Assembly (NCBI GenBank): GCA_018820765.1
Contig: JAHJNN010000012.1
Coordinates: forward strand, 62,001-126,000
Direction of reading: 5' to 3'
Origin: Gammaproteobacteria bacterium
GTDB taxonomy: Bacteria; Pseudomonadota; Gammaproteobacteria; Burkholderiales; Thiobacillaceae
Length of the DNA: 64,000 nt
Part shown: positions 1 through 64,000 of the stretch, in pieces
Numbering within the stretch: the stretch's first letter is position 1
Layout of the letters: the number at the start of each line of letters is the position of its first letter
Notes under the pieces: generated by a model
What the model was told of the DNA's origin: nothing
Seen by the model: the letters and a program-made list of their open reading frames with translations, nothing else
Database searches by the model: none
Translations under genes and position numbers: made by a program

Positions 1-2
1 CC

Positions 3-620
3 GGATTCTATTTGCCTGAGGCCGCACATCCCTGGGCTGTCCTCAAGGAAGCCGGATTCGAGGTTGATTTCGTAAGCCCGAAGGGCGGTAACCCCCCCAT
101 GGAAGGAAGCGCGGGAAACGACGCGTTGAGCCAAAGTTTTCTGGAAGACTCGGACGTCACCCGAAAAATGACCAACACCCCCACTCCCAGCCAAGTCAAG
201 CCAAGCGACTATGCCGCGATTCTGTTTGTTGGCGGACATGGAACGATGTGGGATTTTCCCGACGACCGTGGCCTTGCTGACATTGCGGCTTCGATTTACG
301 AGAAGGGCGGCGTGGTGGGTGCCGTATGTCATGGACCGGCCGCGCTCGTGAACCTCCAGCTGAGCAATGGGCGATATTTGGTCGAAGGCAAGCGGGTTGC
401 AGCCTTCACTAACGACGAGGAGAAAGCGGTGAACCTCGATGCCGTGGTGCCGTTTCTTCTCGAAGCCAAGCTCCGTGAACGGGGTGCGGATCATGTGGCG
501 GCGCCAAACTGGCAAGCCAATGTCATTGTGGACGGGAGGTTGGTTACGGGGCAGAACCCGGCGTCTGCGGGGGGCGTCGGGAAAGAGATAGCCGAGCTTC
601 TGAAAAACCGGAATCCGTAA
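3..620 (+). CDS. DJ-1/PfpI family protein, 5' end cut by the window
   Basis: The reading frame is open to the left edge (Gly-Phe-Tyr-Leu precede the first possible TTG start at 12), so the N-terminus is missing. The fold is the type 1 glutamine amidotransferase-like/DJ-1/PfpI class. It has a GGHGTMWDFPDD stretch and a nucleophile elbow GAVCHGPAALV, whose Cys is the expected catalytic residue. Relatives act as Hsp31-like glyoxalase III/deglycase or chaperone proteins in the cytoplasm; the exact substrate cannot be read here. An SDR gene follows after 5 bp, so the two are probably cotranscribed. Confidence 0.85.
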   Translation, partial: GFYLPEAAHPWAVLKEAGFEVDFVSPKGGNPPMEGSAGNDALSQSFLEDSDVTRKMTNTPTPSQVKPSDYAAILFVGGHGTMWDFPDDRGLADIAASIYEKGGVVGAVCHGPAALVNLQLSNGRYLVEGKRVAAFTNDEEKAVNLDAVVPFLLEAKLRERGADHVAAPNWQANVIVDGRLVTGQNPASAGGVGKEIAELLKNRNP

Positions 621-625
621 CAATC

Positions 626-1420
626 ATGGATATGCAATTGAATGGCCAGCTTGCCCTTGTTACCGGTGCGAGCAAAGGCATTGGGTATGCGATTGCCGAA
701 CGCCTGATTGCCGAAGGCGCCCGCGTTGTGATTGCCGGAAGAAATGTGGACGCACTCGAACATGCACGGAATCGCCTGGGCGGGACTGGCGTAGTGCGTG
801 CGCTGGCTGGCGATCTGGCTACGCGCGAGGGAGCGGATGAGGTCATCGCAGGGCTTGGTGAACTTGGCGACATCGACATTCTGATCAACAACGTCGGATT
901 CTTTGAAGTGTGTGGTTTCTTTGAAACCAGCGATGCAATGTGGAAATCGATGTTCGAACTCAACGTCATGAGTGGAGTGCGTCTGTCACGGGCGTTGATG
1001 CCAGCCATGCTGGAGCGAAGACGAGGCCGTATCGTATTCATTGCTAGCGAGCAGAGTCTGAAGCCCAATCCGGAGATGGCTCACTATGCGATGACCAAGG
1101 TGGCAAATGTGTCGGTAGCCCGCGCACTGGCTGAATTGACGAAGGGTACGGCTGTGACTGTCAACAGCGTCCTGGTTGCACCCACGTGGACCGAAGGCGT
1201 CGAGTGCTTTCTGCGTCCTATCGCGGAAAAACAAGGAATCAGCCTCGATCAGATGCGTACGGAATATTTCAGAGGGGACGGCCTGTCTTCTTTGATCGGG
1301 CGTTTCGCCACCCCGGACGAAATCGCGAGCGTCGTAGCCTTTATCGCCTCCCCCTTGGCAAGCTCGATCAACGGCGCTGCAATACGGGCCGATGGCGGGA
1401 TCGTCCGGTCACTGTTCTAA
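626..1420 (+). CDS. SDR family NAD(P)-dependent oxidoreductase
   Basis: A 264-residue classical short-chain dehydrogenase/reductase. The nucleotide-binding motif TGASKGIG is near residue 12, the structural NNVG near 90, a catalytic Ser lies in IVFIASEQS and the catalytic YAMTK is near 154. The C-terminus ADGGIV is typical of the family. It starts 5 bp after the DJ-1-type gene, suggesting a two-gene unit. The substrate is unknown; SDRs of this form reduce or oxidise carbonyl/alcohol groups with NAD(P)H in the cytosol. The start ATG at 626 is followed two codons later by another ATG (632). Confidence 0.88.
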   Translation: MDMQLNGQLALVTGASKGIGYAIAERLIAEGARVVIAGRNVDALEHARNRLGGTGVVRALAGDLATREGADEVIAGLGELGDIDILINNVGFFEVCGFFETSDAMWKSMFELNVMSGVRLSRALMPAMLERRRGRIVFIASEQSLKPNPEMAHYAMTKVANVSVARALAELTKGTAVTVNSVLVAPTWTEGVECFLRPIAEKQGISLDQMRTEYFRGDGLSSLIGRFATPDEIASVVAFIASPLASSINGAAIRADGGIVRSLF

Positions 1421-1598
1421 GAAAAATCAGCTGCGGTGTCCTTGCAAAGGGTTCGCCCGAGGGGCTCGCCAAGAGTTGCGGATCGGCTGGTATACCCGGC
1501 ATCTGATGTGGGTTATGTGTGGCCCATGGGATCTGCTCACGGCACACCAATCGGTATCAGTGGCAGCTTGGGTGCCGCCCTACCCACTCTCCGCTTCT

Positions 1599-2810
1599 TT
1601 AAACCCTTGCCCCCGAAACCGCCACCGCCCCCCAGGTGGTGCGCCAGCGGGCCTTCACCACGGTCAAGCCCGCGAGCGCGACGAAGCACAGTCCGGCGAA
1701 GATCAAGAGGCCGATCTGGTAGTCGCCGGTCTGCCCCTTGATGTAGCCCAGGCTCGCGGCCAAATAGAAGCCGCCGACGCCGCCGGCCATGCCGACCATG
1801 CCGGTCATCACGCCGATTTCCTTGCGGAAGCGCTGCGGCACCAGCTGGAACACCGCGCCGTTGCCGAAGCCGAGTGTGCCCATGGCGAGCATGAAGCCCG
1901 CCAGCGCCAGCCCCGCGTTCGGCGCGCCGAAGCTGACGATGATGAGGAACACGCCGGCCAGCGTGTACACCGTCAGCAGGGTGCGGATGCCGCCGATGCG
2001 GTCGGCCAGCATGCCGCCCATCGGGCGCACCAGCGATCCGGCGAAGACGCAGGCGGCGGTGAAATAGCCTGCCTGCACCGGGCTCATGCCGTACTGGTCG
2101 TTGAAGTAGATGGTGAGGCTGGAGGCCAGCCCGACGAAACCACCGAAGGTGACGAAGTAGAAAAACATGAACCACCAGGCGTCGCGGTCCTTCAGCACCG
2201 CCATGTACTGGTGCAGCGACTTGGGCGGCGGGCAGTCGGGCGCATCCTTGGCAAACACGAGATACACCAGGAAGGCCACGCCGACCGGGATCAGCGCGAT
2301 GCCGAACACGTTGCCCCAGCCGAACGCAACAGCGAGGCCGGGCGCGAACAGGGCGGCGAACACGGTGCCGGAATTGCCCGCGCCGGCGATGCCCAGCGCG
2401 GTGCCCTGGTGCTGCGGCGGATACCAGCGCGACGCCAGCGGCAACGCGACTGCAAACGCCGCCCCGGCAAAGCCCAGCAGCACGCCGAGGATGAGCACCT
2501 CGCGGTAGCTGTGGATGCCGGCGAGCCAGGCCCAGACGAGTCCGCCGATCACCACCAGCTGGCCGATCAGCCCGGCCATTTTCGGCTTGAGGTGGTCGAC
2601 CAGCACGCCCATCACGATCCGCAGCAACGCGCCCGCGAGCACCGGGGTGGCCACCATCATGCCCTTTTGCGCAGCGGTCAGTTCGAGGGTTTGGGCGATC
2701 TGCACGCCCAGGGGCCCGAGCATCACCCACACCATGAAGGCGATGTCGAAATACAGAAATGCGGATAACAGGGTAGGCGTGTGCCCCGACTTCCAGAAGT
2801 CGCGTGTCAT
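1599..2810 (-). CDS. narK: NarK/NasA-type nitrate/nitrite MFS transporter
   Basis: 403 residues, the usual length for a 12-helix major facilitator. The N-terminus (FDIAFMVWVMLGPLG), the loop GVLVDHLKPK after helix 2, and the glycine-rich AGAGNSGTVFAALFAPGLA match the nitrate/nitrite porter (NNP) family signature. It sits in the inner membrane and should import nitrate or exchange nitrite. It is the last gene of the nirB-led minus-strand cluster, 75 bp after nirD, so its job is probably substrate supply for assimilation. No terminator is obvious downstream. Confidence 0.88.
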   Translation of the reverse strand: MTRDFWKSGHTPTLLSAFLYFDIAFMVWVMLGPLGVQIAQTLELTAAQKGMMVATPVLAGALLRIVMGVLVDHLKPKMAGLIGQLVVIGGLVWAWLAGIHSYREVLILGVLLGFAGAAFAVALPLASRWYPPQHQGTALGIAGAGNSGTVFAALFAPGLAVAFGWGNVFGIALIPVGVAFLVYLVFAKDAPDCPPPKSLHQYMAVLKDRDAWWFMFFYFVTFGGFVGLASSLTIYFNDQYGMSPVQAGYFTAACVFAGSLVRPMGGMLADRIGGIRTLLTVYTLAGVFLIIVSFGAPNAGLALAGFMLAMGTLGFGNGAVFQLVPQRFRKEIGVMTGMVGMAGGVGGFYLAASLGYIKGQTGDYQIGLLIFAGLCFVALAGLTVVKARWRTTWGAVAVSGARV

Positions 2811-2885
2811 GGTTTGCTCCAGCCGAGAGGCAAGGCGAACTGCCTTGCCGAATAGTTATGTAATGAGAGGTGCTGCGTTAAAGAT

Positions 2886-3233
2886 TCAAGCCGCCGCGAC
2901 GTCGATCGAGGCGGCGTCGAGCCACACCCGTCCGCCTTCGAGCCGGATCGGGAATTCGCGCGCGCAGCCTTCGTCCGGCGCGACGGCGCAGCCGGAGATC
3001 AGCTCGACGTTCCAGCCGTGCAGCGGACAGCTCACTTTCCGGCCGTGCACGATGCCCTGCGACAGCGGACCGCCCTTGTGCGGGCAGCGGTCTTCCAGCG
3101 CGAACACTTCGTCTTCGGCGTTGCGGAACACGGCGATGTCGAGTCCGCCGTGCCGCACCACGCGCGCACCGAGTTGGGGGATGTCGGTCATCGCACACAC
3201 GTCGAGCCACTTGTTCATGATGCTTCCTTTCAT
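2886..3233 (-). CDS. nirD: Nitrite reductase small subunit (Rieske-type)
   Basis: 115 residues with a Rieske-like fold. The cluster-binding pairs are RCPHKGG (about residue 45) and CPLHGW (about 70), so Cys and His ligands are present. NirD partners NirB in the cytosolic NADH-dependent reduction of nitrite to ammonium. Unusually, nirD is separated from nirB by three genes here, although on the same strand and probably the same transcript. The upstream gap contains a REP palindrome. A GGAAGC sequence lies just before ATG 3233. Confidence 0.88.
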   Translation of the reverse strand: MKGSIMNKWLDVCAMTDIPQLGARVVRHGGLDIAVFRNAEDEVFALEDRCPHKGGPLSQGIVHGRKVSCPLHGWNVELISGCAVAPDEGCAREFPIRLEGGRVWLDAASIDVAAA

Positions 3234-3290
3234 TTAGGCATTACCTGCAACACAATCCGTCCGCGAAGATCGCGAAGAAAAAACCTGACC

Positions 3291-3355
3291 CTGTGGGAGC
3301 GGCGCCCTCGCCGCGAAAGCGGGCACAAATCGCGGCGAGGGCGCCGCTCCTACAG
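3291..3355. repeat. REP-like palindrome, GTAGGAGC type (copy 1)
   Basis: Two 26-bp arms (3291-3316 and 3330-3355) are inverted repeats with one mismatch, separated by a 13-bp loop. The right arm read on the minus strand begins CTGTAGGAGCGGCGCC. The GTAG-plus-hairpin layout is that of REP sequences linked to RAYT transposases. A second copy lies at 11531-11593. The TAG of this arm is the stop codon of the gene ending at 3350. Confidence 0.8.
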
Positions 3356-3709
3356 CGCAGCCGGGAACAGCAAGCCGCGCACGAACCCGGCGGCCAGCAG
3401 CACCCCATTCACCTGATTGCGGTAATCGTCGCGCACGCCGCGCGCCAGGATCACCAGCGACACCGCCAGCGCCGGAATCAACAACAGCAGATACGCCAGC
3501 GCATGCACCTGCCCGCTGTAGAACGCCGCCAGCCCCAGCACGTAGGCCGGCCAGCTGAAAGCCAGTCCGCGCAGCGTGTGCTTGATGCCGAGCAGCACGA
3601 GCGCCAGCGCGCGCCGGCGCCGCTGCAGGGGCGAGCCGTAGGCGGCCATGAATATCCCCTGCTCCAGTTCGGTGGGGCAGGCAGGCAGCCGCTTTCCGGT
3701 CGTCGCCAT
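3350..3709 (-). CDS. Small membrane protein of the nitrate cluster, function unknown
   Basis: 119 residues. After a cytoplasmic, Arg-rich start (SPLQRRRRALALVLLGIKHTL) there are about two to three hydrophobic segments (AFSWPAYVLGLAAF, LAYLLLLIPALAVSLVILA, and a weaker GVLLAAGFVRGLL). I do not recognise a family. It lies 3 bp downstream of the fused ferredoxin/DmsC gene, so it is likely cotranslated with it and could be an accessory of that membrane complex. Its stop codon TAG lies in the arm of a REP element, so the C-terminus may have been altered by that insertion. Confidence 0.6.
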   Translation of the reverse strand: MATTGKRLPACPTELEQGIFMAAYGSPLQRRRRALALVLLGIKHTLRGLAFSWPAYVLGLAAFYSGQVHALAYLLLLIPALAVSLVILARGVRDDYRNQVNGVLLAAGFVRGLLFPAAL

Positions 3710-3712
3710 TCA

Positions 3713-5539
3713 TCAGTGCGTGCATGGCAGCACGCCCACTTGCGGCAGCTCGGCCAGTCCGGTAGCGCGCGCGTGTTCCTCGAAACCCTTGTTGCGCCAG
3801 AAGAAGGCGCCCGGCATCGTGGTCGGGATCACCAGCACGTAGAACAGCGCGCGGCCCACCAGCGCGCTGGAGACGACGATCGCCGCGAGTGCACTCCAGG
3901 CGAGCATGCCGTCGTAGCCGGTGACAGCAAGCGCGAGTGCGATGCTCAGTGCGGCGGCCATGCCGGTATTGCGGGCGATCCACGCGTAGCCGAAATCGGT
4001 GCGCTGCAGATAGTGCGCGGCCGCGCCCTCGCCGCCGGTTTTCTGCAGATGGCGCACATGGAACGCCAGGCCCACGCCTTCCAGAATCACGCCCAGCGCA
4101 ACGAATCCGGCCAGCGGCGCCAGCAGCGCGGCCGCCGCTTCGCCCTGCGCCCACAGCATCCAGCCGTAGGGCAGCGCCACCGCCAGCGCGCCGAGCGCCA
4201 GCATGCTGCCGTAGAAGCTCGTCAGCACCTGCCAGTGATTCCAGAACGGACGCGCGGGGATGCGGTAGATGCGCGACATGAAGTACAGCGCCGCCGGGCC
4301 GGCCACGGCCGCGCCCCAGCCGCAGGCTTGGCCGATCCCTTGCGCCCAGCCAGCCGGCAGCCAGACGAACGCGCCGGACAGCGCGGTGAACAGCGTGTAT
4401 CCGCCGAGCAGGTTGTAGAACACCGCGATCACCGCCACTTCGCGCGACACCGGCGAGTAGCGCAGGTTGTTGAAGGCGCGGTAGAAGCGGTGCGGCCGCC
4501 CGAGGTGCAGGGTGGAGAGCACCAACGCGATGGTCTCAAAGCCCAGCAGCGCGATCAGCAGCGTGGCGTGTAGTGCCGGATGGACGGAGGGCGAAAGTGC
4601 GGCGATGCCGAGTTTCCCGCCGAGGAACAGCAGCAGGAAGGCGCCGACCACCAGCTGCGACACCAGGGTGAAAATCACCAGCGGGTCTTCGCGCGAGCGC
4701 AGCTTCTTCAGGTTCCAGGCGCGCGGACGGCCGTCTTCCGCCACCTTGGGGCGGTATGCCTTGGTCGCGTCGTCGCGTTCGTAACGCAGCGGCATCGAAT
4801 CGGTGCGGCGCATTTCGCGCGGCAGGCTTTTCGCCTGCTGGAAGCGGATGTTGGGGTGGGTGATCTCGGGGCTGGGAAAGCCGGGAATCTGCGCGTCGAG
4901 CATTTCGCGATGTGCCGGCGTGGTCTCGATCACGCCGAAATCCAGCGCGCCCGCCAAGCAGGCCGAGGCGCACGCGGGCTTCAAGCCGACTTCGAGGCGG
5001 TCGACGCACATATTGCATTTCGACACGTGGCCCGCTTTGGTGTCGAGCTGCGGCGCGTTGTAGGGGCACACCCAGGTGCAGTAGCCGCAGCCGAAACAGA
5101 TGTCGGGGTCCTGCAGCACCGCGCCGTATTCGGCGAACTTGGTGTAGGCGCGCGTCGGGCAGCCCTTGAGGCAGACCGGGTCGTCGCAGTGGTTGCACGC
5201 CATCGAGATGTTCATGCGCGTGGACGAGGGGAAACTGCCGCCCTCCAGGTAGCCGACCGAGCGGAAGGCGATGTGCGCGGGCAGGTCGTTCTTTTCCGAG
5301 CACGCAGCTTCGCAGGCGTGGCAGGCAATGCAGTTGTCGGCGTTGAAGTAGAAGCCGTGCTGCTTGTAGCGGTCGGGGTTGTCGCCGATGCCAAGGTCAC
5401 CGTTGATGCGCAGGCTCTTGCCGGCGAGCGGATCGGCGGCGTCGACCAGTTCGATCGGCTTGCCGTAGCGGTTGGTCTCGGGATGTGCCGTGTCGGGCAG
5501 CCAGGCGTAGTCGCGTTCTTCGGGGCGGGGTTCGAACAT
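3713..5539 (-). CDS. Fused four-cluster ferredoxin / DmsC-type membrane anchor
   Basis: 608 residues that join two proteins usually separate. Residues about 60-230 form a DmsB/NrfC-like electron-transfer module with four cysteine groups (CIACHACEAAC, CNHCDDPVCLKGC, CFGCGYCTWVC, CNMC...CASAC), enough for four [4Fe-4S] clusters. Residues about 285-600 are a polytopic DmsC-like anchor with about eight hydrophobic helices. There is no Tat signal, so the iron-sulfur part should face the cytoplasm. The gene lies 13 bp after the molybdopterin subunit. The pair probably passes electrons from quinol to a cytosolic molybdoenzyme; nitrate as the acceptor is inferred from the operon. Confidence 0.85.
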   Translation of the reverse strand: MFEPRPEERDYAWLPDTAHPETNRYGKPIELVDAADPLAGKSLRINGDLGIGDNPDRYKQHGFYFNADNCIACHACEAACSEKNDLPAHIAFRSVGYLEGGSFPSSTRMNISMACNHCDDPVCLKGCPTRAYTKFAEYGAVLQDPDICFGCGYCTWVCPYNAPQLDTKAGHVSKCNMCVDRLEVGLKPACASACLAGALDFGVIETTPAHREMLDAQIPGFPSPEITHPNIRFQQAKSLPREMRRTDSMPLRYERDDATKAYRPKVAEDGRPRAWNLKKLRSREDPLVIFTLVSQLVVGAFLLLFLGGKLGIAALSPSVHPALHATLLIALLGFETIALVLSTLHLGRPHRFYRAFNNLRYSPVSREVAVIAVFYNLLGGYTLFTALSGAFVWLPAGWAQGIGQACGWGAAVAGPAALYFMSRIYRIPARPFWNHWQVLTSFYGSMLALGALAVALPYGWMLWAQGEAAAALLAPLAGFVALGVILEGVGLAFHVRHLQKTGGEGAAAHYLQRTDFGYAWIARNTGMAAALSIALALAVTGYDGMLAWSALAAIVVSSALVGRALFYVLVIPTTMPGAFFWRNKGFEEHARATGLAELPQVGVLPCTH

Positions 5540-5552
5540 GATGCCGGCCTCC

Positions 5553-7736
5553 TCAGTACGCGCGCGCGGCGACGTTGTGCACGGCGGCGGCGTGCTGGTC
5601 TGGCGCAGGCTCGATCCGCACCGCGCACTGCTTGTATGCCGGCTGGCGCGAGTGCGGGTCGAGCAGGCCGAGGCTCAGGCGGTTCACGCATTCGTGGAAA
5701 TGGAAGGGAATGAACACCATGTCGCGCGGCACGCGCTGGGTCAGCTGCACCATCACCACCGCGTCGCCGCGCCGGGTGGTGAGCCGCGCGTAGCTGCCGT
5801 GCGCGATCCCGAGCGGCTTGGCGGCGTCGGGATTCATTTCCATGTAGGGCGTCGGCGAAAACTTGTTGAGGTTGCCCATTTTTCCGGTGCGCGTGCGGGT
5901 GTGGAAATGCTCGACCACGCGGCCCGAGTTGAGCCAGAACGGGTAGTCGTCGCACGGCACTTCGTTGTTCTCGACGTACGGCAGTGGAATCAATTTGGCG
6001 CGGCCGTCGTCGTACTGGAATTTTCCGTCGGCGTAGAGCCGCTGCGTGCCGCTCGCCGCACCCTCGGTGCACGGCCACTGCACGCCTTTTTGCTGCTCCA
6101 GCATGGCGTAGCTCATGCCGGAGTAGTCGAGCATGCGGCCTTTCGACAAGGCCTTCATTTCCTCGAACGCGCCTTCGGTCGTTTCCGGGAAAGACGGAAT
6201 CTTGCGCTCGGTTGCGAAGCGTTTTGCGATCTGGTTGAAGATCCAGAAATCGGGCTTGCTGTCGCCGTGCGGCTTTTGCACGTTGCGCACCAGGTTGACG
6301 CGCCGCTCGGTATTGGTGAACACGCCCTCCTTTTCCGCCCACACCGCGGCGGGCAGGTAGACATGGCTGTATTCGTTGGTTTCCACATCGCGGTAGGCAT
6401 CCTGCACCACCAGGAACTCCAGCTTCTCCAGCGTTTTTCTGATTCTCGCGGTATTCGGCATCGAAGTCATCGGGTTGGTCGCCACCAGCCACAGGCCCTT
6501 GATCTGGCCGGTCTCGATCGCCGGCAGGATGTCGGTCATCGCGAGGCCCCGCTGGCGCGGGAAGAACTCGGCGTCGATGCCCCAGAAGTCAGCAACTTCC
6601 TGGCGGTCGGTGTCCTTCTCCAGATAGCGGTAGCCGGGCAGCCCGGTGGTCGAGCCCCACTCGCGCGTGCCCATCGCGTTGGCCTGGCCGGTGATCGACA
6701 GCGAAGTCGAGCCCGGCTTGCCGATGTTGCCGGTGATGAGGTTGAGGTTGTTGATCGCGACCACGCCGTCGGAACCGTGCGTGCTCTGGTTGATGCCCAT
6801 GGTCCAGATCGTCATTGCGGCGCCGGCCTTGGCGTAGAGGCGCGCGACGTTGCGGATGGTGTCCTCGTCGATGCCGCAGATTTTCGAGGCGGAGACCGGA
6901 TCGTACTGCGCGACCAGCGCGGCGAATGCCTCGGCACCGTTGGTGTGGGCGTCGATGTAAGCCTGGTCGGCCAGCCCCTCCTTGAGGATCACATGGGCGA
7001 GCGCGTTCAGCAGCACGACGTCGGTGCCCGGCGTGATCGGCAAATGCATGTCGGCCATCTGCGCGAACATGGTGACGCGCGGGTCGACCACGATGACCGG
7101 GAACTTGCGCTGTTCCAGCGCCATTTTCAGGCGCCAAAAAATGATCGGGTGCTGCTCCGGCAGGTTGGAGCCGAAGGCCATCAGGCATTCGGTGTGCTCG
7201 AAGTCCTCGTAGCAGCCGGGCGGGCCGTCGGAGCCGAACGAACGCTTGTAGCCCGACACCGCCGAGGCCATGCACAGCGTGGTGTTGCCGCAATAGTTGT
7301 TGGTGCCGATCGCGCCGCGCGCGAGCTTGCCCAGCGTGTAGAACTCCTCGGTCATGATCTGCCCGGTCGACACGATGGCGAAGCTGTCGCGGCCATGGGC
7401 CGCCTGGATTCGCTTGATCTCAGCGCCGACGTGATCAAGCGCGCTGTCCCAGTCGGTCTCGGCGAAGGCATCGAGACGCGAGCGCCGCATCAGCGGCACG
7501 CTGCCGCGCCCGGCGCTCTCGAACAGCTCATGCTCGAAAATGCCCTTGATGCAGAGCTTGCCGCGATTCACATCCGCGCCGGCCGCGCCGCGCGAGGCGA
7601 CCGCCGCACCGCTGCGGTCGAGGCCGACCTCGATCGAGCAGCCGGTCGAGCAGTAGCCGCAGGTGGTGTATTTCCATTCGACCACGCCCTTGTCGGCGAT
7701 CTTGATCGGGTTCTTGTGCTTGCGTCCGAACAGCAT
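5553..7736 (-). CDS. Molybdopterin oxidoreductase, probable nitrate reductase catalytic subunit
   Basis: 727 residues of the NapA/NasA/formate-dehydrogenase branch. The N-terminal [4Fe-4S] motif is C26-x2-C29-x3-C33 with C62 in GKLCIKG. A Cys in TTLCMASAVSGY (about residue 154) is the expected Mo ligand. Further family motifs are GINQSTHGSDGV, TGNIGKPG and TGQANAMGTRE. No signal peptide, so cytoplasmic. It sits between nirB and the fused ferredoxin/DmsC gene and likely forms a membrane-tethered complex with it. A second, different nitrate reductase (nasA, 11644-14325) is close by. Assignment to nitrate rests on context; another oxyanion is possible. Confidence 0.8.
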   Translation of the reverse strand: MLFGRKHKNPIKIADKGVVEWKYTTCGYCSTGCSIEVGLDRSGAAVASRGAAGADVNRGKLCIKGIFEHELFESAGRGSVPLMRRSRLDAFAETDWDSALDHVGAEIKRIQAAHGRDSFAIVSTGQIMTEEFYTLGKLARGAIGTNNYCGNTTLCMASAVSGYKRSFGSDGPPGCYEDFEHTECLMAFGSNLPEQHPIIFWRLKMALEQRKFPVIVVDPRVTMFAQMADMHLPITPGTDVVLLNALAHVILKEGLADQAYIDAHTNGAEAFAALVAQYDPVSASKICGIDEDTIRNVARLYAKAGAAMTIWTMGINQSTHGSDGVVAINNLNLITGNIGKPGSTSLSITGQANAMGTREWGSTTGLPGYRYLEKDTDRQEVADFWGIDAEFFPRQRGLAMTDILPAIETGQIKGLWLVATNPMTSMPNTARIRKTLEKLEFLVVQDAYRDVETNEYSHVYLPAAVWAEKEGVFTNTERRVNLVRNVQKPHGDSKPDFWIFNQIAKRFATERKIPSFPETTEGAFEEMKALSKGRMLDYSGMSYAMLEQQKGVQWPCTEGAASGTQRLYADGKFQYDDGRAKLIPLPYVENNEVPCDDYPFWLNSGRVVEHFHTRTRTGKMGNLNKFSPTPYMEMNPDAAKPLGIAHGSYARLTTRRGDAVVMVQLTQRVPRDMVFIPFHFHECVNRLSLGLLDPHSRQPAYKQCAVRIEPAPDQHAAAVHNVAARAY

Positions 7737-7751
7737 GCTGGACCTCCCCGA

Positions 7752-10247
7752 TCAAACCGAAAGCGCTTCGAATTCGTGCTTCGCCTTGCCCTCCTTGGCG
7801 CGTTCGAGCCACGGGTCGCGCTCGACCGACAGCGCGAACAGCAGGCGCTCGTACAGCGCGCGCCGGCCTTCGGCGTCGTCGAGGACTTTCTTCTTCACAT
7901 AGTCGAGGCCGACTCGTTCGACGTAGTGCACTGTGCGGTCGAGGTAGCGCGCCTCTTCGCGATACAGCTGCAAAAACGCGCCGGAATACTCGAGTACCTC
8001 GTCGGGCGTTTTCACCTTGACCAGGAACTGCGCGACCTCGGTCTTGATGCCGCCGTTGCCGGCGACATAAATTTCCCAGCCGGAATCGACGCCGATGATG
8101 CCGACGTCCTTGATCGCGACTTCGGCGCAGTTGCGCGGGCAGCCGGACACCGCGAGCTTGACCTTGTGCGGCGCCCACATCTTGAAAAATGTCTTTTCCA
8201 GATCGATTCCCATCTGGGTCGAGTTCTGGGTGCCGAAGCGGCACCATTCGGAACCGACGCAGGTCTTCACCGTACGCAGCGCCTTGCCGTAGGCGTGGCC
8301 CGATGGCATGTCGAGGTCGGCCCATACTTTCGGCAGGTCTTCTTTCTTCACGCCCAGCAGGTCGATGCGCTGGCCGCCGGTGACGTGCACGGTGGGGATG
8401 TTGTATTTCTCCGCCACGGTGGCAATGCGGCGCAACTCGGAGGGCGTCGTGTTGCCGCCCCACATGCGCGGAATCACCGAATAGGTGCCGTCCTTCTGGA
8501 TGTTGGCGTGGGCGCGCTCGTTGATGAAGCGCGACTGCGGATCGTCCTCCGCCTCGCCCGGCCAGGTCGAAATGAGGTAGTAGTTGAGCGCCGGGCGGCA
8601 GCTGGCGCAGCCGTTGGGCGTGCGCCATTCCATGAACGCCATCACCTGAGGGATCGTCAGGAGTTTGTTCTGGCGAATCGCATCGCGCACAGCTTCGTGG
8701 GTATGGTCGGTGCAGCCGCATACCGACTTGGTCTTGGGCGTGGCGGAATAGTCGCCGCCTGCGGTCACCGCGAGGATCTGCTCGACCAGCCCGGTGCACG
8801 AGCCGCACGACGACGACGCCTTGGTGTGTTTCCTCACGTCTTCCAGCGTGAACAGGCCCTTCTCGCGGATCGCCTTGACGATGTCGCCCTTGCACACGCC
8901 GTTGCAGCCGCAGACCTCCATATCGTCGGTCATCGTCGCGGCCTTGTTGATGCCCTGGTGGCCGAGGTTGCCGCAGTGGTCCTGGCCGAACATCAGGTGG
9001 TCGCGTAGCTCGGACACGTCCTTGCCGTCGCGCAGCAGCGAGAAATACCAGGCGCCGTCGACGGTGTCGCCGTACATCACGCCGCCGACCAGCTGGTTGT
9101 CCTTGATGACGAGCTTCTTGTAGACGCCGCCGATGGGGTCGGAATAGAGGATGGACTCGGTGCCCTCGCCGCCGATGAAGTCGCCGGCGGAAAAGAGGTC
9201 GATGCCGGTGACCTTTAGCTTGGTCGAGGTGACCGAGCCCTGGTAGCGGCCGATGCCGTATTGCGCCAGATGGTTTGCGCACACCTTGGCCTGCTCGAAC
9301 AGGGGCGCTACCAGGCCGTAGGCGACGCCGCGGTGCGCGGCGCATTCGCCGATGGAATAGATGCGCGGATCGAAGGTCTGCATGGTGTCGTTGACCACGA
9401 TGCCGCGGTTGCAGTGCAGCCCGGCCGATTCGGCAAGTTCGGTGTTGGGGCGGATGCCGACCGCCATCACGACCAGATCGGCGGGGATCTCGTCGCCGTC
9501 CTTGAATTTTATGGAGGTGACGCGGTTTCCACTTCCCCTCTCCCCAACCCCTCCCCCGCTTGCGGGGGAGGGGCTAGAAAGCAGTTCGGCGGTCTGCTTC
9601 TGCAGCAGGAACTTCATGCCCTTTTCTTCCAGGCTCTTCTGCAGCAGGCGCGCGGCGGGCTCGTCGAGCTGGCGCTCCATCAGCCACGGGGCGATGTGCA
9701 CCACGGTGACGTCCATGCCGCGCTTCATCAGGCCGTTGGCGGCTTCCAGGCCCAGCAGGCCGCCGCCGATGACGACGGCGTGCTTGTACTGGCTGGAGGC
9801 GCGGATCATCGCGTCGACGTCGGCGATGTCGCGGAAGCTGATGACGCCGGGCAGGTCGGACCCCGGCACCGGCAGAATGAAGGGATTGGAACCGGTGGCG
9901 AGCAGCAGGCGGTCGTATTCGGCGCGGGTGCCGTCTTCGGCCACCACACAGCGGGCCGAGCGGTCGATCTTCACCACCTTTCGGCCCATGTGCAGGGTGA
10001 TGTTGTTGTCCTGATACCAGTCGAGCGGGTTCAGCACGATGTCGTCGACCGTCTGCTCGCCTGCGAGCACCGGCGACAAGAGGATGCGGTTGTAGTTGGG
10101 GTGCGGCTCGGCGCCGAACACGGTGATGTCGTAGAGGTCGGGCGCCAGCTTCAGCAGCTCTTCCAGCGTGCGCACCCCGGCCATGCCGTTGCCGACCATG
10201 ACGAGCTTCATCTTGGGACCGCGTCCCATGGGCGTACTCATATCCAT
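7752..10247 (-). CDS. nirB: Nitrite reductase [NAD(P)H] large subunit
   Basis: 831 residues. Domains in order: an FAD/NADH pyridine-nucleotide oxidoreductase (MVGNGMAGVRTLEELL at the start), two BFD-like [2Fe-2S] segments (CGCNGVC...CGSC about 467-484; CGC...CASC about 507-549), and a sulfite/nitrite reductase module with siroheme-[4Fe-4S] cysteines in CVGSEWC (about 659) and SGCPRNC (about 703). It reduces nitrite to ammonium with NirD. Residues about 222-239 (SSPSPASGGGVGERGSG) are an extra low-complexity loop encoded by an inserted palindromic repeat, in frame. It is the first gene of the cluster behind a sigma-54 promoter. Confidence 0.95.
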   Translation of the reverse strand: MDMSTPMGRGPKMKLVMVGNGMAGVRTLEELLKLAPDLYDITVFGAEPHPNYNRILLSPVLAGEQTVDDIVLNPLDWYQDNNITLHMGRKVVKIDRSARCVVAEDGTRAEYDRLLLATGSNPFILPVPGSDLPGVISFRDIADVDAMIRASSQYKHAVVIGGGLLGLEAANGLMKRGMDVTVVHIAPWLMERQLDEPAARLLQKSLEEKGMKFLLQKQTAELLSSPSPASGGGVGERGSGNRVTSIKFKDGDEIPADLVVMAVGIRPNTELAESAGLHCNRGIVVNDTMQTFDPRIYSIGECAAHRGVAYGLVAPLFEQAKVCANHLAQYGIGRYQGSVTSTKLKVTGIDLFSAGDFIGGEGTESILYSDPIGGVYKKLVIKDNQLVGGVMYGDTVDGAWYFSLLRDGKDVSELRDHLMFGQDHCGNLGHQGINKAATMTDDMEVCGCNGVCKGDIVKAIREKGLFTLEDVRKHTKASSSCGSCTGLVEQILAVTAGGDYSATPKTKSVCGCTDHTHEAVRDAIRQNKLLTIPQVMAFMEWRTPNGCASCRPALNYYLISTWPGEAEDDPQSRFINERAHANIQKDGTYSVIPRMWGGNTTPSELRRIATVAEKYNIPTVHVTGGQRIDLLGVKKEDLPKVWADLDMPSGHAYGKALRTVKTCVGSEWCRFGTQNSTQMGIDLEKTFFKMWAPHKVKLAVSGCPRNCAEVAIKDVGIIGVDSGWEIYVAGNGGIKTEVAQFLVKVKTPDEVLEYSGAFLQLYREEARYLDRTVHYVERVGLDYVKKKVLDDAEGRRALYERLLFALSVERDPWLERAKEGKAKHEFEALSV
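9534..9575. repeat. CCCTCTCCCC-type palindromic repeat inside nirB (copy 1)
   Basis: The element contains a perfect 12-bp stem, 9548-9559 with 9562-9573, and a 2-base loop. The left flank CCCCTCTCCCCAAC is shared with the copy at 50684-50723, and a third, diverged and inverted copy lies at 31374-31414. It falls inside the nirB reading frame without breaking it. Confidence 0.8.
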
Positions 10248-10322
10248 CTCACCACTCCAAACGAAAGACTAAAAGTGATGACCGAGATACGCCGTTGCAT
10301 TCGGTCTGCTACAAATTGTTCA

Positions 10323-10356
10323 ACCCAAATCCATTTGGGTCCTACATCAGGATGTA
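10323..10356. promoter_or_regulatory. Two adjacent perfect dyads in the nirB leader
   Basis: ACCCAAAT-CC-ATTTGGGT (10323-10340) and TACATC-AG-GATGTA (10343-10356) are both perfect inverted repeats with 2-base centres, lying side by side just downstream of the predicted sigma-54 promoter of nirB. They could be an operator or leader-RNA hairpins. I do not recognise the binding protein. Confidence 0.5.
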
Positions 10357-10358
10357 AA

Positions 10359-10373
10359 GCAATCGCTATGCCA
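10359..10373 (-). promoter_or_regulatory. Sigma-54 promoter of the nirB cluster
   Basis: On the minus strand the sequence is TGGCATAGCGATTGC. It has the invariant GG and GC of the -24/-12 elements at the exact 10-base spacing and a good TTGC -12 box. The start would fall near 10347, about 100 bp before the nirB ATG. Two NtrC-like sites lie upstream, so activation under nitrogen limitation is likely. Confidence 0.75.
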
Positions 10374-10448
10374 ATACAGTCAGCATACCGCAAGGTACTG
10401 TTTCAATTGCGCTAATTTGAACGTCACCGAAAAGCCGCCGTCGCATTG

Positions 10449-10495
10449 CGCACCATAGCAGTGCTTTGCGATACAGCGTGCACCGAAAAATTACG
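10449..10495 (-). promoter_or_regulatory. Paired NtrC-like enhancer sites upstream of nirB
   Basis: Site 1 (10449-10465) contains GCAC-N7-GTGC, the spacing of the NtrC consensus TGCACC-N5-GGTGCA. Site 2 (10479-10495) has the strong half TGCACC. Their centres are 30 bp apart and lie roughly 110 and 140 bp upstream of the predicted start, as in classic NtrC enhancers. Site 2 reaches the end of ybiB. Confidence 0.6.
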
Positions 10496-11456
10496 CTGCC
10501 GCTCTCCCGAACCCGTTGATCGCCGTGATCGCGCGCGCCTGATTGAGCTCTTCGGTGTAGCCTGCCGCATACAGGCACACAGCCAGCTGGTTGCGGATCG
10601 GCAGCGGCAGCGGCAGGTGGTCGCGCATGACCTTGTCGATCCACGCGCCGGTTGCGCGCGCGTCCGGTGCCGGCAGACTGGCCGACGCGGACAAGGTCGA
10701 TTGCGCCTCGTACACCTGCTGCCCCTGCCCGTCCTGCACCAGCACCATGTCGGGCCGCTGCAGGGGGTCGGCAAACGCTTCGCCCTCGCAGCCCTGCAGC
10801 AGCAGCGCGTGGCCGCCCAGCGCTTCCAGCACGCTTTGCACGGCCGGCATGTCCACACCGGCCGTCACCGGCGTCAACCGCACCGAGTGCTCGCCCGCCA
10901 CGTCGGCCAGCATCGCCAGCCGCGTCACCCAGCCGTCGACGCCCAGCCGCGAGCGCAGGGCCAGCAGCGCGGCAAGCCCCGGACTCAAGAGTGCAACCGG
11001 CGCGAAGGCGATACCCTCGTCGCGTAGGCCCGCATTGACCTGTGCGGCCGTGCTGCACGGCATGACGCCGAGTTCGCGCAGCACGTAGGCGGCCGCCGTG
11101 CCGCCGCCGCCTTCGAGCACGCCATGGATCAGCACCGGGATGCCGAAGCTCTTCAGCAGCAGCGCCAACAGCGGGGTGAGATGCGGATGCTCGCGCACGC
11201 CGTGATAGGCGGGCAGAACCACCGTGCGGAAAGGCCCGGGCGGCGCGGCAAAATCCGGCAGCCGCTCGGCCAGCGCCGCATGCAGGCCGAGCCAGGCATC
11301 GAGCCCCGGATCGTGCTGGTTGAAGGCGACCAGGAAGGCCGCGGTTTCCAGTTCCGGCACGCCGCCGTCGAGCAGCGCCGCGCCCAGCGCCCGCGCCTCG
11401 ACAAAGCCCAGGCCATCGCCGGCTTCGATCTGGCGGATGAGGGTGGCGTAGCTCAT
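10491..11456 (-). CDS. ybiB: YbiB-like protein (anthranilate phosphoribosyltransferase fold)
   Basis: About 321 residues from ATG 11456. It resembles the TrpD2/YbiB branch of glycosyltransferase family 3: an N-terminal helical part (IRQIEAGDGLGFVEARALGAALLDGG) and the glycine-rich HGVLEGGGGTAAAYVLRELG. YbiB of E. coli binds nucleic acid rather than catalysing the TrpD reaction; that role is only known from the family. It sits between nasA and nirB on the same strand. The ATG overlaps the stop of a 12-residue upstream ORF (ATGA). Confidence 0.8.
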   Translation of the reverse strand: MSYATLIRQIEAGDGLGFVEARALGAALLDGGVPELETAAFLVAFNQHDPGLDAWLGLHAALAERLPDFAAPPGPFRTVVLPAYHGVREHPHLTPLLALLLKSFGIPVLIHGVLEGGGGTAAAYVLRELGVMPCSTAAQVNAGLRDEGIAFAPVALLSPGLAALLALRSRLGVDGWVTRLAMLADVAGEHSVRLTPVTAGVDMPAVQSVLEALGGHALLLQGCEGEAFADPLQRPDMVLVQDGQGQQVYEAQSTLSASASLPAPDARATGAWIDKVMRDHLPLPLPIRNQLAVCLYAAGYTEELNQARAITAINGFGRAAA

Positions 11457-11491
11457 GAAATGACGAAGCCCATTGGAACAACGTAGCTCAT
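11453..11491 (-). CDS. Possible 12-residue upstream ORF coupled to ybiB
   Basis: ATG at 11491 encodes MSYVVPMGFVIS and stops with a TGA overlapping the ybiB ATG (ATGA). The first ten bases, ATGAGCTACG, are identical to the first ten of ybiB, 35 bp apart, so the start region looks duplicated in another frame. A GGAAAA stretch precedes it. It could be a leader peptide or the remnant of an older ybiB start. Confidence 0.3.
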   Translation of the reverse strand: MSYVVPMGFVIS

Positions 11492-11530
11492 GATTTTTTT
11501 CCGCGCGAAGGTGCGCAACGAACATCCTGC

Positions 11531-11593
11531 TGTAGGAGCGCCGCCCTCGGCGCGATAGCGGACGCCGATCGCGCCGGGGGCGGCGCTCCTACA
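11531..11593. repeat. REP-like palindrome, GTAGGAGC type (copy 2)
   Basis: Arms of 25 bp at 11531-11555 and 11569-11593, beginning TGTAGGAGCGCCGCC, flank a 13-bp loop. Arm length, loop length and the GTAGGAGCG edge match copy 1 at 3291-3355. It lies between nasA and ybiB, in a position where it could end or attenuate the nasA transcript. Confidence 0.8.
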
Positions 11594-11643
11594 TGTTCGA
11601 CCTTCATGAATACCGCGTGCTACGAGGATAAAAATTTGAATCA

Positions 11644-14325
11644 TCATGCTGCCGCCCGGTTGCTGGCGATCAGCCGTTTCAGTTCGGGCACGCACGAGCC
11701 GCATTCGGTTCCGCATTTCAGATTGGCCTGCAGCGCAGCGAGATCGGCGCCCGCCGCGATCGCGGCGACGATGTCGGGCTCGGCGACGTTCAAACAGTTG
11801 CACACCACGCGGCCGCGCCCTGCCCCGCCGGCCGGCGGGCGCGCCACCGGCGCCAGCATCCAGGCCCGCAGCGAAGCCGCGTCCACGCCTTCGACGATGA
11901 CGTCGCGCAGCCAGTCGAAGGCGGCGGTCTCGCCGGTCAGGCGCGCGGCGGTCACCTTGCCGCCGTCCACCCGCACCCGCTTGGAAATGCCGCGCGGGCG
12001 GTCTTCGTAATGCATCACCGCGAGCGGATCGTTCAGCCCCAGCGCAGCGTCGAGCGCGGCCAGCAGGGATTCCGGCAACGGCTGCGTATGCGCCAGGCGC
12101 AGCGTCAGCACGTCCCGCTCGCGCCCCGCCAGCCCGGCAGCGGCGTAGTCGCAGGCACGCAAGAGGGGCTGCACGGCGTCGAGCAGTTGGGCGCCGTCGC
12201 CCACCGCCAGCGCGGCCATGCGCCAGGGCAGCTCGGCCTTCGCCACCTGCACCGCGGCATGCTTGAACTCGGGCTGCTTCGACACCGGGTCGAACAGCGG
12301 CAGGGTCAGCGCGTTGACGCCCAGCCCGCCCATGAAGCGCGCGCCCCAGTGCATCGGCAGAAAACATTGTCCCGGCCGCACGCTGTCGCTCGCCTCGGCG
12401 ACGACAACCACGTCGCCGCGGCGGCTTTTCACGCGCACCAGTTCGCCTGCCTGAAGCCGCCGCACGTCCATGTCGCGCGCGTTCATGGCCAGCACCGGCG
12501 TGTCGGCGTGGGCGAACAGGCGCGCCACTCGGCCGCTGCGGCTCATCGCGTGCCACTGGTCGCGCAGGCGGCCGGTATTGAGATGCAGGGGATAGCGCGC
12601 GTCGATCGCCTCGGCCACCGGGCGATAGGGTTCGGCATGAAAACGCGCGCGGCCGCTGGCGGTCGGATAGACGCCGTCCGCATACAAACGCGCCCGGCCA
12701 GTCGTCGCCCCCTCGGGAAACGGCCATTGCTGCGGCGCCGTATCGAGCAGCGCATAGGAGAGGCCGGTGATGTCGAGATCGCGCCCGCGCGTGGTTTCGC
12801 GGTGCTCGTTGAACACGGCTTCGGCGCTGGCGTAGGGAAACAGCCGTGCGCCCGCTTCCGGCATCAGCCGCCGCGCGAAGTCGCGCACGATTTCCCAGTC
12901 GGCACGCGCTTCCCCCGGCGGCGCAACGGCCACACGTACGCGCGAGATGCAGCGCTCGGAATTGGTCATGGTGCCGTCCTGCTCGCCCCAGGTAGCCGCT
13001 GGCAGCAGCACGTCGGCAAACGGCACGGTTTCGGTGTCGGCAAAGGCCTCCTGCAGCACCACGCATTCGGCGGCCTGGAGGGCTTCGCGGACCTGCTTCT
13101 GGTCGGGCAGCGACTGCGCGGGGTTGGTGCAGGCGATCCAGATTGCGCGGATTTCGCCGCGCTTCACCGCATCGAACATTTCCACCGCGGTCCGGCCCGG
13201 CGTCGCCGGCACCGCGTCCACGCCCCACAGACGCGCGACTTCGGCGCGGTGTTCAGGGTCGTCGAGGTCGCGGTGCGCGGAGAGCATGTTCGCCATCCCG
13301 CCCACCTCGCGTCCGCCCATCGCGTTGGGCTGGCCGGTGAGCGAAAGCGGCGCCGCACCCGGCTTGCCGATCTGCCCCGTGGCCAGATGCAGGTTGATCA
13401 GCGCGGCGTTCTTGTCGACGCCGCAGGTGGACTGGTTGAGACCCTGGCAGTACAGCGACAGGGTCGGTCCTTTGGCGAACCAGCGCGCCGCCTGCACGAT
13501 GTCGGCGGCCGCCACACCGCAGATCGGCGCGACCTTTTCCGGCGTGTAGTCGCGCACCCGGTCGCGCAGCGCGTCCCAGCCTTCGGTGTGCGCGGCGATG
13601 GCGGCACGGTCGATCAGTTCGTCCCACAGCATCACATTGAGCATGGCGTGGTACAGCGCCACGTCGGTGCCCGGCAGGATGGCCAGATGCAGGTCGGCCT
13701 CGTTGGCGGTGTCGGTGCGGCGCGGGTCGACCACGATCAGCTTCAGGTCCGGGTTGGCCTTGCGTGCCGCCTCGATGCGGCGGAACAGGATCGGGTGCGC
13801 ATACGCCGTGTTCGAGCCGGCGATGAAAATCGTGCCTGCGTGGTCGATGTCGTCGTAGCAGCCCGGCGGCGCGTCGGCGCCCAGCGTCGCCTTGTAGCCC
13901 GCCACCGCGGACGACATGCACAGGCGCGAATTGGTGTCGACGTTGTTGGTGCCGATCAGCCCCTTGGCGAGCTTGTTGAAGACGTAGTACGCCTCGGTGG
14001 TGAGCTGGCCGGAAATGTAGAAGGCGACGGCATCGGGGCCGTGCTCATCGATGACCGCGCGGAATTTTTCGGCAACGTGGTCGAGCGCCGCGTCCCAGCT
14101 CACCTGCCGGCGCGGCGACTCGCGGTCGGTGCGCAGCTCGGGGTGCAGCGCGCGTCCGGACGCCTGCGCCGACAGATGCAGCGTCGCGCCCTTGGTGCAC
14201 AGCTTGCCTTGATTGGCCGGATGCGCCGGGTCGCCGCGCACGCCGGTGATTTTCCCGGCGTCGGTCTCGACCAGCACCCCGCAGCCGGTGCCGCAATAAC
14301 AGCAGACAGATGAAACGACAGACAT
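11644..14325 (-). CDS. nasA: Assimilatory nitrate reductase catalytic subunit
   Basis: 893 residues, cytoplasmic. The N-terminus has C8-x2-C11-x3-C15 and a later Cys in GKLCTKG for the [4Fe-4S] cluster. SRLCMSSAV (about residue 134) carries the Mo-ligating Cys, and GLNQSTCGVDKNAAL and TGQPNAMGGREVGG are bis-MGD contacts. The C-terminal 55 residues (VCNCLNVAEPDIV...CGTECGSC) form a BFD-like [2Fe-2S] domain, as in the Klebsiella-type NasA. It reduces nitrate to nitrite. It has its own sigma-54 promoter, a strong GAGGAG ribosome site and a start at 14325; the predicted leader is only about 12 nt. Confidence 0.93.
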   Translation of the reverse strand: MSVVSSVCCYCGTGCGVLVETDAGKITGVRGDPAHPANQGKLCTKGATLHLSAQASGRALHPELRTDRESPRRQVSWDAALDHVAEKFRAVIDEHGPDAVAFYISGQLTTEAYYVFNKLAKGLIGTNNVDTNSRLCMSSAVAGYKATLGADAPPGCYDDIDHAGTIFIAGSNTAYAHPILFRRIEAARKANPDLKLIVVDPRRTDTANEADLHLAILPGTDVALYHAMLNVMLWDELIDRAAIAAHTEGWDALRDRVRDYTPEKVAPICGVAAADIVQAARWFAKGPTLSLYCQGLNQSTCGVDKNAALINLHLATGQIGKPGAAPLSLTGQPNAMGGREVGGMANMLSAHRDLDDPEHRAEVARLWGVDAVPATPGRTAVEMFDAVKRGEIRAIWIACTNPAQSLPDQKQVREALQAAECVVLQEAFADTETVPFADVLLPAATWGEQDGTMTNSERCISRVRVAVAPPGEARADWEIVRDFARRLMPEAGARLFPYASAEAVFNEHRETTRGRDLDITGLSYALLDTAPQQWPFPEGATTGRARLYADGVYPTASGRARFHAEPYRPVAEAIDARYPLHLNTGRLRDQWHAMSRSGRVARLFAHADTPVLAMNARDMDVRRLQAGELVRVKSRRGDVVVVAEASDSVRPGQCFLPMHWGARFMGGLGVNALTLPLFDPVSKQPEFKHAAVQVAKAELPWRMAALAVGDGAQLLDAVQPLLRACDYAAAGLAGRERDVLTLRLAHTQPLPESLLAALDAALGLNDPLAVMHYEDRPRGISKRVRVDGGKVTAARLTGETAAFDWLRDVIVEGVDAASLRAWMLAPVARPPAGGAGRGRVVCNCLNVAEPDIVAAIAAGADLAALQANLKCGTECGSCVPELKRLIASNRAAA

Positions 14326-14349
14326 GGTAACTCCTCGCCCAGTCTGTCA

Positions 14350-14364
14350 GCAGGGTCTGTGCCA
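14350..14364 (-). promoter_or_regulatory. Sigma-54 promoter of nasA
   Basis: Minus-strand sequence TGGCACAGACCCTGC: a perfect TGGCAC -24 element and CTGC at -12 with canonical spacing. The predicted start is near 14338, 13 bp before the nasA ATG, which leaves just enough room for the GAGGAG ribosome site. Confidence 0.75.
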
Positions 14365-14428
14365 GGCTGCTTCAGCGTAATGAATTCAATGCCTTGACGG
14401 AATGCCGGGGCGCGCGTGGGGCGCGCTG

Positions 14429-14476
14429 TGCTCACCCACAGTGCATGGGCCGGAGGGCGTGCTGCAAAATGGTGCG
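14429..14476 (-). promoter_or_regulatory. Paired NtrC-like enhancer sites upstream of nasA
   Basis: The distal site 14460-14476 reads TGCTGCAAAATGGTGCG on the plus strand and matches 14 of 17 positions of TGCACC-AAAA-TGGTGCA. The proximal site 14429-14445 keeps TGC...GTGCA. Centres are 31 bp apart, about three helical turns, at roughly -99 and -130 from the predicted start. Confidence 0.65.
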
Positions 14477-14494
14477 TCCCATGAATGTCCACTG

Positions 14495-14863
14495 CTACAG
14501 ATCGCTTGCGATTTCACGCTGCAGCATTTCCAGCTCATCCAGAATCCGGATGAATTTCGCACCGAACGACGTGACCCGATACTCGACACGGGGCGGGGAT
14601 TCGTCGTAAGCGAGGCGTTCGACGATGCCGAACTCCATGTTTTTCCGCAGGCATTCGTTGAGTACCTTGGTCGTCAAACCTTCGACGCTGCGCACCATTT
14701 CGCCCGGCCGATTGATGCCGGTTGCCAGAAGTTGATAGACGGTCAGCGACCATTTGCACCCGTAGATGGTCTCGACCATGCGCGCGCTCCGCTCGGGAGC
14801 GGATTTTCTGGAAAATAATTTGTCCTGATTGCTCATCAACTTGTACCGATTGGTAACTGACAC
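14495..14863 (-). CDS. HxlR-family winged-helix regulator
   Basis: 122 residues from a GTG at 14863; an ATG at 14836 would give 113. The HxlR pattern is clear: GCKWSLTVYQLLATGINRPGEM, then LTTKVLNECLRKNMEFGIVERLAY, with the wing PPRVEYRVTSFGAKF. Such repressors often sense electrophiles, disulfide stress or aldehydes through a Cys near GCKW; here Cys is present in that motif. It is divergent from an SDR gene, its probable target, across an 80-bp gap with a repeated TTGTACC. Confidence 0.88.
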   Translation of the reverse strand: MSVTNRYKLMSNQDKLFSRKSAPERSARMVETIYGCKWSLTVYQLLATGINRPGEMVRSVEGLTTKVLNECLRKNMEFGIVERLAYDESPPRVEYRVTSFGAKFIRILDELEMLQREIASDL

Positions 14864-14876
14864 ACTGATTTGTACC
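14841..14876. promoter_or_regulatory. Candidate HxlR operator: repeated TTGTACC
   Basis: TTGTACC occurs at 14841-14847 and again at 14870-14876, 29 bp apart; the first is also half of the imperfect dyad GTACC-gatt-GGTAA. Both lie over the hxlR start and its divergent promoter region. Paired half-sites are expected for the dimeric HxlR family. Confidence 0.4.
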
Positions 14877-14943
14877 TGCTTTTCAGAGAGCAGCTGAATT
14901 TTCTAAGCTGCGACCTCCTTAATTTTCAATAAGAGGTGGTCTG

Positions 14944-15711
14944 ATGGAAAACACGGTACAACCCCTGGCCCTGATTGTAGGCGGCTCCAGCGGCATGGGC
15001 CTTGCCACGGCGAGATTCCTGGTGAAGCGCGGCATCAAAACCGTGATTGTGGGCAATAAATCCGAGAAGCTGGACGCGGCAAGACGCGAGCTTGCTGCTT
15101 TGGGCGACGTCGAAGCCGTTCAGGCCAACCTGCACGAACCGGACGGCGTGCAGCGCATCGTCGCCTTCGCCGACGATCCCGCCCGCCACATCAAATACCT
15201 GGTGAACGCGGCCGGCTATTTCAAGCCGACGCCGTTCCTCGATCATGGCCACGGCGACTACGACATCTATCAAAGCCTGAACCGCGCCTTGTTCTTCATT
15301 TCGCAGGCCGTGGCGAAAAACATGGCGGCCAATGGCGGCGGCTCGATCGTGCATATCGGATCGATGTGGGCGAAGCAGGCGATCAAGGCGACGCCATCCT
15401 CGGCCTATTCGATGGCGAAGGCCGGGCTGCATGCCCTCACGCAGCATATGGCGATGGAGCTGGCCGACCACAACATTCGCGTCAACGCGGTTTCGCCTGC
15501 CGTGGTCAAAACCCCTATTTACGAATCATTCATCGACCCGGGCAAGATTGACGAAACGCTTTCCACGTTCGACAGCTTTCATCCGATTGGCCGGATCGGC
15601 ACGCCCGAGGATGTGGCAAACGCCATCGCCTTCCTTCTCAGCGACGATGCCGGCTGGGTAACGGGTGCCATATGGGATGTCGACGGCGGCGTGATCGCGG
15701 GGCGTAACTGA
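14944..15711 (+). CDS. SDR family oxidoreductase controlled by the HxlR gene
   Basis: 255 residues. [15 protein letters not shown] is the Rossmann dinucleotide motif, NAAGYFK is the structural NAG-like motif, and the catalytic residues are in HIGSMW and YSMAKAG; it ends [10 protein letters not shown] ribosome site AAGAGGTGG lies at 14931-14939. Divergent pairing with HxlR suggests induction by a reactive carbonyl or quinone, but the substrate cannot be told. Nothing ties it to the aprMBA genes downstream except position. Confidence 0.88.
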
Positions 15712-15784
15712 TACGAAACGCCGCGGGCAGCGGCTTCATCCTGTACGTGCTCGGGGGCGGGATATGGGCGCCTCGCGGGCTCAA

Positions 15785-15812
15785 TTGACATGAGCGCCAT
15801 AGGTGCTAGCGT
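15785..15812 (+). promoter_or_regulatory. Weak candidate sigma-70 promoter for aprMBA
   Basis: TTGACA at 15785-15790 is a perfect -35 element, followed after 16 bp by TAGCGT at 15807-15812. It lies 113 bp before the aprM start in an otherwise empty 213-bp gap. The -10 is poor, so this is tentative. Confidence 0.35.
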
Positions 15813-15924
15813 GAACTGTGCGGGCCGTGTTTCGGGCGCCCCGCGTCTCAACATCCTCGAATCGCCGCCTTGGCCGGACGACAGGGTTTGTTTGCCCTCC
15901 GCAGGCCTGGCATTGGAGGTCATG

Positions 15925-16674
15925 ATGCTTGCCGGCAATCCGTTCATCCCGCTGACCGACTTTCTGTCCCCGCTGTTCCTGCAGGTCTACGTCGTCCTGA
16001 TGATTCTCGCGGTGGTCGCGGGGACGGCATTCGACCTGTTCCACAAGCGCAGCGCGCAGTTTTTCATGCAGGACCGGAAGCGCTCCAGGGAGGCCGCGAC
16101 GCGCAAGCTCAGCGGCGCGGACGTGGCGTCCATCGCGGCCCGCACGCTGGCGCACGACGTGGCGACGTTTGGCGAATTCTGCAACCGGAACCGACGGATT
16201 TCGCATGTCCTGATGTTCTATGGCTTCGTGCTCTATCTCGTCACGACCGTCGTGATGGTCTTCGCCTATCCCGCCGACCCGGGTACGCCGGCCGCCTGGC
16301 CGCTGCTGTGGAACCTCGGCGTCGTGATGGTGCTCGTCGGCGGCTACTGGTTTTTCTTCTTTCTCAGGGTGAACGTCGTGCATGACGGCCAGCCGCGCTG
16401 GCGGCTGGTGCAAGCCGATCTTTTCATCGTCTCGCTGCTTGCCAGCGTCACCTTTGCGCTCCTGTTCGAGCTCGTGGCGCTGGCGGATAACCCGACGGCG
16501 ACCCGGATCTTCTTCGGCCTCTACCTGCTGTTCACCACGCTGCTCTTCGTTTCCGTCCCCTGGTCCAAGTTCGCCCACATGTTCTACAAGCCGGTGATGG
16601 CGTTCGAGCGGCGGGTGCAGCAGGAAGACGGCTCCTCCGACCTTCCGGCGGCGGCACGCCGCCATCAACTCTGA
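15925..16674 (+). CDS. aprM: APS reductase membrane anchor
   Basis: 249 residues from ATG 15925, chosen because GGAGG lies 5 bp before it; the frame is open further upstream to 15790 but without a ribosome site. Five to six hydrophobic segments are visible (LQVYVVLMILAVVAG, HVLMFYGFVLYLVTTVVMVF, LLWNLGVVMVLVGGYWFFFFL, ADLFIVSLLASVTFALLF, IFFGLYLLFTTLLFVSV). AprM-type proteins replace QmoABC in Thiobacillus-like sulfur oxidisers and link AprBA to the quinone pool. It is directly followed by aprB, which supports the call. Confidence 0.85.
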   Translation: MLAGNPFIPLTDFLSPLFLQVYVVLMILAVVAGTAFDLFHKRSAQFFMQDRKRSREAATRKLSGADVASIAARTLAHDVATFGEFCNRNRRISHVLMFYGFVLYLVTTVVMVFAYPADPGTPAAWPLLWNLGVVMVLVGGYWFFFFLRVNVVHDGQPRWRLVQADLFIVSLLASVTFALLFELVALADNPTATRIFFGLYLLFTTLLFVSVPWSKFAHMFYKPVMAFERRVQQEDGSSDLPAAARRHQL

Positions 16675-16683
16675 GAGACCTCC

Positions 16684-17136
16684 ATGCCAACCTTCGTTTA
16701 CATGGGGCGGTGCGACGGCTGCGGAGAGTGCGTGAATATTTGTCCGTCGGACATCATGCACATCGATCCGGTCTACCGGAGAGCGTTCAACGTCGAGCCC
16801 AATTTCTGCTGGGAATGCTACTCGTGCGTGAAGGCCTGCCCGCAGCACGCCATTGACGTGCGCGGCTACGCCGACTTCAATCCGCTCGGGCACAGCGTGC
16901 GGGTCCATCGCGACACCGAGCTGGCGACCGTCTTCTGGAAAATTCGCTACCGCGACGGCCGGCAGAAAGAATTCCAGTTTCCGATCCGGACCACGCCGTG
17001 GGGGTCGATCCAGTCGCCCGCCGACTATGCGCCGCCCGACATGAGCACGCTCGGCTCGCCGCTGCTGGCGCACGAACCGGAGGCACTCAAGGTCGATCGG
17101 CTGCCCGGGCTTCCGGCATCGGGAGCGACGCCATGA
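16684..17136 (+). CDS. aprB: Adenylylsulfate (APS) reductase beta subunit
   Basis: 150 residues with two ferredoxin-type [4Fe-4S] motifs, CDGCGECVNICP (residues about 11-22) and CWECYSCVKACP (about 43-54), followed by the extended tail that wraps AprA. It carries electrons between AprA flavin and the membrane. In sulfur oxidisers the AprBA reaction runs from sulfite plus AMP to APS, in the cytoplasm. The gene starts 9 bp after aprM with GAGAGACC upstream, and its TGA overlaps the aprA start (ATGA). Confidence 0.95.
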   Translation: MPTFVYMGRCDGCGECVNICPSDIMHIDPVYRRAFNVEPNFCWECYSCVKACPQHAIDVRGYADFNPLGHSVRVHRDTELATVFWKIRYRDGRQKEFQFPIRTTPWGSIQSPADYAPPDMSTLGSPLLAHEPEALKVDRLPGLPASGATP

Positions 17137-18974
17137 GCCTGCGAGCCTCGCGCAAGATCAAGTTCGTCGATGCCGACATCCTGGTCATCGGCGGCGGCTT
17201 CGGCGGCTGCGGCGCGGCCTACGAATCCCGCTACTGGGGGCGCGACCTGAAGATCGTCGTCGCCGAAAAGGCCCACATCGACCGCAGCGGCGCCGTCGCC
17301 CACGGCCTGTCGGCGATCAACTGCTACATGGGCATGCAGTGGGGCGAGAACCAGCCGGAGGATTTCGTGCGCTACGCCCGCGGCGACCTGATGGGCCTGG
17401 TGCGCGAGGACCTGATCTACGACATCGCGCGCCACGTCGATTCGACCGTGCACAAGTTCGAGGAATGGGGCCTGCCGATCATGAAGAACCCGGAGACCGG
17501 CCGCTATCTCAGGGAAGGCAAATGGCAGATCATGATCCACGGCGAAAGCTACAAGCCCATCGTCGCCGAGGCCGCGAAAAAGTCGGCCGACGTCTACAAC
17601 CGCATCATGGTGACGCATCTCCTGATGGACGCGACGCGGCCCAACCGGGTCGCCGGTGCGGTCGGCTTCAGCGTGCGCGACGGCACGTTTTACGTGTTCC
17701 GCGCGAAGGCCGTGATCAACGCCGCCGGCGGCGCGTCGCATGTGTTCCGGCCGCGCTCGGTGGGCGAAGGCATGGGCCGCACCTGGTACGCGCCCTGGAG
17801 CAGCGCCTCGGCGTACGCGCTGCTGCTGGAGGCCGGCGCGAAAATGATCCAGCTGGAAAACCGAATCGTGCTGGCCCGCTTCAAGGATGGCTATGGGCCG
17901 GTCGGCGCCTGGTTCCTGCTGCTCAAGACCTTTGTCACCAACGCCTACGGCGAGCGCTTCGAGGCCTCGTGGATGGACGAGATCCGATCCATGGTCGGCA
18001 AGTACGCCGACGTCACGCCCTTGCCGACCTGCCTGCGCAATCATGCGCTCTTGCAGGAGGTCAAGGCGGGCAAGGGGCCCATCCTGATGCATACCCAGGA
18101 GGCCCTCGACACCAAGGAAAAGGAGGACATCGGCTGGGAGGATTTTCTCGACATGACCATCGGCCAGGCGGTCGTCTGGGCGTCGCAGAACATCGACCCC
18201 AAGGAGACGCCCTCCGAGCTGATCACCTCCGAACCCTACGTCATGGGCTCGCACGCCACCTGCTCGGGTGCCTGGGCGAGCGGCCCGGAGGACTGCGCCC
18301 CGGCGGACTACCAGTGGGGCTACAACCGGATGACCACGGTCGAAGGGCTGTTCGGCGCCGGGGACACCATCGGCGGTTCGGCGCACAAGTTCTCGTCCGG
18401 CTCGTTCACCGAAGGGCGGATCGCCGGCAAGGCAGCAGTGAAATACGTGCGGGACCACGCCGGAACTCCCCCGCAGGTGGACGAGCAGCAGGTCGAGCGG
18501 CTCAGGCACGCGATCTACCAGCCGATGGACACCTTCGAGCTCGGCCGCAACGAGATCGTCGCCGGGTCGGTCGCGCCCGGCTACATCTCGCCGCTGCACG
18601 GGCTGCAGCGGCTGGAAAAGATCATGGACGAGTACGTCGGCGGGGTCAGCATGTTCTATGTCACGAGCGAGCCTTTGCTCAACCGCGGACTTGAGCTCCT
18701 GCACATGCTGAAAGAGGACCTGGACTATCTCGGCGCCGACAGCCTGCACCAGCTGCAGCGGGCGTGGGAACTGCATCACCGCGTGCTGACCGCCGAGGCC
18801 GTCACCCGCCACACCCTGTTCCGGCAGGAAACCCGGTGGCCGGGCTATTACTATCGCGCCGACCATCCGAAGCTGGTCGACCCGGACTGGCATGTCTTCA
18901 CCTCGTCGCAGTACGACCCACAGGCGAATGAATGGCAGATGACCAAGCTGCCGGTCCACCACATCATCTCGTAA
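17133..18974 (+). CDS. aprA: Adenylylsulfate (APS) reductase alpha subunit
   Basis: 613 residues of the fumarate-reductase-like flavoprotein family. The FAD motif GGGFGGCGAAYE is near residue 24, and DRSGAVAHGLSAINCYMG carries conserved active-site residues; the C-terminal FSSGSFTEGRIAGKAAVKY is another flavin contact. It oxidises sulfite with AMP to APS. ATG 17133 overlaps the aprB stop, indicating translational coupling. The longer frame from 16998 runs through aprB and is not the real start. Confidence 0.96.
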   Translation: MSLRASRKIKFVDADILVIGGGFGGCGAAYESRYWGRDLKIVVAEKAHIDRSGAVAHGLSAINCYMGMQWGENQPEDFVRYARGDLMGLVREDLIYDIARHVDSTVHKFEEWGLPIMKNPETGRYLREGKWQIMIHGESYKPIVAEAAKKSADVYNRIMVTHLLMDATRPNRVAGAVGFSVRDGTFYVFRAKAVINAAGGASHVFRPRSVGEGMGRTWYAPWSSASAYALLLEAGAKMIQLENRIVLARFKDGYGPVGAWFLLLKTFVTNAYGERFEASWMDEIRSMVGKYADVTPLPTCLRNHALLQEVKAGKGPILMHTQEALDTKEKEDIGWEDFLDMTIGQAVVWASQNIDPKETPSELITSEPYVMGSHATCSGAWASGPEDCAPADYQWGYNRMTTVEGLFGAGDTIGGSAHKFSSGSFTEGRIAGKAAVKYVRDHAGTPPQVDEQQVERLRHAIYQPMDTFELGRNEIVAGSVAPGYISPLHGLQRLEKIMDEYVGGVSMFYVTSEPLLNRGLELLHMLKEDLDYLGADSLHQLQRAWELHHRVLTAEAVTRHTLFRQETRWPGYYYRADHPKLVDPDWHVFTSSQYDPQANEWQMTKLPVHHIIS

Positions 18975-19097
18975 GCGCGACGCCGCTTAGGCCGGCATCG
19001 ACTATATTTCAATTTCAATCGGTCGCTCGGTCAACGTATGTTGCGGAGCCTGGGCCGCGCGATGTCCCGAGGATGCAGCTCCGCAAGGAGACGTCTC

Positions 19098-20315
19098 ATG
19101 CTGACGAAAGTCGCCACTGCCGCGAGTCCGCAGAAGGTGTGGGAACGGCTGTCGCGCAACGAGCCGATGTTCATCCTCGATGTGCGCAACGCGGACGAGT
19201 TCGAACGCTGGCGGGTGGAAGGCCCGCAACCCGTTCCCACGCTCAATGTCCCCTATTTCGAACTGCTCGACCTGGAAGGCGAGGAGGAGGATGTCACCGA
19301 AGCCGTGATGCGCGGGGTGCGGGCGCAACTCATGCCCCAATTGCCCAATGACCGGCCCATCCTTGCCGTGTGTGCCGAGGGCAATACCTCCAATTACGTT
19401 GCAGAAGGGCTGCGCCGCCTGGGCTTCGATGCGGTGAACATGGAAGGCGGCATGGAGGCATGGGGAAATTTCTACTACTGGCGCCCGGTCGAGGAGAGCG
19501 AGCGATTTGCGCTCTACCAGGTGGTGCGTCCGGCCCGCGGTTGCCTGAGCCACGTGCTGGTGAGCGACCAGCACGCCGCGGTGTTCGACCCCGCCCGCCA
19601 CATCGAGACCTATCGCGAACTGGCCGCCGCCGTGGGCGCGCGGATCGAATGGGTGCTGGACACCCACCTGCATGCCGACCACCTGAGCGGCGGTCCGGCG
19701 CTCGGTGAACGCGACCACATTCCCTACTACCTGCACCCCTATGACGCGATCCACCCGATGGACATGCTGCCCGCCCGCATCGCGTATCGCCCGCTGGAGG
19801 CGGAGCAGGTGCTCCGCATCGGCCGGGCCGAGGTCAGGGTCCTGCATTTTCCCGGGCACACCCTGGGGACGGTGGCCTTCCTCATCGACGGGCGCTATCT
19901 GCTGAACGGCGACAGCCTGTTCCTGGAGTCCATCGCCCGCCCTGATCTGGGCGGCCGCGCCGAAGGATGGGCTCCCTTGCTCTACGACTCGCTGAAGCGG
20001 ATGGCGGAACTGCCGGACGAGACGGTGGTGCTGCCGGCCCATTTCAGCGACATCGCGGCAGGCGATGAAAACGGCGTCTACCGCGCCACGCTGGGTGATC
20101 TCAAGCAGCGCAATCCGGGCCTGCTCAAGCTGGCCGAGGGCGAGCAGGCCTTCACTGACTACATCCTGGCGAGCCTGCCCGAGTTTCCCGCGGCCTATAT
20201 CGAGATCAAGCGCGCCAATGCGGGGCTGGCCAGTCCGGACGAACGCAAGGCGCAGGAACTGGAACTGGGCAAGAACATCTGTGCGGTGGGGAAACGCAGT
20301 CCGCCGGGCGCATGA
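19098..20315 (+). CDS. Rhodanese plus metallo-beta-lactamase (persulfide dioxygenase-like) fusion
   Basis: 405 residues from ATG 19098, with AAGGAG 7 bp upstream. An N-terminal rhodanese domain carries the sulfur-accepting Cys in AVCAEGNTS (about residue 92). A C-terminal ETHE1/glyoxalase II-like domain follows, with HLHADH (about 192), HFPGHTLG (about 254) and GDSLF (about 271) as metal ligands. Related fusions oxidise glutathione or protein persulfides to sulfite. The gene lies 123 bp after aprA, so it could generate the sulfite that AprBA uses; that link is inference. Confidence 0.85.
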   Translation: MLTKVATAASPQKVWERLSRNEPMFILDVRNADEFERWRVEGPQPVPTLNVPYFELLDLEGEEEDVTEAVMRGVRAQLMPQLPNDRPILAVCAEGNTSNYVAEGLRRLGFDAVNMEGGMEAWGNFYYWRPVEESERFALYQVVRPARGCLSHVLVSDQHAAVFDPARHIETYRELAAAVGARIEWVLDTHLHADHLSGGPALGERDHIPYYLHPYDAIHPMDMLPARIAYRPLEAEQVLRIGRAEVRVLHFPGHTLGTVAFLIDGRYLLNGDSLFLESIARPDLGGRAEGWAPLLYDSLKRMAELPDETVVLPAHFSDIAAGDENGVYRATLGDLKQRNPGLLKLAEGEQAFTDYILASLPEFPAAYIEIKRANAGLASPDERKAQELELGKNICAVGKRSPPGA

Positions 20316-20443
20316 CGGGCGTACTGGCCGCGCTCTCGACGCCCAACCGGATAGCGAGGTCTTGAATAATCGGAATACGGAACTACCTTGGAGGTGTGGT
20401 CGGTTGAACCGGCTTATCCGAAAACTTTTTTGGGAGATCCATC

Positions 20444-20887
20444 ATGGCCAACATCAGTCGTTATGACCCTTTCAGTCTCACCCGCACCGATCCGTTCGGC
20501 GACATCGACGATCTGTTCAAGGGTTTCTTCATGCGCCCCGTCATGTTCGAGGGCCAGCCCCAGATGCAGATCAAGATGGACGTGAAGGAGGATGACGGCG
20601 CCTATACCGTGCACGCCGAGATCCCCGGGGTGAAGAAGGAAGACATCCAGGTCAGCATCGAAGGCAACCAGGTTTCGATCAGCGCCGAAACGAAGATCGA
20701 GAAGGAAGAGAAAAAGGGCGAAAAAGTGCTGCGTTCCGAGCGCTACGTCGGCAAGGTGGCGCGCAGCTTCACCCTGGCGCACGAGGTGGACGAAGCCAAG
20801 TCCGAGGCCAAATACAGCGACGGCGTGCTGGAACTGACGCTGCCTAAAAAGGCGGCCACTGCGGCCAGAAAACTGGCCATCCAGTAA
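20444..20887 (+). CDS. hsp20: Small heat shock protein, Hsp20/alpha-crystallin family
   Basis: 147 residues: a short N-terminal arm (SRYDPFSLTRTDPFGDIDDLFKGFF), the alpha-crystallin domain from about residue 42 (MDVKEDDGAYTVHAEIPGVKKEDIQVSIEGNQVSI) and the C-terminal KKAATAARKLAIQ. It is a cytosolic ATP-independent holdase. GGGAG lies 9 bp before ATG 20444, next to a run of T that could pair near it. CTTGAA at 20361 resembles a sigma-32 -35 but has no matching -10. A strong terminator follows. Confidence 0.93.
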   Translation: MANISRYDPFSLTRTDPFGDIDDLFKGFFMRPVMFEGQPQMQIKMDVKEDDGAYTVHAEIPGVKKEDIQVSIEGNQVSISAETKIEKEEKKGEKVLRSERYVGKVARSFTLAHEVDEAKSEAKYSDGVLELTLPKKAATAARKLAIQ

Positions 20888-20906
20888 GCCTTGCCTGCCT
20901 CCGGGC

Positions 20907-20945
20907 AAAGGGCGGCGCCCGTTGACGGGTGCCGCCCTTTCCTTT
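20907..20945 (+). terminator. Rho-independent terminator after hsp20
   Basis: A 16-bp stem with one G-T pair (AAAGGGCGGCGCCCGT, 20907-20922, with 20925-20940), a 2-base apex and a T-rich tail (CCTTTTCC). Confidence 0.85.
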
Positions 20946-20964
20946 TCCCCGATCGGAGCGCGCC

Positions 20965-22278
20965 ATGGAAATCCTGCTTTTGACCGCACTCATCGTGCTG
21001 AATGGCGTGTTCGCCATGTCCGAAATCGCGCTGGTGACGGCACGGCGCTCACGCCTCGCGCGGCTGGCCGAGGACGGCAGCGCTGCGGCCGCGGTGGCCA
21101 TGGCGCTGCACGACGATCCGACGCGCTTCCTGTCGACGGTGCAGGTCGGCATCACCTCGATCGGCATCCTCAACGGCATCATCGGCGAGGCTGTGCTGGC
21201 GGGACCGCTGGCGCACTGGATGCAGACGCTCGGGGCGCCGCTCGGGGCAAGCCGGCTCGCCGCCACGGCGCTGGTGGTCATCATCATCACCTACGTCACG
21301 ATCGTGATCGGCGAACTGGTGCCCAAACGCATCGGCCAGCTCGACCCCGAAGGCATCGCCTGCCGGCTGGCGCGTCCGATGCAGCGGCTGGCGGTGCTGG
21401 CGCATCCGTTCGTGCGCCTGCTGTCGGTGTCGACCGATGCCGTGCTGCATCTGCTGCGCGCGCGTGCTGCTTCCCGGCAGGACGTCATCCAGGACGAAAT
21501 CCACGCCCTGCTGCAGGAAGGCTCGGACAGCGGCGCGATCGAACAGCCTGAACGCGAGATGGTGCGCAATGTGCTGCGTCTCGACGACCGTCCGGTCGAA
21601 TCGCTGATGACGCCGCGCGCCGGCATCGTCTTTCTCGATACCGCGCTGCCGCTGGACGAGAACCTGCGGCGCGTGACCGAATCCGGCCATGCGCGCTTTC
21701 CGGTCTGCCGGGACGGACTCGACGAGGTGCTCGGCATCCTCGACGCCCGACAGTTGCTCACCCCTTTGCTGGCCGGCGCACCGCCCAGCCTCACCAACGC
21801 CCTGCAGCCGGCGACGTTCATGCCGGAGCGCCTCAGCGGACTGGATCTGCTGGAGCAATTCCGCGCATCCGGAATCCGCCTGATGCTGGTCATCGACGAA
21901 TACGGCGAGATCAACGGGCTGGTCACCCTCGCCGACGTGCTGGAAGCGGTCGCCGGCGAATTCACCCCGCCCAGGCAGGAGGAAGCCTGGGCGGTGCGGC
22001 GCGAGGACGGCTCCTGGCTGCTCGACGGCCTGATCCCCATTCCCGAACTGATGGACCGGCTGAAGCTGAAAAGCGTCCCCGAAGCAGGCAGGCGGCGCTA
22101 TCACACGCTGAGCGGGCTGGTGATGTGGCTGTCGGGGACGCTGCCGCAAACCGGCGATGTGCTGGCGTGGGAAAACTGGCGCTTCGAAGTGGTCGACCTC
22201 GACGGCAAGCGCATCGACAAGATCCTCGCCACGCCGGTTGCGCCTGCCGCAGACATGCCACCGGACACGCCGGGTTGA
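20965..22278 (+). CDS. HlyC/CorC (CNNM) family membrane protein
   Basis: 437 residues from ATG 20965, preceded by CGGAGCG. The N-terminal DUF21 transmembrane domain (about 1-190) has helices LLLTALIVLNGVFAMSEIALV, VQVGITSIGILNGIIGEAVL and LVVIIITYVTIVIGELVPKRI. A CBS-pair domain follows (about 210-330; LMTPRAGIVFLDTALPLDENL, GLVTLADVLEAVAGE), then the CorC_HlyC acidic C-terminal domain. The family exports or senses divalent cations such as Mg/Co in the inner membrane. No haemolytic role is implied by the sequence. Confidence 0.88.
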   Translation: MEILLLTALIVLNGVFAMSEIALVTARRSRLARLAEDGSAAAAVAMALHDDPTRFLSTVQVGITSIGILNGIIGEAVLAGPLAHWMQTLGAPLGASRLAATALVVIIITYVTIVIGELVPKRIGQLDPEGIACRLARPMQRLAVLAHPFVRLLSVSTDAVLHLLRARAASRQDVIQDEIHALLQEGSDSGAIEQPEREMVRNVLRLDDRPVESLMTPRAGIVFLDTALPLDENLRRVTESGHARFPVCRDGLDEVLGILDARQLLTPLLAGAPPSLTNALQPATFMPERLSGLDLLEQFRASGIRLMLVIDEYGEINGLVTLADVLEAVAGEFTPPRQEEAWAVRREDGSWLLDGLIPIPELMDRLKLKSVPEAGRRRYHTLSGLVMWLSGTLPQTGDVLAWENWRFEVVDLDGKRIDKILATPVAPAADMPPDTPG

Positions 22279-22415
22279 CGCAGGTCTGTCGCCCGGCCGC
22301 GATTCTGCGGCGAATTGACTTTTCGCATGGAAAATCAAGGCTATGGTGTGATATATACGTGCGCCCTGGCCGGCCGGGCGCCGCTCAGGGCACATAGCGT
22401 CCGGCGAGACGCGCA

Positions 22416-22502
22416 ATGTTCAAAAAAATCGAAGAATGGAAAGTGATGTACCCAGGTCGACCGCAAACTGACGTCCCACAGGGCAAGGACGTCATCCAAT
22501 GA
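22416..22502 (+). CDS. Possible 28-residue ORF coupled to the Crp/Fnr gene
   Basis: ATG 22416 opens a frame MFKKIEEWKVMYPGRPQTDV... of 28 codons. Its TGA overlaps the regulator's ATG as ATGA, a typical translational-coupling arrangement, and the regulator's own AAGGA ribosome site lies inside it. The ribosome site of the small ORF itself (GGCGAGACG) is weak. It is too short for homology; it may be a coupling leader. Confidence 0.4.
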   Translation: MFKKIEEWKVMYPGRPQTDVPQGKDVIQ

Positions 22503-23203
22503 AGTCAAATTGCACCAACCCGGCGTGGATCGGCCGCGCGGAATGCGCCGTGTGCGATGTGCGCGGCTTCGTCCTGTTCTCAGGCTTGTCCACCCTCGAA
22601 CTGGATGCGATTCTGCAGCCCATCGACAACCTGCGCGTGCCGCAAAATGCGGTGCTTTACGAGCAGGATTCGGCAGCACCCTGCGTCTATACCCTGCGCA
22701 GCGGCCTCATCAAGCTCAAGGTCGACCTGCCCAACGGCGGCCGGCGCATCGTGCGCCTGCTGCGCCCGGGCGACGTGGCGGGGATGGAAACGCTGGTGGG
22801 CGAACGCTACCACCACACGGCCGTCGCCTTGCAGGACGCCGATGTCTGCCGCATTCCGCGCGAGGTGGTGCTGCGGCTGGACCAGACCAATCCGGCGGTT
22901 CACCAGGCATTGATGCGACGCTGGCAGCGCTCGGTCGATCAGGCCGATCATTTCATCGTCGCGCTGTCCACCGGCTCCGCGGAAGCCCGCATGGCACGCC
23001 TGCTGATCACCTTGGGCTGCACCGGCAGCCAGCCTGACACCTCGATGCCAAGCCGCGAGGACATGGGGGCGCTGCTCGGCATCACGACCGAAACGGCCAG
23101 CCGCGTCGTCGCCGAATTCAGACGACGCGGCCTGATCCATATCGAGAAAGGCGATTGCGTCGCCTATGACCACGCCGGCCTCACCCGTCTGGCGCAGGGG
23201 TAA
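22499..23203 (+). CDS. Crp/Fnr-family regulator with FNR-like cysteines
   Basis: 234 residues. The cyclic-nucleotide-binding-like domain spans about 25-140 and the C-terminal HTH is SREDMGALLGITTETASRVVAEFRRRGLI, where E..SR resembles the FNR recognition helix. Cysteines at 5, 16 and 19 plus C117 (DVCRIPREVV) parallel the three N-terminal Cys and C122 of FNR, although N-terminal spacing differs, so an oxygen- or NO-sensing iron-sulfur cluster is possible. AAGGA lies 9 bp before ATG. An FNR-type box sits just downstream before the next gene. Confidence 0.88.
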   Translation: MKSNCTNPAWIGRAECAVCDVRGFVLFSGLSTLELDAILQPIDNLRVPQNAVLYEQDSAAPCVYTLRSGLIKLKVDLPNGGRRIVRLLRPGDVAGMETLVGERYHHTAVALQDADVCRIPREVVLRLDQTNPAVHQALMRRWQRSVDQADHFIVALSTGSAEARMARLLITLGCTGSQPDTSMPSREDMGALLGITTETASRVVAEFRRRGLIHIEKGDCVAYDHAGLTRLAQG

Positions 23204-23234
23204 ACCGCGTTGCTTATTTGATACGTTTGTCTGA

Positions 23235-23248
23235 TTGACAAATATCAA
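23235..23248 (+). promoter_or_regulatory. FNR-type box upstream of the large outer-membrane protein
   Basis: TTGAC-AAAT-ATCAA matches the FNR consensus TTGAT-N4-ATCAA at 9 of 10 positions with exact spacing. It lies 125 bp before the ATG at 23373 and 32 bp after the Crp/Fnr gene, so that regulator is the obvious candidate to bind it. Confidence 0.65.
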
Positions 23249-23372
23249 TTACGTGAGGCTGCCCGGAAAGCCGTTTAAACTCGCGCGCAGTCGGAATTCT
23301 TTCCATCAGCCGACTGAAAATCAAGAACAGGGCGTTGCGCCGTCATGGAACGGCCGCCCTCAGGGAGTCCGA

Positions 23373-26060
23373 ATGAAACTTGCATTAAAGCCGCTGGCCG
23401 CGTGCATGGCCACGCTGTTCGGCGTCACGCCATTCAATGTGTGCGCCGCCCCGCCAGCCCCGCCCCCGGTTCAGAACCAGAACGCGAATACCACCCCGCA
23501 GGGCAACGGCACCTCGGACGCCCCGCTCCCCCCGGTGCGGGCGACCCGCCTTATGGCGGCGCTCCTGCCCGCCCAGGCGCCCGAGTTCCCCGGCATCGCC
23601 TGGGGTTCGTTCCTGGTGTACCCGGATGTTTCGCTGGCCGCCACCTACGACGACAACATCTACGCCGAACGCACCAATGTCACCGAAGACGTGATCTACA
23701 CGCTGTCGCCGTCGATCGAGTTCAAGTCCCGCTGGCAGCAGCACGCGCTGAACTTCGACCTGGGTGCGGATTTCGACCGCTACCGGAACAACGGTGCGGA
23801 AGACGTCAACGATCTCTGGCTGGGCTTCGACGGCCGCTATGACCTGGGCGCGCGCACCAACGTGTTTGGCGGCGCCCGCCACTCGCGTGATCACGAAGAC
23901 CGCTCGGTCCCCGGCGCGCTGAATCCGACTGCACAGGCCGAACCGACCCGTTACGACCATGGCGAGGCACACTTGGGCCTGGCCCACGCTTCCGGCGCAT
24001 TCCGCCTGCGCGCCGGCGGCACCTGGGACCAGTACGATTACAAGGATGGCGTTTCCGGCCTGGGCGTGGCAATCGACAACGATTATCGCGACCACGAACT
24101 GAGTTCGCTGGGCGTGCGCCTGGGCTATGTGCTTTCGCCCGTCTATGAGGTTTTCGGCCAGCTTGCCACCGACACGCGCGAATACGACCGGCAGATCCCG
24201 ACCCAAACCTTCAACCGCGACTCGGACGGCATCCGCGCCGCGGCCGGTGTGAAGTTCAATCTGCAGCCCCAGCGCCTGGCTGGCGAAGCCTTCGCCGGCG
24301 TGATGCGCCAGAACTACGATCACAGCGGCTTCTCCGATCTCAGCAAACCGTATTTCGGCGCGCTGGCCGTATGGAAACCGACGTCGACGCTGACCGCGAC
24401 CGGCTTCATCGACCGTTCGCTGGAAGAAACCACCGTCTTCACCACCATTCCCGCCACCGTCTATTCCTCCGGCTCGCTCGACACCACTTACGGCTTCGAG
24501 GTGGAGCGCCGCCTGACCAGCAAGCTGTCTGTCGGCGGCCGCGCCGCCTACACGCGCAGCGATTTCCAGAACTTCGACCGCAGCGACACCATCGTCGATG
24601 CCGGCGCCGGGCTGCGCTACTACGTGATGCCGACGGTGTACGTGGGCGCCGATCTGCGCGTGATCGACCGCGACTCCGACAACCTCGATGCGCAATACAG
24701 CCGCAACCAGCTGTTTGTCAGCGTCGGCTACACCCCGGCGCGCAATCGCGATTACTCGATCATTCCCGAGCGGGAGGCTGGCGCACCCGCCGCGCCGCGC
24801 CCGCAGGGCGTATTTTCCGGCTTTTATCTCGGCGCCCAGCTGGGCCACGGCGGGCTCACCACCGCAACCTTCGGGCCGCGCGACGGCGGCGGCTTCGATG
24901 CCGCCGACATGGGTGGCTTCGGTGCGAGCTACGGACTGTTCGGCGGCTGGGGAACCGAGATCGACAACGGGTACCTCGGCCTCGAGCTCGATGCGGGCGA
25001 CAGCAGCGCCAACTGGTACCACAAGAAGGACAAGCCCGAGGCCCCCACCGTGTATGTCGACAAGGACGCCAGCTATGGCCTGAGCGCCCGCGCCGGCTAC
25101 CAACTCGAAGGCGGCCTGCTGGTCGGCAAGCTGGGCGTGGTGAGCACCCGCTTCCACACCCACTACGCGGAAAACCAGTTTGCGGCCGGCGCCTTCGACC
25201 AGACGCACCGCGAGACCGGCATGCGCATCGGTCTTGGCCTGGAAATCCCGGCTTCGCGCAATCTGTTCGTGCGTACGGATTACAGCGTCACCCGCTACGA
25301 CGGGTACAACGTGCCCTACCAGTCCGACGTCGCTGCAACCACAACGGAAACCTTCGACACCGACGACGCCGTATTCAGCCTCGGCGTCGGCTGGCGCTTC
25401 GGCGGCACCCGTCCGCACGTGGCCTCCCGCTCGGCCACCGAGCTGCGCGGTCTCTACCTGGGCGCCAGCCTCGGCCACGACACCCTGGGCACCGAGCTGA
25501 CCGGCACCCATTTCGATCAGAGTGTGGGCCCCTATGACTTCACCGGCGATTTTGCCGACGCGGGTTTCACCGGCGGCTTCTTCGCCGGCTACGGCCACAC
25601 CTTCAGCCAGATCTATGTCGGCCTGGAACTCGACGCCGAGGCGTCCAACCTCGCCTGGAATCACAATCGCGAAACCGGTGGCGGCGGCGGCCGTGAATTT
25701 GCGGTGGAGAAGCGCGGCAGCTACGGTGCCGGCCTTCGGGTCGGGTACGTGCTCGACAACGGCGGCCTGCTGTACGGCCGCATCGGCGCGGTACAGACCC
25801 GCTTCAACACCATTTACAACAAGGGTGCAGGCGCGGCCAACTGGATCGACCGCAGCGACACGCTCGACGGCACACGCATCGGTTTCGGCGCCGAAATCCC
25901 GGCTTCGGAACACGCCTTCGTCCGTATGGACTACAGCTATACCCGCTACACCGATTCGGTCGACTTCGTGACGACGCACAACGGCGGAGCCAACCCGGAC
26001 GACATGCACTTCGAGAACAGCGAAAGCCTGGTCCGCTTGGGTCTAGGCTTCCGTTTCTGA
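23373..26060 (+). CDS. Three-barrel outer-membrane protein, function unknown
   Basis: 895 residues from ATG 23373 (AGGGAG 5 bp upstream). A signal peptide ends near CAA-PPAPPP (residue 26), followed by a Pro/Asn linker. Residues about 70-470 look like a BBP2-type porin barrel (YPDVSLAATYDDNIYAERT, repeated aromatic beta strands). Residues about 478-670 and 687-895 are two Omp25/opacity-like barrels that repeat each other: GFYLGAQLGHG and GLYLGASLGHD at their starts, GLEIPASRNLFVRTDYS and GAEIPASEHAFVRMDYS near their ends. It ends in aromatic GLGFRF, the BamA-recognition type. Followed by secreted-protein genes. Confidence 0.75.
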   Translation: MKLALKPLAACMATLFGVTPFNVCAAPPAPPPVQNQNANTTPQGNGTSDAPLPPVRATRLMAALLPAQAPEFPGIAWGSFLVYPDVSLAATYDDNIYAERTNVTEDVIYTLSPSIEFKSRWQQHALNFDLGADFDRYRNNGAEDVNDLWLGFDGRYDLGARTNVFGGARHSRDHEDRSVPGALNPTAQAEPTRYDHGEAHLGLAHASGAFRLRAGGTWDQYDYKDGVSGLGVAIDNDYRDHELSSLGVRLGYVLSPVYEVFGQLATDTREYDRQIPTQTFNRDSDGIRAAAGVKFNLQPQRLAGEAFAGVMRQNYDHSGFSDLSKPYFGALAVWKPTSTLTATGFIDRSLEETTVFTTIPATVYSSGSLDTTYGFEVERRLTSKLSVGGRAAYTRSDFQNFDRSDTIVDAGAGLRYYVMPTVYVGADLRVIDRDSDNLDAQYSRNQLFVSVGYTPARNRDYSIIPEREAGAPAAPRPQGVFSGFYLGAQLGHGGLTTATFGPRDGGGFDAADMGGFGASYGLFGGWGTEIDNGYLGLELDAGDSSANWYHKKDKPEAPTVYVDKDASYGLSARAGYQLEGGLLVGKLGVVSTRFHTHYAENQFAAGAFDQTHRETGMRIGLGLEIPASRNLFVRTDYSVTRYDGYNVPYQSDVAATTTETFDTDDAVFSLGVGWRFGGTRPHVASRSATELRGLYLGASLGHDTLGTELTGTHFDQSVGPYDFTGDFADAGFTGGFFAGYGHTFSQIYVGLELDAEASNLAWNHNRETGGGGGREFAVEKRGSYGAGLRVGYVLDNGGLLYGRIGAVQTRFNTIYNKGAGAANWIDRSDTLDGTRIGFGAEIPASEHAFVRMDYSYTRYTDSVDFVTTHNGGANPDDMHFENSESLVRLGLGFRF

Positions 26061-26092
26061 ACGGGACCGCACAGAAAATTTACGTGGGGACA

Positions 26093-26106
26093 TTGCGATT
26101 AATCAA
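26093..26106 (+). promoter_or_regulatory. Weak FNR-like box before the 383-residue secreted protein
   Basis: TTGCG-ATTA-ATCAA keeps one perfect FNR half and three of five bases of the other, at the right spacing. It lies 115 bp before ATG 26221, close to the distance seen for the better box at 23235. Confidence 0.4.
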
Positions 26107-26220
26107 TGTCATTTTTAAAAGGACTGACTACTCTTAAATCGTAGTTCGAAGCATCTTGTTTCCGGCTGCAAAGCCGGGGAAGGGTGAAACAAGTCTTGAT
26201 TCTCAACAGTGGAGCGATAA

Positions 26221-27372
26221 ATGAAAAACCCCGCATTCAATTTCAAAAAACTGATTCTCGCCGGTGGCACCCTGTTTACCATGCTGGCCGTTCCGATGAC
26301 CGTCAACACGGTTAGCGGTCTGGATCTGGGCGTGATTTCGTCCGCTCAGGCAGCCGAGGACGGCGGTGCCAACAAGGGTGGTGCCAACAAGGGCGGCACC
26401 CAGAAAGGCGCGGCCAACAAGGGCGGCCAGGGCACGGGCGGTTCCGCGAGCAACAAGATTTTCCGCGCGCCGGCGGCGGGTGAAGAAGAGGACAGCGACC
26501 GTCCGGTGTGGGCCGGGGTGAAGGGCGGCAAGGCAGGCGGCGGCGGCAAACCGGCCGGCGCCGGCAGCAAGAAGGGTGACCTGTTCGGCGACATGGTCGT
26601 GCTGCTGCGTGATGCCAACGGCGTGCCCATCCTGACGTCCGGCGGCTTGGTGCAGGTCATCGCGTATGTCTACGACTCGACCGGCGCGCTGGTTCCGCTG
26701 AAGGACGCATCCGGCAATCTGGTGGTGATTCCCTACGTGGGCGACGAACTGGCAACCACAGTCACGCTCGGCGGCGTCACGTACGACGTCTACGGCGCCG
26801 AAGTCGAGCTGGGCCGTCTGAGCGTGGGCCGCGCACCGACCAAGGTAACCGATCACGCGCTGGCGGAAGCGCTGAGTAAGCTGGCTTCCGGCACCGTGAC
26901 ACTCGACGCGTCCGGCCGCCTGGTGGTGAATGGCGTGACGATCGACTCGCCGCTGGAAAACCTGGCGCTGTATGACGCGTATATGACCGGAGCGCTGCCG
27001 TCGACGCTGACGCTGCCGGCCGGCTTCAACCCCGCGTCGTTGCTGGCGGCCGCGGCCGACAAATATGGCACCGTCACCGTGGACACCGTGATCTACATGA
27101 ACTCCATCCTGGGGATCAACACCACGAGCAGCTACTACGACTTCTCCACCTACAGCTACGATCGCTACACCACCTGGAAGGACAAGACTGCGACCGTGCT
27201 GGTGCTGAAGGATGGCGTCTATGTTCCCACCGTGGTCAATCTGTACGATGCCGTGTTCAGCAGCACCAACTGGACCGACCCGACTGCAGTGGGCGGCGCG
27301 GACGACTTCGCGACGGCCACGAACGATTTCGTGCAGGTGATCGAATTCATCCACGACAACGAAGTTCGTTGA
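26221..27372 (+). CDS. Secreted Gly/Lys-rich protein, function unknown
   Basis: 383 residues. A long signal peptide ends at SSAQA-AEDGG (residue 44). Next is a repeated basic segment (NKGGANKGGTQKGAANKGG) with KIFRAPAAGEEEDSDRPVWAGVKGG, then a globular part with short Val/Thr/Leu-rich beta-like stretches (DMVVLLRDANGVPILTSGG, VVIPYVGDEL) and VELGRLSVGRAPTKVTDHALAEAL. It has no cysteine. I do not recognise a named family. It follows the three-barrel outer-membrane protein and precedes a His-rich secreted protein that shares the KIF motif, so a cell-surface or extracellular role is likely. Confidence 0.7.
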   Translation: MKNPAFNFKKLILAGGTLFTMLAVPMTVNTVSGLDLGVISSAQAAEDGGANKGGANKGGTQKGAANKGGQGTGGSASNKIFRAPAAGEEEDSDRPVWAGVKGGKAGGGGKPAGAGSKKGDLFGDMVVLLRDANGVPILTSGGLVQVIAYVYDSTGALVPLKDASGNLVVIPYVGDELATTVTLGGVTYDVYGAEVELGRLSVGRAPTKVTDHALAEALSKLASGTVTLDASGRLVVNGVTIDSPLENLALYDAYMTGALPSTLTLPAGFNPASLLAAAADKYGTVTVDTVIYMNSILGINTTSSYYDFSTYSYDRYTTWKDKTATVLVLKDGVYVPTVVNLYDAVFSSTNWTDPTAVGGADDFATATNDFVQVIEFIHDNEVR

Positions 27373-27378
27373 CCGGTT

Positions 27379-27402
27379 GACTGGGCGGCGTGCCGCCCAG
27401 TC
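27379..27402 (+). repeat. Intergenic hairpin between two secreted-protein genes
   Basis: GACTGGGCGGC (27379-27389) pairs perfectly with 27392-27402. There is no T run after it, so it is more likely an mRNA-stabilising or partial-attenuation hairpin than a full terminator. Confidence 0.6.
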
Positions 27403-27426
27403 TGTTGCACGCACAGGAGTTCAGTT

Positions 27427-27744
27427 ATGCATGCTTACAGCAAATGGGCAACGATGTTGTTGCTGGCTGCGGGCCTGGCAACGGCAAACGTCACCACGTA
27501 TGCGGCCGACAGCCACGACGACGGCCACTCCTCCGGCCACACCGGCGGTGGCAAGGGCAAGGGGCCGAAGTACATGGGCGGCGACCGTGGCAGCAGCCAC
27601 AGCAGCAGTTCCCACAAGGGCGGCAGCTCCCACCATGACAGCTCGAGCGGAGGCAGCAAATCCGTGGAAGGAAAGATTTTCCACGCGAAATCCGGCGGCC
27701 ATGAGGATGGCCATGACGAAGGCGGCACCGAGCACAGCCATTAA
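27427..27744 (+). CDS. Small secreted His/Ser/Gly-rich protein, function unknown
   Basis: 105 residues from ATG 27427 with AGGAG 8 bp upstream. The signal peptide (MHAYSKWATMLLLAAGLATANVTTYA) is followed by a low-complexity mature part rich in His, Asp, Ser, Gly and Lys (SHDDGHSSGHTGGGKGKG, HSSSSHKGGSSHHDSSS, GGHEDGHDEGG). The composition would suit divalent metal binding. VEGKIFHAKSGGHED echoes NKIFRAPAAGEEED of the preceding gene. A perfect terminator follows. No family is recognised. Confidence 0.7.
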   Translation: MHAYSKWATMLLLAAGLATANVTTYAADSHDDGHSSGHTGGGKGKGPKYMGGDRGSSHSSSSHKGGSSHHDSSSGGSKSVEGKIFHAKSGGHEDGHDEGGTEHSH

Positions 27745-27762
27745 TCGAGGCACATTGCAGTG

Positions 27763-27798
27763 AAAAGGGGCGCACGGTTCGTGCGCCCCTTTTCTTTT
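27763..27798 (+). terminator. Rho-independent terminator after the His-rich gene
   Basis: A perfect 13-bp stem AAAAGGGGCGCAC (27763-27775) with 27781-27793, a 5-base loop GGTTC and the tail TTTTCTTTT. It closes the transcript of the outer-membrane and secreted genes. Confidence 0.9.
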
Positions 27799-27956
27799 GC
27801 GGCCGCAGGCTTGAAACACATTGCCACATTCTGAAACGGACGGGACACCCCGCATTCCTAAGATGCGTCACATCAGCAGACGCGGGCGCAATGACAAGCG
27901 AACGCATCACGCTGGATGACACGCCCTCTCTTTTTTTCTTTCAAAGGAATCCGGTT

Positions 27957-28127
27957 ATGAAAAGCGTTCTTCAAGTTGCAGTGCTCACCTCCCTGCTCGC
28001 CTCCTTTTCGGCTTTGGCCCATCACCCTGCCGCGGACATCGTCGACGAAGAGATCTACCTGATGATCGATGAAAACGTGGCGGGCACCCCGCATGCCGAT
28101 CTGGATTTTTCCAGCATGGGGCGCTGA
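27957..28127 (+). CDS. Tiny secreted protein, function unknown
   Basis: 56 residues from ATG 27957; AAAGGAA lies 9 bp upstream. The signal peptide MKSVLQVAVLTSLLASFSALA is clear, leaving a 35-residue acidic mature peptide (HHPAADIVDEEIYLMIDENVAGTPHADLDFSSMGR) with two N-terminal histidines. It has its own upstream region (about 210 bp after the previous terminated gene) and its own terminator. No family is recognised; it may belong with the preceding secreted proteins. Confidence 0.6.
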   Translation: MKSVLQVAVLTSLLASFSALAHHPAADIVDEEIYLMIDENVAGTPHADLDFSSMGR

Positions 28128-28186
28128 TCGCATAGGTCAAACCAGCCGGGGACGAAATCGGCACGATCTGATCCCTGCAATGACCG

Positions 28187-28218
28187 AGGCCGGCCACCCA
28201 CAAGTGGCCGGCCTTTTT
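28187..28218. terminator. Terminator between the tiny secreted gene and queD
   Basis: A perfect 11-bp stem AGGCCGGCCAC (28187-28197) with 28204-28214, a 6-base loop, then TTTTT on the plus strand. It lies between convergent genes. Only the plus-strand side has a T run. Confidence 0.85.
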
Positions 28219-28230
28219 CTGGCCCGCTCG

Positions 28231-28584
28231 CTAGCCAGCGTAGACGCAGCCCGCGTCGTGCGTTTCCATCACCTTGATCCGGGACAGGCCGGGCAGCGCG
28301 GGTTTGAGCTGCTCCCACAGCCACGCCGCCAGGCATTCGCTGGTGGGGTTTTCCAGCCCGGCGATGTCGTTGAGGGTGCGATGGTCGAGCGCGGCATGGA
28401 TCGGCTGCCAGGCCGCCTCGAGGTCGGCGAAGTCGAGCACCCAGCCGAGCGTGGGATCGACGTCGCCGCTGACGGTCAGTTCCACCCGGAACGAATGGCC
28501 GTGCAGGCGCGAACAGGGATGGGTTGCGGGCAGCGCAGGCAGGCGCCGCGCGCACTGCAGGTGGAAGATGCGGAAGATGTCCAT
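28231..28584 (-). CDS. queD: 6-carboxy-5,6,7,8-tetrahydropterin synthase
   Basis: 117 residues, the usual QueD length. Zn-binding and catalytic elements are visible: the first His in IFHLQCARRLP, the HGHSF pair near residue 30, the catalytic Cys in PCSRLHGH and the later LENPTSE substrate-binding segment. QueD converts dihydroneopterin triphosphate in the queuosine precursor (preQ0) pathway, in the cytoplasm. No other queuosine gene is nearby. Confidence 0.9.
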   Translation of the reverse strand: MDIFRIFHLQCARRLPALPATHPCSRLHGHSFRVELTVSGDVDPTLGWVLDFADLEAAWQPIHAALDHRTLNDIAGLENPTSECLAAWLWEQLKPALPGLSRIKVMETHDAGCVYAG

Positions 28585-28634
28585 GCGGCATTCTCGCGCA
28601 AGTCATCCAGGCTGGCTATGCTGCCGCGACCGGC

Positions 28635-28859
28635 TTAACCTTGGCAGCACCCGCCCTGTTTGCTGGAAAGCTGAATCGGCGGGCACGGCACCGTTCCGTA
28701 GGAGCAGAACACGCAGCAGTCCCCCGGCAGCGGCATCAGCACCGTATGACATCCCTCGCATTCGTAATACCACTGGCAGGCGTCGGTGGGCATGGTCTCG
28801 GTTTTCACATGGCCGCAGAGCGGGCAGGTCAGGGCGGATTCTAGAATGACGGCGCTCAC
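28635..28859 (-). CDS. GDCCVxC-domain protein of the mer cluster
   Basis: 74 residues starting at a GTG (28859) that overlaps the merP stop as GTGA. Cysteine pairs CPLCG and CEGC form a zinc-ribbon-like part, followed by the hallmark GDCCVFCSYGTVPCPPIQ and a terminal GGCCQG. Proteins with this motif are known as GDCCVxC (seleno)proteins and occur next to mercury or stress genes; the Cys form is present here. The function is not established, but ten cysteines in 74 residues suggest soft-metal or thiol chemistry. Confidence 0.8.
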   Translation of the reverse strand: MSAVILESALTCPLCGHVKTETMPTDACQWYYECEGCHTVLMPLPGDCCVFCSYGTVPCPPIQLSSKQGGCCQG

Positions 28860-29146
28860 CGGTTCGCACCTTTGACCGACGACGGATAGCCGGCATCGGC
28901 GGTAGCGCGGGTCAGTTTCGCCACATCGGTTTTGGCGTCGTCGAAGGTGACGGTCGCCTGCCGATTTTCGTAATCGACTTCGGCCTTGCCGACGCCTTCC
29001 ACTTTGCTCAGGGCCTTTTTGACCGTGATCGGACAGGCTGCACAACTCATGCCCGGCACGGCCAGGGTGACGGTCTGCTGCGCCGCCAGGGCGGGAGTGA
29101 ACAGCGGGGCCAACACGGCCGCAAGCCAGATGGATTTGTTCATCAT
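28856..29146 (-). CDS. merP: Periplasmic mercuric-ion binding protein
   Basis: 96 residues: a signal peptide ending ALAAQ (about 22) and one heavy-metal-associated domain with GMSCAACPITVKKAL, the MerP form of the GMTCxxC metal site. MerP captures Hg(II) in the periplasm and passes it to MerT. The gene lies 6 bp after merT and overlaps the following GDCCVxC gene by 4 bp, so the three form an operon. No merA follows within the window. Confidence 0.93.
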   Translation of the reverse strand: MMNKSIWLAAVLAPLFTPALAAQQTVTLAVPGMSCAACPITVKKALSKVEGVGKAEVDYENRQATVTFDDAKTDVAKLTRATADAGYPSSVKGANR

Positions 29147-29152
29147 GTCTCC

Positions 29153-29491
29153 TCAATAGAACAGCGATGCGTACCAGGGAAAAGCCAGCAGGAGCAGCAG
29201 GGGGATGGCAACCAGCCAGAAAATCTGACGCTGGCGGCGCATGACCGTGGCGTCGGCACAGGGTTTGCCCGGTTCGCACACAGCGGGTTTCCGATACAGC
29301 GTGCGCCATGCCAGAACCAGCAGCCCGAGCGTGAGCGCGACGAAAACCGGGCGCACCGGCTCGAAGCGGGTCAGTGTGGACAGCCACGCGCCGCCCACCC
29401 CGAACGTGACGAGCACGAGGGGCGCGACGCAGCAGAGGGAGGCGCCGATTGCGGCCAGTGCGCTGGCGAAGAGCGGCAATTTGGTATCCAT
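29153..29491 (-). CDS. merT: Mercuric transport protein
   Basis: 112 residues with three hydrophobic helices. The vicinal cysteines [11 protein letters not shown] in helix 1 and the cytoplasmic pair CEPGKPC (about residues 75-81) are the MerT Hg(II) relay. It takes Hg(II) from MerP across the inner membrane. It is the first gene of the operon, behind a MerR-type operator and divergent from merR. Confidence 0.92.
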
Positions 29492-29520
29492 CGGTCTTTC
29501 CGGATGACTGCGATGGACGT

Positions 29521-29552
29521 AGGATAGGTTCCGTACCCAAGTACGGAGTCAA
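29521..29552 (-). promoter_or_regulatory. MerR-type operator/promoter of merTP
   Basis: On the minus strand TTGACT (-35; 29547-29552) is followed by the dyad CCGTAC-ttgg-GTACGG and then CTATCC/TATCCT, giving a 19-20 bp spacer. An overlong spacer carrying a dyad is the mark of MerR-controlled promoters, which MerR-Hg untwists. Confidence 0.88.
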
Positions 29553-29553
29553 G

Positions 29554-29958
29554 ATGCAGACCTTCACCATTTCCGGACTGGCGCAGGCGGCGGGCGTCAA
29601 CGTCGAGACGATCCGCTTCTATCAGCGCCGCGGCCTGCTGGCGGAGCCCGACAAGCCGCTGGGCGGCATCCGCCGCTACGGAGAAGCCGAGGTGGCGCGC
29701 GTGCTGTTCATCAAGGCGGCGCAGCGCATCGGCTTCACGCTGGACGAAGTGGCCCAGCTGCTGCAGCTGGACGACGGCACGCAGTGCGCGGAAGCCCGGG
29801 CGATCGCCGAGCACAAACTCGCCGACGTGCGGGCGCGGCTGGCCGACCTGCAGCGTATCGAGACGACGTTGACGCAACTGGTCGAGCGCTGCGCGACAAA
29901 GCGGGGCAAGGTCTGCTGCCCCTTGATCGCCGCGCTGCAACCCGCGCCCGCGCGCTGA
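29554..29958 (+). CDS. merR: Mercury-responsive regulator
   Basis: 134 residues from ATG 29554. N-terminal winged helix ([26 protein letters not shown]), then a long dimer helix. Cysteines 78, 113 and 122 have the same 35 and 9 residue spacings as C82, C117 and C126 of Tn501 MerR, the trigonal Hg site; C121 is an extra neighbour. It therefore should sense Hg(II), not another metal. It is divergent from merTP across the operator. Confidence 0.93.
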
Positions 29959-29959
29959 C

Positions 29960-31096
29960 TCAGGCGGCGATTTCCTTCGCCAGCGCGTTGCGGCGGCCGG
30001 TTTCGCTGCCGGTGAGCGCGAAGCCCTGCAGGCGGCCGGCCTCGTCCACATGCAGCGCGCAGACGCCGGTGTCGCTGCATTCGACCTTCCAGCCGCCCAC
30101 CGCGCCGATTTTCGGCGGTAGCACCGCCACCGGGTGCGCCGGCGTTTTCACCATCACCGGCATGGCCGGATACACCACCGGAGTCGGGGTGCCGGTGAGC
30201 GTGGCGGCCAGCGCGCGCGCCTGCAGCATCAGCGGCTGCACGTAGGGCAGGTTGAGGCCTTCGACCTCGGCGCAGTCGCCCATCGCATACACGTTGGCCG
30301 CGCCGGTTTCGAGCAGGCCATTGGTCTGGATGCCGCGCCCGACCGCGATGCCGGCCGCCTGCGCCAGCTGGGTGCGGGGCCTGAGGCCGATCGCAGACAG
30401 CACGGCATCGGCTTCGATGACGTCGCCGTTGTCGAGCTCGACCCGATAGCCGTTCGCGCTCGCGTCGACGCGTTTGCCGGTGCGTCCGAAATGCCAGTTC
30501 ACCCCCAGCGCGGCCAGGCTGTCGGCCAGGCGCTGGCCCGCCTCGACCGGCAGCAGGCGCTCCAGCGGCCACGCGCCCAGGTGCACCACGTCGACCGTGA
30601 AACCGGCGTGCACCAGGTCGTTGGCGAACTCGCAGCCGATCAGCCCGCCGCCCAGCACGGTGATGCGCTTCTTGCCGTCGACGGCGCTGCGAAAAGCCGC
30701 GTAGTCGGCCAGATCGTTCACCGCCAGCACGCCGGCCGCGCCGCTGCCGGCAAGTCCGTGCGGGAACGGGTCGGCGCCGAGCGCGAGCACCAGCTTGCCG
30801 TATTCGATTTCGCCGCCGTCGGTACGAATGCGCTGCGCCTGCGTGTCGATCGCGGTGACGCGGGTATGCGCCAGCACCGTCGCGTTCTGGTCCGCCGCCA
30901 TCTTCTCCGCGCTGGCGCTGGCCAGGGCCGCTGCCGTCCTGCCGGTGGCGAAGGCGTTCGACAGGTTGGGCTTGGAGTAGAAAGCGCCGTCGTCCGCGGT
31001 GACGAGCGTGACCGGCGTGGCGGCGTCGCGCTTGCGGATTTCCTTCAGCAGGGTGTAGCCGGCGAGGCCGGAACCGACGATGACGATGGGATGCAT
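29960..31096 (-). CDS. FAD-dependent rubredoxin reductase
   Basis: 378 residues from ATG 31096, chosen for the AGGAG 5 bp upstream (a longer frame reaches 31132). N-terminal FAD motif IVIVGSGLAGYTLLKEIRK, central NADH motif VLGGGLIGCEFANDL (about residue 145) and the second FAD motif VYAMGDCAEV (about 275). The C-terminal domain resembles rubredoxin reductases and NorW. Next on the same strand upstream are rubredoxin and rubrerythrin, so it likely feeds NADH electrons to rubredoxin. Converges with merR with 1 bp between stop codons. Confidence 0.88.
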   Translation of the reverse strand: MHPIVIVGSGLAGYTLLKEIRKRDAATPVTLVTADDGAFYSKPNLSNAFATGRTAAALASASAEKMAADQNATVLAHTRVTAIDTQAQRIRTDGGEIEYGKLVLALGADPFPHGLAGSGAAGVLAVNDLADYAAFRSAVDGKKRITVLGGGLIGCEFANDLVHAGFTVDVVHLGAWPLERLLPVEAGQRLADSLAALGVNWHFGRTGKRVDASANGYRVELDNGDVIEADAVLSAIGLRPRTQLAQAAGIAVGRGIQTNGLLETGAANVYAMGDCAEVEGLNLPYVQPLMLQARALAATLTGTPTPVVYPAMPVMVKTPAHPVAVLPPKIGAVGGWKVECSDTGVCALHVDEAGRLQGFALTGSETGRRNALAKEIAA

Positions 31097-31157
31097 GAAT
31101 ACTCCTGAATTCAAATTGCGGGAGACATGCAAAAACGCCTCCCGCTGTGGCCGGTGA

Positions 31158-31328
31158 TCAGGCGGTGATTTCGACCATCTCGAAATCGGCCTTGGATACG
31201 CCGCAGTGCGGGCATTCCCAGTTTTCAGGAACGTCCTCCCAGCGGGTGCCGGGGGCGATGCCGTGCTCGGGGTCGCCTTGGGCTTCGTCGTAAATGTAAA
31301 AACAAACGATACATTGCCAGGTTTTCAT
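31158..31328 (-). CDS. rubA: Rubredoxin
   Basis: 56 residues from ATG 31328. Two CxxC knuckles, [10 protein letters not shown] (residues 6-9) and CPHCGVSK, ligate a single iron. The usual aromatic core (W, Y, F) and [15 protein letters not shown] are present. It carries single electrons in the cytosol, here probably from the downstream reductase to the upstream rubrerythrin. Confidence 0.95.
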
Positions 31329-31373
31329 GATGTGTCCTTTCGTTAAATTTCCGCCGCATTGCGGCATTCTCTA

Positions 31374-31414
31374 ATCGCCCTCGCCCTTGAGGGGAGAGGG
31401 CGGGGTGAGGGTGA
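31374..31414. repeat. CCCTCTCCCC-type palindromic repeat (copy 3, diverged)
   Basis: On the minus strand it reads CCCTCACCCCGCCCTCTCCC and pairs with AGGGCGAGGGC after CTCA. It lies between rubrerythrin and rubredoxin. The core matches the copies in nirB (9534) and before the FAD hydroxylase gene (50684), though in the opposite orientation and with more changes. Confidence 0.6.
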
Positions 31415-31424
31415 GCTTCCGGGC

Positions 31425-31898
31425 TCAGGCGGCAATCGCGTCTTTTTGCGCCTGATAGTGCTTCGCGTGTTTCTCTTCCACCTTGGCCAACGCGGCGAAG
31501 CGCTTGGCGGCCTTTTCCAGCACACTCTTGAACATCTCGGCGTGCTCCTTCGATTCGGCGATCTGTTCGTCCAACTCGGCCACCGCAGCGGTATTGCCCT
31601 CGATCATCGCCTCGTGGCGGAACTTGGGATACATCTCGGTGTACTCGTGGGTTTCTCCCTCGATCGCGTACTGCAGGCACTTGGCCGGCGTCATGGTTTC
31701 ATCGGCGAACAGGAGTTCTGCGTGGCCGAAGGCGTGCAGCATCTCCTGCGCGGCGGTGTCCTCGAACACTTTGGCGGTCGCTTCGTCGCCGACCTTGCGG
31801 CACTGGCGGGCGAACCACATGTACTTGATGTGGGCCATGGATTCGCCGGCAAAGGCGGCTTCGAGGTTCTGGATGGTGGGGGACGTCGTGTTCAGCAT
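31425..31898 (-). CDS. Rubrerythrin (no C-terminal rubredoxin domain)
   Basis: 157 residues of the ferritin-like four-helix fold. Diiron ligands are in NLEAAFAGESMAHIKYMWFA, the EMLHAFGH motif and the later GETHEYTEMYPKF and EEKHAKHYQ. Classical rubrerythrin ends in a rubredoxin domain, but here rubredoxin is a separate gene downstream. It probably reduces hydrogen peroxide using electrons from RubA and the NADH reductase. The ribosome site AGGAG lies in the 3' arm of a strong leader hairpin (31902-31947). Confidence 0.9.
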   Translation of the reverse strand: MLNTTSPTIQNLEAAFAGESMAHIKYMWFARQCRKVGDEATAKVFEDTAAQEMLHAFGHAELLFADETMTPAKCLQYAIEGETHEYTEMYPKFRHEAMIEGNTAAVAELDEQIAESKEHAEMFKSVLEKAAKRFAALAKVEEKHAKHYQAQKDAIAA

Positions 31899-31901
31899 GA
31901 T

Positions 31902-31947
31902 TCGCTCCTGTGTGGTTGATTTTCAATGTCAATCAAGACAGGAGCGA
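31902..31947 (-). promoter_or_regulatory. Nested inverted repeat covering the rubrerythrin ribosome site
   Basis: TCGCTCCTGT (31902-31911) is a perfect 10-bp inverted repeat of 31938-31947, and inside it TTGATT (31916-31921) pairs with AATCAA (31931-31936). In the mRNA the outer stem includes the AGGAGCG ribosome site just before the ATG, so the hairpin would hide it. Confidence 0.65.
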
Positions 31948-31958
31948 TAGTAGAGATC

Positions 31959-31972
31959 ATCGATGCATCGAT
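31959..31972. promoter_or_regulatory. Perfect 14-bp palindrome upstream of rubrerythrin
   Basis: ATCGATGCATCGAT is self-complementary. It lies 60 bp upstream of the rubrerythrin start, where a promoter or operator is expected, and next to the leader hairpin. The cognate protein is unknown. Confidence 0.45.
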
Positions 31973-32034
31973 CCAACGTAAATTCTGGATGAATGCCATT
32001 GACAGTATCAATCGCCTTTGCCGCGCTCGTGCGC

Positions 32035-35000
32035 TCAGGCGAAGCGGGCGCGCCAGCGTGTCAGTGCGGCCCCCACCCGCGCCATGCTGACGTAAAAGGT
32101 AGGCGTGATGTAGAGCGTGAGGAATTGCGAGAACACGAGGCCCCCGACCACGGCGATGCCGAGCGGGCGGCGCGCCTCGCCGCCGGCGCCGAAGCCGATG
32201 GCGATCGGCAGCGTGGCGAAGATGGCGGCGAAGGTGGTCATCATGATCGGCCGCAGACGCACCAGGCAGGCTTCGACGATGGCGTCCTCGGCGCTCAGGC
32301 CGGCACGCTGCCGGGCCAGTGCGAAGTCGATCATCATGATGCCGTTCTTCTTCACCAGGCCGACCAGCAGGATGATGCCGACGAAGCTGAAGATGTTGAG
32401 TTCCTCGTCCATCAACAGCAGCACCAGCAAGGCGCCTGCGCCCGCCAGTGGCAGCGCGGTCAGAATGGTGAGCGGATGGCCGAGGTGTTCGTACAGCACG
32501 GCCAGCACCATGTAGATGACGACGACGGTGAACAGCAGCAGGAGCGGCAGCTGTACGGTGGATTCCTGGAATTTCTGCGCGGCACCGGTGAGCTGCAGCG
32601 CCACCTCGGCCGGGAGGACTTCCCTCGCCGCGTCCAGCGCGGCCGCCAAGGCGGCATCGAGCGAGGCGCCGGGCGCGAGGTTGAACGACAGCGTGACGGC
32701 GGGCTGCTGGCCGTAGTGATGGACCGCGATCGGCCCCACGCCCGCTTCCACCGTCGCCACCGCATCGAGCCGGGTGAGCCCGCCCGACGCGGTTGCCAAC
32801 GGCAGCTGGCCGATGATGGCCGGGTTCAGCTGCGCTTCCGGAAGCGCCTTGACACTCACCACGTACTGGTCGCTGGCCCCGTAGATTTCGCTGATGCGGC
32901 GTCCGCCCAGCGCGTCGTACAGGGTTTGCTGGACCTGCTGCGCGGTGACGCCGAGGCGCGCCGCCTCGATCGGGTCGAGGCTGACGCGCAGCTCGGGATT
33001 GCGCAGTTCCAGGTTGCTGTCGACGTCCTCGATCAGCGGCACCGATTCCAGCCGTTTTTCCACGGCGGCCGCCGCGTCCTTCAACACCTCGAAGTCGCCT
33101 GCGGTCAAGGTCAGCTGATAGTCGCTGCTGGAGATCAGGGAGCCGACGTTGATCGACGCCGGATTCTGCAGCGTGACGTTGACGCCGCTGAGCTTGCGGG
33201 TGGCCGCGCGCAATTCATCGATCACTTCGTCCGCGCTGATACGGGTATCGCGCGGCGCCAGCCGAATCACCAGCCGGCCGACGTTGCCGCCGGTGACGCC
33301 GCCGCCGCCCTGACCGGCCGACGACATCAGGCCTTCGACCGCCGGGTGCTGCTGCACGATGGTCGCGAGCTGCTGCTGCCGCCGGCTCAATTCCTCGAAC
33401 GGGATGCCTTCGGGATAGCGCACGGTGGCGAAAATCATGCCGGAGTCGACGCGCGGAATGAAACCCTGCTTGACCTGCCCCGCCAGCCAGATCATCGCGC
33501 CCAGCACCGCCGCCGACAGCAGCAGCATGCCGCCGCGGTGGCGCATGCTGGCGCGCAGCGTGTCGCCGTAAAAATCGCGGAAACGGTTGAAGCCGGCGTC
33601 GAACAGGCGCGACAGCGGATTGTTGAGCGGCTGATGGACTAGGCCGCGCGCGCACAGCATGGGCGTAAGCGTCAGCGCGACCACGCCGGACAACAGTACG
33701 GCGACGCCGATGCTCACCGCGAATTCCTGGAACAGCCGCCCGATCATGCCGCCGAGAAAGAGAATGGGCAGGAACACGGCGGCGAGCGAAAGCGTCATCG
33801 ACAGCACGGTGAAGCCGACCTCCTGCGCGCCGTCGAGCGCAGCCTGCATGCGCGGCTTGCCCATTTCCAGGTGGCGCGCGATGTTCTCGATCACCACCAC
33901 CGCGTCGTCCACCACGAAGCCGATCGCCAGGATGATCGCCATCAAGGACAAATTATTGAGGCTGTAGCCCATCAGGTACATGAAGGCGAAGGTGCCCAGC
34001 AGCGAGCTTGGCAGCACCAGCGCGGCGATCAGCGTCGCGCGCAGGTTGTGCAGGAAGGCGAAGATGACGAGGATCACCAGAATCAATGCCAGCACGAGCG
34101 TGAAGTTCACCTCGTGCATCGAATCCTTGACGAAGCGCGAGCGGTCGAAATGCACCTGCAGGCGCACGCCGTCGGGCAGCTCCGCCTCGATCTCCGGCAG
34201 CATCGCGCGGATGCGGTCGGCGACCTCGACCGTGTTTGCGCCCGGCTGGCGCTGCACCGCCAGCACGATGGCGCGGGTGCCGTTGTACCAGGTGCGACGC
34301 TTGTCGTCCTCGACGCCGTCCTCGGCCCGCCCGAGATCCTTGACCCTGAGCGCGGTGCCGTCGTGGTAGGCCACGATGATGTCGCCGAAGTCCGCCGCGT
34401 TGGCAAGCGCCACCGGCGCCTTCACCGTGTAGGCGCGCGTCGCGCCGTCGAGCGTGCCGGACGGCAGGTTGGCATTGGCTTCCTGTACTTTGCGGATCAC
34501 CTCGGCAAAGGTCAGCCCGCGCTGCTGCAGCTTGGCGGGATCGAGATACAGCCTGAGCGCGTATTTCTGCGAACCGAACACCAGCACCTGCGCCACGCCC
34601 GACAGGCTCGACAGCCGCTGCGCCACCCGCGAATCGGCGATGGCGTCGAGTTCGGTCAGCGGCAGACGTTCGGCCGACAACGCCAGGTACAGGATGGGCG
34701 AATCGGCCGGGTTGATTTTTCTCAATTGCGGTGGATCCATGCCGGCGGGAAGATTGCGCGCCGCCTGCGCGATCGCGGTCTGCACGTCCTGCGCGGCAGC
34801 GTCGATGTCGCGGGCCAGTTCGAATTGCAGGGTGATATTGGTCGAGCCCTGGCTCGACTGCGAGTTCATCGACTCGATTCCCGCCACCGTCGCCAATTGC
34901 CGCTCCAGCGGCGTCGCCACCGTGTTGGCCATGGTTTCCGGATTGGCGCCCGGCAGCGAAGCGCTGATGCGCAATGTCGGAAAATCCACCTGCGGCAGGT

Positions 35001-35106
35001 CGTTCACCGGCAGCTGGACGTAGGCGAGTGCGCCGAACAGCGCCATCGCCAGCACCAGCATCAGGGTGGCGACCGGGCGTTCGATGAAGAGCCGCGACAG
35101 ATTCAT
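32035..35106 (-). CDS. RND efflux transporter, inner-membrane pump
   Basis: 1023 residues, the standard HAE-1/AcrB-type length. It begins NLSRLFIERPVATLMLVLAMALFGALAYVQLPV, typical of the MdtB/MdtC branch, with a twelve-helix plan and two periplasmic loops. The proton-relay helix GFVVDDAVVVIENIARHLE (about residue 400) carries the paired Asp. It exports small molecules with the proton gradient. The start overlaps the adaptor stop by 4 bp. The substrate is unknown; no regulator is adjacent. Confidence 0.93.
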   Translation of the reverse strand: MNLSRLFIERPVATLMLVLAMALFGALAYVQLPVNDLPQVDFPTLRISASLPGANPETMANTVATPLERQLATVAGIESMNSQSSQGSTNITLQFELARDIDAAAQDVQTAIAQAARNLPAGMDPPQLRKINPADSPILYLALSAERLPLTELDAIADSRVAQRLSSLSGVAQVLVFGSQKYALRLYLDPAKLQQRGLTFAEVIRKVQEANANLPSGTLDGATRAYTVKAPVALANAADFGDIIVAYHDGTALRVKDLGRAEDGVEDDKRRTWYNGTRAIVLAVQRQPGANTVEVADRIRAMLPEIEAELPDGVRLQVHFDRSRFVKDSMHEVNFTLVLALILVILVIFAFLHNLRATLIAALVLPSSLLGTFAFMYLMGYSLNNLSLMAIILAIGFVVDDAVVVIENIARHLEMGKPRMQAALDGAQEVGFTVLSMTLSLAAVFLPILFLGGMIGRLFQEFAVSIGVAVLLSGVVALTLTPMLCARGLVHQPLNNPLSRLFDAGFNRFRDFYGDTLRASMRHRGGMLLLSAAVLGAMIWLAGQVKQGFIPRVDSGMIFATVRYPEGIPFEELSRRQQQLATIVQQHPAVEGLMSSAGQGGGGVTGGNVGRLVIRLAPRDTRISADEVIDELRAATRKLSGVNVTLQNPASINVGSLISSSDYQLTLTAGDFEVLKDAAAAVEKRLESVPLIEDVDSNLELRNPELRVSLDPIEAARLGVTAQQVQQTLYDALGGRRISEIYGASDQYVVSVKALPEAQLNPAIIGQLPLATASGGLTRLDAVATVEAGVGPIAVHHYGQQPAVTLSFNLAPGASLDAALAAALDAAREVLPAEVALQLTGAAQKFQESTVQLPLLLLFTVVVIYMVLAVLYEHLGHPLTILTALPLAGAGALLVLLLMDEELNIFSFVGIILLVGLVKKNGIMMIDFALARQRAGLSAEDAIVEACLVRLRPIMMTTFAAIFATLPIAIGFGAGGEARRPLGIAVVGGLVFSQFLTLYITPTFYVSMARVGAALTRWRARFA

Positions 35107-36221
35107 TCGCGCGCGCCTTCGAGCTTGACCGCGCTGCCCGCCTTGAGCCGCTGCGGAATCTCGATCAGCACGGGCTCGCCGACGCGCAGTTCGCCTTCCA
35201 CCATCTGCTCGCCATCCAGGCTGCGAAGCAGCGTGACCGGCTGCACCACCGCCTTGCCGCCGCGCACCACATAAACGTAGGCGCCTTCCTGTGCATGCTG
35301 CAGCGCGGCCTCCGGCACGACCTTGGCGTTGGGCTCAGTCCCCAGCAGCAGACGCACCCGCACCCCCTGCCCCGACAGCAACGCGGGCGGCGTGTCCTTC
35401 AATCGGACCTTGATCGGCACCGTGCCGGTGGCGGCATCGATCTGCGAATCGACGAACACCAGTTCGCCCTGCGCCTGCACCGTGCGCGCCACATCGTGGA
35501 AAACCTCGGCCGTCACCTTGCCCTGCGCGCGCGCCGCCGCAAGTTCCGGCCAGTCCTGCTGGGCCACGCTGGCGCGCACGTCGAGTGCGCCGGGCGCGAT
35601 CAAGGTGGTGAGCGGCTCGCCACCCGCCTGCACCAGGCTGCCCGGCCGCACCGCGATGCGGCCGACACGGCCGGCGATCGGCGCGCGGATCTGCGCGTAC
35701 TGGACGTCGACTTGCGCCGCTTCGAGTTCGGCACGCGCGGTGCCGGCGCGCGCCCGCGCGGCTTCCAGCGCGAGCCGCGCATCGTCGTATTCCTGGCGGC
35801 TGATGTAGCCCGACTGCATCAGCGGATTGAGCCGCTCCAGCTTCTGTTCCGCCTCGGCGGTCTCGGCCCGGGCGCCGCCGAGCACGGCCTGGCTTTGTGC
35901 GATGCGCGCCTGCGCCGGACGCGCATCCAGACTGAAGAGAGGCTGCCCGGCACGCACGGCCTCGCCTTCCTGCACATGCTGCCGCAGCACCGTGCCGCCC
36001 ACCTGGGCGACGATGGCGACCTGCTGCGCCGCTTCCAGCGTGCCCGGCACGTCGATGACCCGCGGGAAATCGCGTTTCGCCACCGGCACGGTTTTCACGC
36101 TCAGCGCGCGGTCGCCCCCGCCGCCTTTTCGGTCGCTGCCGGTCTCCTGGTTCTGGACGCGATACACCACGCCGGCAATCAGGGCCAGCACGATCAGGGC
36201 GACGAGGATGCGTAGTTTCAT
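35103..36221 (-). CDS. RND efflux periplasmic adaptor (membrane fusion protein)
   Basis: 372 residues. One N-terminal helix (LRILVALIVLALIAGVVYRV) anchors it. The lipoyl halves (VAIVAQVGGTVLRQHVQEGEAVRAGQPLFSLD and IRAPIAGRVGRIAVRPGSLV) flank a coiled-coil hairpin (about 105-165), followed by the beta-barrel and membrane-proximal domains. It bridges the pump to the TolC-like channel. The gene overlaps its neighbours by 4 bp on both sides, so the three are a tight operon. Confidence 0.92.
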   Translation of the reverse strand: MKLRILVALIVLALIAGVVYRVQNQETGSDRKGGGGDRALSVKTVPVAKRDFPRVIDVPGTLEAAQQVAIVAQVGGTVLRQHVQEGEAVRAGQPLFSLDARPAQARIAQSQAVLGGARAETAEAEQKLERLNPLMQSGYISRQEYDDARLALEAARARAGTARAELEAAQVDVQYAQIRAPIAGRVGRIAVRPGSLVQAGGEPLTTLIAPGALDVRASVAQQDWPELAAARAQGKVTAEVFHDVARTVQAQGELVFVDSQIDAATGTVPIKVRLKDTPPALLSGQGVRVRLLLGTEPNAKVVPEAALQHAQEGAYVYVVRGGKAVVQPVTLLRSLDGEQMVEGELRVGEPVLIEIPQRLKAGSAVKLEGARE

Positions 36222-37612
36222 GGTTGGCTCGCGAAAGAGTCGGCGGGCAGGCGGCCCAGCGCATGGTTCAAACGGGAAAACGCGGCCAGCCAGTCGGCAT
36301 CGGCCTGCGCCTGCGCCTGCCGCGCACGCGCCAGGTCGGCCTGCGCGGTCAGGAGTTCGAGCAGGCTGCCGACACCGGCACGGTAGCGCGCCTCGGCGGC
36401 CTGCGCCGATTCGCTGGCGCTGTCGAACTGGATCACCACGCCTTCGCGCTGCGCCTGCGCGTGGCGCACGTCGTGATAGGCCTCGGCCACCGCCAGGGAC
36501 ACCTGGCTGCGCTGGCTGTCGACATCGGCCTGCAGGCGCTCGGCATCGCGTTCGGCGGCGCGCGCCTCGGCTGCCAGCCGGCCGCCGTCGAACAGCGGCA
36601 CCGACACGTTGACCCCAACGCTGTACGAGGTGGACGGCGACAGTTCGTCCTCGAGGAAAAAGGTGCGGCCGGTGTTGGCCGCCAGCGACAGGCTGGGCCA
36701 GCGCGCCGCGCGCGCCCGCTGTGCGTCGGCGCGGGCGCTCGCCGCCGCCGCCTGCAATGCGCGCAGGTCGGGGCGCTGGCGCTCGGCCTCGGCCAGCAGA
36801 TCGGCCAGCAGGGTGGCGGCGTCCAGCGGGGCGGGCGGCGCGACCTCCCAGTCGAGCACCAGGGCCCGGGTCTGCTCGATCGCGGCCGCCTGCTTCAATG
36901 CGGCCTCGGCTTTCGCCAGGTCGCGCTCGGTCGCCTGGCGCGCGAGCGTCGCTTCGCTCAGGGCGGCGCGCGCGCGCAATTGATCGGCGCGCGCCGCCAG
37001 TCCCCCGCGCAGCCGCACGTCGACCGCATCGAGGCTGGTGCGCAAGGCCGTCTCCTGCTGCGCCTGCGCGGCCAGCTGCGCGCGCGCGGCGAGTACGGCG
37101 TAATAGGCGGTCTCGACTGCGGCGACCGTGTCCTGCAGGGTGCGGTTATTGCTCAGCAGGCTGGCGATCAGTTGATAGCGCTGGGCGTCGATGCTGGCTG
37201 CGCGCGCGCCGAAGTCGTAAATCACATAGGCGAGACTGAGACTGGGCCCGTAGCGATGGCGGACGGGAACCGATGCGCCGGAACTCGACAGCGCCTGGCT
37301 GCGGGTGAAACTGAATTGCCCGGTCAGCGTTGGCCAATTGGCGGCGGTGGCGGCGTCCAGCCGCGCCGCTTCGGCCTGGATGCCGAGCCAGGCGGCGCGC
37401 GATTCCGCGCGCTCGCGCAGGGCGTGCTCGGTAAGTGCAGCCAGGCTGTCGAAGCGAAGGGCGTCGGCCTGCGCGGCCGGCGCCTGCGGGGGTTCGGGCA
37501 GCGTATCGAGCTGCAGCCAGAAGGTGCCGGGGCGCTCAGGCAGATCGAGCGCGGCCGCATGCCCCGGGCATGTCCACGATGCGATCAGGAGGAGTGAAAG
37601 TGCGCGCTTCAA
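36218..37612 (-). CDS. TolC-family outer-membrane efflux protein
   Basis: 464 residues with a signal peptide (MKRALSLLLIASWTCPGHAAA). Two homologous halves of long Ala/Gln/Arg-rich helices (SLAALTEHALRERAESRAAWLGIQAEAARLDAA; DLRALQAAAASARADAQRARAARWPSLSLAANTG) form the periplasmic tunnel. It is the first gene of the RND operon, an order seen in several betaproteobacterial efflux systems. Confidence 0.92.
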   Translation of the reverse strand: MKRALSLLLIASWTCPGHAAALDLPERPGTFWLQLDTLPEPPQAPAAQADALRFDSLAALTEHALRERAESRAAWLGIQAEAARLDAATAANWPTLTGQFSFTRSQALSSSGASVPVRHRYGPSLSLAYVIYDFGARAASIDAQRYQLIASLLSNNRTLQDTVAAVETAYYAVLAARAQLAAQAQQETALRTSLDAVDVRLRGGLAARADQLRARAALSEATLARQATERDLAKAEAALKQAAAIEQTRALVLDWEVAPPAPLDAATLLADLLAEAERQRPDLRALQAAAASARADAQRARAARWPSLSLAANTGRTFFLEDELSPSTSYSVGVNVSVPLFDGGRLAAEARAAERDAERLQADVDSQRSQVSLAVAEAYHDVRHAQAQREGVVIQFDSASESAQAAEARYRAGVGSLLELLTAQADLARARQAQAQADADWLAAFSRLNHALGRLPADSFASQP

Positions 37613-37693
37613 GATGCACGGATTCTAAACGACTCCTGTTCCGACCCGCGCCGGAATGTGCAAGTTCACCCCGCCCGTGCCGGCACGGGCGCT

Positions 37694-39958
37694 TCAGTAG
37701 CGCTGCCGCAGGGTCTGCGCCGCCTCCACCATGTTGGCGAGCGCCGCCTCGGTTTCGGCCCAGCCGCGCGTTTTCAGGCCGCAGTCCGGGTTGACCCAGA
37801 GATGATGCGGCGGGATCACCTGCGCGGCTTTTTCCAGCAGGCGCGCCATTTCCCCGCTGGACGGCACGCGCGGGCTGTGGATGTCGTAGACACCGGGGCC
37901 GATTTCGTTGGGGTAGTCGAACACGCCGAAACCCCGCAGCAGTTCCATGTCCGAGCGGCTGGTCTCGATGGTGATGACGTCGGCATCCATCGCGGCGATC
38001 GCGGGCAGGATGTCGTTGAATTCCGAATAGCACATGTGGGTGTGGATCTGGGTGGCGTCGCTCACCCCGGATGCGCTGATGCGGAAGGCGCGGCTCGCCC
38101 AGTCGAGATAGGCCGGCCAGTCGGCCTTCCTGAGCGGCAGCCCCTCGCGGTAGGCCGGCTCGTCGATCTGGATGATGCCGATGCCGGCCGCTTCGAGGTC
38201 GGCCACTTCGTCGCGGATCGCCAGTGAAATCTGCAGGGCGGTGGCCGCGCGCGGCTGGTCGTCGCGCACGAAGGACCATTGCAGCATCGTCACCGGGCCG
38301 GTCAGCATGCCCTTCACCGGCTTGTGCGTGAGCGACTGCGCGTAGCGGGTCCACGCCACCGTCATCGGCTGCGGGCGCGCCACGTCGCCGTATATGATCG
38401 GCGGTTTCACGCAGCGGCTGCCGTAGCTTTGCACCCAGCCGTTGTGCGAGAAAGCAAAGCCGGCCAGCTGCTCGCCGAAGTATTCGACCATGTCGTTGCG
38501 CTCGGCTTCGCCGTGCACCAGAACATCGAGCCCGAGGGCCTCCTGTTTTGCGACGGCATAGCGAATCTCGCGCTGCATCGCGGCAGCGTAGTCGGCCTCG
38601 CTGATTTCTCCCTTTTTGAAGCGCGCACGGGCACTGCGGATCTCCGCCGTCTGCGGGAACGAGCCGATGGTCGTGGTCGGAAAATCCGGGAGTTGGAAGT
38701 GCGCACGCTGCGCCGCCTGGCGAACCGGAAACGGGCTGTTGCGCACGTCGTGCACGGACGTGAGCGCGGCCACCCGCGCGCCGACCGCCGCGTCGTGCAC
38801 CCGGGGCGAAGCGCGCCGCGCTGCCATCGCCCGCGCGTTGTCGGCCAGTTCGGCCGCCACGGCCTGGCGGCCCGAGTTGAATGCGGTCTTGAGCGTGGCC
38901 AGCGCAGCGAGTTTTTCGTCGGCGAACGCCAGCCAGCTTCGGAGTTCCGGATCCAGCCGGGTTTCGCCCGACAGACTCGCCGGCACATGCAGCAGCGAAC
39001 ACGAAGATGCCAGCCACAGCCGGTCGGCCAGCCGCAGGTGCAGGCCTTCGAAGCGCTCGAACACGGCGGCCAGATCGGTCCTCCAGATGTTGCGGCCGTC
39101 GATGACGCCTGCCGACAGGACCTTGGTCGCGGGCAGCCAGTCGATCACCTGAGCCAGTTCGTCGCCGCCGCGCACGCAATCGATGTGGATCCCGGCCACC
39201 GGCAGTTTCAGCGCCACCAGCAGGTTTTCGCGCAGCGGCCCGAAGTAGCTGGCAAGCAGGAGCTTCAGGCCCGCCGCATTCAGGTGGTGGTAGGCGCGCT
39301 CGAACGCGGTTCGCCAGTCCGCCGGCAAATCCAGCGCGAGGATGGGCTCGTCGATCTGCACCCATTCGACGCCTATCGCTTTGAGCCGCGCCAGAATCTG
39401 CGCGTAGACCGGGAGCAGGCGGTCGAGCAGGTCGAGGCGGTTGAATCCTGCTGCCTTTTCCTTGGACAGCCACAGAAAACTGAGCGGACCGATCAGCACG
39501 GGCTTGGCCTCGAAACCGGCCGTCTGCGCCTCGGCCACCTCGTCGAACAGCCAGCCGTCGTCCAGCGAAAAATGCGTATCCGGTTTGAGTTCGGGCACGA
39601 GATAGTGGTAGTTGGTATCGAACCACTTGGTCATTTCCATCGCATGGCAGGCGTCATTGCCGCGCGCCAGCTGGAAATATTCCGGCAGGCCGACCGTCTC
39701 ACCGAAACCGAAGCGCGCCGGCGCGCAGCCCAGGAGCGCGACGTGGTTCAGCATCTGGTCGTAGAACGCGAAGTCGCCCACCGTCACGAAGTCCAGTCCG
39801 GCCGCATGCTGGCGCCGCCAGTTGGCCTGGCGAATACCGCTTGCCACCGCCTTCAGCGCGGCCTCGTCGACTTCACCGCGCCAGAACGCCTCCTGCGCAA
39901 ATTTCAGTTCGCGGTTCGGCCCGATGCGCGGAACCCCCAGGACGTGTGCCAGTGCCAT
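37694..39958 (-). CDS. metE: Cobalamin-independent methionine synthase
   Basis: 754 residues from ATG 39958, the expected size. The N-terminal half begins [28 protein letters not shown]. In the C-terminal half [10 protein letters not shown], the Zn ligand His in [13 protein letters not shown]-containing barrel region, [14 protein letters not shown] (His and Cys ligands) and [11 protein letters not shown] (Cys ligand) are all present. It methylates homocysteine from 5-methyltetrahydropteroyltriglutamate in the cytosol. It is divergent from metR across an 80-bp gap with MetR-like dyads. Confidence 0.95.
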
Positions 39959-40007
39959 GTGTTTTGCTCCAATGAACGATGGACGCCATGATGCCGATAC
40001 AGATAAC

Positions 40008-40031
40008 ATGAAACAAACGAATATATTTCAT
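40008..40031. promoter_or_regulatory. Inverted repeat in the metE-metR gap
   Basis: ATGAAA-N12-TTTCAT (40008-40031) overlaps a second dyad TTCAT-N7-ATGAA (40027-40043). The TGAA/TTCA arms resemble MetR half-sites (TGAA-N5-TTCA), although the spacings differ. The second dyad covers the metR start codon. Confidence 0.45.
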
Positions 40032-40038
40032 TGTTTAC

Positions 40039-40974
40039 ATGAACAGCTCTCATATCGAACTGCGCCACCTGCGGCTGCTGCAAGCGGTGGCGGAAGCGGG
40101 CGGGTTGACGGCCGCCGCCGAGCGATTGCACCTCACGCAATCGGCGGTGTCGCATCAATTGAAAGCGCTGGAGGACGTGCTGGGGCTGACACTGGTCGAG
40201 CGTGCTGCGCGCCCGCTTGGTCTCACTGCCGCCGGGCGGCGTTTACTGGCGCTGGCGCAGGCCGCGCTGCCGCAGGTGGACGCCGCGCTGCGCGACCTGG
40301 CCAAGCTGAAGGACGGCGACGCAGGCGAACTGCGCATCGCGGTGGAATGCCACACCTGCTACGACTGGCTGATGCCGGCGATGGACCGCTACCGCGACGT
40401 GTGGCCGGGGGTGGAGCTCGATCTGCTGGGCGGCTTCCAGGCCGATCCGGTGGGGCTGCTGCTGGACGGACGCGCCGATCTTGTCATCACCTCCGAAGCC
40501 ACGCCGCGGGCGGGCATTTTCCATGCGCCGCTGTTCGGCTTCGAGATGCTGGCGCTGCTGCCGCCGGGTCATCCGCTCGCCATCAAAAAATGGCTGGCCC
40601 CGGCCGACTTCGCCGACCACACCCTGATCACCTACCCGGTGCCGGAAGACCGGCTCGACCTGATCCGCCGCGTGCTTGCACCCGCCGGGATCAGGCCGCC
40701 GCGCCGTGAAGCGCAATTGACAGTGGCCATCCTGCAACTCGTCGCCAGCCGCCGCGGGCTGGCCGCGCTGCCTGCATGGGCGGTCGCGCCCTACCTGGAA
40801 CGCGGCTATGTCGTCGCGCGCCGCATCGGCAAGCACGGCCTGTGGGCCGAACTGTATGCAACGGTGCGCGAAGCCGACGCCACGCGCGCGTTCGTGGCCG
40901 ACTTCATCGAAACCGTGAAGCGCGACAGCTTCGCGCGCCTGCCCGGTATCCGGGCAGCCATGTCCCCCTCCTGA
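40039..40974 (+). CDS. metR: LysR-type activator of methionine genes
   Basis: 311 residues. The N-terminal HTH is LRHLRLLQAVAEAGGLTAAAERLHLTQSAVSHQLKALEDVLG, and the effector domain starts with ELRIAVECHTCYDWLMPAMDRYR, which is characteristic of MetR (homocysteine sensor). Divergent placement from metE supports the name. It likely activates metE when homocysteine accumulates. Confidence 0.92.
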   Translation: MNSSHIELRHLRLLQAVAEAGGLTAAAERLHLTQSAVSHQLKALEDVLGLTLVERAARPLGLTAAGRRLLALAQAALPQVDAALRDLAKLKDGDAGELRIAVECHTCYDWLMPAMDRYRDVWPGVELDLLGGFQADPVGLLLDGRADLVITSEATPRAGIFHAPLFGFEMLALLPPGHPLAIKKWLAPADFADHTLITYPVPEDRLDLIRRVLAPAGIRPPRREAQLTVAILQLVASRRGLAALPAWAVAPYLERGYVVARRIGKHGLWAELYATVREADATRAFVADFIETVKRDSFARLPGIRAAMSPS

Positions 40975-40999
40975 CAGCGGCCAACCTGCCCCGACAGGC

Positions 41000-41905
41000 T
41001 CAGACGGGTTCCACCTCGCCCGGCAGCGCGTCTTTCAGCGTCTGCGCCAGGCGTTCGAAGGTTTCGGGAAACGGCGCGCGGCGGCGCCACACCAGGGCGA
41101 TGGTGCGCCCCGGGGGCGGCGACTTGAACGGGCGGATCTCGACCGCTTTTTTGCTTGCGCGCGGCCCGGCGTCCACCGCCAGTGCCGGCAGCAGCGTCAG
41201 CCCCAGCCCCATGGCGACCATCTGGCGCAGCGTTTCCAGGCTGGTGGCGCGCACTTCCTCGCGCCCCGCGGAGCCTGCCCCGCACACGTCGAGCGCCTGG
41301 TCGCGCAGGCAGTGGCCTTCGTCGAGCAGCAGCAGTTTCTCGGCCATGATGTCGGAGACTTTCAGCGTGTCGCGCTTGGCAAGCGCATGCCCGGCGGGCA
41401 GCGCGGCATAAAACGGCTCGTAGAACAAAGGCTCGACACGCAGGCTGTCGTCGGTGATGGGCAGCGCCAGCAGGCCGGCGTCGAGCTTGCCGTCAAGCAG
41501 ATGCTCAAGGATCTGCGGTGTCATTTCCTCGCGCAGCAGCATCCGCAGGTCGGGATGTTTCTTGTGCACCAGGGTCAGCGCGTGCGGCAGGTAATACGGC
41601 CCCAGGGTCGGGATCACGCCGAGATGGATTGTGCGCGCCATCGGGTCCTGGGCGTGCTTGGCCAGTTCGCGGATGCGCTCGGCCTCCTCGACGATGTTGC
41701 GTGCCGCCTGCAGGATTTCCCGTCCGATCGGCGTCGCGCTGACGCGTTTCAGGCTGCGGTCGAACAGGGTGACGCCGAGAAAATCCTCCAGCTTCTTGAT
41801 CTGGGTGGACAGCGTGGACTGGGTGATGAAGCAGGCTTCGGCCGCGCGGCCGAAGTGGCCGTGATCGGCCAGCGCGACGAGGTATTTCAGTTCCTGGAGC
41901 GTCAT
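41000..41905 (-). CDS. oxyR: Hydrogen-peroxide sensing LysR regulator
   Basis: 301 residues. HTH: LQELKYLVALADHGHFGRAAEACFITQSTLSTQIKKLEDFLG. The redox pair is in EGHCLRDQALDVCG near residues 199 and 208, the spacing of the OxyR disulfide switch. Divergent from katG, whose promoter carries an AT-rich dyad, so it should activate katG under peroxide stress. Confidence 0.95.
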   Translation of the reverse strand: MTLQELKYLVALADHGHFGRAAEACFITQSTLSTQIKKLEDFLGVTLFDRSLKRVSATPIGREILQAARNIVEEAERIRELAKHAQDPMARTIHLGVIPTLGPYYLPHALTLVHKKHPDLRMLLREEMTPQILEHLLDGKLDAGLLALPITDDSLRVEPLFYEPFYAALPAGHALAKRDTLKVSDIMAEKLLLLDEGHCLRDQALDVCGAGSAGREEVRATSLETLRQMVAMGLGLTLLPALAVDAGPRASKKAVEIRPFKSPPPGRTIALVWRRRAPFPETFERLAQTLKDALPGEVEPV

Positions 41906-41920
41906 GCGGCACCATTCGAT

Positions 41921-44212
<2,292 letters not shown>

Positions 44213-44270
44213 GCGGGACGCACGGCCCCGGCGGGGCTCCCGGGCCTGACGGGAGCCGTGCAACAACAAG

Positions 44271-44308
44271 GGCGGCGCTTCGGAACTTTCCGAAGCGCCG
44301 CCTCTTTT
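44271..44308 (+). terminator. Rho-independent terminator after katG
   Basis: Perfect 15-bp stem GGCGGCGCTTCGGAA (44271-44285) with 44288-44302, loop CT, tail TCTTTT. An additional small hairpin (GGCTCCCG/CGGGAGCC) precedes it. Confidence 0.9.
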
Positions 44309-44365
44309 GCGGATCGGCCACAAGCATTCTGCGCAGGTGCCCGGCACGCCACGCATTCTATTATT

Positions 44366-44398
44366 TCAATGAAATCGTTCTATACAATTCATTTGATA
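44366..44398 (+). promoter_or_regulatory. Second OxyR-like box, homologous to the katG promoter
   Basis: Shares with 41925-41955 the ungapped pattern TCAATGAA, then TTCTA-AC and ATTCAT at identical spacing. The similarity continues downstream through AAAT-CAGTCA and up to the ribosome site CAGGAGAG. It lies 66 bp before ATG 44464. Confidence 0.6.
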
Positions 44399-44463
44399 AA
44401 TAACCGTGTGCAGGCTCAAATACAGTCATGCCGCCACGGGCGGCACATCGACAGGAGAGCGCC

Positions 44464-44652
44464 ATGATTGCCATGAGCATGATCAGCACCTACGACGAAT
44501 ACCGCCGCGACGCGATTCCACGCGCCCCGGTTTATCCCACACCGGCGCACCCGGTGCGCCGCGCGATGCTGCGTGCGCTCGCCCTGATCGGGCTCGGTGT
44601 CGGAGGGGTTGCGGCGATCGACGACGACGACGAAGCACTGGGCATTGGCTAG
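44464..44652 (+). CDS. Small membrane-type protein, function unknown
   Basis: 62 residues from ATG 44464, preceded by CAGGAGAGCGCC, the same leader sequence as katG. The N-terminal half (YDEYRRDAIPRAPVYPTPAHPVRRAML) is basic and Pro-rich, then comes one hydrophobic segment RALALIGLGVGGVAAI and an acidic tail DDDDEALGIG. It could be a single-span membrane peptide with an acidic, possibly metal-binding end. It precedes a ZIP transporter by 9 bp and probably shares its transcript. No family is recognised. Confidence 0.6.
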   Translation: MIAMSMISTYDEYRRDAIPRAPVYPTPAHPVRRAMLRALALIGLGVGGVAAIDDDDEALGIG

Positions 44653-44661
44653 AGTGAACCC

Positions 44662-45582
44662 ATGAGCACTGCCTCCGTCCGCACCCTGCAGGCCTACTTC
44701 AAGGACCCGCGTCACGCCGCCACAATCAGATTCGGCAGCGGCGCGCTGGCGCTTGCGCTGCTGGGCGGCTTGGTGTGGGTGGCGTGGGCGCAGGGCGGCA
44801 CGTCGCTCGACACGCCGATGGGGCTGGCACTCGCCGGTTCCGCGGTCGCCGCGCTGGCCACCGCGCTGGGTGCCTTGCCTGCGCTGTTCATCCGCATACT
44901 CTCCGCCCGCTGGGAAGACATCATGCTGGGGTTTGGCGCAGGCGTGATGACGGCTGCAGCCAGTTTTTCGCTGATCCTGCCCGGCATCGCCGCTGGCGCC
45001 GGCATCCTCGGCGGCAAGCCCGCGGGCGCTGCGCTCGTCGCGACCGGCTTCGTGCTCGGCGCCCTGTTTCTTTTGCTCGCCGACAAGGCAGTGCCGCACG
45101 AACACGTGCAATCCGGCCACCACGGCCCGGAGTGGATGCATCTGCGCCGCGTGTGGCTGATGGTGTTCGCCATCGCGCTGCACAACTTCCCCGAAGGCAT
45201 GGCGATCGGCGTCGGTTTTTCCGGCGGCGACACCTCGGTCGGCGTGCCACTCACCGCGGCAATCGCGATCCAGGATGTCCCCGAAGGCCTGGTGGTCGCG
45301 GTGGTGCTACGCACCATCGCCTATGCACCCTGGCAGGCGGTCGCCATCGCCGCGCTCACCGGGTTGGCCGAGCCGCTGGGCGCCATCGTCGGCGTTGCGC
45401 TCACGTCCGGCTTCGCCCCGCTTTATCCCGCCGGACTGGGCTTTGCCGCCGGCGCGATGATCTGGGTGGTGTCGCACGAAATCATCCCCGAAACCCACCG
45501 TAAGGGTCACGAGCAGGCCGCCACGCTCGGCCTCATCGGCGGCTTTGTCGTCATGATGATGCTGGATACCGCGCTGGGATAA
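44662..45582 (+). CDS. ZIP-family metal transporter
   Basis: 306 residues with about eight helices. The ZIP metal-site motifs are IALHNFPEGMAIGVGFSGGD (helix 4, about residue 172) and AIAIQDVPEGLVVAVVLR (helix 5), with HNFPEG and QDVPEG as metal ligands. It probably imports Zn, Mn or Fe. An Mn or Fe role under peroxide stress would fit the shared OxyR-like promoter, but this is inference. The ferritin-like gene follows by 27 bp. Confidence 0.9.
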   Translation: MSTASVRTLQAYFKDPRHAATIRFGSGALALALLGGLVWVAWAQGGTSLDTPMGLALAGSAVAALATALGALPALFIRILSARWEDIMLGFGAGVMTAAASFSLILPGIAAGAGILGGKPAGAALVATGFVLGALFLLLADKAVPHEHVQSGHHGPEWMHLRRVWLMVFAIALHNFPEGMAIGVGFSGGDTSVGVPLTAAIAIQDVPEGLVVAVVLRTIAYAPWQAVAIAALTGLAEPLGAIVGVALTSGFAPLYPAGLGFAAGAMIWVVSHEIIPETHRKGHEQAATLGLIGGFVVMMMLDTALG

Positions 45583-45609
45583 GCGTTCAAAACCACAAAG
45601 GAGCCCGCC

Positions 45610-46164
45610 ATGGCCAAAGCCAAACCTGCTTCAACGCAGCCCTTTCTCACCGACATCAAGACCCTGCGCGCCCGCGCCCGCAAGCACATCGAGGACGGCG
45701 CGGTCACCCCGGGCTATCAGGCCGACCGCGCCGTCGTCGTCAAGCTGTTGAACGAGGCGCTGGCCACCGAACTGGTGTGCATCCTGCGCTACAAGCGGCA
45801 TTACTTCATGGCGAGCGGCATCAACGCCGACGCCGTGGCGCAGGAATTCCTGCAGCACGCCGGCGAGGAACAGATGCATGCCGACCAGATCGCCGCGCGC
45901 ATCGTGCAGCTGAGGGGCGAGCCCAATTTCAATCCCGAGGGGCTGGCGATGCGCAGCCATGCCGAGTACGTCGAGGGCGGCGACCTCGTCGACATGATCA
46001 GGGAAGACCTGGTCGCCGAGCGCATCGCGATCGACAGCTACGGCGAAATGATCCGCTATGTCGGCGACAAGGACCCCACCACCCGCCGCATGCTGGAAGG
46101 CATCCTGGCGATGGAGGAGGAGCACGCCGAGGACCTCGCCACCCTGCTGGAAGATCTGGCCTGA
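45610..46164 (+). CDS. Ferritin-like (bacterioferritin/Dps-type) protein
   Basis: 184 residues. The four-helix diiron core has NEALATELVCILRYKRHYFMA, then QHAGEEQMHADQIAARI, VAERIAIDSYGEMIRYV and AMEEEHAEDLATLLEDL, which supply the Glu/His ferroxidase ligands. A basic N-terminal arm (MAKAKPASTQPFLTDIKTLRARARKH) precedes it. It likely stores or oxidises iron and so limits Fenton chemistry; placement after a ZIP gene supports an iron/peroxide role. AAAGGAG precedes the ATG. Confidence 0.85.
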   Translation: MAKAKPASTQPFLTDIKTLRARARKHIEDGAVTPGYQADRAVVVKLLNEALATELVCILRYKRHYFMASGINADAVAQEFLQHAGEEQMHADQIAARIVQLRGEPNFNPEGLAMRSHAEYVEGGDLVDMIREDLVAERIAIDSYGEMIRYVGDKDPTTRRMLEGILAMEEEHAEDLATLLEDLA

Positions 46165-46170
46165 GCGGCG

Positions 46171-46881
46171 CTAGCGCAGCGATTCGGCCGGCTGCGCTTG
46201 CACCGCCGCCGGCGCGGCTTCATGGTGCTGCCCCAGCGCCAGCGCGTAGATCCGCTGCAGGTCCTCTTCGCTGACGTCGACGAAAGTGTCGATCTGGCTC
46301 AAGGCATACACCAGGCTGCTGTGCGGAATCATGCTTTCCTCGACCGGCGCGGCGCGCGCCTGTGAACGACGATGCCAGCACTGCGGATAGCGCCGCCAGG
46401 CAAACGGGTAGTTGAATGCCACGGCCACGGCCAGGATGACCAGCGAATTCAGCAGGATGGGGCTGACGATGTAGCCATAACCCAGCGCATGCACGGTCTC
46501 GCCGCCCAGCACGGCACCCAGCGCGGTGGCGCCGCCCGGCGGATGCAGACAGCGCAGGCTGTACATCGCGGCAATCGCCAGCCCCACGGCCAGGGGCGCG
46601 GTCATCACATGATCGCTGCCCAGCCAGTGCACGCAGGCCACCCCGGCCAGGGCCGACACCAGATGCCCGCCGATCAGCGGCCACGGTTGCGACATGGGTC
46701 CGTGCGGCGACGCGAATAGCATGACGGCCGTGGAACCCATCGAGGATGCGACCAGAACGGCACCCTGCGTGTCGAGCAGGCGGTCGCTGATCCACCACAC
46801 AGCGAGGATGCCGAGCACGCCGCCCGCAGCCGAGATCCACTGCTCGCGCTCCGAGACCGAATACGCCAGTTTGCGCACCAT
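46171..46881 (-). CDS. HPP-family membrane protein
   Basis: 236 residues. The HPP signature LHPPGGATALGAVLGG (about residue 110) lies among four to five hydrophobic helices (AAGGVLGILAVWWISD, GAVLVASSMGSTAVMLF, LIGGHLVSALAGVACVHWL, PLAVGLAIAAMYSL, YIVSPILLNSLVILAVAVAFNYPF). The C-terminal 70 residues are soluble. Plastid and cyanobacterial HPP proteins have been linked to nitrite transport; here the substrate is unknown. ATG overlaps the DsrC-like stop by 1 bp (TGATG), so they are coupled. Confidence 0.8.
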   Translation of the reverse strand: MVRKLAYSVSEREQWISAAGGVLGILAVWWISDRLLDTQGAVLVASSMGSTAVMLFASPHGPMSQPWPLIGGHLVSALAGVACVHWLGSDHVMTAPLAVGLAIAAMYSLRCLHPPGGATALGAVLGGETVHALGYGYIVSPILLNSLVILAVAVAFNYPFAWRRYPQCWHRRSQARAAPVEESMIPHSSLVYALSQIDTFVDVSEEDLQRIYALALGQHHEAAPAAVQAQPAESLR

Positions 46882-47219
46882 CAGCCCGTGCTCCAGGCGC
46901 GCGGACGCCGCATGCCGGAAATCTTGCAGGTCTGCTTGACGTGGCCGTACGGGAACAGCTCGAACAGCTTCCTGCGCGCATCCTTGCCCATGCGCGCTTC
47001 CAGATGCTTGATCACGAAACGGGCATCGGCCGCAACCTGGTGCTCTTCGTAATAGTCGCGCATGAAGCGGATCACGTCCCAGTGGTCGTCGTTGAGCTGG
47101 ACGTCCTCGTCGACCGCCAGCACCCTGGCCACGTCCTCGTTCCAGTCGCCCGGTTCGACCAGGTAGCCCTCCGCATCGCGTTCGGGCATCAAGGTCGCAG
47201 GATTGGGTATTTGATTCAT
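46881..47219 (-). CDS. DsrC/TusE-like sulfur-relay protein lacking the penultimate Cys
   Basis: 112 residues with the DsrC fold pattern (GYLVEPGDWNEDVARVLAVDEDVQLNDDHWDVIRFMRDYYEE) and FPYGHVKQTCKISGMRRPRAWSTG at the end. The only cysteine is C98, matching CysB of DsrC. The essential penultimate CysA is replaced in WSTG. It therefore cannot form the normal DsrC trisulfide and may be a regulatory or sulfur-carrier paralogue. Divergent from a LysR gene and coupled to the HPP gene. Confidence 0.85.
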   Translation of the reverse strand: MNQIPNPATLMPERDAEGYLVEPGDWNEDVARVLAVDEDVQLNDDHWDVIRFMRDYYEEHQVAADARFVIKHLEARMGKDARRKLFELFPYGHVKQTCKISGMRRPRAWSTG

Positions 47220-47298
47220 GGCTGGCTCCTTCCTGTTGCGATGAAGCCAGTTTAGGGATCTCTTATATATCCATCCAACGATTAATTTTGGTATCTAA

Positions 47299-47315
47299 TA
47301 TCGAAAACTCCGATA
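47299..47315 (+). promoter_or_regulatory. LysR-type dyad before the LysR gene
   Basis: TATCG-N7-CGATA, a perfect inverted repeat of the T-N11-A type, ends 7 bp before the ATG at 47323 in the 103-bp gap to the divergent DsrC-like gene. It could serve autoregulation and control of the dsrC-like/HPP pair. Confidence 0.5.
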
Positions 47316-47322
47316 GAAGATT

Positions 47323-48180
47323 ATGGATACCGAACTCGCCCGCACGTTTCTGATGGTGGCTGCCACCGGCAACTTCGTCGCCGCCGCCAGCCGCCTGCAC
47401 GTCACCCAGTCGACCGTGAGCGCGCGCATCCACACGCTGGAAACCACGCTCGGCGCGCGTCTGTTCCAGCGCGGCCGCAACGGCGCCGAGCTCACCGCAG
47501 CAGGCAAGCGCTTCCTGCGCCACGCCAAGCATCTGGTGCGCACGGTCGAGCAGGCGCTGCACGACGTCGGCCTGCCGCAAGGCTTTCACGACGTGCTGAC
47601 GCTGTCGGGGCGGATTGCACTGTGGGAAGGGTTCCTGCCGCACTGGGTGGCGTGGATGCGCGAGGCGGCGCCGGACGTGTCGCTGCGCCTGGAAATCGGC
47701 TTCGAGCCGGACATCATGCAGGGGCTGATCGAGGGCACGGTGGATATCGGCGTGATGTACACGCCGACCTCGCGTCCCGGCCTCGTGGTGGAGCCGCTGT
47801 TCGACGAAACCCTGCTCTTGGTAACCAGCGACCTCGCGCGCGGCTGGCCCGACGCGGGCTACATCCACATCGACTGGGGGCCGGAATTCCATGCCCAGTT
47901 CAGCGATCACCATCCCGACGTTCCGCCGCCCACGCTGGTCGCCAACATCGGCTGGCTGGGCGTGCAGCAACTCCTGACCTACGGCGGCAGCGGCTATTTT
48001 CCGCTGCGGCTGGTGCGACCTTACATCGAAGCGGGACAGCTGTGGCGGGTGCCGCACAGCCCGCAGTTCAGGCTGCCGGCGTGGATGGTGTTCCCGCGCG
48101 ACAGCGCCGGTTCCACGCTCACAAGCGCACTCGACGGCCTGCGCACCCTGGCGCGCGAGGAACAGGCGCGCGCGTCCTAA
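47323..48180 (+). CDS. LysR-family regulator
   Basis: 285 residues. HTH: LARTFLMVAATGNFVAAASRLHVTQSTVSARIHTLETTLGARLF. The effector domain includes RIALWEGFLPHWVAWMREAAPDVSL and DIGVMYTPTSRPGLVVEPLFDETLLLV. The effector is unknown. Divergence from the DsrC-like/HPP unit suggests it controls that unit. The 3' end overlaps the convergent methyltransferase gene by 4 bp. Confidence 0.9.
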   Translation: MDTELARTFLMVAATGNFVAAASRLHVTQSTVSARIHTLETTLGARLFQRGRNGAELTAAGKRFLRHAKHLVRTVEQALHDVGLPQGFHDVLTLSGRIALWEGFLPHWVAWMREAAPDVSLRLEIGFEPDIMQGLIEGTVDIGVMYTPTSRPGLVVEPLFDETLLLVTSDLARGWPDAGYIHIDWGPEFHAQFSDHHPDVPPPTLVANIGWLGVQQLLTYGGSGYFPLRLVRPYIEAGQLWRVPHSPQFRLPAWMVFPRDSAGSTLTSALDGLRTLAREEQARAS

Positions 48181-48782
48181 GGCTTCTTCGCCACCAGGTC
48201 GATCAGCGCCGACATGCCGTGATGGTGCGTGCCTTCGCTGATGAAGGATTCGTGTTCGGCGAGATGAATGATGTCCCAGTCGCCGAACCATTCACGCAAA
48301 AGCGCCGCGGTGTACATATTGGCTGCACTGGGCGGGCCGCCGGTGGCGAACTCGATCTGCTTCGGCGTGTAGCCCTGCAGGATGAGCGTGCCACCGGGTT
48401 TGAGCGTGCGGCGGATGCCGGCGATGATGCGGTCGCGCTCGGGCGGCGGGGCGAACTGGATGAAGATGGCCACCACCAGATCGTAAGCCGCTTCCGGCCA
48501 GGTCCAGTTCAACACGTCGGCCTGTTCGATCTCCAGCGTCACTCCACGCGCGGCAGCCAGCTTGCGCGACTTTTCCAGCGCCGCCGCCGAGAAATCGATG
48601 GCATGCACCTGCGCCTCCTGCTCGGCCAGCCAGACGCCGTTGCGGCCCTCGCCGTCGGCGATCGCCAGCGTTCGCATGCCGGGGCGGACCCGCTCGGCCT
48701 GGCTAGTCAGGAATGCGTTCGGCGCGGTGCCGAAGACGTAGTCCTCGGTCGCGTAGCGCGCGTCCCAGAAATCCAGACTCAC
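48177..48782 (-). CDS. Class I SAM-dependent methyltransferase
   Basis: 201 residues from GTG 48782, which overlaps the dsbC stop as GTGA. DFWDARYATEDYVFGTAPNAFL is typical of TehB-like small methyltransferases; the SAM motif I is LAIADGEGRNGVWLAEQ and motif II/post-I is VHAIDFSAAALEKSRKLA. The substrate is unknown. The longer frame to 48929 runs inside dsbC and is not used. Confidence 0.85.
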   Translation of the reverse strand: MSLDFWDARYATEDYVFGTAPNAFLTSQAERVRPGMRTLAIADGEGRNGVWLAEQEAQVHAIDFSAAALEKSRKLAAARGVTLEIEQADVLNWTWPEAAYDLVVAIFIQFAPPPERDRIIAGIRRTLKPGGTLILQGYTPKQIEFATGGPPSAANMYTAALLREWFGDWDIIHLAEHESFISEGTHHHGMSALIDLVAKKP

Positions 48783-49489
48783 TTGGCGTTGGTGGCGAGC
48801 AGGCGCTCCAGCTGCGCCGCCGGCACCATGCCGGGCACGCGCTGGCCGTTGGCGAAGAACAGCGTCGGCGTGCCGGACACCTTCAGCTTGTTGCCCAGCG
48901 CGATGGTGGCATCGACCGGATTGGCGCATTTGCCGTCGTTGCTCGGCACGCTGCCGCGCGTGATGTAGTCGTCCCAGGCCTTGTTGCGGTCAGGCGCGCA
49001 CCAGATCTGCTTCGAAGCCTGCACCGCCTTGGGATGCAGGCCCTCGATCGGATAGAGGAAAGTGTAGACAGTGATGTTGTCGACCTTTTCGAGTTCGGCC
49101 TCGAACTTGCGGCAGTAGGGACAATCGACGTCGGAGAACACCACCAGCTTGCGTTCGCCCTTGCCCTTGACGGTCTTCAGCGCGTTACCGAGCGGCAAGC
49201 TGTCCCACTTGATCGCCTGCAACTGGTTCAAACGCGCCTGGGTCAGGTTGGCGCGGTTTTTCAGGTCGATCACGTCGCCGGCGAACACGTATTGCGCCTT
49301 GGCGTCGATGTAGATCAGCTGGCCGTCGAGATAGACCTCGAACAGGCCGCTGTAGGGTGTCTTCGTCACCGAGCTGATCTGCGCGCCGGGGAACTGCTGC
49401 GTCAGCGCCTTGCGGATGACGGCTTCGTTGGCCTGCGCGGTCGCGGCGAACATCAGGGTAGCGGCCAGCGCCAGGGAAGAGAATTTCAT
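48779..49489 (-). CDS. dsbC: Periplasmic disulfide isomerase DsbC
   Basis: 236 residues from ATG 49489. The signal peptide is MKFSSLALAATLMFAATAQA. An N-terminal dimerisation domain (about 20-80) precedes a thioredoxin domain with CPYC (about 125-128), a second Cys pair (WC...KC) and the cis-Pro loop GTPTLF. It corrects wrong disulfides in periplasmic proteins, useful for LptD, also encoded here. Confidence 0.92.
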   Translation of the reverse strand: MKFSSLALAATLMFAATAQANEAVIRKALTQQFPGAQISSVTKTPYSGLFEVYLDGQLIYIDAKAQYVFAGDVIDLKNRANLTQARLNQLQAIKWDSLPLGNALKTVKGKGERKLVVFSDVDCPYCRKFEAELEKVDNITVYTFLYPIEGLHPKAVQASKQIWCAPDRNKAWDDYITRGSVPSNDGKCANPVDATIALGNKLKVSGTPTLFFANGQRVPGMVPAAQLERLLATNAK

Positions 49490-49520
49490 TCGTACTCCAG
49501 GAAACATTCAAAAAAAAACG

Positions 49521-50678
49521 TCAGGACATCGCCTCACGCACCAGCGCCGCTTTCAACGGCGGCAGCCGGTTGACGAAGGTCATGCCAGCATTGCGCAGCC
49601 AGGCGGCGCGGCTGTCGGCGAACAGGTGATGCAGGCCGTGCGTCAACGCCTGCATGCGCCGCACCGGTTCGGCACGCTGGCGTGCATAGCGTTGTAACAC
49701 ACGCACATCACCGCAATAGGCTCGGCGATGCTGCGCCAGCACCTCGGCCAGCGCTTCGGCGTCGCCGAACCCCAGGTTCACGCCCTGCCCCGCCAGCGGA
49801 TGCACGCCGTGCGCCGCGTCGCCGATCAGCGCCAGCCCGGGCGCGATGGAAGCCTCCACCCGGATCAGCCGCAGCGGAAACGCCACCGCCGGCGTCAGCA
49901 GGCGCAGGGCGCCGAGCCGTCCGTGGCCTGCCGCCTGCACCTGTGCAGCCAGCGTCGCCGCATCCAGCGCAACCAGTTCGTCCGCGTGCGCCGTCCGGGT
50001 TGACCACACCATCGACATGCAGTTCCCGTTTAGGGGTAACCACGCAAGAATGTCGCTGTCGAAGAACCACTGGAACGCGGTGCCGCGGTGCGCAATCTCG
50101 CATTCGAAATTGGCCACCACGCCGCTCTGGCCGTAGGGCATCAGCGTCGAGCCCAGCCCCGCCCATTCGCGGATGCGCGAGGCAGCACCGTCGGCGCCGA
50201 CGACCAGTTCGGCCTCCAGCACCGAGCCGTCGGCCAGCGTCAGCCGGGTGACTGCGTCTTCCCTGACAAGGGAGTCGATCACCGCCGGGCAAAAGAGCGC
50301 CACGCTGCCATCGGCCTCGAGCGCCTGCCACAAGGCGTCCTGCAGGCGCCCGCTTTCGACGATGGCGGCCAAGTGCGAGACGCCCGACTCGTAGGCATCG
50401 AGGCGGACCGCGCCGCTCGTGTCGCCCGCCACGTCCATGCGGAACACGGGCTGCACGCGGCCGGCGTCCATGCGCTGCCAGGCGCCGAGGCGTTCGAGAA
50501 AACGCTGGTTGGCGGGGGTGATGGCATAGATGCGGGTGTCCCAGGCGTCATCCGGCACGCTGGGCGGCTGGCGTTCGATCAGCGCCACCCGCAGGCCCTG
50601 CCGGCCGAGCGCCAGTGCGGCGGCGGCGCCGACGAGGCCGGCGCCGACGATGACGACCTGATAGCGTTCTGAATTCAT
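49521..50678 (-). CDS. FAD-dependent ubiquinone-biosynthesis hydroxylase (UbiH/UbiF/UbiM type)
   Basis: 385 residues from ATG 50678. FAD motifs: VVIVGAGLVGAAAALALGRQGLRVALIE at the start, VVGADGAASRIREW (about residue 163) and LIGDAAHGVHPLAGQGVNLGFGDAEAL (about 290), the last typical of UbiH-family monooxygenases. It hydroxylates the benzoquinone ring. It lies 121 bp downstream of a second such hydroxylase. Its upstream region, including the purine stretch before ATG, is formed by a palindromic repeat. Confidence 0.88.
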   Translation of the reverse strand: MNSERYQVVIVGAGLVGAAAALALGRQGLRVALIERQPPSVPDDAWDTRIYAITPANQRFLERLGAWQRMDAGRVQPVFRMDVAGDTSGAVRLDAYESGVSHLAAIVESGRLQDALWQALEADGSVALFCPAVIDSLVREDAVTRLTLADGSVLEAELVVGADGAASRIREWAGLGSTLMPYGQSGVVANFECEIAHRGTAFQWFFDSDILAWLPLNGNCMSMVWSTRTAHADELVALDAATLAAQVQAAGHGRLGALRLLTPAVAFPLRLIRVEASIAPGLALIGDAAHGVHPLAGQGVNLGFGDAEALAEVLAQHRRAYCGDVRVLQRYARQRAEPVRRMQALTHGLHHLFADSRAAWLRNAGMTFVNRLPPLKAALVREAMS

Positions 50679-50683
50679 GCTCC

Positions 50684-50723
50684 GCCCCTCTCCCCAACCC
50701 TCTCCCGCAAGCGGGCGAGGGAG
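50684..50723. repeat. CCCTCTCCCC-type palindromic repeat (copy 2)
   Basis: CGCCCCTCTCCCCAACCC followed by the hairpin CCCTCTCCCGC-aa-GCGGGCGAGGG. It is 5 bp upstream of the ATG of the FAD hydroxylase at 50678 and closely matches the copy inside nirB (9534-9575). Confidence 0.8.
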
Positions 50724-50799
50724 CAAACGTGATGCCCCACAAGGGGACTCCGACTTTCTATGGGCTGAAGCCCATGAAAGATCGTATGCCCAAACCGAT

Positions 50800-51932
50800 T
50801 CAACCGCGCGCCCCGAAAATCATCCGCCGCGCGACAAAGCTTTTCAGCGGCGGCAACACCTCCAGCGCCAGGAGGCCGAGCCCGCGCGCGTGGCGCAAGG
50901 GGGCGATGTCGTTGGAGAACACCCGAATCAGAAAATCGGTGAAGCCGACCCCGCCCAGCACGTCGCTCCGCCGTCCGCGCGCATACGCGGCCAGCATGGC
51001 GGCGCTGCCGATTTCGCTCGTGGGCGCGTCCCCGCACAATGCCGCCAGTTCCCAGGCATCGCGCAGGCCGATGTTGAAGCCCTGCCCCGCCACCGGGTGC
51101 AGGGTCTGTGCGGCATTGCCGATGCGCACCACGCGGTCGGCCGCCTCGCTGCCGGTCCAGGCAAGTTTCAGCGCAAAGGTCTTACGCGGGCTGGCGGCCA
51201 GGAAACGTCCCTGGCGCCCGCCGAAATGGCGGTAGAGCGCAGCGAGAAATTCGTCGTCGGGCAGGGCCGCGATGCGCTGTGCGTGGGCGTGGCTGGCGGT
51301 CCAGACCAAAGCGTAGCGCTCGCCATTGGGGAGCAGCGCCACCGGGCCCTCCGGCGTGAAACGCTCGTAGGCCCGGTTCGCATGCGGCAACTCGGTCTGC
51401 ACGTCGCACACCACGGCCATCTGGTCGTAGTCGCGCTTGAATTTGGGTTCGGGGGCGGCGTCGCCGCGTCCGCCGTCGGCCACCACCACCATCTGCGCGG
51501 CCAGCGCGCGGCCATCCGCTGTGCGCACCGTGGCGCAGGCCGTGTCCGATTCGATGCGATCCACCGCCACGCCATAATCGACAGCGATATCCGCGTCGCG
51601 CAGCGCCTGCTTCAACACCGCGGTCAGGGTGGCGTAAGGCAGCACATACCCCAATGCCGGCACGCCCGCCTCGTCTGCGGCCAGCCGCGCCACGCCGAGC
51701 GCACCGCGATGCGAAATATGGATGCGGGTGATCGGGGTGACGTGTTCGAGCCGATTCCACACGCCGAGGCGGTCAAGGATCAGCCGCGCGCCATGCGAGA
51801 GCGCCAGCGTGCGCGTGTCGGCACGCGCATCGGCCGGCTGCGCCTCGATCACGCGGGCGGCAATCCCCTGCTGCTGCAGCGCCAGCGCGCACACCGCGCC
51901 AACCGGGCCGGCGCCGACGATGAGAACCGCGT

Positions 51933-51936
<4 letters not shown>
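50800..51936 (-). CDS. ubiH: 2-octaprenyl-6-methoxyphenol hydroxylase-like protein
   Basis: 378 residues from ATG 51936, whose ATGA overlaps the pepP stop. FAD motifs VLIVGAGPVGAVCALALQQQGIAARVIEAQ, VVADGGRGD (about residue 165) and RIGNAAQTLHPVAGQGFNIGLRDAWEL (about 275). The order pepP-ubiH-ubiI/F is classic in proteobacteria. It adds a ring hydroxyl in ubiquinone synthesis. A start at 51948 (MDEG) is possible. Confidence 0.88.
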
Positions 51937-54042
<2,106 letters not shown>

Positions 54043-54051
54043 TCAGCCCCG

Positions 54052-54170
54052 CCGAAAACCGAGCCTGCCGGGTGGATCAGCGGCAAAGGTGTCCGAGCCC
54101 CGCTCACCTTCGAATGTCTACGAAAGCGGGGCGAGTTCTTTGCCGCCCACCCGGCAGGCTCGGTTTTCGG
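54052..54170. repeat. Long structured palindrome between murU and amgK
   Basis: Left arm 54052-54088 and right arm 54138-54170 pair over more than 30 bp with a small internal bulge (CCGAAAACCGAGCCTGCC against its complement), and the 49-bp loop contains a further CCCCGCT/AGCGGGG stem. It has no coding sense and looks like a non-autonomous mobile palindrome. Confidence 0.75.
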
Positions 54171-54204
54171 GGTTTCGGGGATGAGCGGGGTCGCCTTTTC
54201 TTTG

Positions 54205-54238
54205 GTTACTTTCTTTTGGCGACGCAAAAGAAAGTAAC
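54205..54238. repeat. Perfect 14-bp hairpin repeat
   Basis: GTTACTTTCTTTTG (54205-54218), loop GCGACG, and its exact complement 54225-54238. It adjoins the preceding palindrome. I recognise this as a commonly dispersed intergenic motif in proteobacterial genomes, from memory only. Confidence 0.7.
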
Positions 54239-54300
54239 TAGCCGCCGGGCTACCCCCGGCCAACGGTCAGCCACTCTGCGGAGAACTCAGCTACAACGAA

Positions 54301-54375
54301 CAAGCCTTCGACAAGCTCAGGACGAACGGTGCAGGGAAGCATGCCGCTGTTCCGCGTGGGCTGCGCCCACCCTAC
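54301..54375. repeat. Two further dispersed-repeat fragments upstream of amgK
   Basis: TTCGACAAGCTCAGGACGAA (within 54301-54329) and CGTGGGCTGCGCCCACCCTA (54355-54374) resemble two families of short repeats I know from beta/gammaproteobacterial genomes. With the two elements before them they fill the 445-bp murU-amgK gap (53953-54397); no gene is visible in that gap. Confidence 0.5.
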
Positions 54376-54397
54376 CCAGTCGGTGCGCCGCACGCGC

Positions 54398-55405
54398 TCA
54401 AAACGTATATCCCACCTTCACTTCCCGATCCTCCAGCCCGTCCAGCAGGAACAGCAACGACTTCAACTCGTCGTAGCGTTCGCATACCTTGCGCAGGTAG
54501 TGCATGACCAGCGGCATGTCCTTCAGATACCCGTCCTTACCATCCCGGTGATACAGCCGCGCGAAAATGCCGAGCACCTTGATGTGGCGCTGCGCCCCCA
54601 TCCATTCGAAGTCGCGCCAGAATGCGCCGAAATCCTCGGGCACCGGCAGACGGGCGGCACGCGCCTTTTCCCAGTAGCGGATCACCCAGTCGAGCTGCAG
54701 CTCCTCGTCCCACTGGATGTAGGCATCGCGGTAGACCGAGGCGAGGTCGTAGGTGATGGGGCCATAGACCGCGTCCTGGAAGTCGAGGATGCCGGGGTTG
54801 GGCTCACTCACCATCAGGTTGCGCGAATGCCAGTCGCGGTGCACGTAGACCTGCGGCTGCGCCAGGTTGTTGGCGAGGATGCGCTCGAACACGGTGTCGA
54901 GGATGGCCTTCTGGTCGTCTTTCATGGTGACGCCGAGGTGCTTCGCCACATACCAGTCGGGAAACAGCATCAGTTCGCGGGTCAGCAGCGCGCGGTCGTA
55001 TTCCGGGAGCACGCCGGGCCGGCTCGCCTGCTGGATGCGGATCAGCGCGTCGTTCGACGCCAGGTACAGTTCGCGCGCCACGCCTTGATTCGAGGCAGCT
55101 TCGTTCAGCGCCGACAGATAGGTGGTGCTGCCCAGGTCGGTCAACAGCAGGAAGCCCTGGTCCAGATCCTGCGCCAGCACCTGCGGCACGTTCACGCCGG
55201 CGTCGGCAAACAGCCGGGCGACGGCAATAAAGGGACGGCAATCCTCGTGCGCCGGGGGGGCGTCCATCACGATATAATCGCGGCCTTTGGCAGTGACGCG
55301 AAAATAACGGCGAAAGCTGGCGTCCGCCGACGCCGGGGCGATGTCGAACGAGTCGCCCCCCAGCTGTCGGGCGGCCCAGTCCTGTAAAGCTTGCAAACGT
55401 TCCAC
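54398..55405 (-). CDS. amgK: N-acetylmuramate/N-acetylglucosamine kinase
   Basis: 335 residues of the aminoglycoside-phosphotransferase fold. The catalytic loop is VYVHRDWHSRNLMV (about residue 190; HxDxxxxN) and the metal-binding motif is GILDFQDAVYGPITYDLAS. AmgK phosphorylates MurNAc at the anomeric position, and MurU then makes UDP-MurNAc, a recycling route that bypasses de novo synthesis. It is divergent from lptD, with start regions overlapping by about 15 bp. Confidence 0.9.
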   Translation of the reverse strand: MERLQALQDWAARQLGGDSFDIAPASADASFRRYFRVTAKGRDYIVMDAPPAHEDCRPFIAVARLFADAGVNVPQVLAQDLDQGFLLLTDLGSTTYLSALNEAASNQGVARELYLASNDALIRIQQASRPGVLPEYDRALLTRELMLFPDWYVAKHLGVTMKDDQKAILDTVFERILANNLAQPQVYVHRDWHSRNLMVSEPNPGILDFQDAVYGPITYDLASVYRDAYIQWDEELQLDWVIRYWEKARAARLPVPEDFGAFWRDFEWMGAQRHIKVLGIFARLYHRDGKDGYLKDMPLVMHYLRKVCERYDELKSLLFLLDGLEDREVKVGYTF

Positions 55406-57658
55406 TGCCTACGGCTCCGAATAACGCTATTCCAAATAACCCTGGTCCGGATTTTACATCGCTTGTCCACCCTGCCCGGTTTTGCGCTCGTCGTGTTGTT
55501 GCTGTCTGCATCTTCTGCGGCCGCGGACGAACTCGCGCTGAAAATGGACCCCGAACTCGGCGGCTCGGCGGCCACCGGAAGGCAGGGGCCGATGTTCCTG
55601 TCCGCCGACCGCATCGAGTCGACCGCCCCCAACATCATCGAAGCCAGCGGAAGCGTGGAAGCCCGCCAGGGCGGGCAGAATTTCTTTGCCAACTGGCTGC
55701 GCTACGACACCACGCTGAACCTGGTGGAAGCGCGGGGCGAGGTGCGGCTGGAACAGCCGGCGCTGCTGGTGAGCGGCGATTCGCTCAGGCTCGACCTCGA
55801 CGACTACAGCGGCGAACTCACCCAGCCGGTTTATCAGCTCATAGCCCAGCCGGGGCGCGGCGATGCCGATCACGTCGACTTCATCGACGAGAACCGCTTC
55901 AAGCTGCAGGACGCCACCTACACCACCTGCCCGGTCGACAACGACGACTGGTTCCTCAAGGTGGCCGATCTCGACATCGACAAGACCCGCAATGTGGGCA
56001 CCGCGCGCAATGCCTCGCTGCGATTCCTCGGCGTGCCCATCCTATATACGCCGTGGATGGACTTTTCGCTCAACGACGAACGCAAGACCGGCGTGCTGGC
56101 GCCCACCATCGGCACCACCGAACGCAGCGGCTTCGATCTCCTGGTGCCCTACTACCTCAACCTCGCGCCCAACTACGACGCCACGCTGTATCCGCGCCTG
56201 CTGTCCAAGCGCGGGGTACAACTGGGCGGCGAGTTCCGCTACCTGCTGAACGACGTCCGCGGCGAGAATCGCCTCGAATACCTGCCCAACGACAACGAAG
56301 CCGGCCGCTCGCGCTGGAGCGCCGCACTCAGCAACATCTACCGCCTGAACGCGAATACCGAGGCCGGCATGCTGTTCAACCGCGTGTCCGACGACGACTA
56401 TTTTCGCGACCTGTCCAATCTGATTTCCATTACCTCGCTCAGCCACCTCAACCGCGAAGCCTGGGTGACCACGCAGCACGCCAACTGGAACGCCGAGCTG
56501 CGTGCGCAAAGTTTCCAGACGCTGCAGGACTCCACCGCCGCCCCCATCCTCGAGCCCTACGCGCGGCTGCCGCAGGCCCGTTTCGGGATGGCGCAGATAT
56601 TTGGCAGCGGGCTGGAGTTCCGGCTCGACAGCGAAGCCACCCGCTTTGCCCATCCCGATCCGACCAAGCCCGAAGGCAGCCGGGTGCTGGCCTACCCCAC
56701 GCTGCGCATGCCGCTGACCAATTCGTTCGGCTTTCTCACCCCGCAGATCGGCTGGCACGGCACCTACTACGCGCTGGACGACAGCGCGCCCGAGCAGCGC
56801 ATCACGCGCAACCTGCCCATTTTCAGCCTCGATTCCGGCGTCACCTTCGACCGCCCCTTCCGTTTCGCCGGCCAGGATTACGAACAGACGCTGGAACCGC
56901 GTGCCTATTACGTCTTCGCGCCCTTCCGCGACCAGAGCGCAATCCCGGTGTTCGACACGGCGCTGCAGGATTTCAGCTACGCGCAGATGTTCACCGAAAA
57001 CCAGTTCATCGGCGGCGACCGCGTCAACGACGCCAACCAGCTGACGCTCGCCGTCACCAGCCGCTTCACCGAGGCTGAAAGCGGGCTCGAACGCCTGCAG
57101 GTCACCCTCGGCCAGCGCTATTATTTCAGCGCACAGCAGGTCACCCTGCCGGGCGTGGCGCCGCGCACCAGCAATGCCACCGACCTGCTCGCCGCGGTCA
57201 GCGGGCAGATCACGCGCGACTGGCGCATCGACACCGCCTGGCAGTTCGACACCCAGAATGGCACCACCGTCCGGCAGAACCTCGGCGCGTCCTACCGCCC
57301 CGCACCGGGCCGCGCATTGAACTTCAACTACCGCTTCATTGACCAAACCACCGAGCAGGTCGATCTGTCGGGGCAATGGCCGCTTGGCGACCGCTGGTAC
57401 GGCATGTTCCGCTACAACTATTCGTTCCAGGACAACAAGCTGGTCGAAGGCCTGGCAGGGGTTGAATACAATGGCGGCTGCTGGGCAGTGCGCGCGGTGT
57501 TCCAGCGCCTGGCCACCAAGGAAGACCAGTCCACCGATGCGCTGTTCTTCCAGCTCGAGTTGAACGGCATGGGGCGCCTGGGCGCCAACCCGCTCGACGT
57601 TTTGCAACAAAGTGTTCCCGGATACAGGCCTAGCAATGAAATACTCCAAACGCCCTGA
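55391..57658 (+). CDS. lptD: LPS-assembly protein LptD
   Basis: 755 residues from TTG 55391; the true start is uncertain (TTG 55463 is an alternative, but its signal peptide lacks basic residues). Signal peptide LHRLSTLPGFALVVLLLSASSAAA-DE. The LptA-like domain (ADRIESTAPNIIEASGSVEARQGGQNFFANWLRYD) precedes the large C-terminal barrel. Cysteines in TTCPVDNDDW and NGGCWAVRAVF correspond to the disulfide-forming positions. It inserts LPS in the outer membrane. Start of the lptD-surA-pdxA-ksgA order. Confidence 0.93.
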   Translation: MQTFHCLRLRITLFQITLVRILHRLSTLPGFALVVLLLSASSAAADELALKMDPELGGSAATGRQGPMFLSADRIESTAPNIIEASGSVEARQGGQNFFANWLRYDTTLNLVEARGEVRLEQPALLVSGDSLRLDLDDYSGELTQPVYQLIAQPGRGDADHVDFIDENRFKLQDATYTTCPVDNDDWFLKVADLDIDKTRNVGTARNASLRFLGVPILYTPWMDFSLNDERKTGVLAPTIGTTERSGFDLLVPYYLNLAPNYDATLYPRLLSKRGVQLGGEFRYLLNDVRGENRLEYLPNDNEAGRSRWSAALSNIYRLNANTEAGMLFNRVSDDDYFRDLSNLISITSLSHLNREAWVTTQHANWNAELRAQSFQTLQDSTAAPILEPYARLPQARFGMAQIFGSGLEFRLDSEATRFAHPDPTKPEGSRVLAYPTLRMPLTNSFGFLTPQIGWHGTYYALDDSAPEQRITRNLPIFSLDSGVTFDRPFRFAGQDYEQTLEPRAYYVFAPFRDQSAIPVFDTALQDFSYAQMFTENQFIGGDRVNDANQLTLAVTSRFTEAESGLERLQVTLGQRYYFSAQQVTLPGVAPRTSNATDLLAAVSGQITRDWRIDTAWQFDTQNGTTVRQNLGASYRPAPGRALNFNYRFIDQTTEQVDLSGQWPLGDRWYGMFRYNYSFQDNKLVEGLAGVEYNGGCWAVRAVFQRLATKEDQSTDALFFQLELNGMGRLGANPLDVLQQSVPGYRPSNEILQTP

Positions 57659-58946
57659 ACGTCGCCTTTCGCTGTGGCTCGCGGCGCTGTTTGTCGCCGT
57701 ATCGAGCCTGCTGCCGGCACACGCCGCAGTGCAGCCGCTGGACCATATCGTCGCCATCGTCAACGACGAAGTCATCACCTACCAGGAGCTCGCCCGGCGC
57801 TACCAGGAAGTGGCGCAGAGCCTGTCGCGGCAGAACACGGCGCTGCCGCCGCGCGATGTGCTGGAAAAGCAATTGCTCGAACGCATGATTACCGAACTGG
57901 CGCTGCAGCAGCATGCCCGCAGCACCGGCATCCGCATCGACCCGATTCAGATCGAGCGCGCCCTGCAGCGCATCGCCGCGCAGAACAAGCTCGACATGGC
58001 GGGCCTTGCCGCCGCCCTGGAGAAAGAAGGCCAGAGCCTCGAGGGCATGCGCAAGACGCTGCGCAACGAATTCCTCATCGCCCGCGCCCGCGAACGCGAC
58101 GTCGACAACCGCATCTCGGTCAGCGATGCCGAAATCGAAGGCTATCTGCAAACCCAGGTTCAACAGGGGGTGGAGACCGAATACAACTTCGCCCACATCC
58201 TGATCACCGTGCCCGAAAATGCTTCGCCCGAACAGATCCAGGCGCGTCGCGCGCGCGCCGAGGACGTGCTCGCCCAGCTTGCCGCAGGTGCCGATTTCGC
58301 CCAGCTGTCCGCCAGCCATTCCGACGCGCCCAACGCGATGCAGGGCGGCGCCTTCGGCTGGCGCGCCAGCGGCAAGATGCCGGCACTGTTCGCCGAAGCC
58401 CTGAAGCCGCTGCAGCCCGGCCAGGCCGCCCCGCTGCTGAGGAGCAGCAACGGCTTCCACATCCTCAAGCTCAACGACAAGCGCGGGCTCGACGCCACCC
58501 TCAGCGTCACCCAGACGCACGCCCGCCACATCCTGATCAAGACCAACGAACTCACCTCGGAAGCCGACGCCCGCAACCGCCTGCTGCAGTTGAAGGAGCG
58601 CATCGATAACGGCGTGAAATTCGACGAACTGGCTCGCCTGCATTCCGAGGACGCCAGCGCCTCCAAGGGCGGCGACCTCGGCTGGATCAACCCCGGCGAC
58701 ACCGTGCCCGACTTCGAGAAGGCGATGGACGCCCTGCAGCCGGACCAGGTCAGCGCGCCGATCCAGTCGCCCTTCGGCTGGCACCTGATCCAGGTGCTGG
58801 AACGCCGCAATCAGGACGTCACGCAGGAGCGCCAGAAACTGCTGGCACGCCAGGCCATCCGCGAGCGCAAGGCCGAAGAGGCGTTCCAGGACTGGGTGCG
58901 GCAGATCCGCGATTCGGCCTACGTCGAACTGCGTTCGATCGATTGA
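57636..58946 (+). CDS. surA: Periplasmic chaperone and peptidyl-prolyl isomerase SurA
   Basis: 436 residues from ATG 57636, overlapping the lptD 3' end by 23 bp. Signal peptide ends PAHAA. The N-terminal chaperone domain (about 25-175) is followed by two parvulin domains, about 179-281 ([10 protein letters not shown]) and 291-390 ([12 protein letters not shown]), and a C-terminal helix. It escorts outer-membrane proteins such as LptD. Confidence 0.95.
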
Positions 58947-58962
58947 TTCGATCGCAACAAGG

Positions 58963-60072
58963 GTGAGCGAAGCCGTGAATCTGCCCATCCTCGCGCTGAC
59001 CGCGGGCGAGCCCGCCGGGATCGGCCCCGACCTCTGCATCGCGCTGTCGCAGCAGGCGCTGCCGTGCCGCCTGTCGGTGCTTGGCGATGTCGACGTGCTG
59101 CGCAACCGCGCCACGCAACTTGGCATTGCGGTCGAGTTCCTCGCCGGCGACATCATTCCCGAACATCAACCCGGCGCGCTGCACGTGCATCCGGTTCCGG
59201 TGGCCGCCGCCGTTACCGCCGGCGTGCTCGATCCCCGCAACAGCGCCCATGTGCTCGCCCTGCTCGATGCCGCGCTCGCGGGCTGCCTGAGCGGCGCCTA
59301 TGACGCCATGGTCACCGCGCCGGTGCACAAGGGCGTGATCAACGACGCCGGCTTTGCCTTCACCGGCCACACCGAATATCTGGCCGACCACAGCGGCACA
59401 AAAAAGGTTGTGATGATGCTGGCCGGCGGCGGCCTGCGCGTCGCCCTTGCCACCACCCATTTGCCGCTGCGCGCCGTGGCCGACGCCATCACGCCCGCGC
59501 TGCTCGATGAAGTGATCCGCATCCTGCACGCCGACCTGCAAGCCAAATTCGGCATCACCCGGCCGCGCATCCTGGTGGCCGGCCTCAACCCGCACGCCGG
59601 CGAATCCGGCCACCTCGGGCGCGAGGAGATCGACGTCATCGAGCCCGCGCTCGACCGCCTGCGCGGCGAGGGCATGGACCTGGTCGGACCGCTTCCGGCC
59701 GACACCCTGTTCTCGCGCATCCGCCACGCCCCCTGCGACGCCGTGCTGGCGATGTATCACGACCAGGGCCTGCCAGTCCTCAAGTACGCCAGCTTCGGCG
59801 CCGGCGTGAACATCACCCTGGGCCTGCCCTTCATCCGCACCTCGGTCGACCACGGCACCGCGCTCGATCTGGCCGGCACGGGGCGTGCGGAGGTGGGGAG
59901 CATGCTGACGGCGATCGAAGTGGCGGTGGAGATGGTGGCGCAGGGGGTCAGGGGTCAGGGGTCAGGGGTCAGGGGTCAGGGGTCAGGGGTCAGGGGTCAG
60001 GGGTCAGGGGTCAGCATGATGCCGGCCATTCAAGACGCGGCGACGAGCCGCACAAAAAACCCTGAATCCTGA
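58963..60072 (+). CDS. pdxA: 4-hydroxythreonine-4-phosphate dehydrogenase with a repeat-encoded tail
   Basis: 369 residues from GTG 58963 (GTG 58975 is an alternative). [16 protein letters not shown] opens the protein; metal-binding His residues lie in [25 protein letters not shown] and [15 protein letters not shown], with the NAD region near [13 protein letters not shown]. It acts in vitamin B6 synthesis. After residue about 327 the normal end is replaced by (GVRGQGS)n and about 20 more residues, encoded by a 7-bp tandem repeat. Confidence 0.93.
59944..60013 (+). repeat. Heptanucleotide tandem repeat (GGGGTCA)x10 in pdxA
   Basis: Ten perfect copies of GGGGTCA, 70 bp, lie inside the 3' end of pdxA. 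The unit is not a multiple of three, so any copy-number change shifts the frame of the tail. The sequence after it (CCTGAATCCTGATCCCTGAA) is a related degenerate repeat on the opposite strand. Confidence 0.95.
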
Positions 60073-60096
60073 TCCCTGAATCCTAGCCCCTAGAAA

Positions 60097-60879
60097 ATGC
60101 ACACCCCCCGCAAGCGCTTCGGCCAGAACTTCCTCATCGACGACGGCATCATCCATGCCATCGTCAATGCCATCCATCCGCGGGCGGGCGAAACCGTCGT
60201 CGAGATCGGCCCTGGCCTCGGCGCGCTGACCCGGCCGCTGCTTGAACGCCTGCCGCACTTGCATGCCGTCGAGCTCGACCGCGACATCGTCACGCGCCTG
60301 CAGCGGACCTGGCCGGCCGAGCGGCTCACGGTGCACAGCTGCGATGCGCTGAAGTTCGATTTCGGCGCACTGGGCCACGACCTGCGCATCATCGGCAACC
60401 TGCCCTACAACATTTCCACGCCGCTGCTGTTTCACCTGATGGACTTTGCCGCGCACATCCGCGACATGACTTTCATGCTGCAGAAGGAAGTGGTCGAACG
60501 CATGGTCGCCGAGCCCTCCACCGCCGATTACGGGCGGCTGTCGATCATGCTGCAGCGCCGCTTTCACCTGGAATGGCTGCTCGACGTGCCGCCTTCCGCC
60601 TTCAACCCGCCGCCCAAGGTCGATTCGGCGGTGGTGCGGCTGATCCCCAAGACCCCGGCTGAAATCGTTGCGCTCGACGAGGCGCTGTTTGCGCGCGTGG
60701 TCGCCGCCGCGTTTTCGCAGCGCCGCAAGACGCTGCGAAACACGCTGGGCAGCCTGATGAAGCCTGAGGATTTCGCTGCGATCGGGATCGACGCCGGCAA
60801 GCGCGCCGAGAATCTCGCCGTCGCCGACTACGAGGCGATCACCCGGCACCTCGCCAGTTTGCAGCGGCCCACTGAATAA
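60097..60879 (+). CDS. ksgA: 16S rRNA (A1518/A1519) dimethyltransferase
   Basis: 260 residues. [21 protein letters not shown] and [17 protein letters not shown] are the SAM-binding start; [17 protein letters not shown] is the adenine-N6 methylase NLPY motif. The C-terminal [15 protein letters not shown] contacts rRNA. It matures the 30S subunit. It closes the lptD-surA-pdxA-ksgA order, 24 bp after the pdxA tail. Confidence 0.95.
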
Positions 60880-60882
60880 AGC

Positions 60883-61971
60883 TCAGTCCGCCAGAAAGGG
60901 ATAGTCGGTGTAGCCCTTCTCTTCCCCCGCGTAGAGCCGTTCGTAATCGGGCGCATTGAGCGGCGCGCCGCGACGAAAGCGCTCGACCAGATCGGGGTTG
61001 GCCAGCAGCAGACGGCCGAACGCAATCGCATCGGCCGCGCCGGATGTCACGGCCTGCTGCGCCGTGTCGAAGTCATAGCCGTTGTTGCGGATGAAGTTGC
61101 CCGAATACAGCGCACGCATCCTGTCGTAATCGAACGGAATCCATTGCTCTCGGGACGCGCCGCCGGTTCCCTGCAGCACGTCGAGGAAGGCCAGTTTCAG
61201 CGGATTCAGCTGCGTCACGATGTAGTCGAATATCTCCTGCGGGTGGTCGTCGCTGATGTCGTTGAAGCTCGTCACCGGCGACAGCCGCAGGCCGACGCGG
61301 TCGCTGCCGATGGCATTGCACACCGCCTCCATGACCTCCAGCAGCAATCGCGCACGGTTTTCCTTGCTGCCGCCATAGGCATCGGTGCGTTGGTTGGTGG
61401 ACGAGCGCAGGAACTGGTCCAGAAGGTAGCCGTTGCCGGCATGGACCTCCACCCCGTCAAAACCCGCCTCTATCGCATTGTGAGCGGCCTGGGCGTAGCG
61501 TTCGACCAGTGCGGGAATTTCGGCAAGCCCAAGCGCGCGCGGCATGACGTAATCCTTCATGGCCTGCCCGGTGAACACCTGCCCGGCGGGGCGAATCGCC
61601 GACGGCGCGACCGGCAGGGCCCCGCCCGGCTGCAGGTCGGGGTGCGAAATCCGCCCCACATGCCACAGCTGCAGCGCGATCTTGCCGCCGGCACCATGCA
61701 CCGCCTCGGTCACGGACATCCAGCCGGCGACCTGCTCTGGCGTATGGATGCCGGGCGTGCGCGGATAGCCGTGGCCCTCCGCGCAGATCGGCGATGCCTC
61801 GGTCAGGATGAGTCCGGCCGATGCCCGCTGGCGATAGTATTCGGCGATCAGCGGCGTCGGCACATTGCCGGTCCCGGCACGGTTGCGGGTCAGGGAAGAC
61901 ATCACCACACGATTGGCAAGCTCGATAGAGCCGAAGCGGGTGGGAGAAAAAAGATCAGTCACGTTGAGCAT
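60883..61971 (-). CDS. Old Yellow Enzyme family NADH:flavin oxidoreductase
   Basis: 362 residues from ATG 61971. FMN-barrel motifs: LFSPTRFGSIELANRVVMSSLTRNRA, LILTEASPI, IALQLWHVGRISHPD, FDGVEVHAGNGYLLDQFLRSSTNQRTDAYGG and AIAFGRLLLANPDLVERF. HxGN supplies the substrate-binding His and Asn. It resembles NemA and xenobiotic reductases, which reduce activated alkenes, N-ethylmaleimide or nitro compounds. Convergent with ksgA, 3 bp apart. Confidence 0.9.
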   Translation of the reverse strand: MLNVTDLFSPTRFGSIELANRVVMSSLTRNRAGTGNVPTPLIAEYYRQRASAGLILTEASPICAEGHGYPRTPGIHTPEQVAGWMSVTEAVHGAGGKIALQLWHVGRISHPDLQPGGALPVAPSAIRPAGQVFTGQAMKDYVMPRALGLAEIPALVERYAQAAHNAIEAGFDGVEVHAGNGYLLDQFLRSSTNQRTDAYGGSKENRARLLLEVMEAVCNAIGSDRVGLRLSPVTSFNDISDDHPQEIFDYIVTQLNPLKLAFLDVLQGTGGASREQWIPFDYDRMRALYSGNFIRNNGYDFDTAQQAVTSGAADAIAFGRLLLANPDLVERFRRGAPLNAPDYERLYAGEEKGYTDYPFLAD

Positions 61972-62176
61972 CCTTTGGGTTGAGCCTTGCGGGCGAGTGA
62001 GGTGAGGTGCGAAACGCATGCAACCTGGCTTGAGGCTGCTTTTGCGAAGACAAGTTTCCTGTGATCGAACTTTACTTCCCGCCCGCCGATGTCGCACCGG
62101 GATTTACTTGAGGCCCGGAACTTGGCGACAATCCTGCATCCAACCTTATACCGGCCCGCGGCCAGAGAATTGAAAA

Positions 62177-62785
62177 ATGATCGAGAACCAGGAACGTTTC
62201 AGTCGTGCGATGGCGCTGTTCGATGCCGCCAATTCGGAAGATCCCAACCAGGACGAAGGCCAGCCGAAGGAGCTGCTGTACGGCAAGCATATGTCGGACA
62301 TGATCGCCCGCTTTGCGCCGGACGCGTCCGAAGCGGCCCAGCTGGCGGTGCGCGCCCAGCACATCCAGCGCTGGAAAGTGCCGCGCAACACCTATCCGAT
62401 GACGAAGGAAGGCTATCACGCGTGGCGCACCGGGCTGTATACCTTTCACGCAGACACCGCGGGCGAGCTGATGCGCGAGGCCGGCTACGACGACACGATG
62501 ATCGAACGCGTCAAGAAGGCGGTGGGCAAGCGCGGCATCAAGAGCAATCCGGATACGCAGCTGTTGGAGGACATCGCCAACCTGGTCTTCATCGAGCATT
62601 ACATGCTCGCGTTTGCCGGCAGCAAGCCCGACTACGATGAAGCGAAGTGGCTGGAAATCATCCGCAAGACGTGGAAGAAGATGTCGAAGAACGCCCAGGC
62701 CTTTGCCCTGTCCGGCAAGCTCACGCTGCCTGAGCCGCTGGTGCCGCTGATCACCAAGGCGATCAGTCAGTCTTGGGCGTGTTAA
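62177..62785 (+). CDS. DUF4202 family protein
   Basis: 202 residues. The conserved stretches are RFSRAMALFDAANSEDPNQ, PKELLYGKHMSDMI, RAQHIQRWKVPRNTYPMTKEGYHAWR and LLEDIANLVFIEHYMLAF, which I recognise as DUF4202. The H-IxRW and ED pattern suggests an HD-like helical metal-dependent fold; the function is unknown. The last codons and stop (SWAC, TAA) come from the terminal inverted repeat of the adjacent MITE-like element, so the original C-terminus has been replaced. Confidence 0.8.
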   Translation: MIENQERFSRAMALFDAANSEDPNQDEGQPKELLYGKHMSDMIARFAPDASEAAQLAVRAQHIQRWKVPRNTYPMTKEGYHAWRTGLYTFHADTAGELMREAGYDDTMIERVKKAVGKRGIKSNPDTQLLEDIANLVFIEHYMLAFAGSKPDYDEAKWLEIIRKTWKKMSKNAQAFALSGKLTLPEPLVPLITKAISQSWAC

Positions 62786-63011
62786 CACTAATTTCACGCC
62801 CGCGACGAGGCCGATTCGGGATGCGGCTCGCGACAAAGGGGTGCGCCCGGCTGGATTGAAGCTTGGCCGGCCCGTCCCCCCGGGTTGCTGCGAGAAAGCG
62901 CGTCTGCGGCGTTACGCCGCTTGGCAAGGGATGGCCCTTGCTGGCGCGACGCGCCTTGCATCCATCGCTTTCTCGCGGCAACGCGGACGCGAAATTAGTG
63001 TTAACACGCCC
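62775..63011. mobile_element. MITE-like element with perfect 21-bp terminal inverted repeats
   Basis: The left end 62775-62795 (GGGCGTGTTAACAC...) is an exact inverted repeat of the right end 62991-63011; similarity continues to 30 bp with two mismatches. The 237-bp body has no gene but contains a further long stem (GAGAAAGCG...CGCTTTCTC). No clear target duplication (tctt / taac). It lies exactly between two convergent genes and gives one its stop codon. Confidence 0.85.
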
Positions 63012-63014
63012 TAA

Positions 63015-63428
63015 CTACTCTGCCCACTCCTTCACCCAGCCGGCCGTGCCCTTCTGGATGAATTCGATCGGATAGCCGTCCGGGTCCTCGATGAACGCAA
63101 TCACCGTCGTACCGTGCGACATCGGCCCGGCCGGGCGCAACACCTTGCCACCCTTTGCCACGACGGCATCACACGCGGCGTAGGCGTCGTCGACTTCGAG
63201 GGCGATGTGGCCGTAGCCACTGCCGACCTCGTATTTGTCCACGCCCCAGTTGTAGGTGAGCTCAAGCACGGCCGCCTTGTCTTCGCTGTCATAGCCGACG
63301 AAGGCGAGGGTGAACTTGCCGCCGGGATAATCCTTGCGGCGCAGCAGTCGCATCCCCAGGACGCTGGTGTAGAAATCGATCGAGCGATCCAGATCGCCAA
63401 CGCGCAACATGGTGTGCAGTATTCGCAT
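63015..63428 (-). CDS. gloA: Lactoylglutathione lyase (glyoxalase I)
   Basis: 137 residues of the vicinal-oxygen-chelate fold. [26 protein letters not shown] carries the first His ligand, [10 protein letters not shown] a Glu, [10 protein letters not shown] the second His, and [17 protein letters not shown] the last Glu, the Ni/Zn site of GlxI. It converts the methylglyoxal-glutathione adduct to lactoylglutathione. Its stop codon lies 4 bp from the MITE-like element. Confidence 0.95.
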
Positions 63429-63432
63429 GATT

Positions 63433-64000
63433 TCAGACCTGAAAAAGCGTGGTACTCATTGTGCGCAATTCAGCGCGTCGTGCCAACGCATCGGGACACA
63501 GTTCGGCGACCTGCGCCCAGAAGCGCGGTGAATGGTCGAGGTGAACCAGGTGCGCCAGTTCGTGCGCGGCGACGTAGTCGATCAGCGCGAGCGGCGCCTG
63601 CACCAGCCGCCAGTTGAGGCGGATGTGGCCGCGCCGGGTGCAGCTTCCCCACTGGGTCTGCGCGTCGGACAGGGCGAAGCGGCTGGGCGCGCGCCCCAGT
63701 TTCTGCGCAATGCGCGCCAGCCGCCAGGCCAGCAGCCGTTCGGCGCGCTCCAGCAGCCAGGCGCGGATCAGGGCGCCGGCATCGGCATCCAGCGGGGCGT
63801 GGACGCGCAGGGTGTCACCGTGGCGCCGGATGTCGACGAACAGGGACGCCCGCAGGTCGAGCGAAAGCGTGCGCCCGAGATAGCGCACCGCGGCCAAGGA
63901 TTCAGCGGGGGAGTGCGGCACGCGGGCCTGCATGCGGCCCCAGGCGCGGCGCAGCCAGTCGTGCTGCTGCCGCACATAGCACTCGATTTCGGCACGCGGC
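63433..64000 (-). CDS. YgjP-like M48-type metallopeptidase, 5' end cut by the window
   Basis: At least 189 residues; the frame is open to the right edge (PRAEIECY precede GTG 63975), so the start lies outside. [50 protein letters not shown] contains the HELAH zinc motif and the WGSC and H-D-H-SPxFW features of the YgjP/WLM family. It is 4 bp from gloA. The substrate is unknown. Confidence 0.85.

Follow-up and report, generated by a model that had tools for sequence, protein, structure and literature searches.

A conserved gene set with an Fnr-like regulator, an outer-membrane barrel protein and secreted proteins may form a low-oxygen cell-surface module

Gene arrangement of the locus

Our analysis showed that a locus in the window (the whole 64 kb stretch of DNA that was analysed, from a host genome of 3.44 Mb in 18 contigs) is genuine and that its genes mostly occur together. 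At the sequence level it combines a dedicated Fnr-like regulator, FNR-type promoters, an outer-membrane barrel protein of 895 aa (the barrel protein) and two proteins of 383 and 105 residues, P383 and P105, with signal-peptide-like starts; a 56-residue protein, P56, is encoded downstream. P383 and P105 share short motifs in Gly-rich stretches, and the set has been kept across three classes with some losses. We consider it plausible, if somewhat short of probable, that these genes encode a cell-surface module induced by low oxygen (or NO). The first-pass annotation, which had proposed an oxygen- or NO-controlled surface assembly, was largely right and its interpretation is partly supported; every open reading frame (ORF) that it named was recovered at the same coordinates (Table 1).

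Table 1. Features of the locus, with positions in the window
Feature	Position	Strand	Remarks
Short upstream ORF, 18 codons	22446..22502	+	Conserved part of the 28-codon ORF 22416-22502
Weak FNR-type site before the regulator, TTGACTTTTCGCAT	22315..22328	+	4 mismatches; spotted by eye in the alignment
Crp/Fnr-type regulator, 234 aa	22499..23203	+	Pfam domains; cysteines C5, C16, C19, C117
FNR-type box TTGACAAATATCAA before the barrel gene	23235..23248	+	1 mismatch
Barrel protein, 895-aa outer-membrane protein	23373..26060	+	Predicted BBP2_2 barrel (~18 strands) and, probably, two OMP_b-brl barrels (8 strands each)
FNR-type box TTGCGATTAATCAA before P383	26093..26106	+	2 mismatches; centre 29.5 nt before TACTCT at 26129-26134
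P383	26221..27372	+	Signal-peptide-like start, Gly/Lys/Ala-rich low-confidence region with KIF, conserved C-terminal domain
P105	27427..27744	+	Signal-peptide-like start, Gly/Ser/His-rich, KGPKYMGG and KIF motifs
Terminator-like hairpin followed by a T run, 3' of P105	27767..27793	+	Seen by eye; absent from the list of the terminator scan
P56, secreted 56-aa peptide	27957..28127	+	Probably a neighbour rather than a core part

The short ORF before the regulator had been described as a 28-codon frame coupled to it. The coupling was confirmed, the two frames sharing 4 nt (ATGA) at the regulator start, while the length was revised: the 28-codon start was listed in no other locus of the 15 examined and was replaced by a conserved length of 18-19 codons. 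In 11 of the 15 loci, an ATG 18-19 codons upstream of the regulator opened an ORF with the 4-nt overlap; the ORF of L006 had 18 codons and a 1-nt overlap, and no ATG-started upstream ORF was found in the more distant L037, L038 and L039. The sequence of the encoded peptide was poorly conserved among loci. In the window, L011, L015, G436 and G481, the regulator is preceded by a CNNM-family gene; most loci do not keep this gene.

Conservation and co-occurrence of the set

We searched 100 genomes of the family, 398 genomes across the phylum and 292 genomes of one alphaproteobacterial order; the genomes and loci are related, and the counts are not independent. The set is patchy but wide in distribution, since P383 was present in 4 of the 398 phylum-wide genomes (own genome counted), 20 of the 100 family genomes and 18 of the 292 alphaproteobacterial genomes. 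The last figure was 19 before the match in G565, which we take to be the S4 domain of a pseudouridine synthase, was rejected as a false positive. A second P383 match in G519 (L080) was doubtful, and the own genome carries a single copy.

A scan of genome contigs yielded 18 loci with a P383 relative, mostly from Thiobacillus and other Hydrogenophilales, which also held the nearest relatives, together with Pseudomonas oligotrophica (L016), a sphingomonad (L017), Parvibaculum (L018) and Anderseniella (L019). In all 18, the gene directly upstream of P383 encodes a barrel-protein relative (the L005 copy is split over two frames). The genome of Thiobacillus thioparus DSM 505 has the set (L008). The regulator was present in 11 of the 18 loci, all with the order regulator, barrel, P383, P105 and then P56 (a P56 remnant in L012). 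L003, L005, L009 and L019 end before the place of the regulator, and L016, L017 and L018 showed no regulator within ~17 kb.

Among the family genomes, the barrel profile matched the same 20 genomes as P383 and, in addition, G406 (positions 675-881 only, E 1.7e-24). In 19 of the 20, the barrel and P383 genes are neighbours on a single contig; the exception is G489, where both genes sit at ends of contigs. A regulator match at E 1e-30 was obtained for 19 of the P383 genomes, as well as for G458 and G481. The remaining P383 genome, G445, gave no regulator match, and its contig ends inside the barrel gene. The co-occurrence that the first pass had proposed as a test was borne out in the family sample, with P383, barrel and regulator in nearly identical genome sets and barrel-P383 synteny extending into Gamma- and Alphaproteobacteria.

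In G458, the regulator stands directly before P56, followed by a queD-like stretch as in the window, and the barrel, P383 and P105 genes are missing. Barrel-P383-P105 thus behaves as a cassette that may be absent between regulator and P56. We favour loss of the cassette in these two genomes over its never having been gained, because the distant L037, L038 and L039 have the regulator and the set together.

P56 had been counted as part of the set, and this assignment did not hold. At E 1e-30 it was detected in 14 of the 20 P383 genomes, with a remnant in G452 and no match in the other five, and it also occurred in G458 and G481, the two of the 100 family genomes that have it without P383. P56 is therefore probably not a core part. 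A match in G440 (E 0.003), inside a 1339-residue frame, was taken as chance. P56 is conserved, yet in only 1 of 12 loci was it preceded by a site within 2 mismatches of the FNR-type consensus. It matched only two Pfam/NCBIfam families, both far under cut-off; assignment to DUF6488 was rejected (11.9 bits against a gathering threshold of 27).

FNR-type boxes and promoter architecture

Boxes were scored against the consensus TTGAT-N4-ATCAA, mostly with a threshold of at most 2 mismatches. Three sites in the whole 64 kb come within 1 mismatch, and the box before the barrel gene is one of them. Sites within the threshold preceded the barrel gene in 15 of 16 loci (L011 being without) and P383 in 15 of 16 loci (L016 being without); the background density, measured in ten Thiobacillus loci, was 0.46 sites of this kind per kb. 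In a wider set of 12 loci, the barrel gene had a box in 8 (four counted already), with L062, L063, L066 and L069 lacking one; no site with at most 2 mismatches lay upstream of P383 in L017 or L018. The first-pass annotation had placed boxes before the regulator and the barrel gene. The latter is clear, and for the regulator the window offers only the weak 4-mismatch site; 7 of 15 loci, the window not among them, have a site within the threshold there. In some relatives this site reads TTGAT-N4-CGCAA. The third box, before P383, had been missed. Around the regulator in the two genomes lacking the cassette, no site within the threshold was seen in the 6.5 kb examined in G458, and the 8 kb in G481 contained 6, all of them with 2 mismatches.

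In 14 of 15 Thiobacillaceae loci, a TAnnnT hexamer follows the P383 box, 29.5 nt from the box centre. Class II activators bind at -41.5, and the P383 box would occupy this position if the hexamer (TACTCT in the window) is the -10 element. A class II position has also been described for FNR promoters (PMC7713065). The class II spacing at P383 was seen in 3 of 16 other loci (L036, L038 and L072). By the same measure, the box of the barrel gene fell at -46.5 to -48.5 in 10 of 11 loci, which is not canonical.

The P383 frames of Alphaproteobacteria were compared with other ORFs of the same loci, counting sites from -300 to +200 of the open frame. With up to 1 mismatch allowed, 11 of 18 P383 frames and 4 of 136 other ORFs had a site (Fisher p = 1.8e-9; the sequences are related, so p-values overstate independence), and with up to 2 mismatches the figures were 16 of 18 against 28 of 136 control ORFs. 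The control ORFs came from a greedy ORF caller, some being doubtful, and are probably promoter-poorer than true genes. The 18 frames leave out L035 and L071 (upstream sequence cut short, no site within 1 mismatch), the doubtful L079 and L080, and L017 and L018; with the last two counted, the figure for at most 1 mismatch is 11 of 20.

A simple scan called no sigma-70 promoter, with 0.8 expected. The palindrome at P383 (26089-26110) was also listed as terminator-like, one of 5 such sites found against 5.3 expected in shuffled sequence. We prefer to read it as an FNR-type box because the FNR half-sites and the spacing to the hexamer are kept; a terminator after the barrel gene may be the alternative. 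Conserved boxes, the class II spacing at P383 and the invariant cysteines of the regulator agree with the FNR-type control proposed in the first pass, and predicted control of this type is well supported at the sequence level for the barrel and P383 genes.

The Crp/Fnr-type regulator

The regulator matched PF00027, PF13545 and PF00325 above cut-off (cNMP-binding-like and Crp helix-turn-helix domains). Its residues C5, C16, C19 and C117 were invariant in 15 of 15 aligned sequences. In an alignment to solved FNR, C16, C19 and C117 match three of the four FNR cysteines, which we take from FNR work to be cluster ligands; the fourth position is occupied by V25, and the invariant C5 lies upstream. 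The E..SR segment, presumably the recognition helix contacting the DNA target as in FNR-type proteins, reads TETASR against VETISR in the same alignment. The target boxes resemble TTGAT-N4-ATCAA by sequence match, and binding of the regulator to them is predicted. The regulator resembles FNR/ANR-type oxygen sensors in its domains, its C-x2-C and later cysteine, its recognition helix and the FNR-like boxes, and differs in the replacement of one of the four cysteines and the invariant upstream C5. The NCBIfam Fnr model PRK11161 gave 73.2 bits against a cut-off of 228, and we therefore did not file the protein as Fnr itself.

The barrel protein

None of the proteins had been placed in a named family in the first pass. 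This proved wrong for the regulator (PF00027/PF13545) and the barrel protein (PF10082, PF13505), and it holds for P383, P105 and P56 at curated cut-offs. PF10082 (BBP2_2) covered residues 74-452 of the barrel protein with 289.3 bits against a gathering threshold of 23.7, and OMP_b-brl stretches (PF13505) were matched as well. An AlphaFold2 model from 15 sequences (pLDDT 73.5, pTM 0.60, moderate confidence) placed ~18 strands in residues 80-453, and two more stretches have ~8 strands apiece. This suggests an 18+8+8 arrangement of one large barrel and, probably, two small ones, a division drawn from strand counts and Pfam domains. The Pfam domains and strand counts support the earlier view of this protein as the outer-membrane component.

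The top Foldseek match of the model was MtrB (TM 0.17, rmsd 24.8); fold matches were generic to barrels and were not used as a clue to function. In NCBIfam, EpsL (E 1.3e-11, 44.1 against 275 bits) and TIGR03016 (E 3.3e-10, 39.5 against 90.85 bits) were matched below their cut-offs, and PHROGs gave no match at E 0.01. Partial matches to the large barrel domain were found in 8 plasmid records, none covering 80% of the query.

The secreted proteins P383 and P105

P383 belongs to a family without a name in Pfam, NCBIfam or PHROGs, with genes in three classes, many of which carry the same type of promoter box. P383 and P105 gave no match up to E 1 in Pfam or NCBIfam, and neither these two nor P56 matched PHROGs at E 0.01. 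P383 was not found in plasmid records, and its comparison with solved structures in the PDB returned nothing by sequence at E 1 or by fold at E 0.001. In an AlphaFold2 model built from 19 sequences (pLDDT 60.8, pTM 0.51, moderate confidence), residues 1-126 had pLDDT <50 and were read as disordered, and most of the remainder formed a mixed fold domain.

The KIF motif reported earlier for both proteins was found at residues 79-81 of P383 and 83-85 of P105. Its position reads KIF, KVF, NVF, RVF, RVL or GIF in relatives; because it recurs in relatives of both proteins, it is more than an isolated match. The Gly-rich arm of P383 holds motifs similar to those of P105, and this similarity suggests that the two proteins may have a common partner. 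After residue 26, P105 contains 20 Gly, 18 Ser and 12 His in 79 residues. KGPKYxGG and S-x-E-x-x-[VI]-[FL] recur in many of its relatives, and it is poorly conserved outside short motifs. His/Asp-rich stretches are present in relatives.

P105 was found in 10 of 17 genomes searched, all ten with the barrel. It was present in 10 of the 11 genomes with a barrel of the 895-aa type (G412 being without) and in none of the three genomes with long-form P383 and no barrel of that type. Eight of the ten matches are rows of the search alignment; those in G436 and G720 are not. P105 is missing from the L017 and L018 genomes, which do have the barrel; the L016 genome has both.

Exchange of the barrel partner

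In the alphaproteobacterial order, nine genomes carry a long-form P383, and six of them have the barrel next door. In the other three (G627, G546 and G535), no barrel of the 895-aa type was detected at E 1e-10, and P105 was likewise absent. The partner in G412 is a large barrel only, with no separate P105, and its P383 has P105-like motifs. A short form of P383, with ~230-380 residues in the open frame and comprising the core only, was found at 11 loci. Long and short forms share the signature EVELGRLxVxRxP..VL, IDSPLxNLA and DK.

A small barrel adjoins the short form in 10 of the 11 loci. With the small barrel of L070 as phmmer query, those of L035, L071, L073, L076 and L077 were matched; those of L036 (other strand), L072, L074 (from the C-terminal tail) and L075 were recognised by eye. 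No barrel was seen next to the short form in L078. Pfam recognised OMP_b-brl in 2 of 6 small barrels scanned. The barrel proteins of L072 and L075 themselves contain a Gly/His-rich stretch. These comparisons indicate that the partner is exchanged (one large and two small barrels, a large barrel only, or one small barrel) and that the core of the predicted secreted partner is kept.

Proposed mechanism and alternative explanations

In the proposed mechanism of a surface module, oxygen loss would lead the regulator to activate the barrel and P383-P105 promoters. P383 and P105 would exit via Sec, the barrel protein would hold them at, or pass them through, the outer membrane, and the Gly/Lys/His-rich arms with the conserved P383 domain would build a coat or matrix around the cell. 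Our best reading is that the barrel acts as an anchor rather than an export pore, because the partner of the short form is a single small barrel that is probably too narrow for export, a narrowness judged from length and, in two of six, from Pfam. A more specific version is possible and clearly more doubtful: an oxygen-controlled surface-assembly system of an undescribed class, found in Alpha-, Beta- and Gammaproteobacteria, whose new secreted family (EVELGRLxVxRxP...IDSPLxNLA...DK) would be displayed on an interchangeable barrel to give an anaerobic protein coat, with the three-barrel chain as the most elaborate form. If the surface-module reading is right, denitrifying and other facultatively anaerobic bacteria would remodel their surface by a dedicated protein system upon oxygen loss, and the Thiobacillaceae version would have its own sensor. 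The set is also a natural example of barrel-partner exchange, and one model strain would open the whole P383 family.

The main rival to a surface layer, which we judge unlikely, is metal or haem handling in the envelope, with P105 and the His/Asp-rich arms of relatives binding metal ions that are required or set free when oxygen is absent, and with the barrel serving as entry or exit pore. Denitrification demands cofactors, and the His content of P105, the His/Asp-rich stretches of relatives and the CNNM-family gene all speak for it; however, that gene is absent from most loci, the boxes found in the scan with the FNR-type consensus are of that type, the P383 arm in the window is Gly/Ala/Lys rich and not His rich, and the little conservation of P105 outside its short motifs argues in the same direction. 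Export of a polysaccharide-type polymer through a large barrel resembling EpsL-type porins, with P383 and P105 as matrix proteins, is quite improbable: the weak NCBIfam similarity to EpsL and TIGR03016 stays below cut-off, no polymer-synthesis or exosortase gene is among the conserved genes, and the small barrels beside the short-form relatives are unlikely polymer exporters.

An extracellular electron-transfer apparatus used without oxygen is the least credible explanation and would be very surprising. The set in G412 has an octahaem tetrathionate-reductase-family cytochrome on one side and a DmsE-family decahaem cytochrome on the other, L067 has an ORF, which we take to be dihaem-peroxidase-like, ~1.4 kb upstream of P383, and MtrB tops the Foldseek matches of the barrel model; however, an unsystematic look at the other ORF lists read brought no multihaem cytochrome beside the set to notice, and the MtrB match of the barrel model has the poor fit of a generic barrel match. 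The genes might also be a regulon neighbourhood, anaerobically expressed and functionally unrelated, which we regard as improbable. The three P383 genomes without a barrel and the persistence of regulator and P56 without the set in G458 would fit such a neighbourhood; against it, the barrel-P383(-P105) order is kept across classes while flanks and regulator change, the type of partner barrel changes with the type of P383, and barrel and P383 are missing together in G458 and G481.

Comparison with known systems

A description of the set was not found in the literature searched, a search with subscription journals mostly outside its coverage. By comparison of how the systems would work, the Fap system of Pseudomonas, with the FapF barrel and the fibre protein FapC, is the nearest working analogue, as it likewise pairs an outer-membrane barrel with secreted subunits of the biofilm matrix. 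FapF is a trimer of gated barrels with a helical plug and a coiled coil (PMC5557850). Unlike Fap, the set has FNR-type boxes and no protease gene among its conserved genes, and no sequence relation between the two was seen; P383, P105 and the barrel protein had no Fap-named match in Pfam or NCBIfam. Outer-membrane proteins with several barrel domains per chain have reportedly been described by Solan et al. in 2021. They share with the barrel protein more than one barrel per chain, and the 18+8+8 arrangement with secreted partners would be the difference.

The first barrel domain falls in PF10082, as in the BBP2_2 proteins EpsL and TIGR03016 of PEP-CTERM systems. The set differs from these in the two extra OMP_b-brl stretches, in having no exosortase gene among its conserved genes and in scores below the cut-offs. 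Porins of the OmpW type, when controlled by FNR, are outer-membrane barrels raised at low oxygen, as is predicted for the barrel protein; they differ in having a single barrel, and P383/P105 partners are not named in the cited passages. In Dinoroseobacter, ompW showed the highest FnrL-dependent change among envelope genes (PMC5398030), and in Sphingopyxis it was anaerobically induced and missed the cut-off in an fnr mutant (PMC7713065). Low-oxygen control of outer-membrane proteins has a precedent in ompW of Dinoroseobacter and, more weakly, of Sphingopyxis. As to Mtr-type conduits, a Pfam scan of seven window proteins revealed no MtrA-type multihaem cytochrome; G412 alone has a decahaem cytochrome near the set.

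Arrangement of the locus and its neighbours

Of 15 loci, 11 keep an 18-19-codon ORF before the Crp/Fnr-type regulator, with an ATGA overlap between this ORF and the regulator start. The encoded peptide is not conserved, although the ORF is, and the overlap may reflect translational coupling.

In G458, the locus is empty: P56 (the 56-residue protein) comes directly after the regulator and is followed by a queD-like stretch, while the barrel gene, P383 and P105 (the 383- and 105-residue secreted-type proteins) are missing. A second P56 copy was observed in G446, outside the locus. In G412, an octahaem cytochrome of the tetrathionate-reductase family and a decahaem cytochrome, the latter near the DmsE family (175.8 bits, below the cut-off of 192.2), lie on either side of regulator-barrel-P383. 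P383 of G546 has no barrel of this type at E 1e-10; upstream of it lies an ORF that we take to be dihaem-peroxidase-like, and FNR-type sites with at most one mismatch were found at three further ORFs nearby.

Partial duplication and possible mobility

At L011, the opening 26 codons of the barrel gene occur twice, with a second version (65% identical) upstream of the complete gene. Because ORFs presumed to be an IS3-type transposase pair adjoin the P105 relative at L034, there is a hint of mobility. Immediately past queD in the window, we observed presumptive MerP- and MerT-like genes on the minus strand and a MerR-like gene on the plus strand.

Coordinates of the features described
Feature	Sequence	Positions	Strand
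Short ORF before regulator	window	22446-22502	
MerP- and MerT-like (-), MerR-like (+) genes, presumed	window	28856-29958	-/+
Partial barrel copy	L011	4803-4880	
Transposase-like ORFs, presumed	L034	5381-6270	-
Flanking cytochrome gene	L039 (G412)	2551-4131	-
Flanking cytochrome gene	L039 (G412)	7742-8569	+
Dihaem-peroxidase-like ORF, presumed	L067 (G546)	2583-4040	+
Regulator, P56, queD-like stretch	L098 (G458)	3311-4343	
Second P56 copy	L101 (G446)	4564-4728	-
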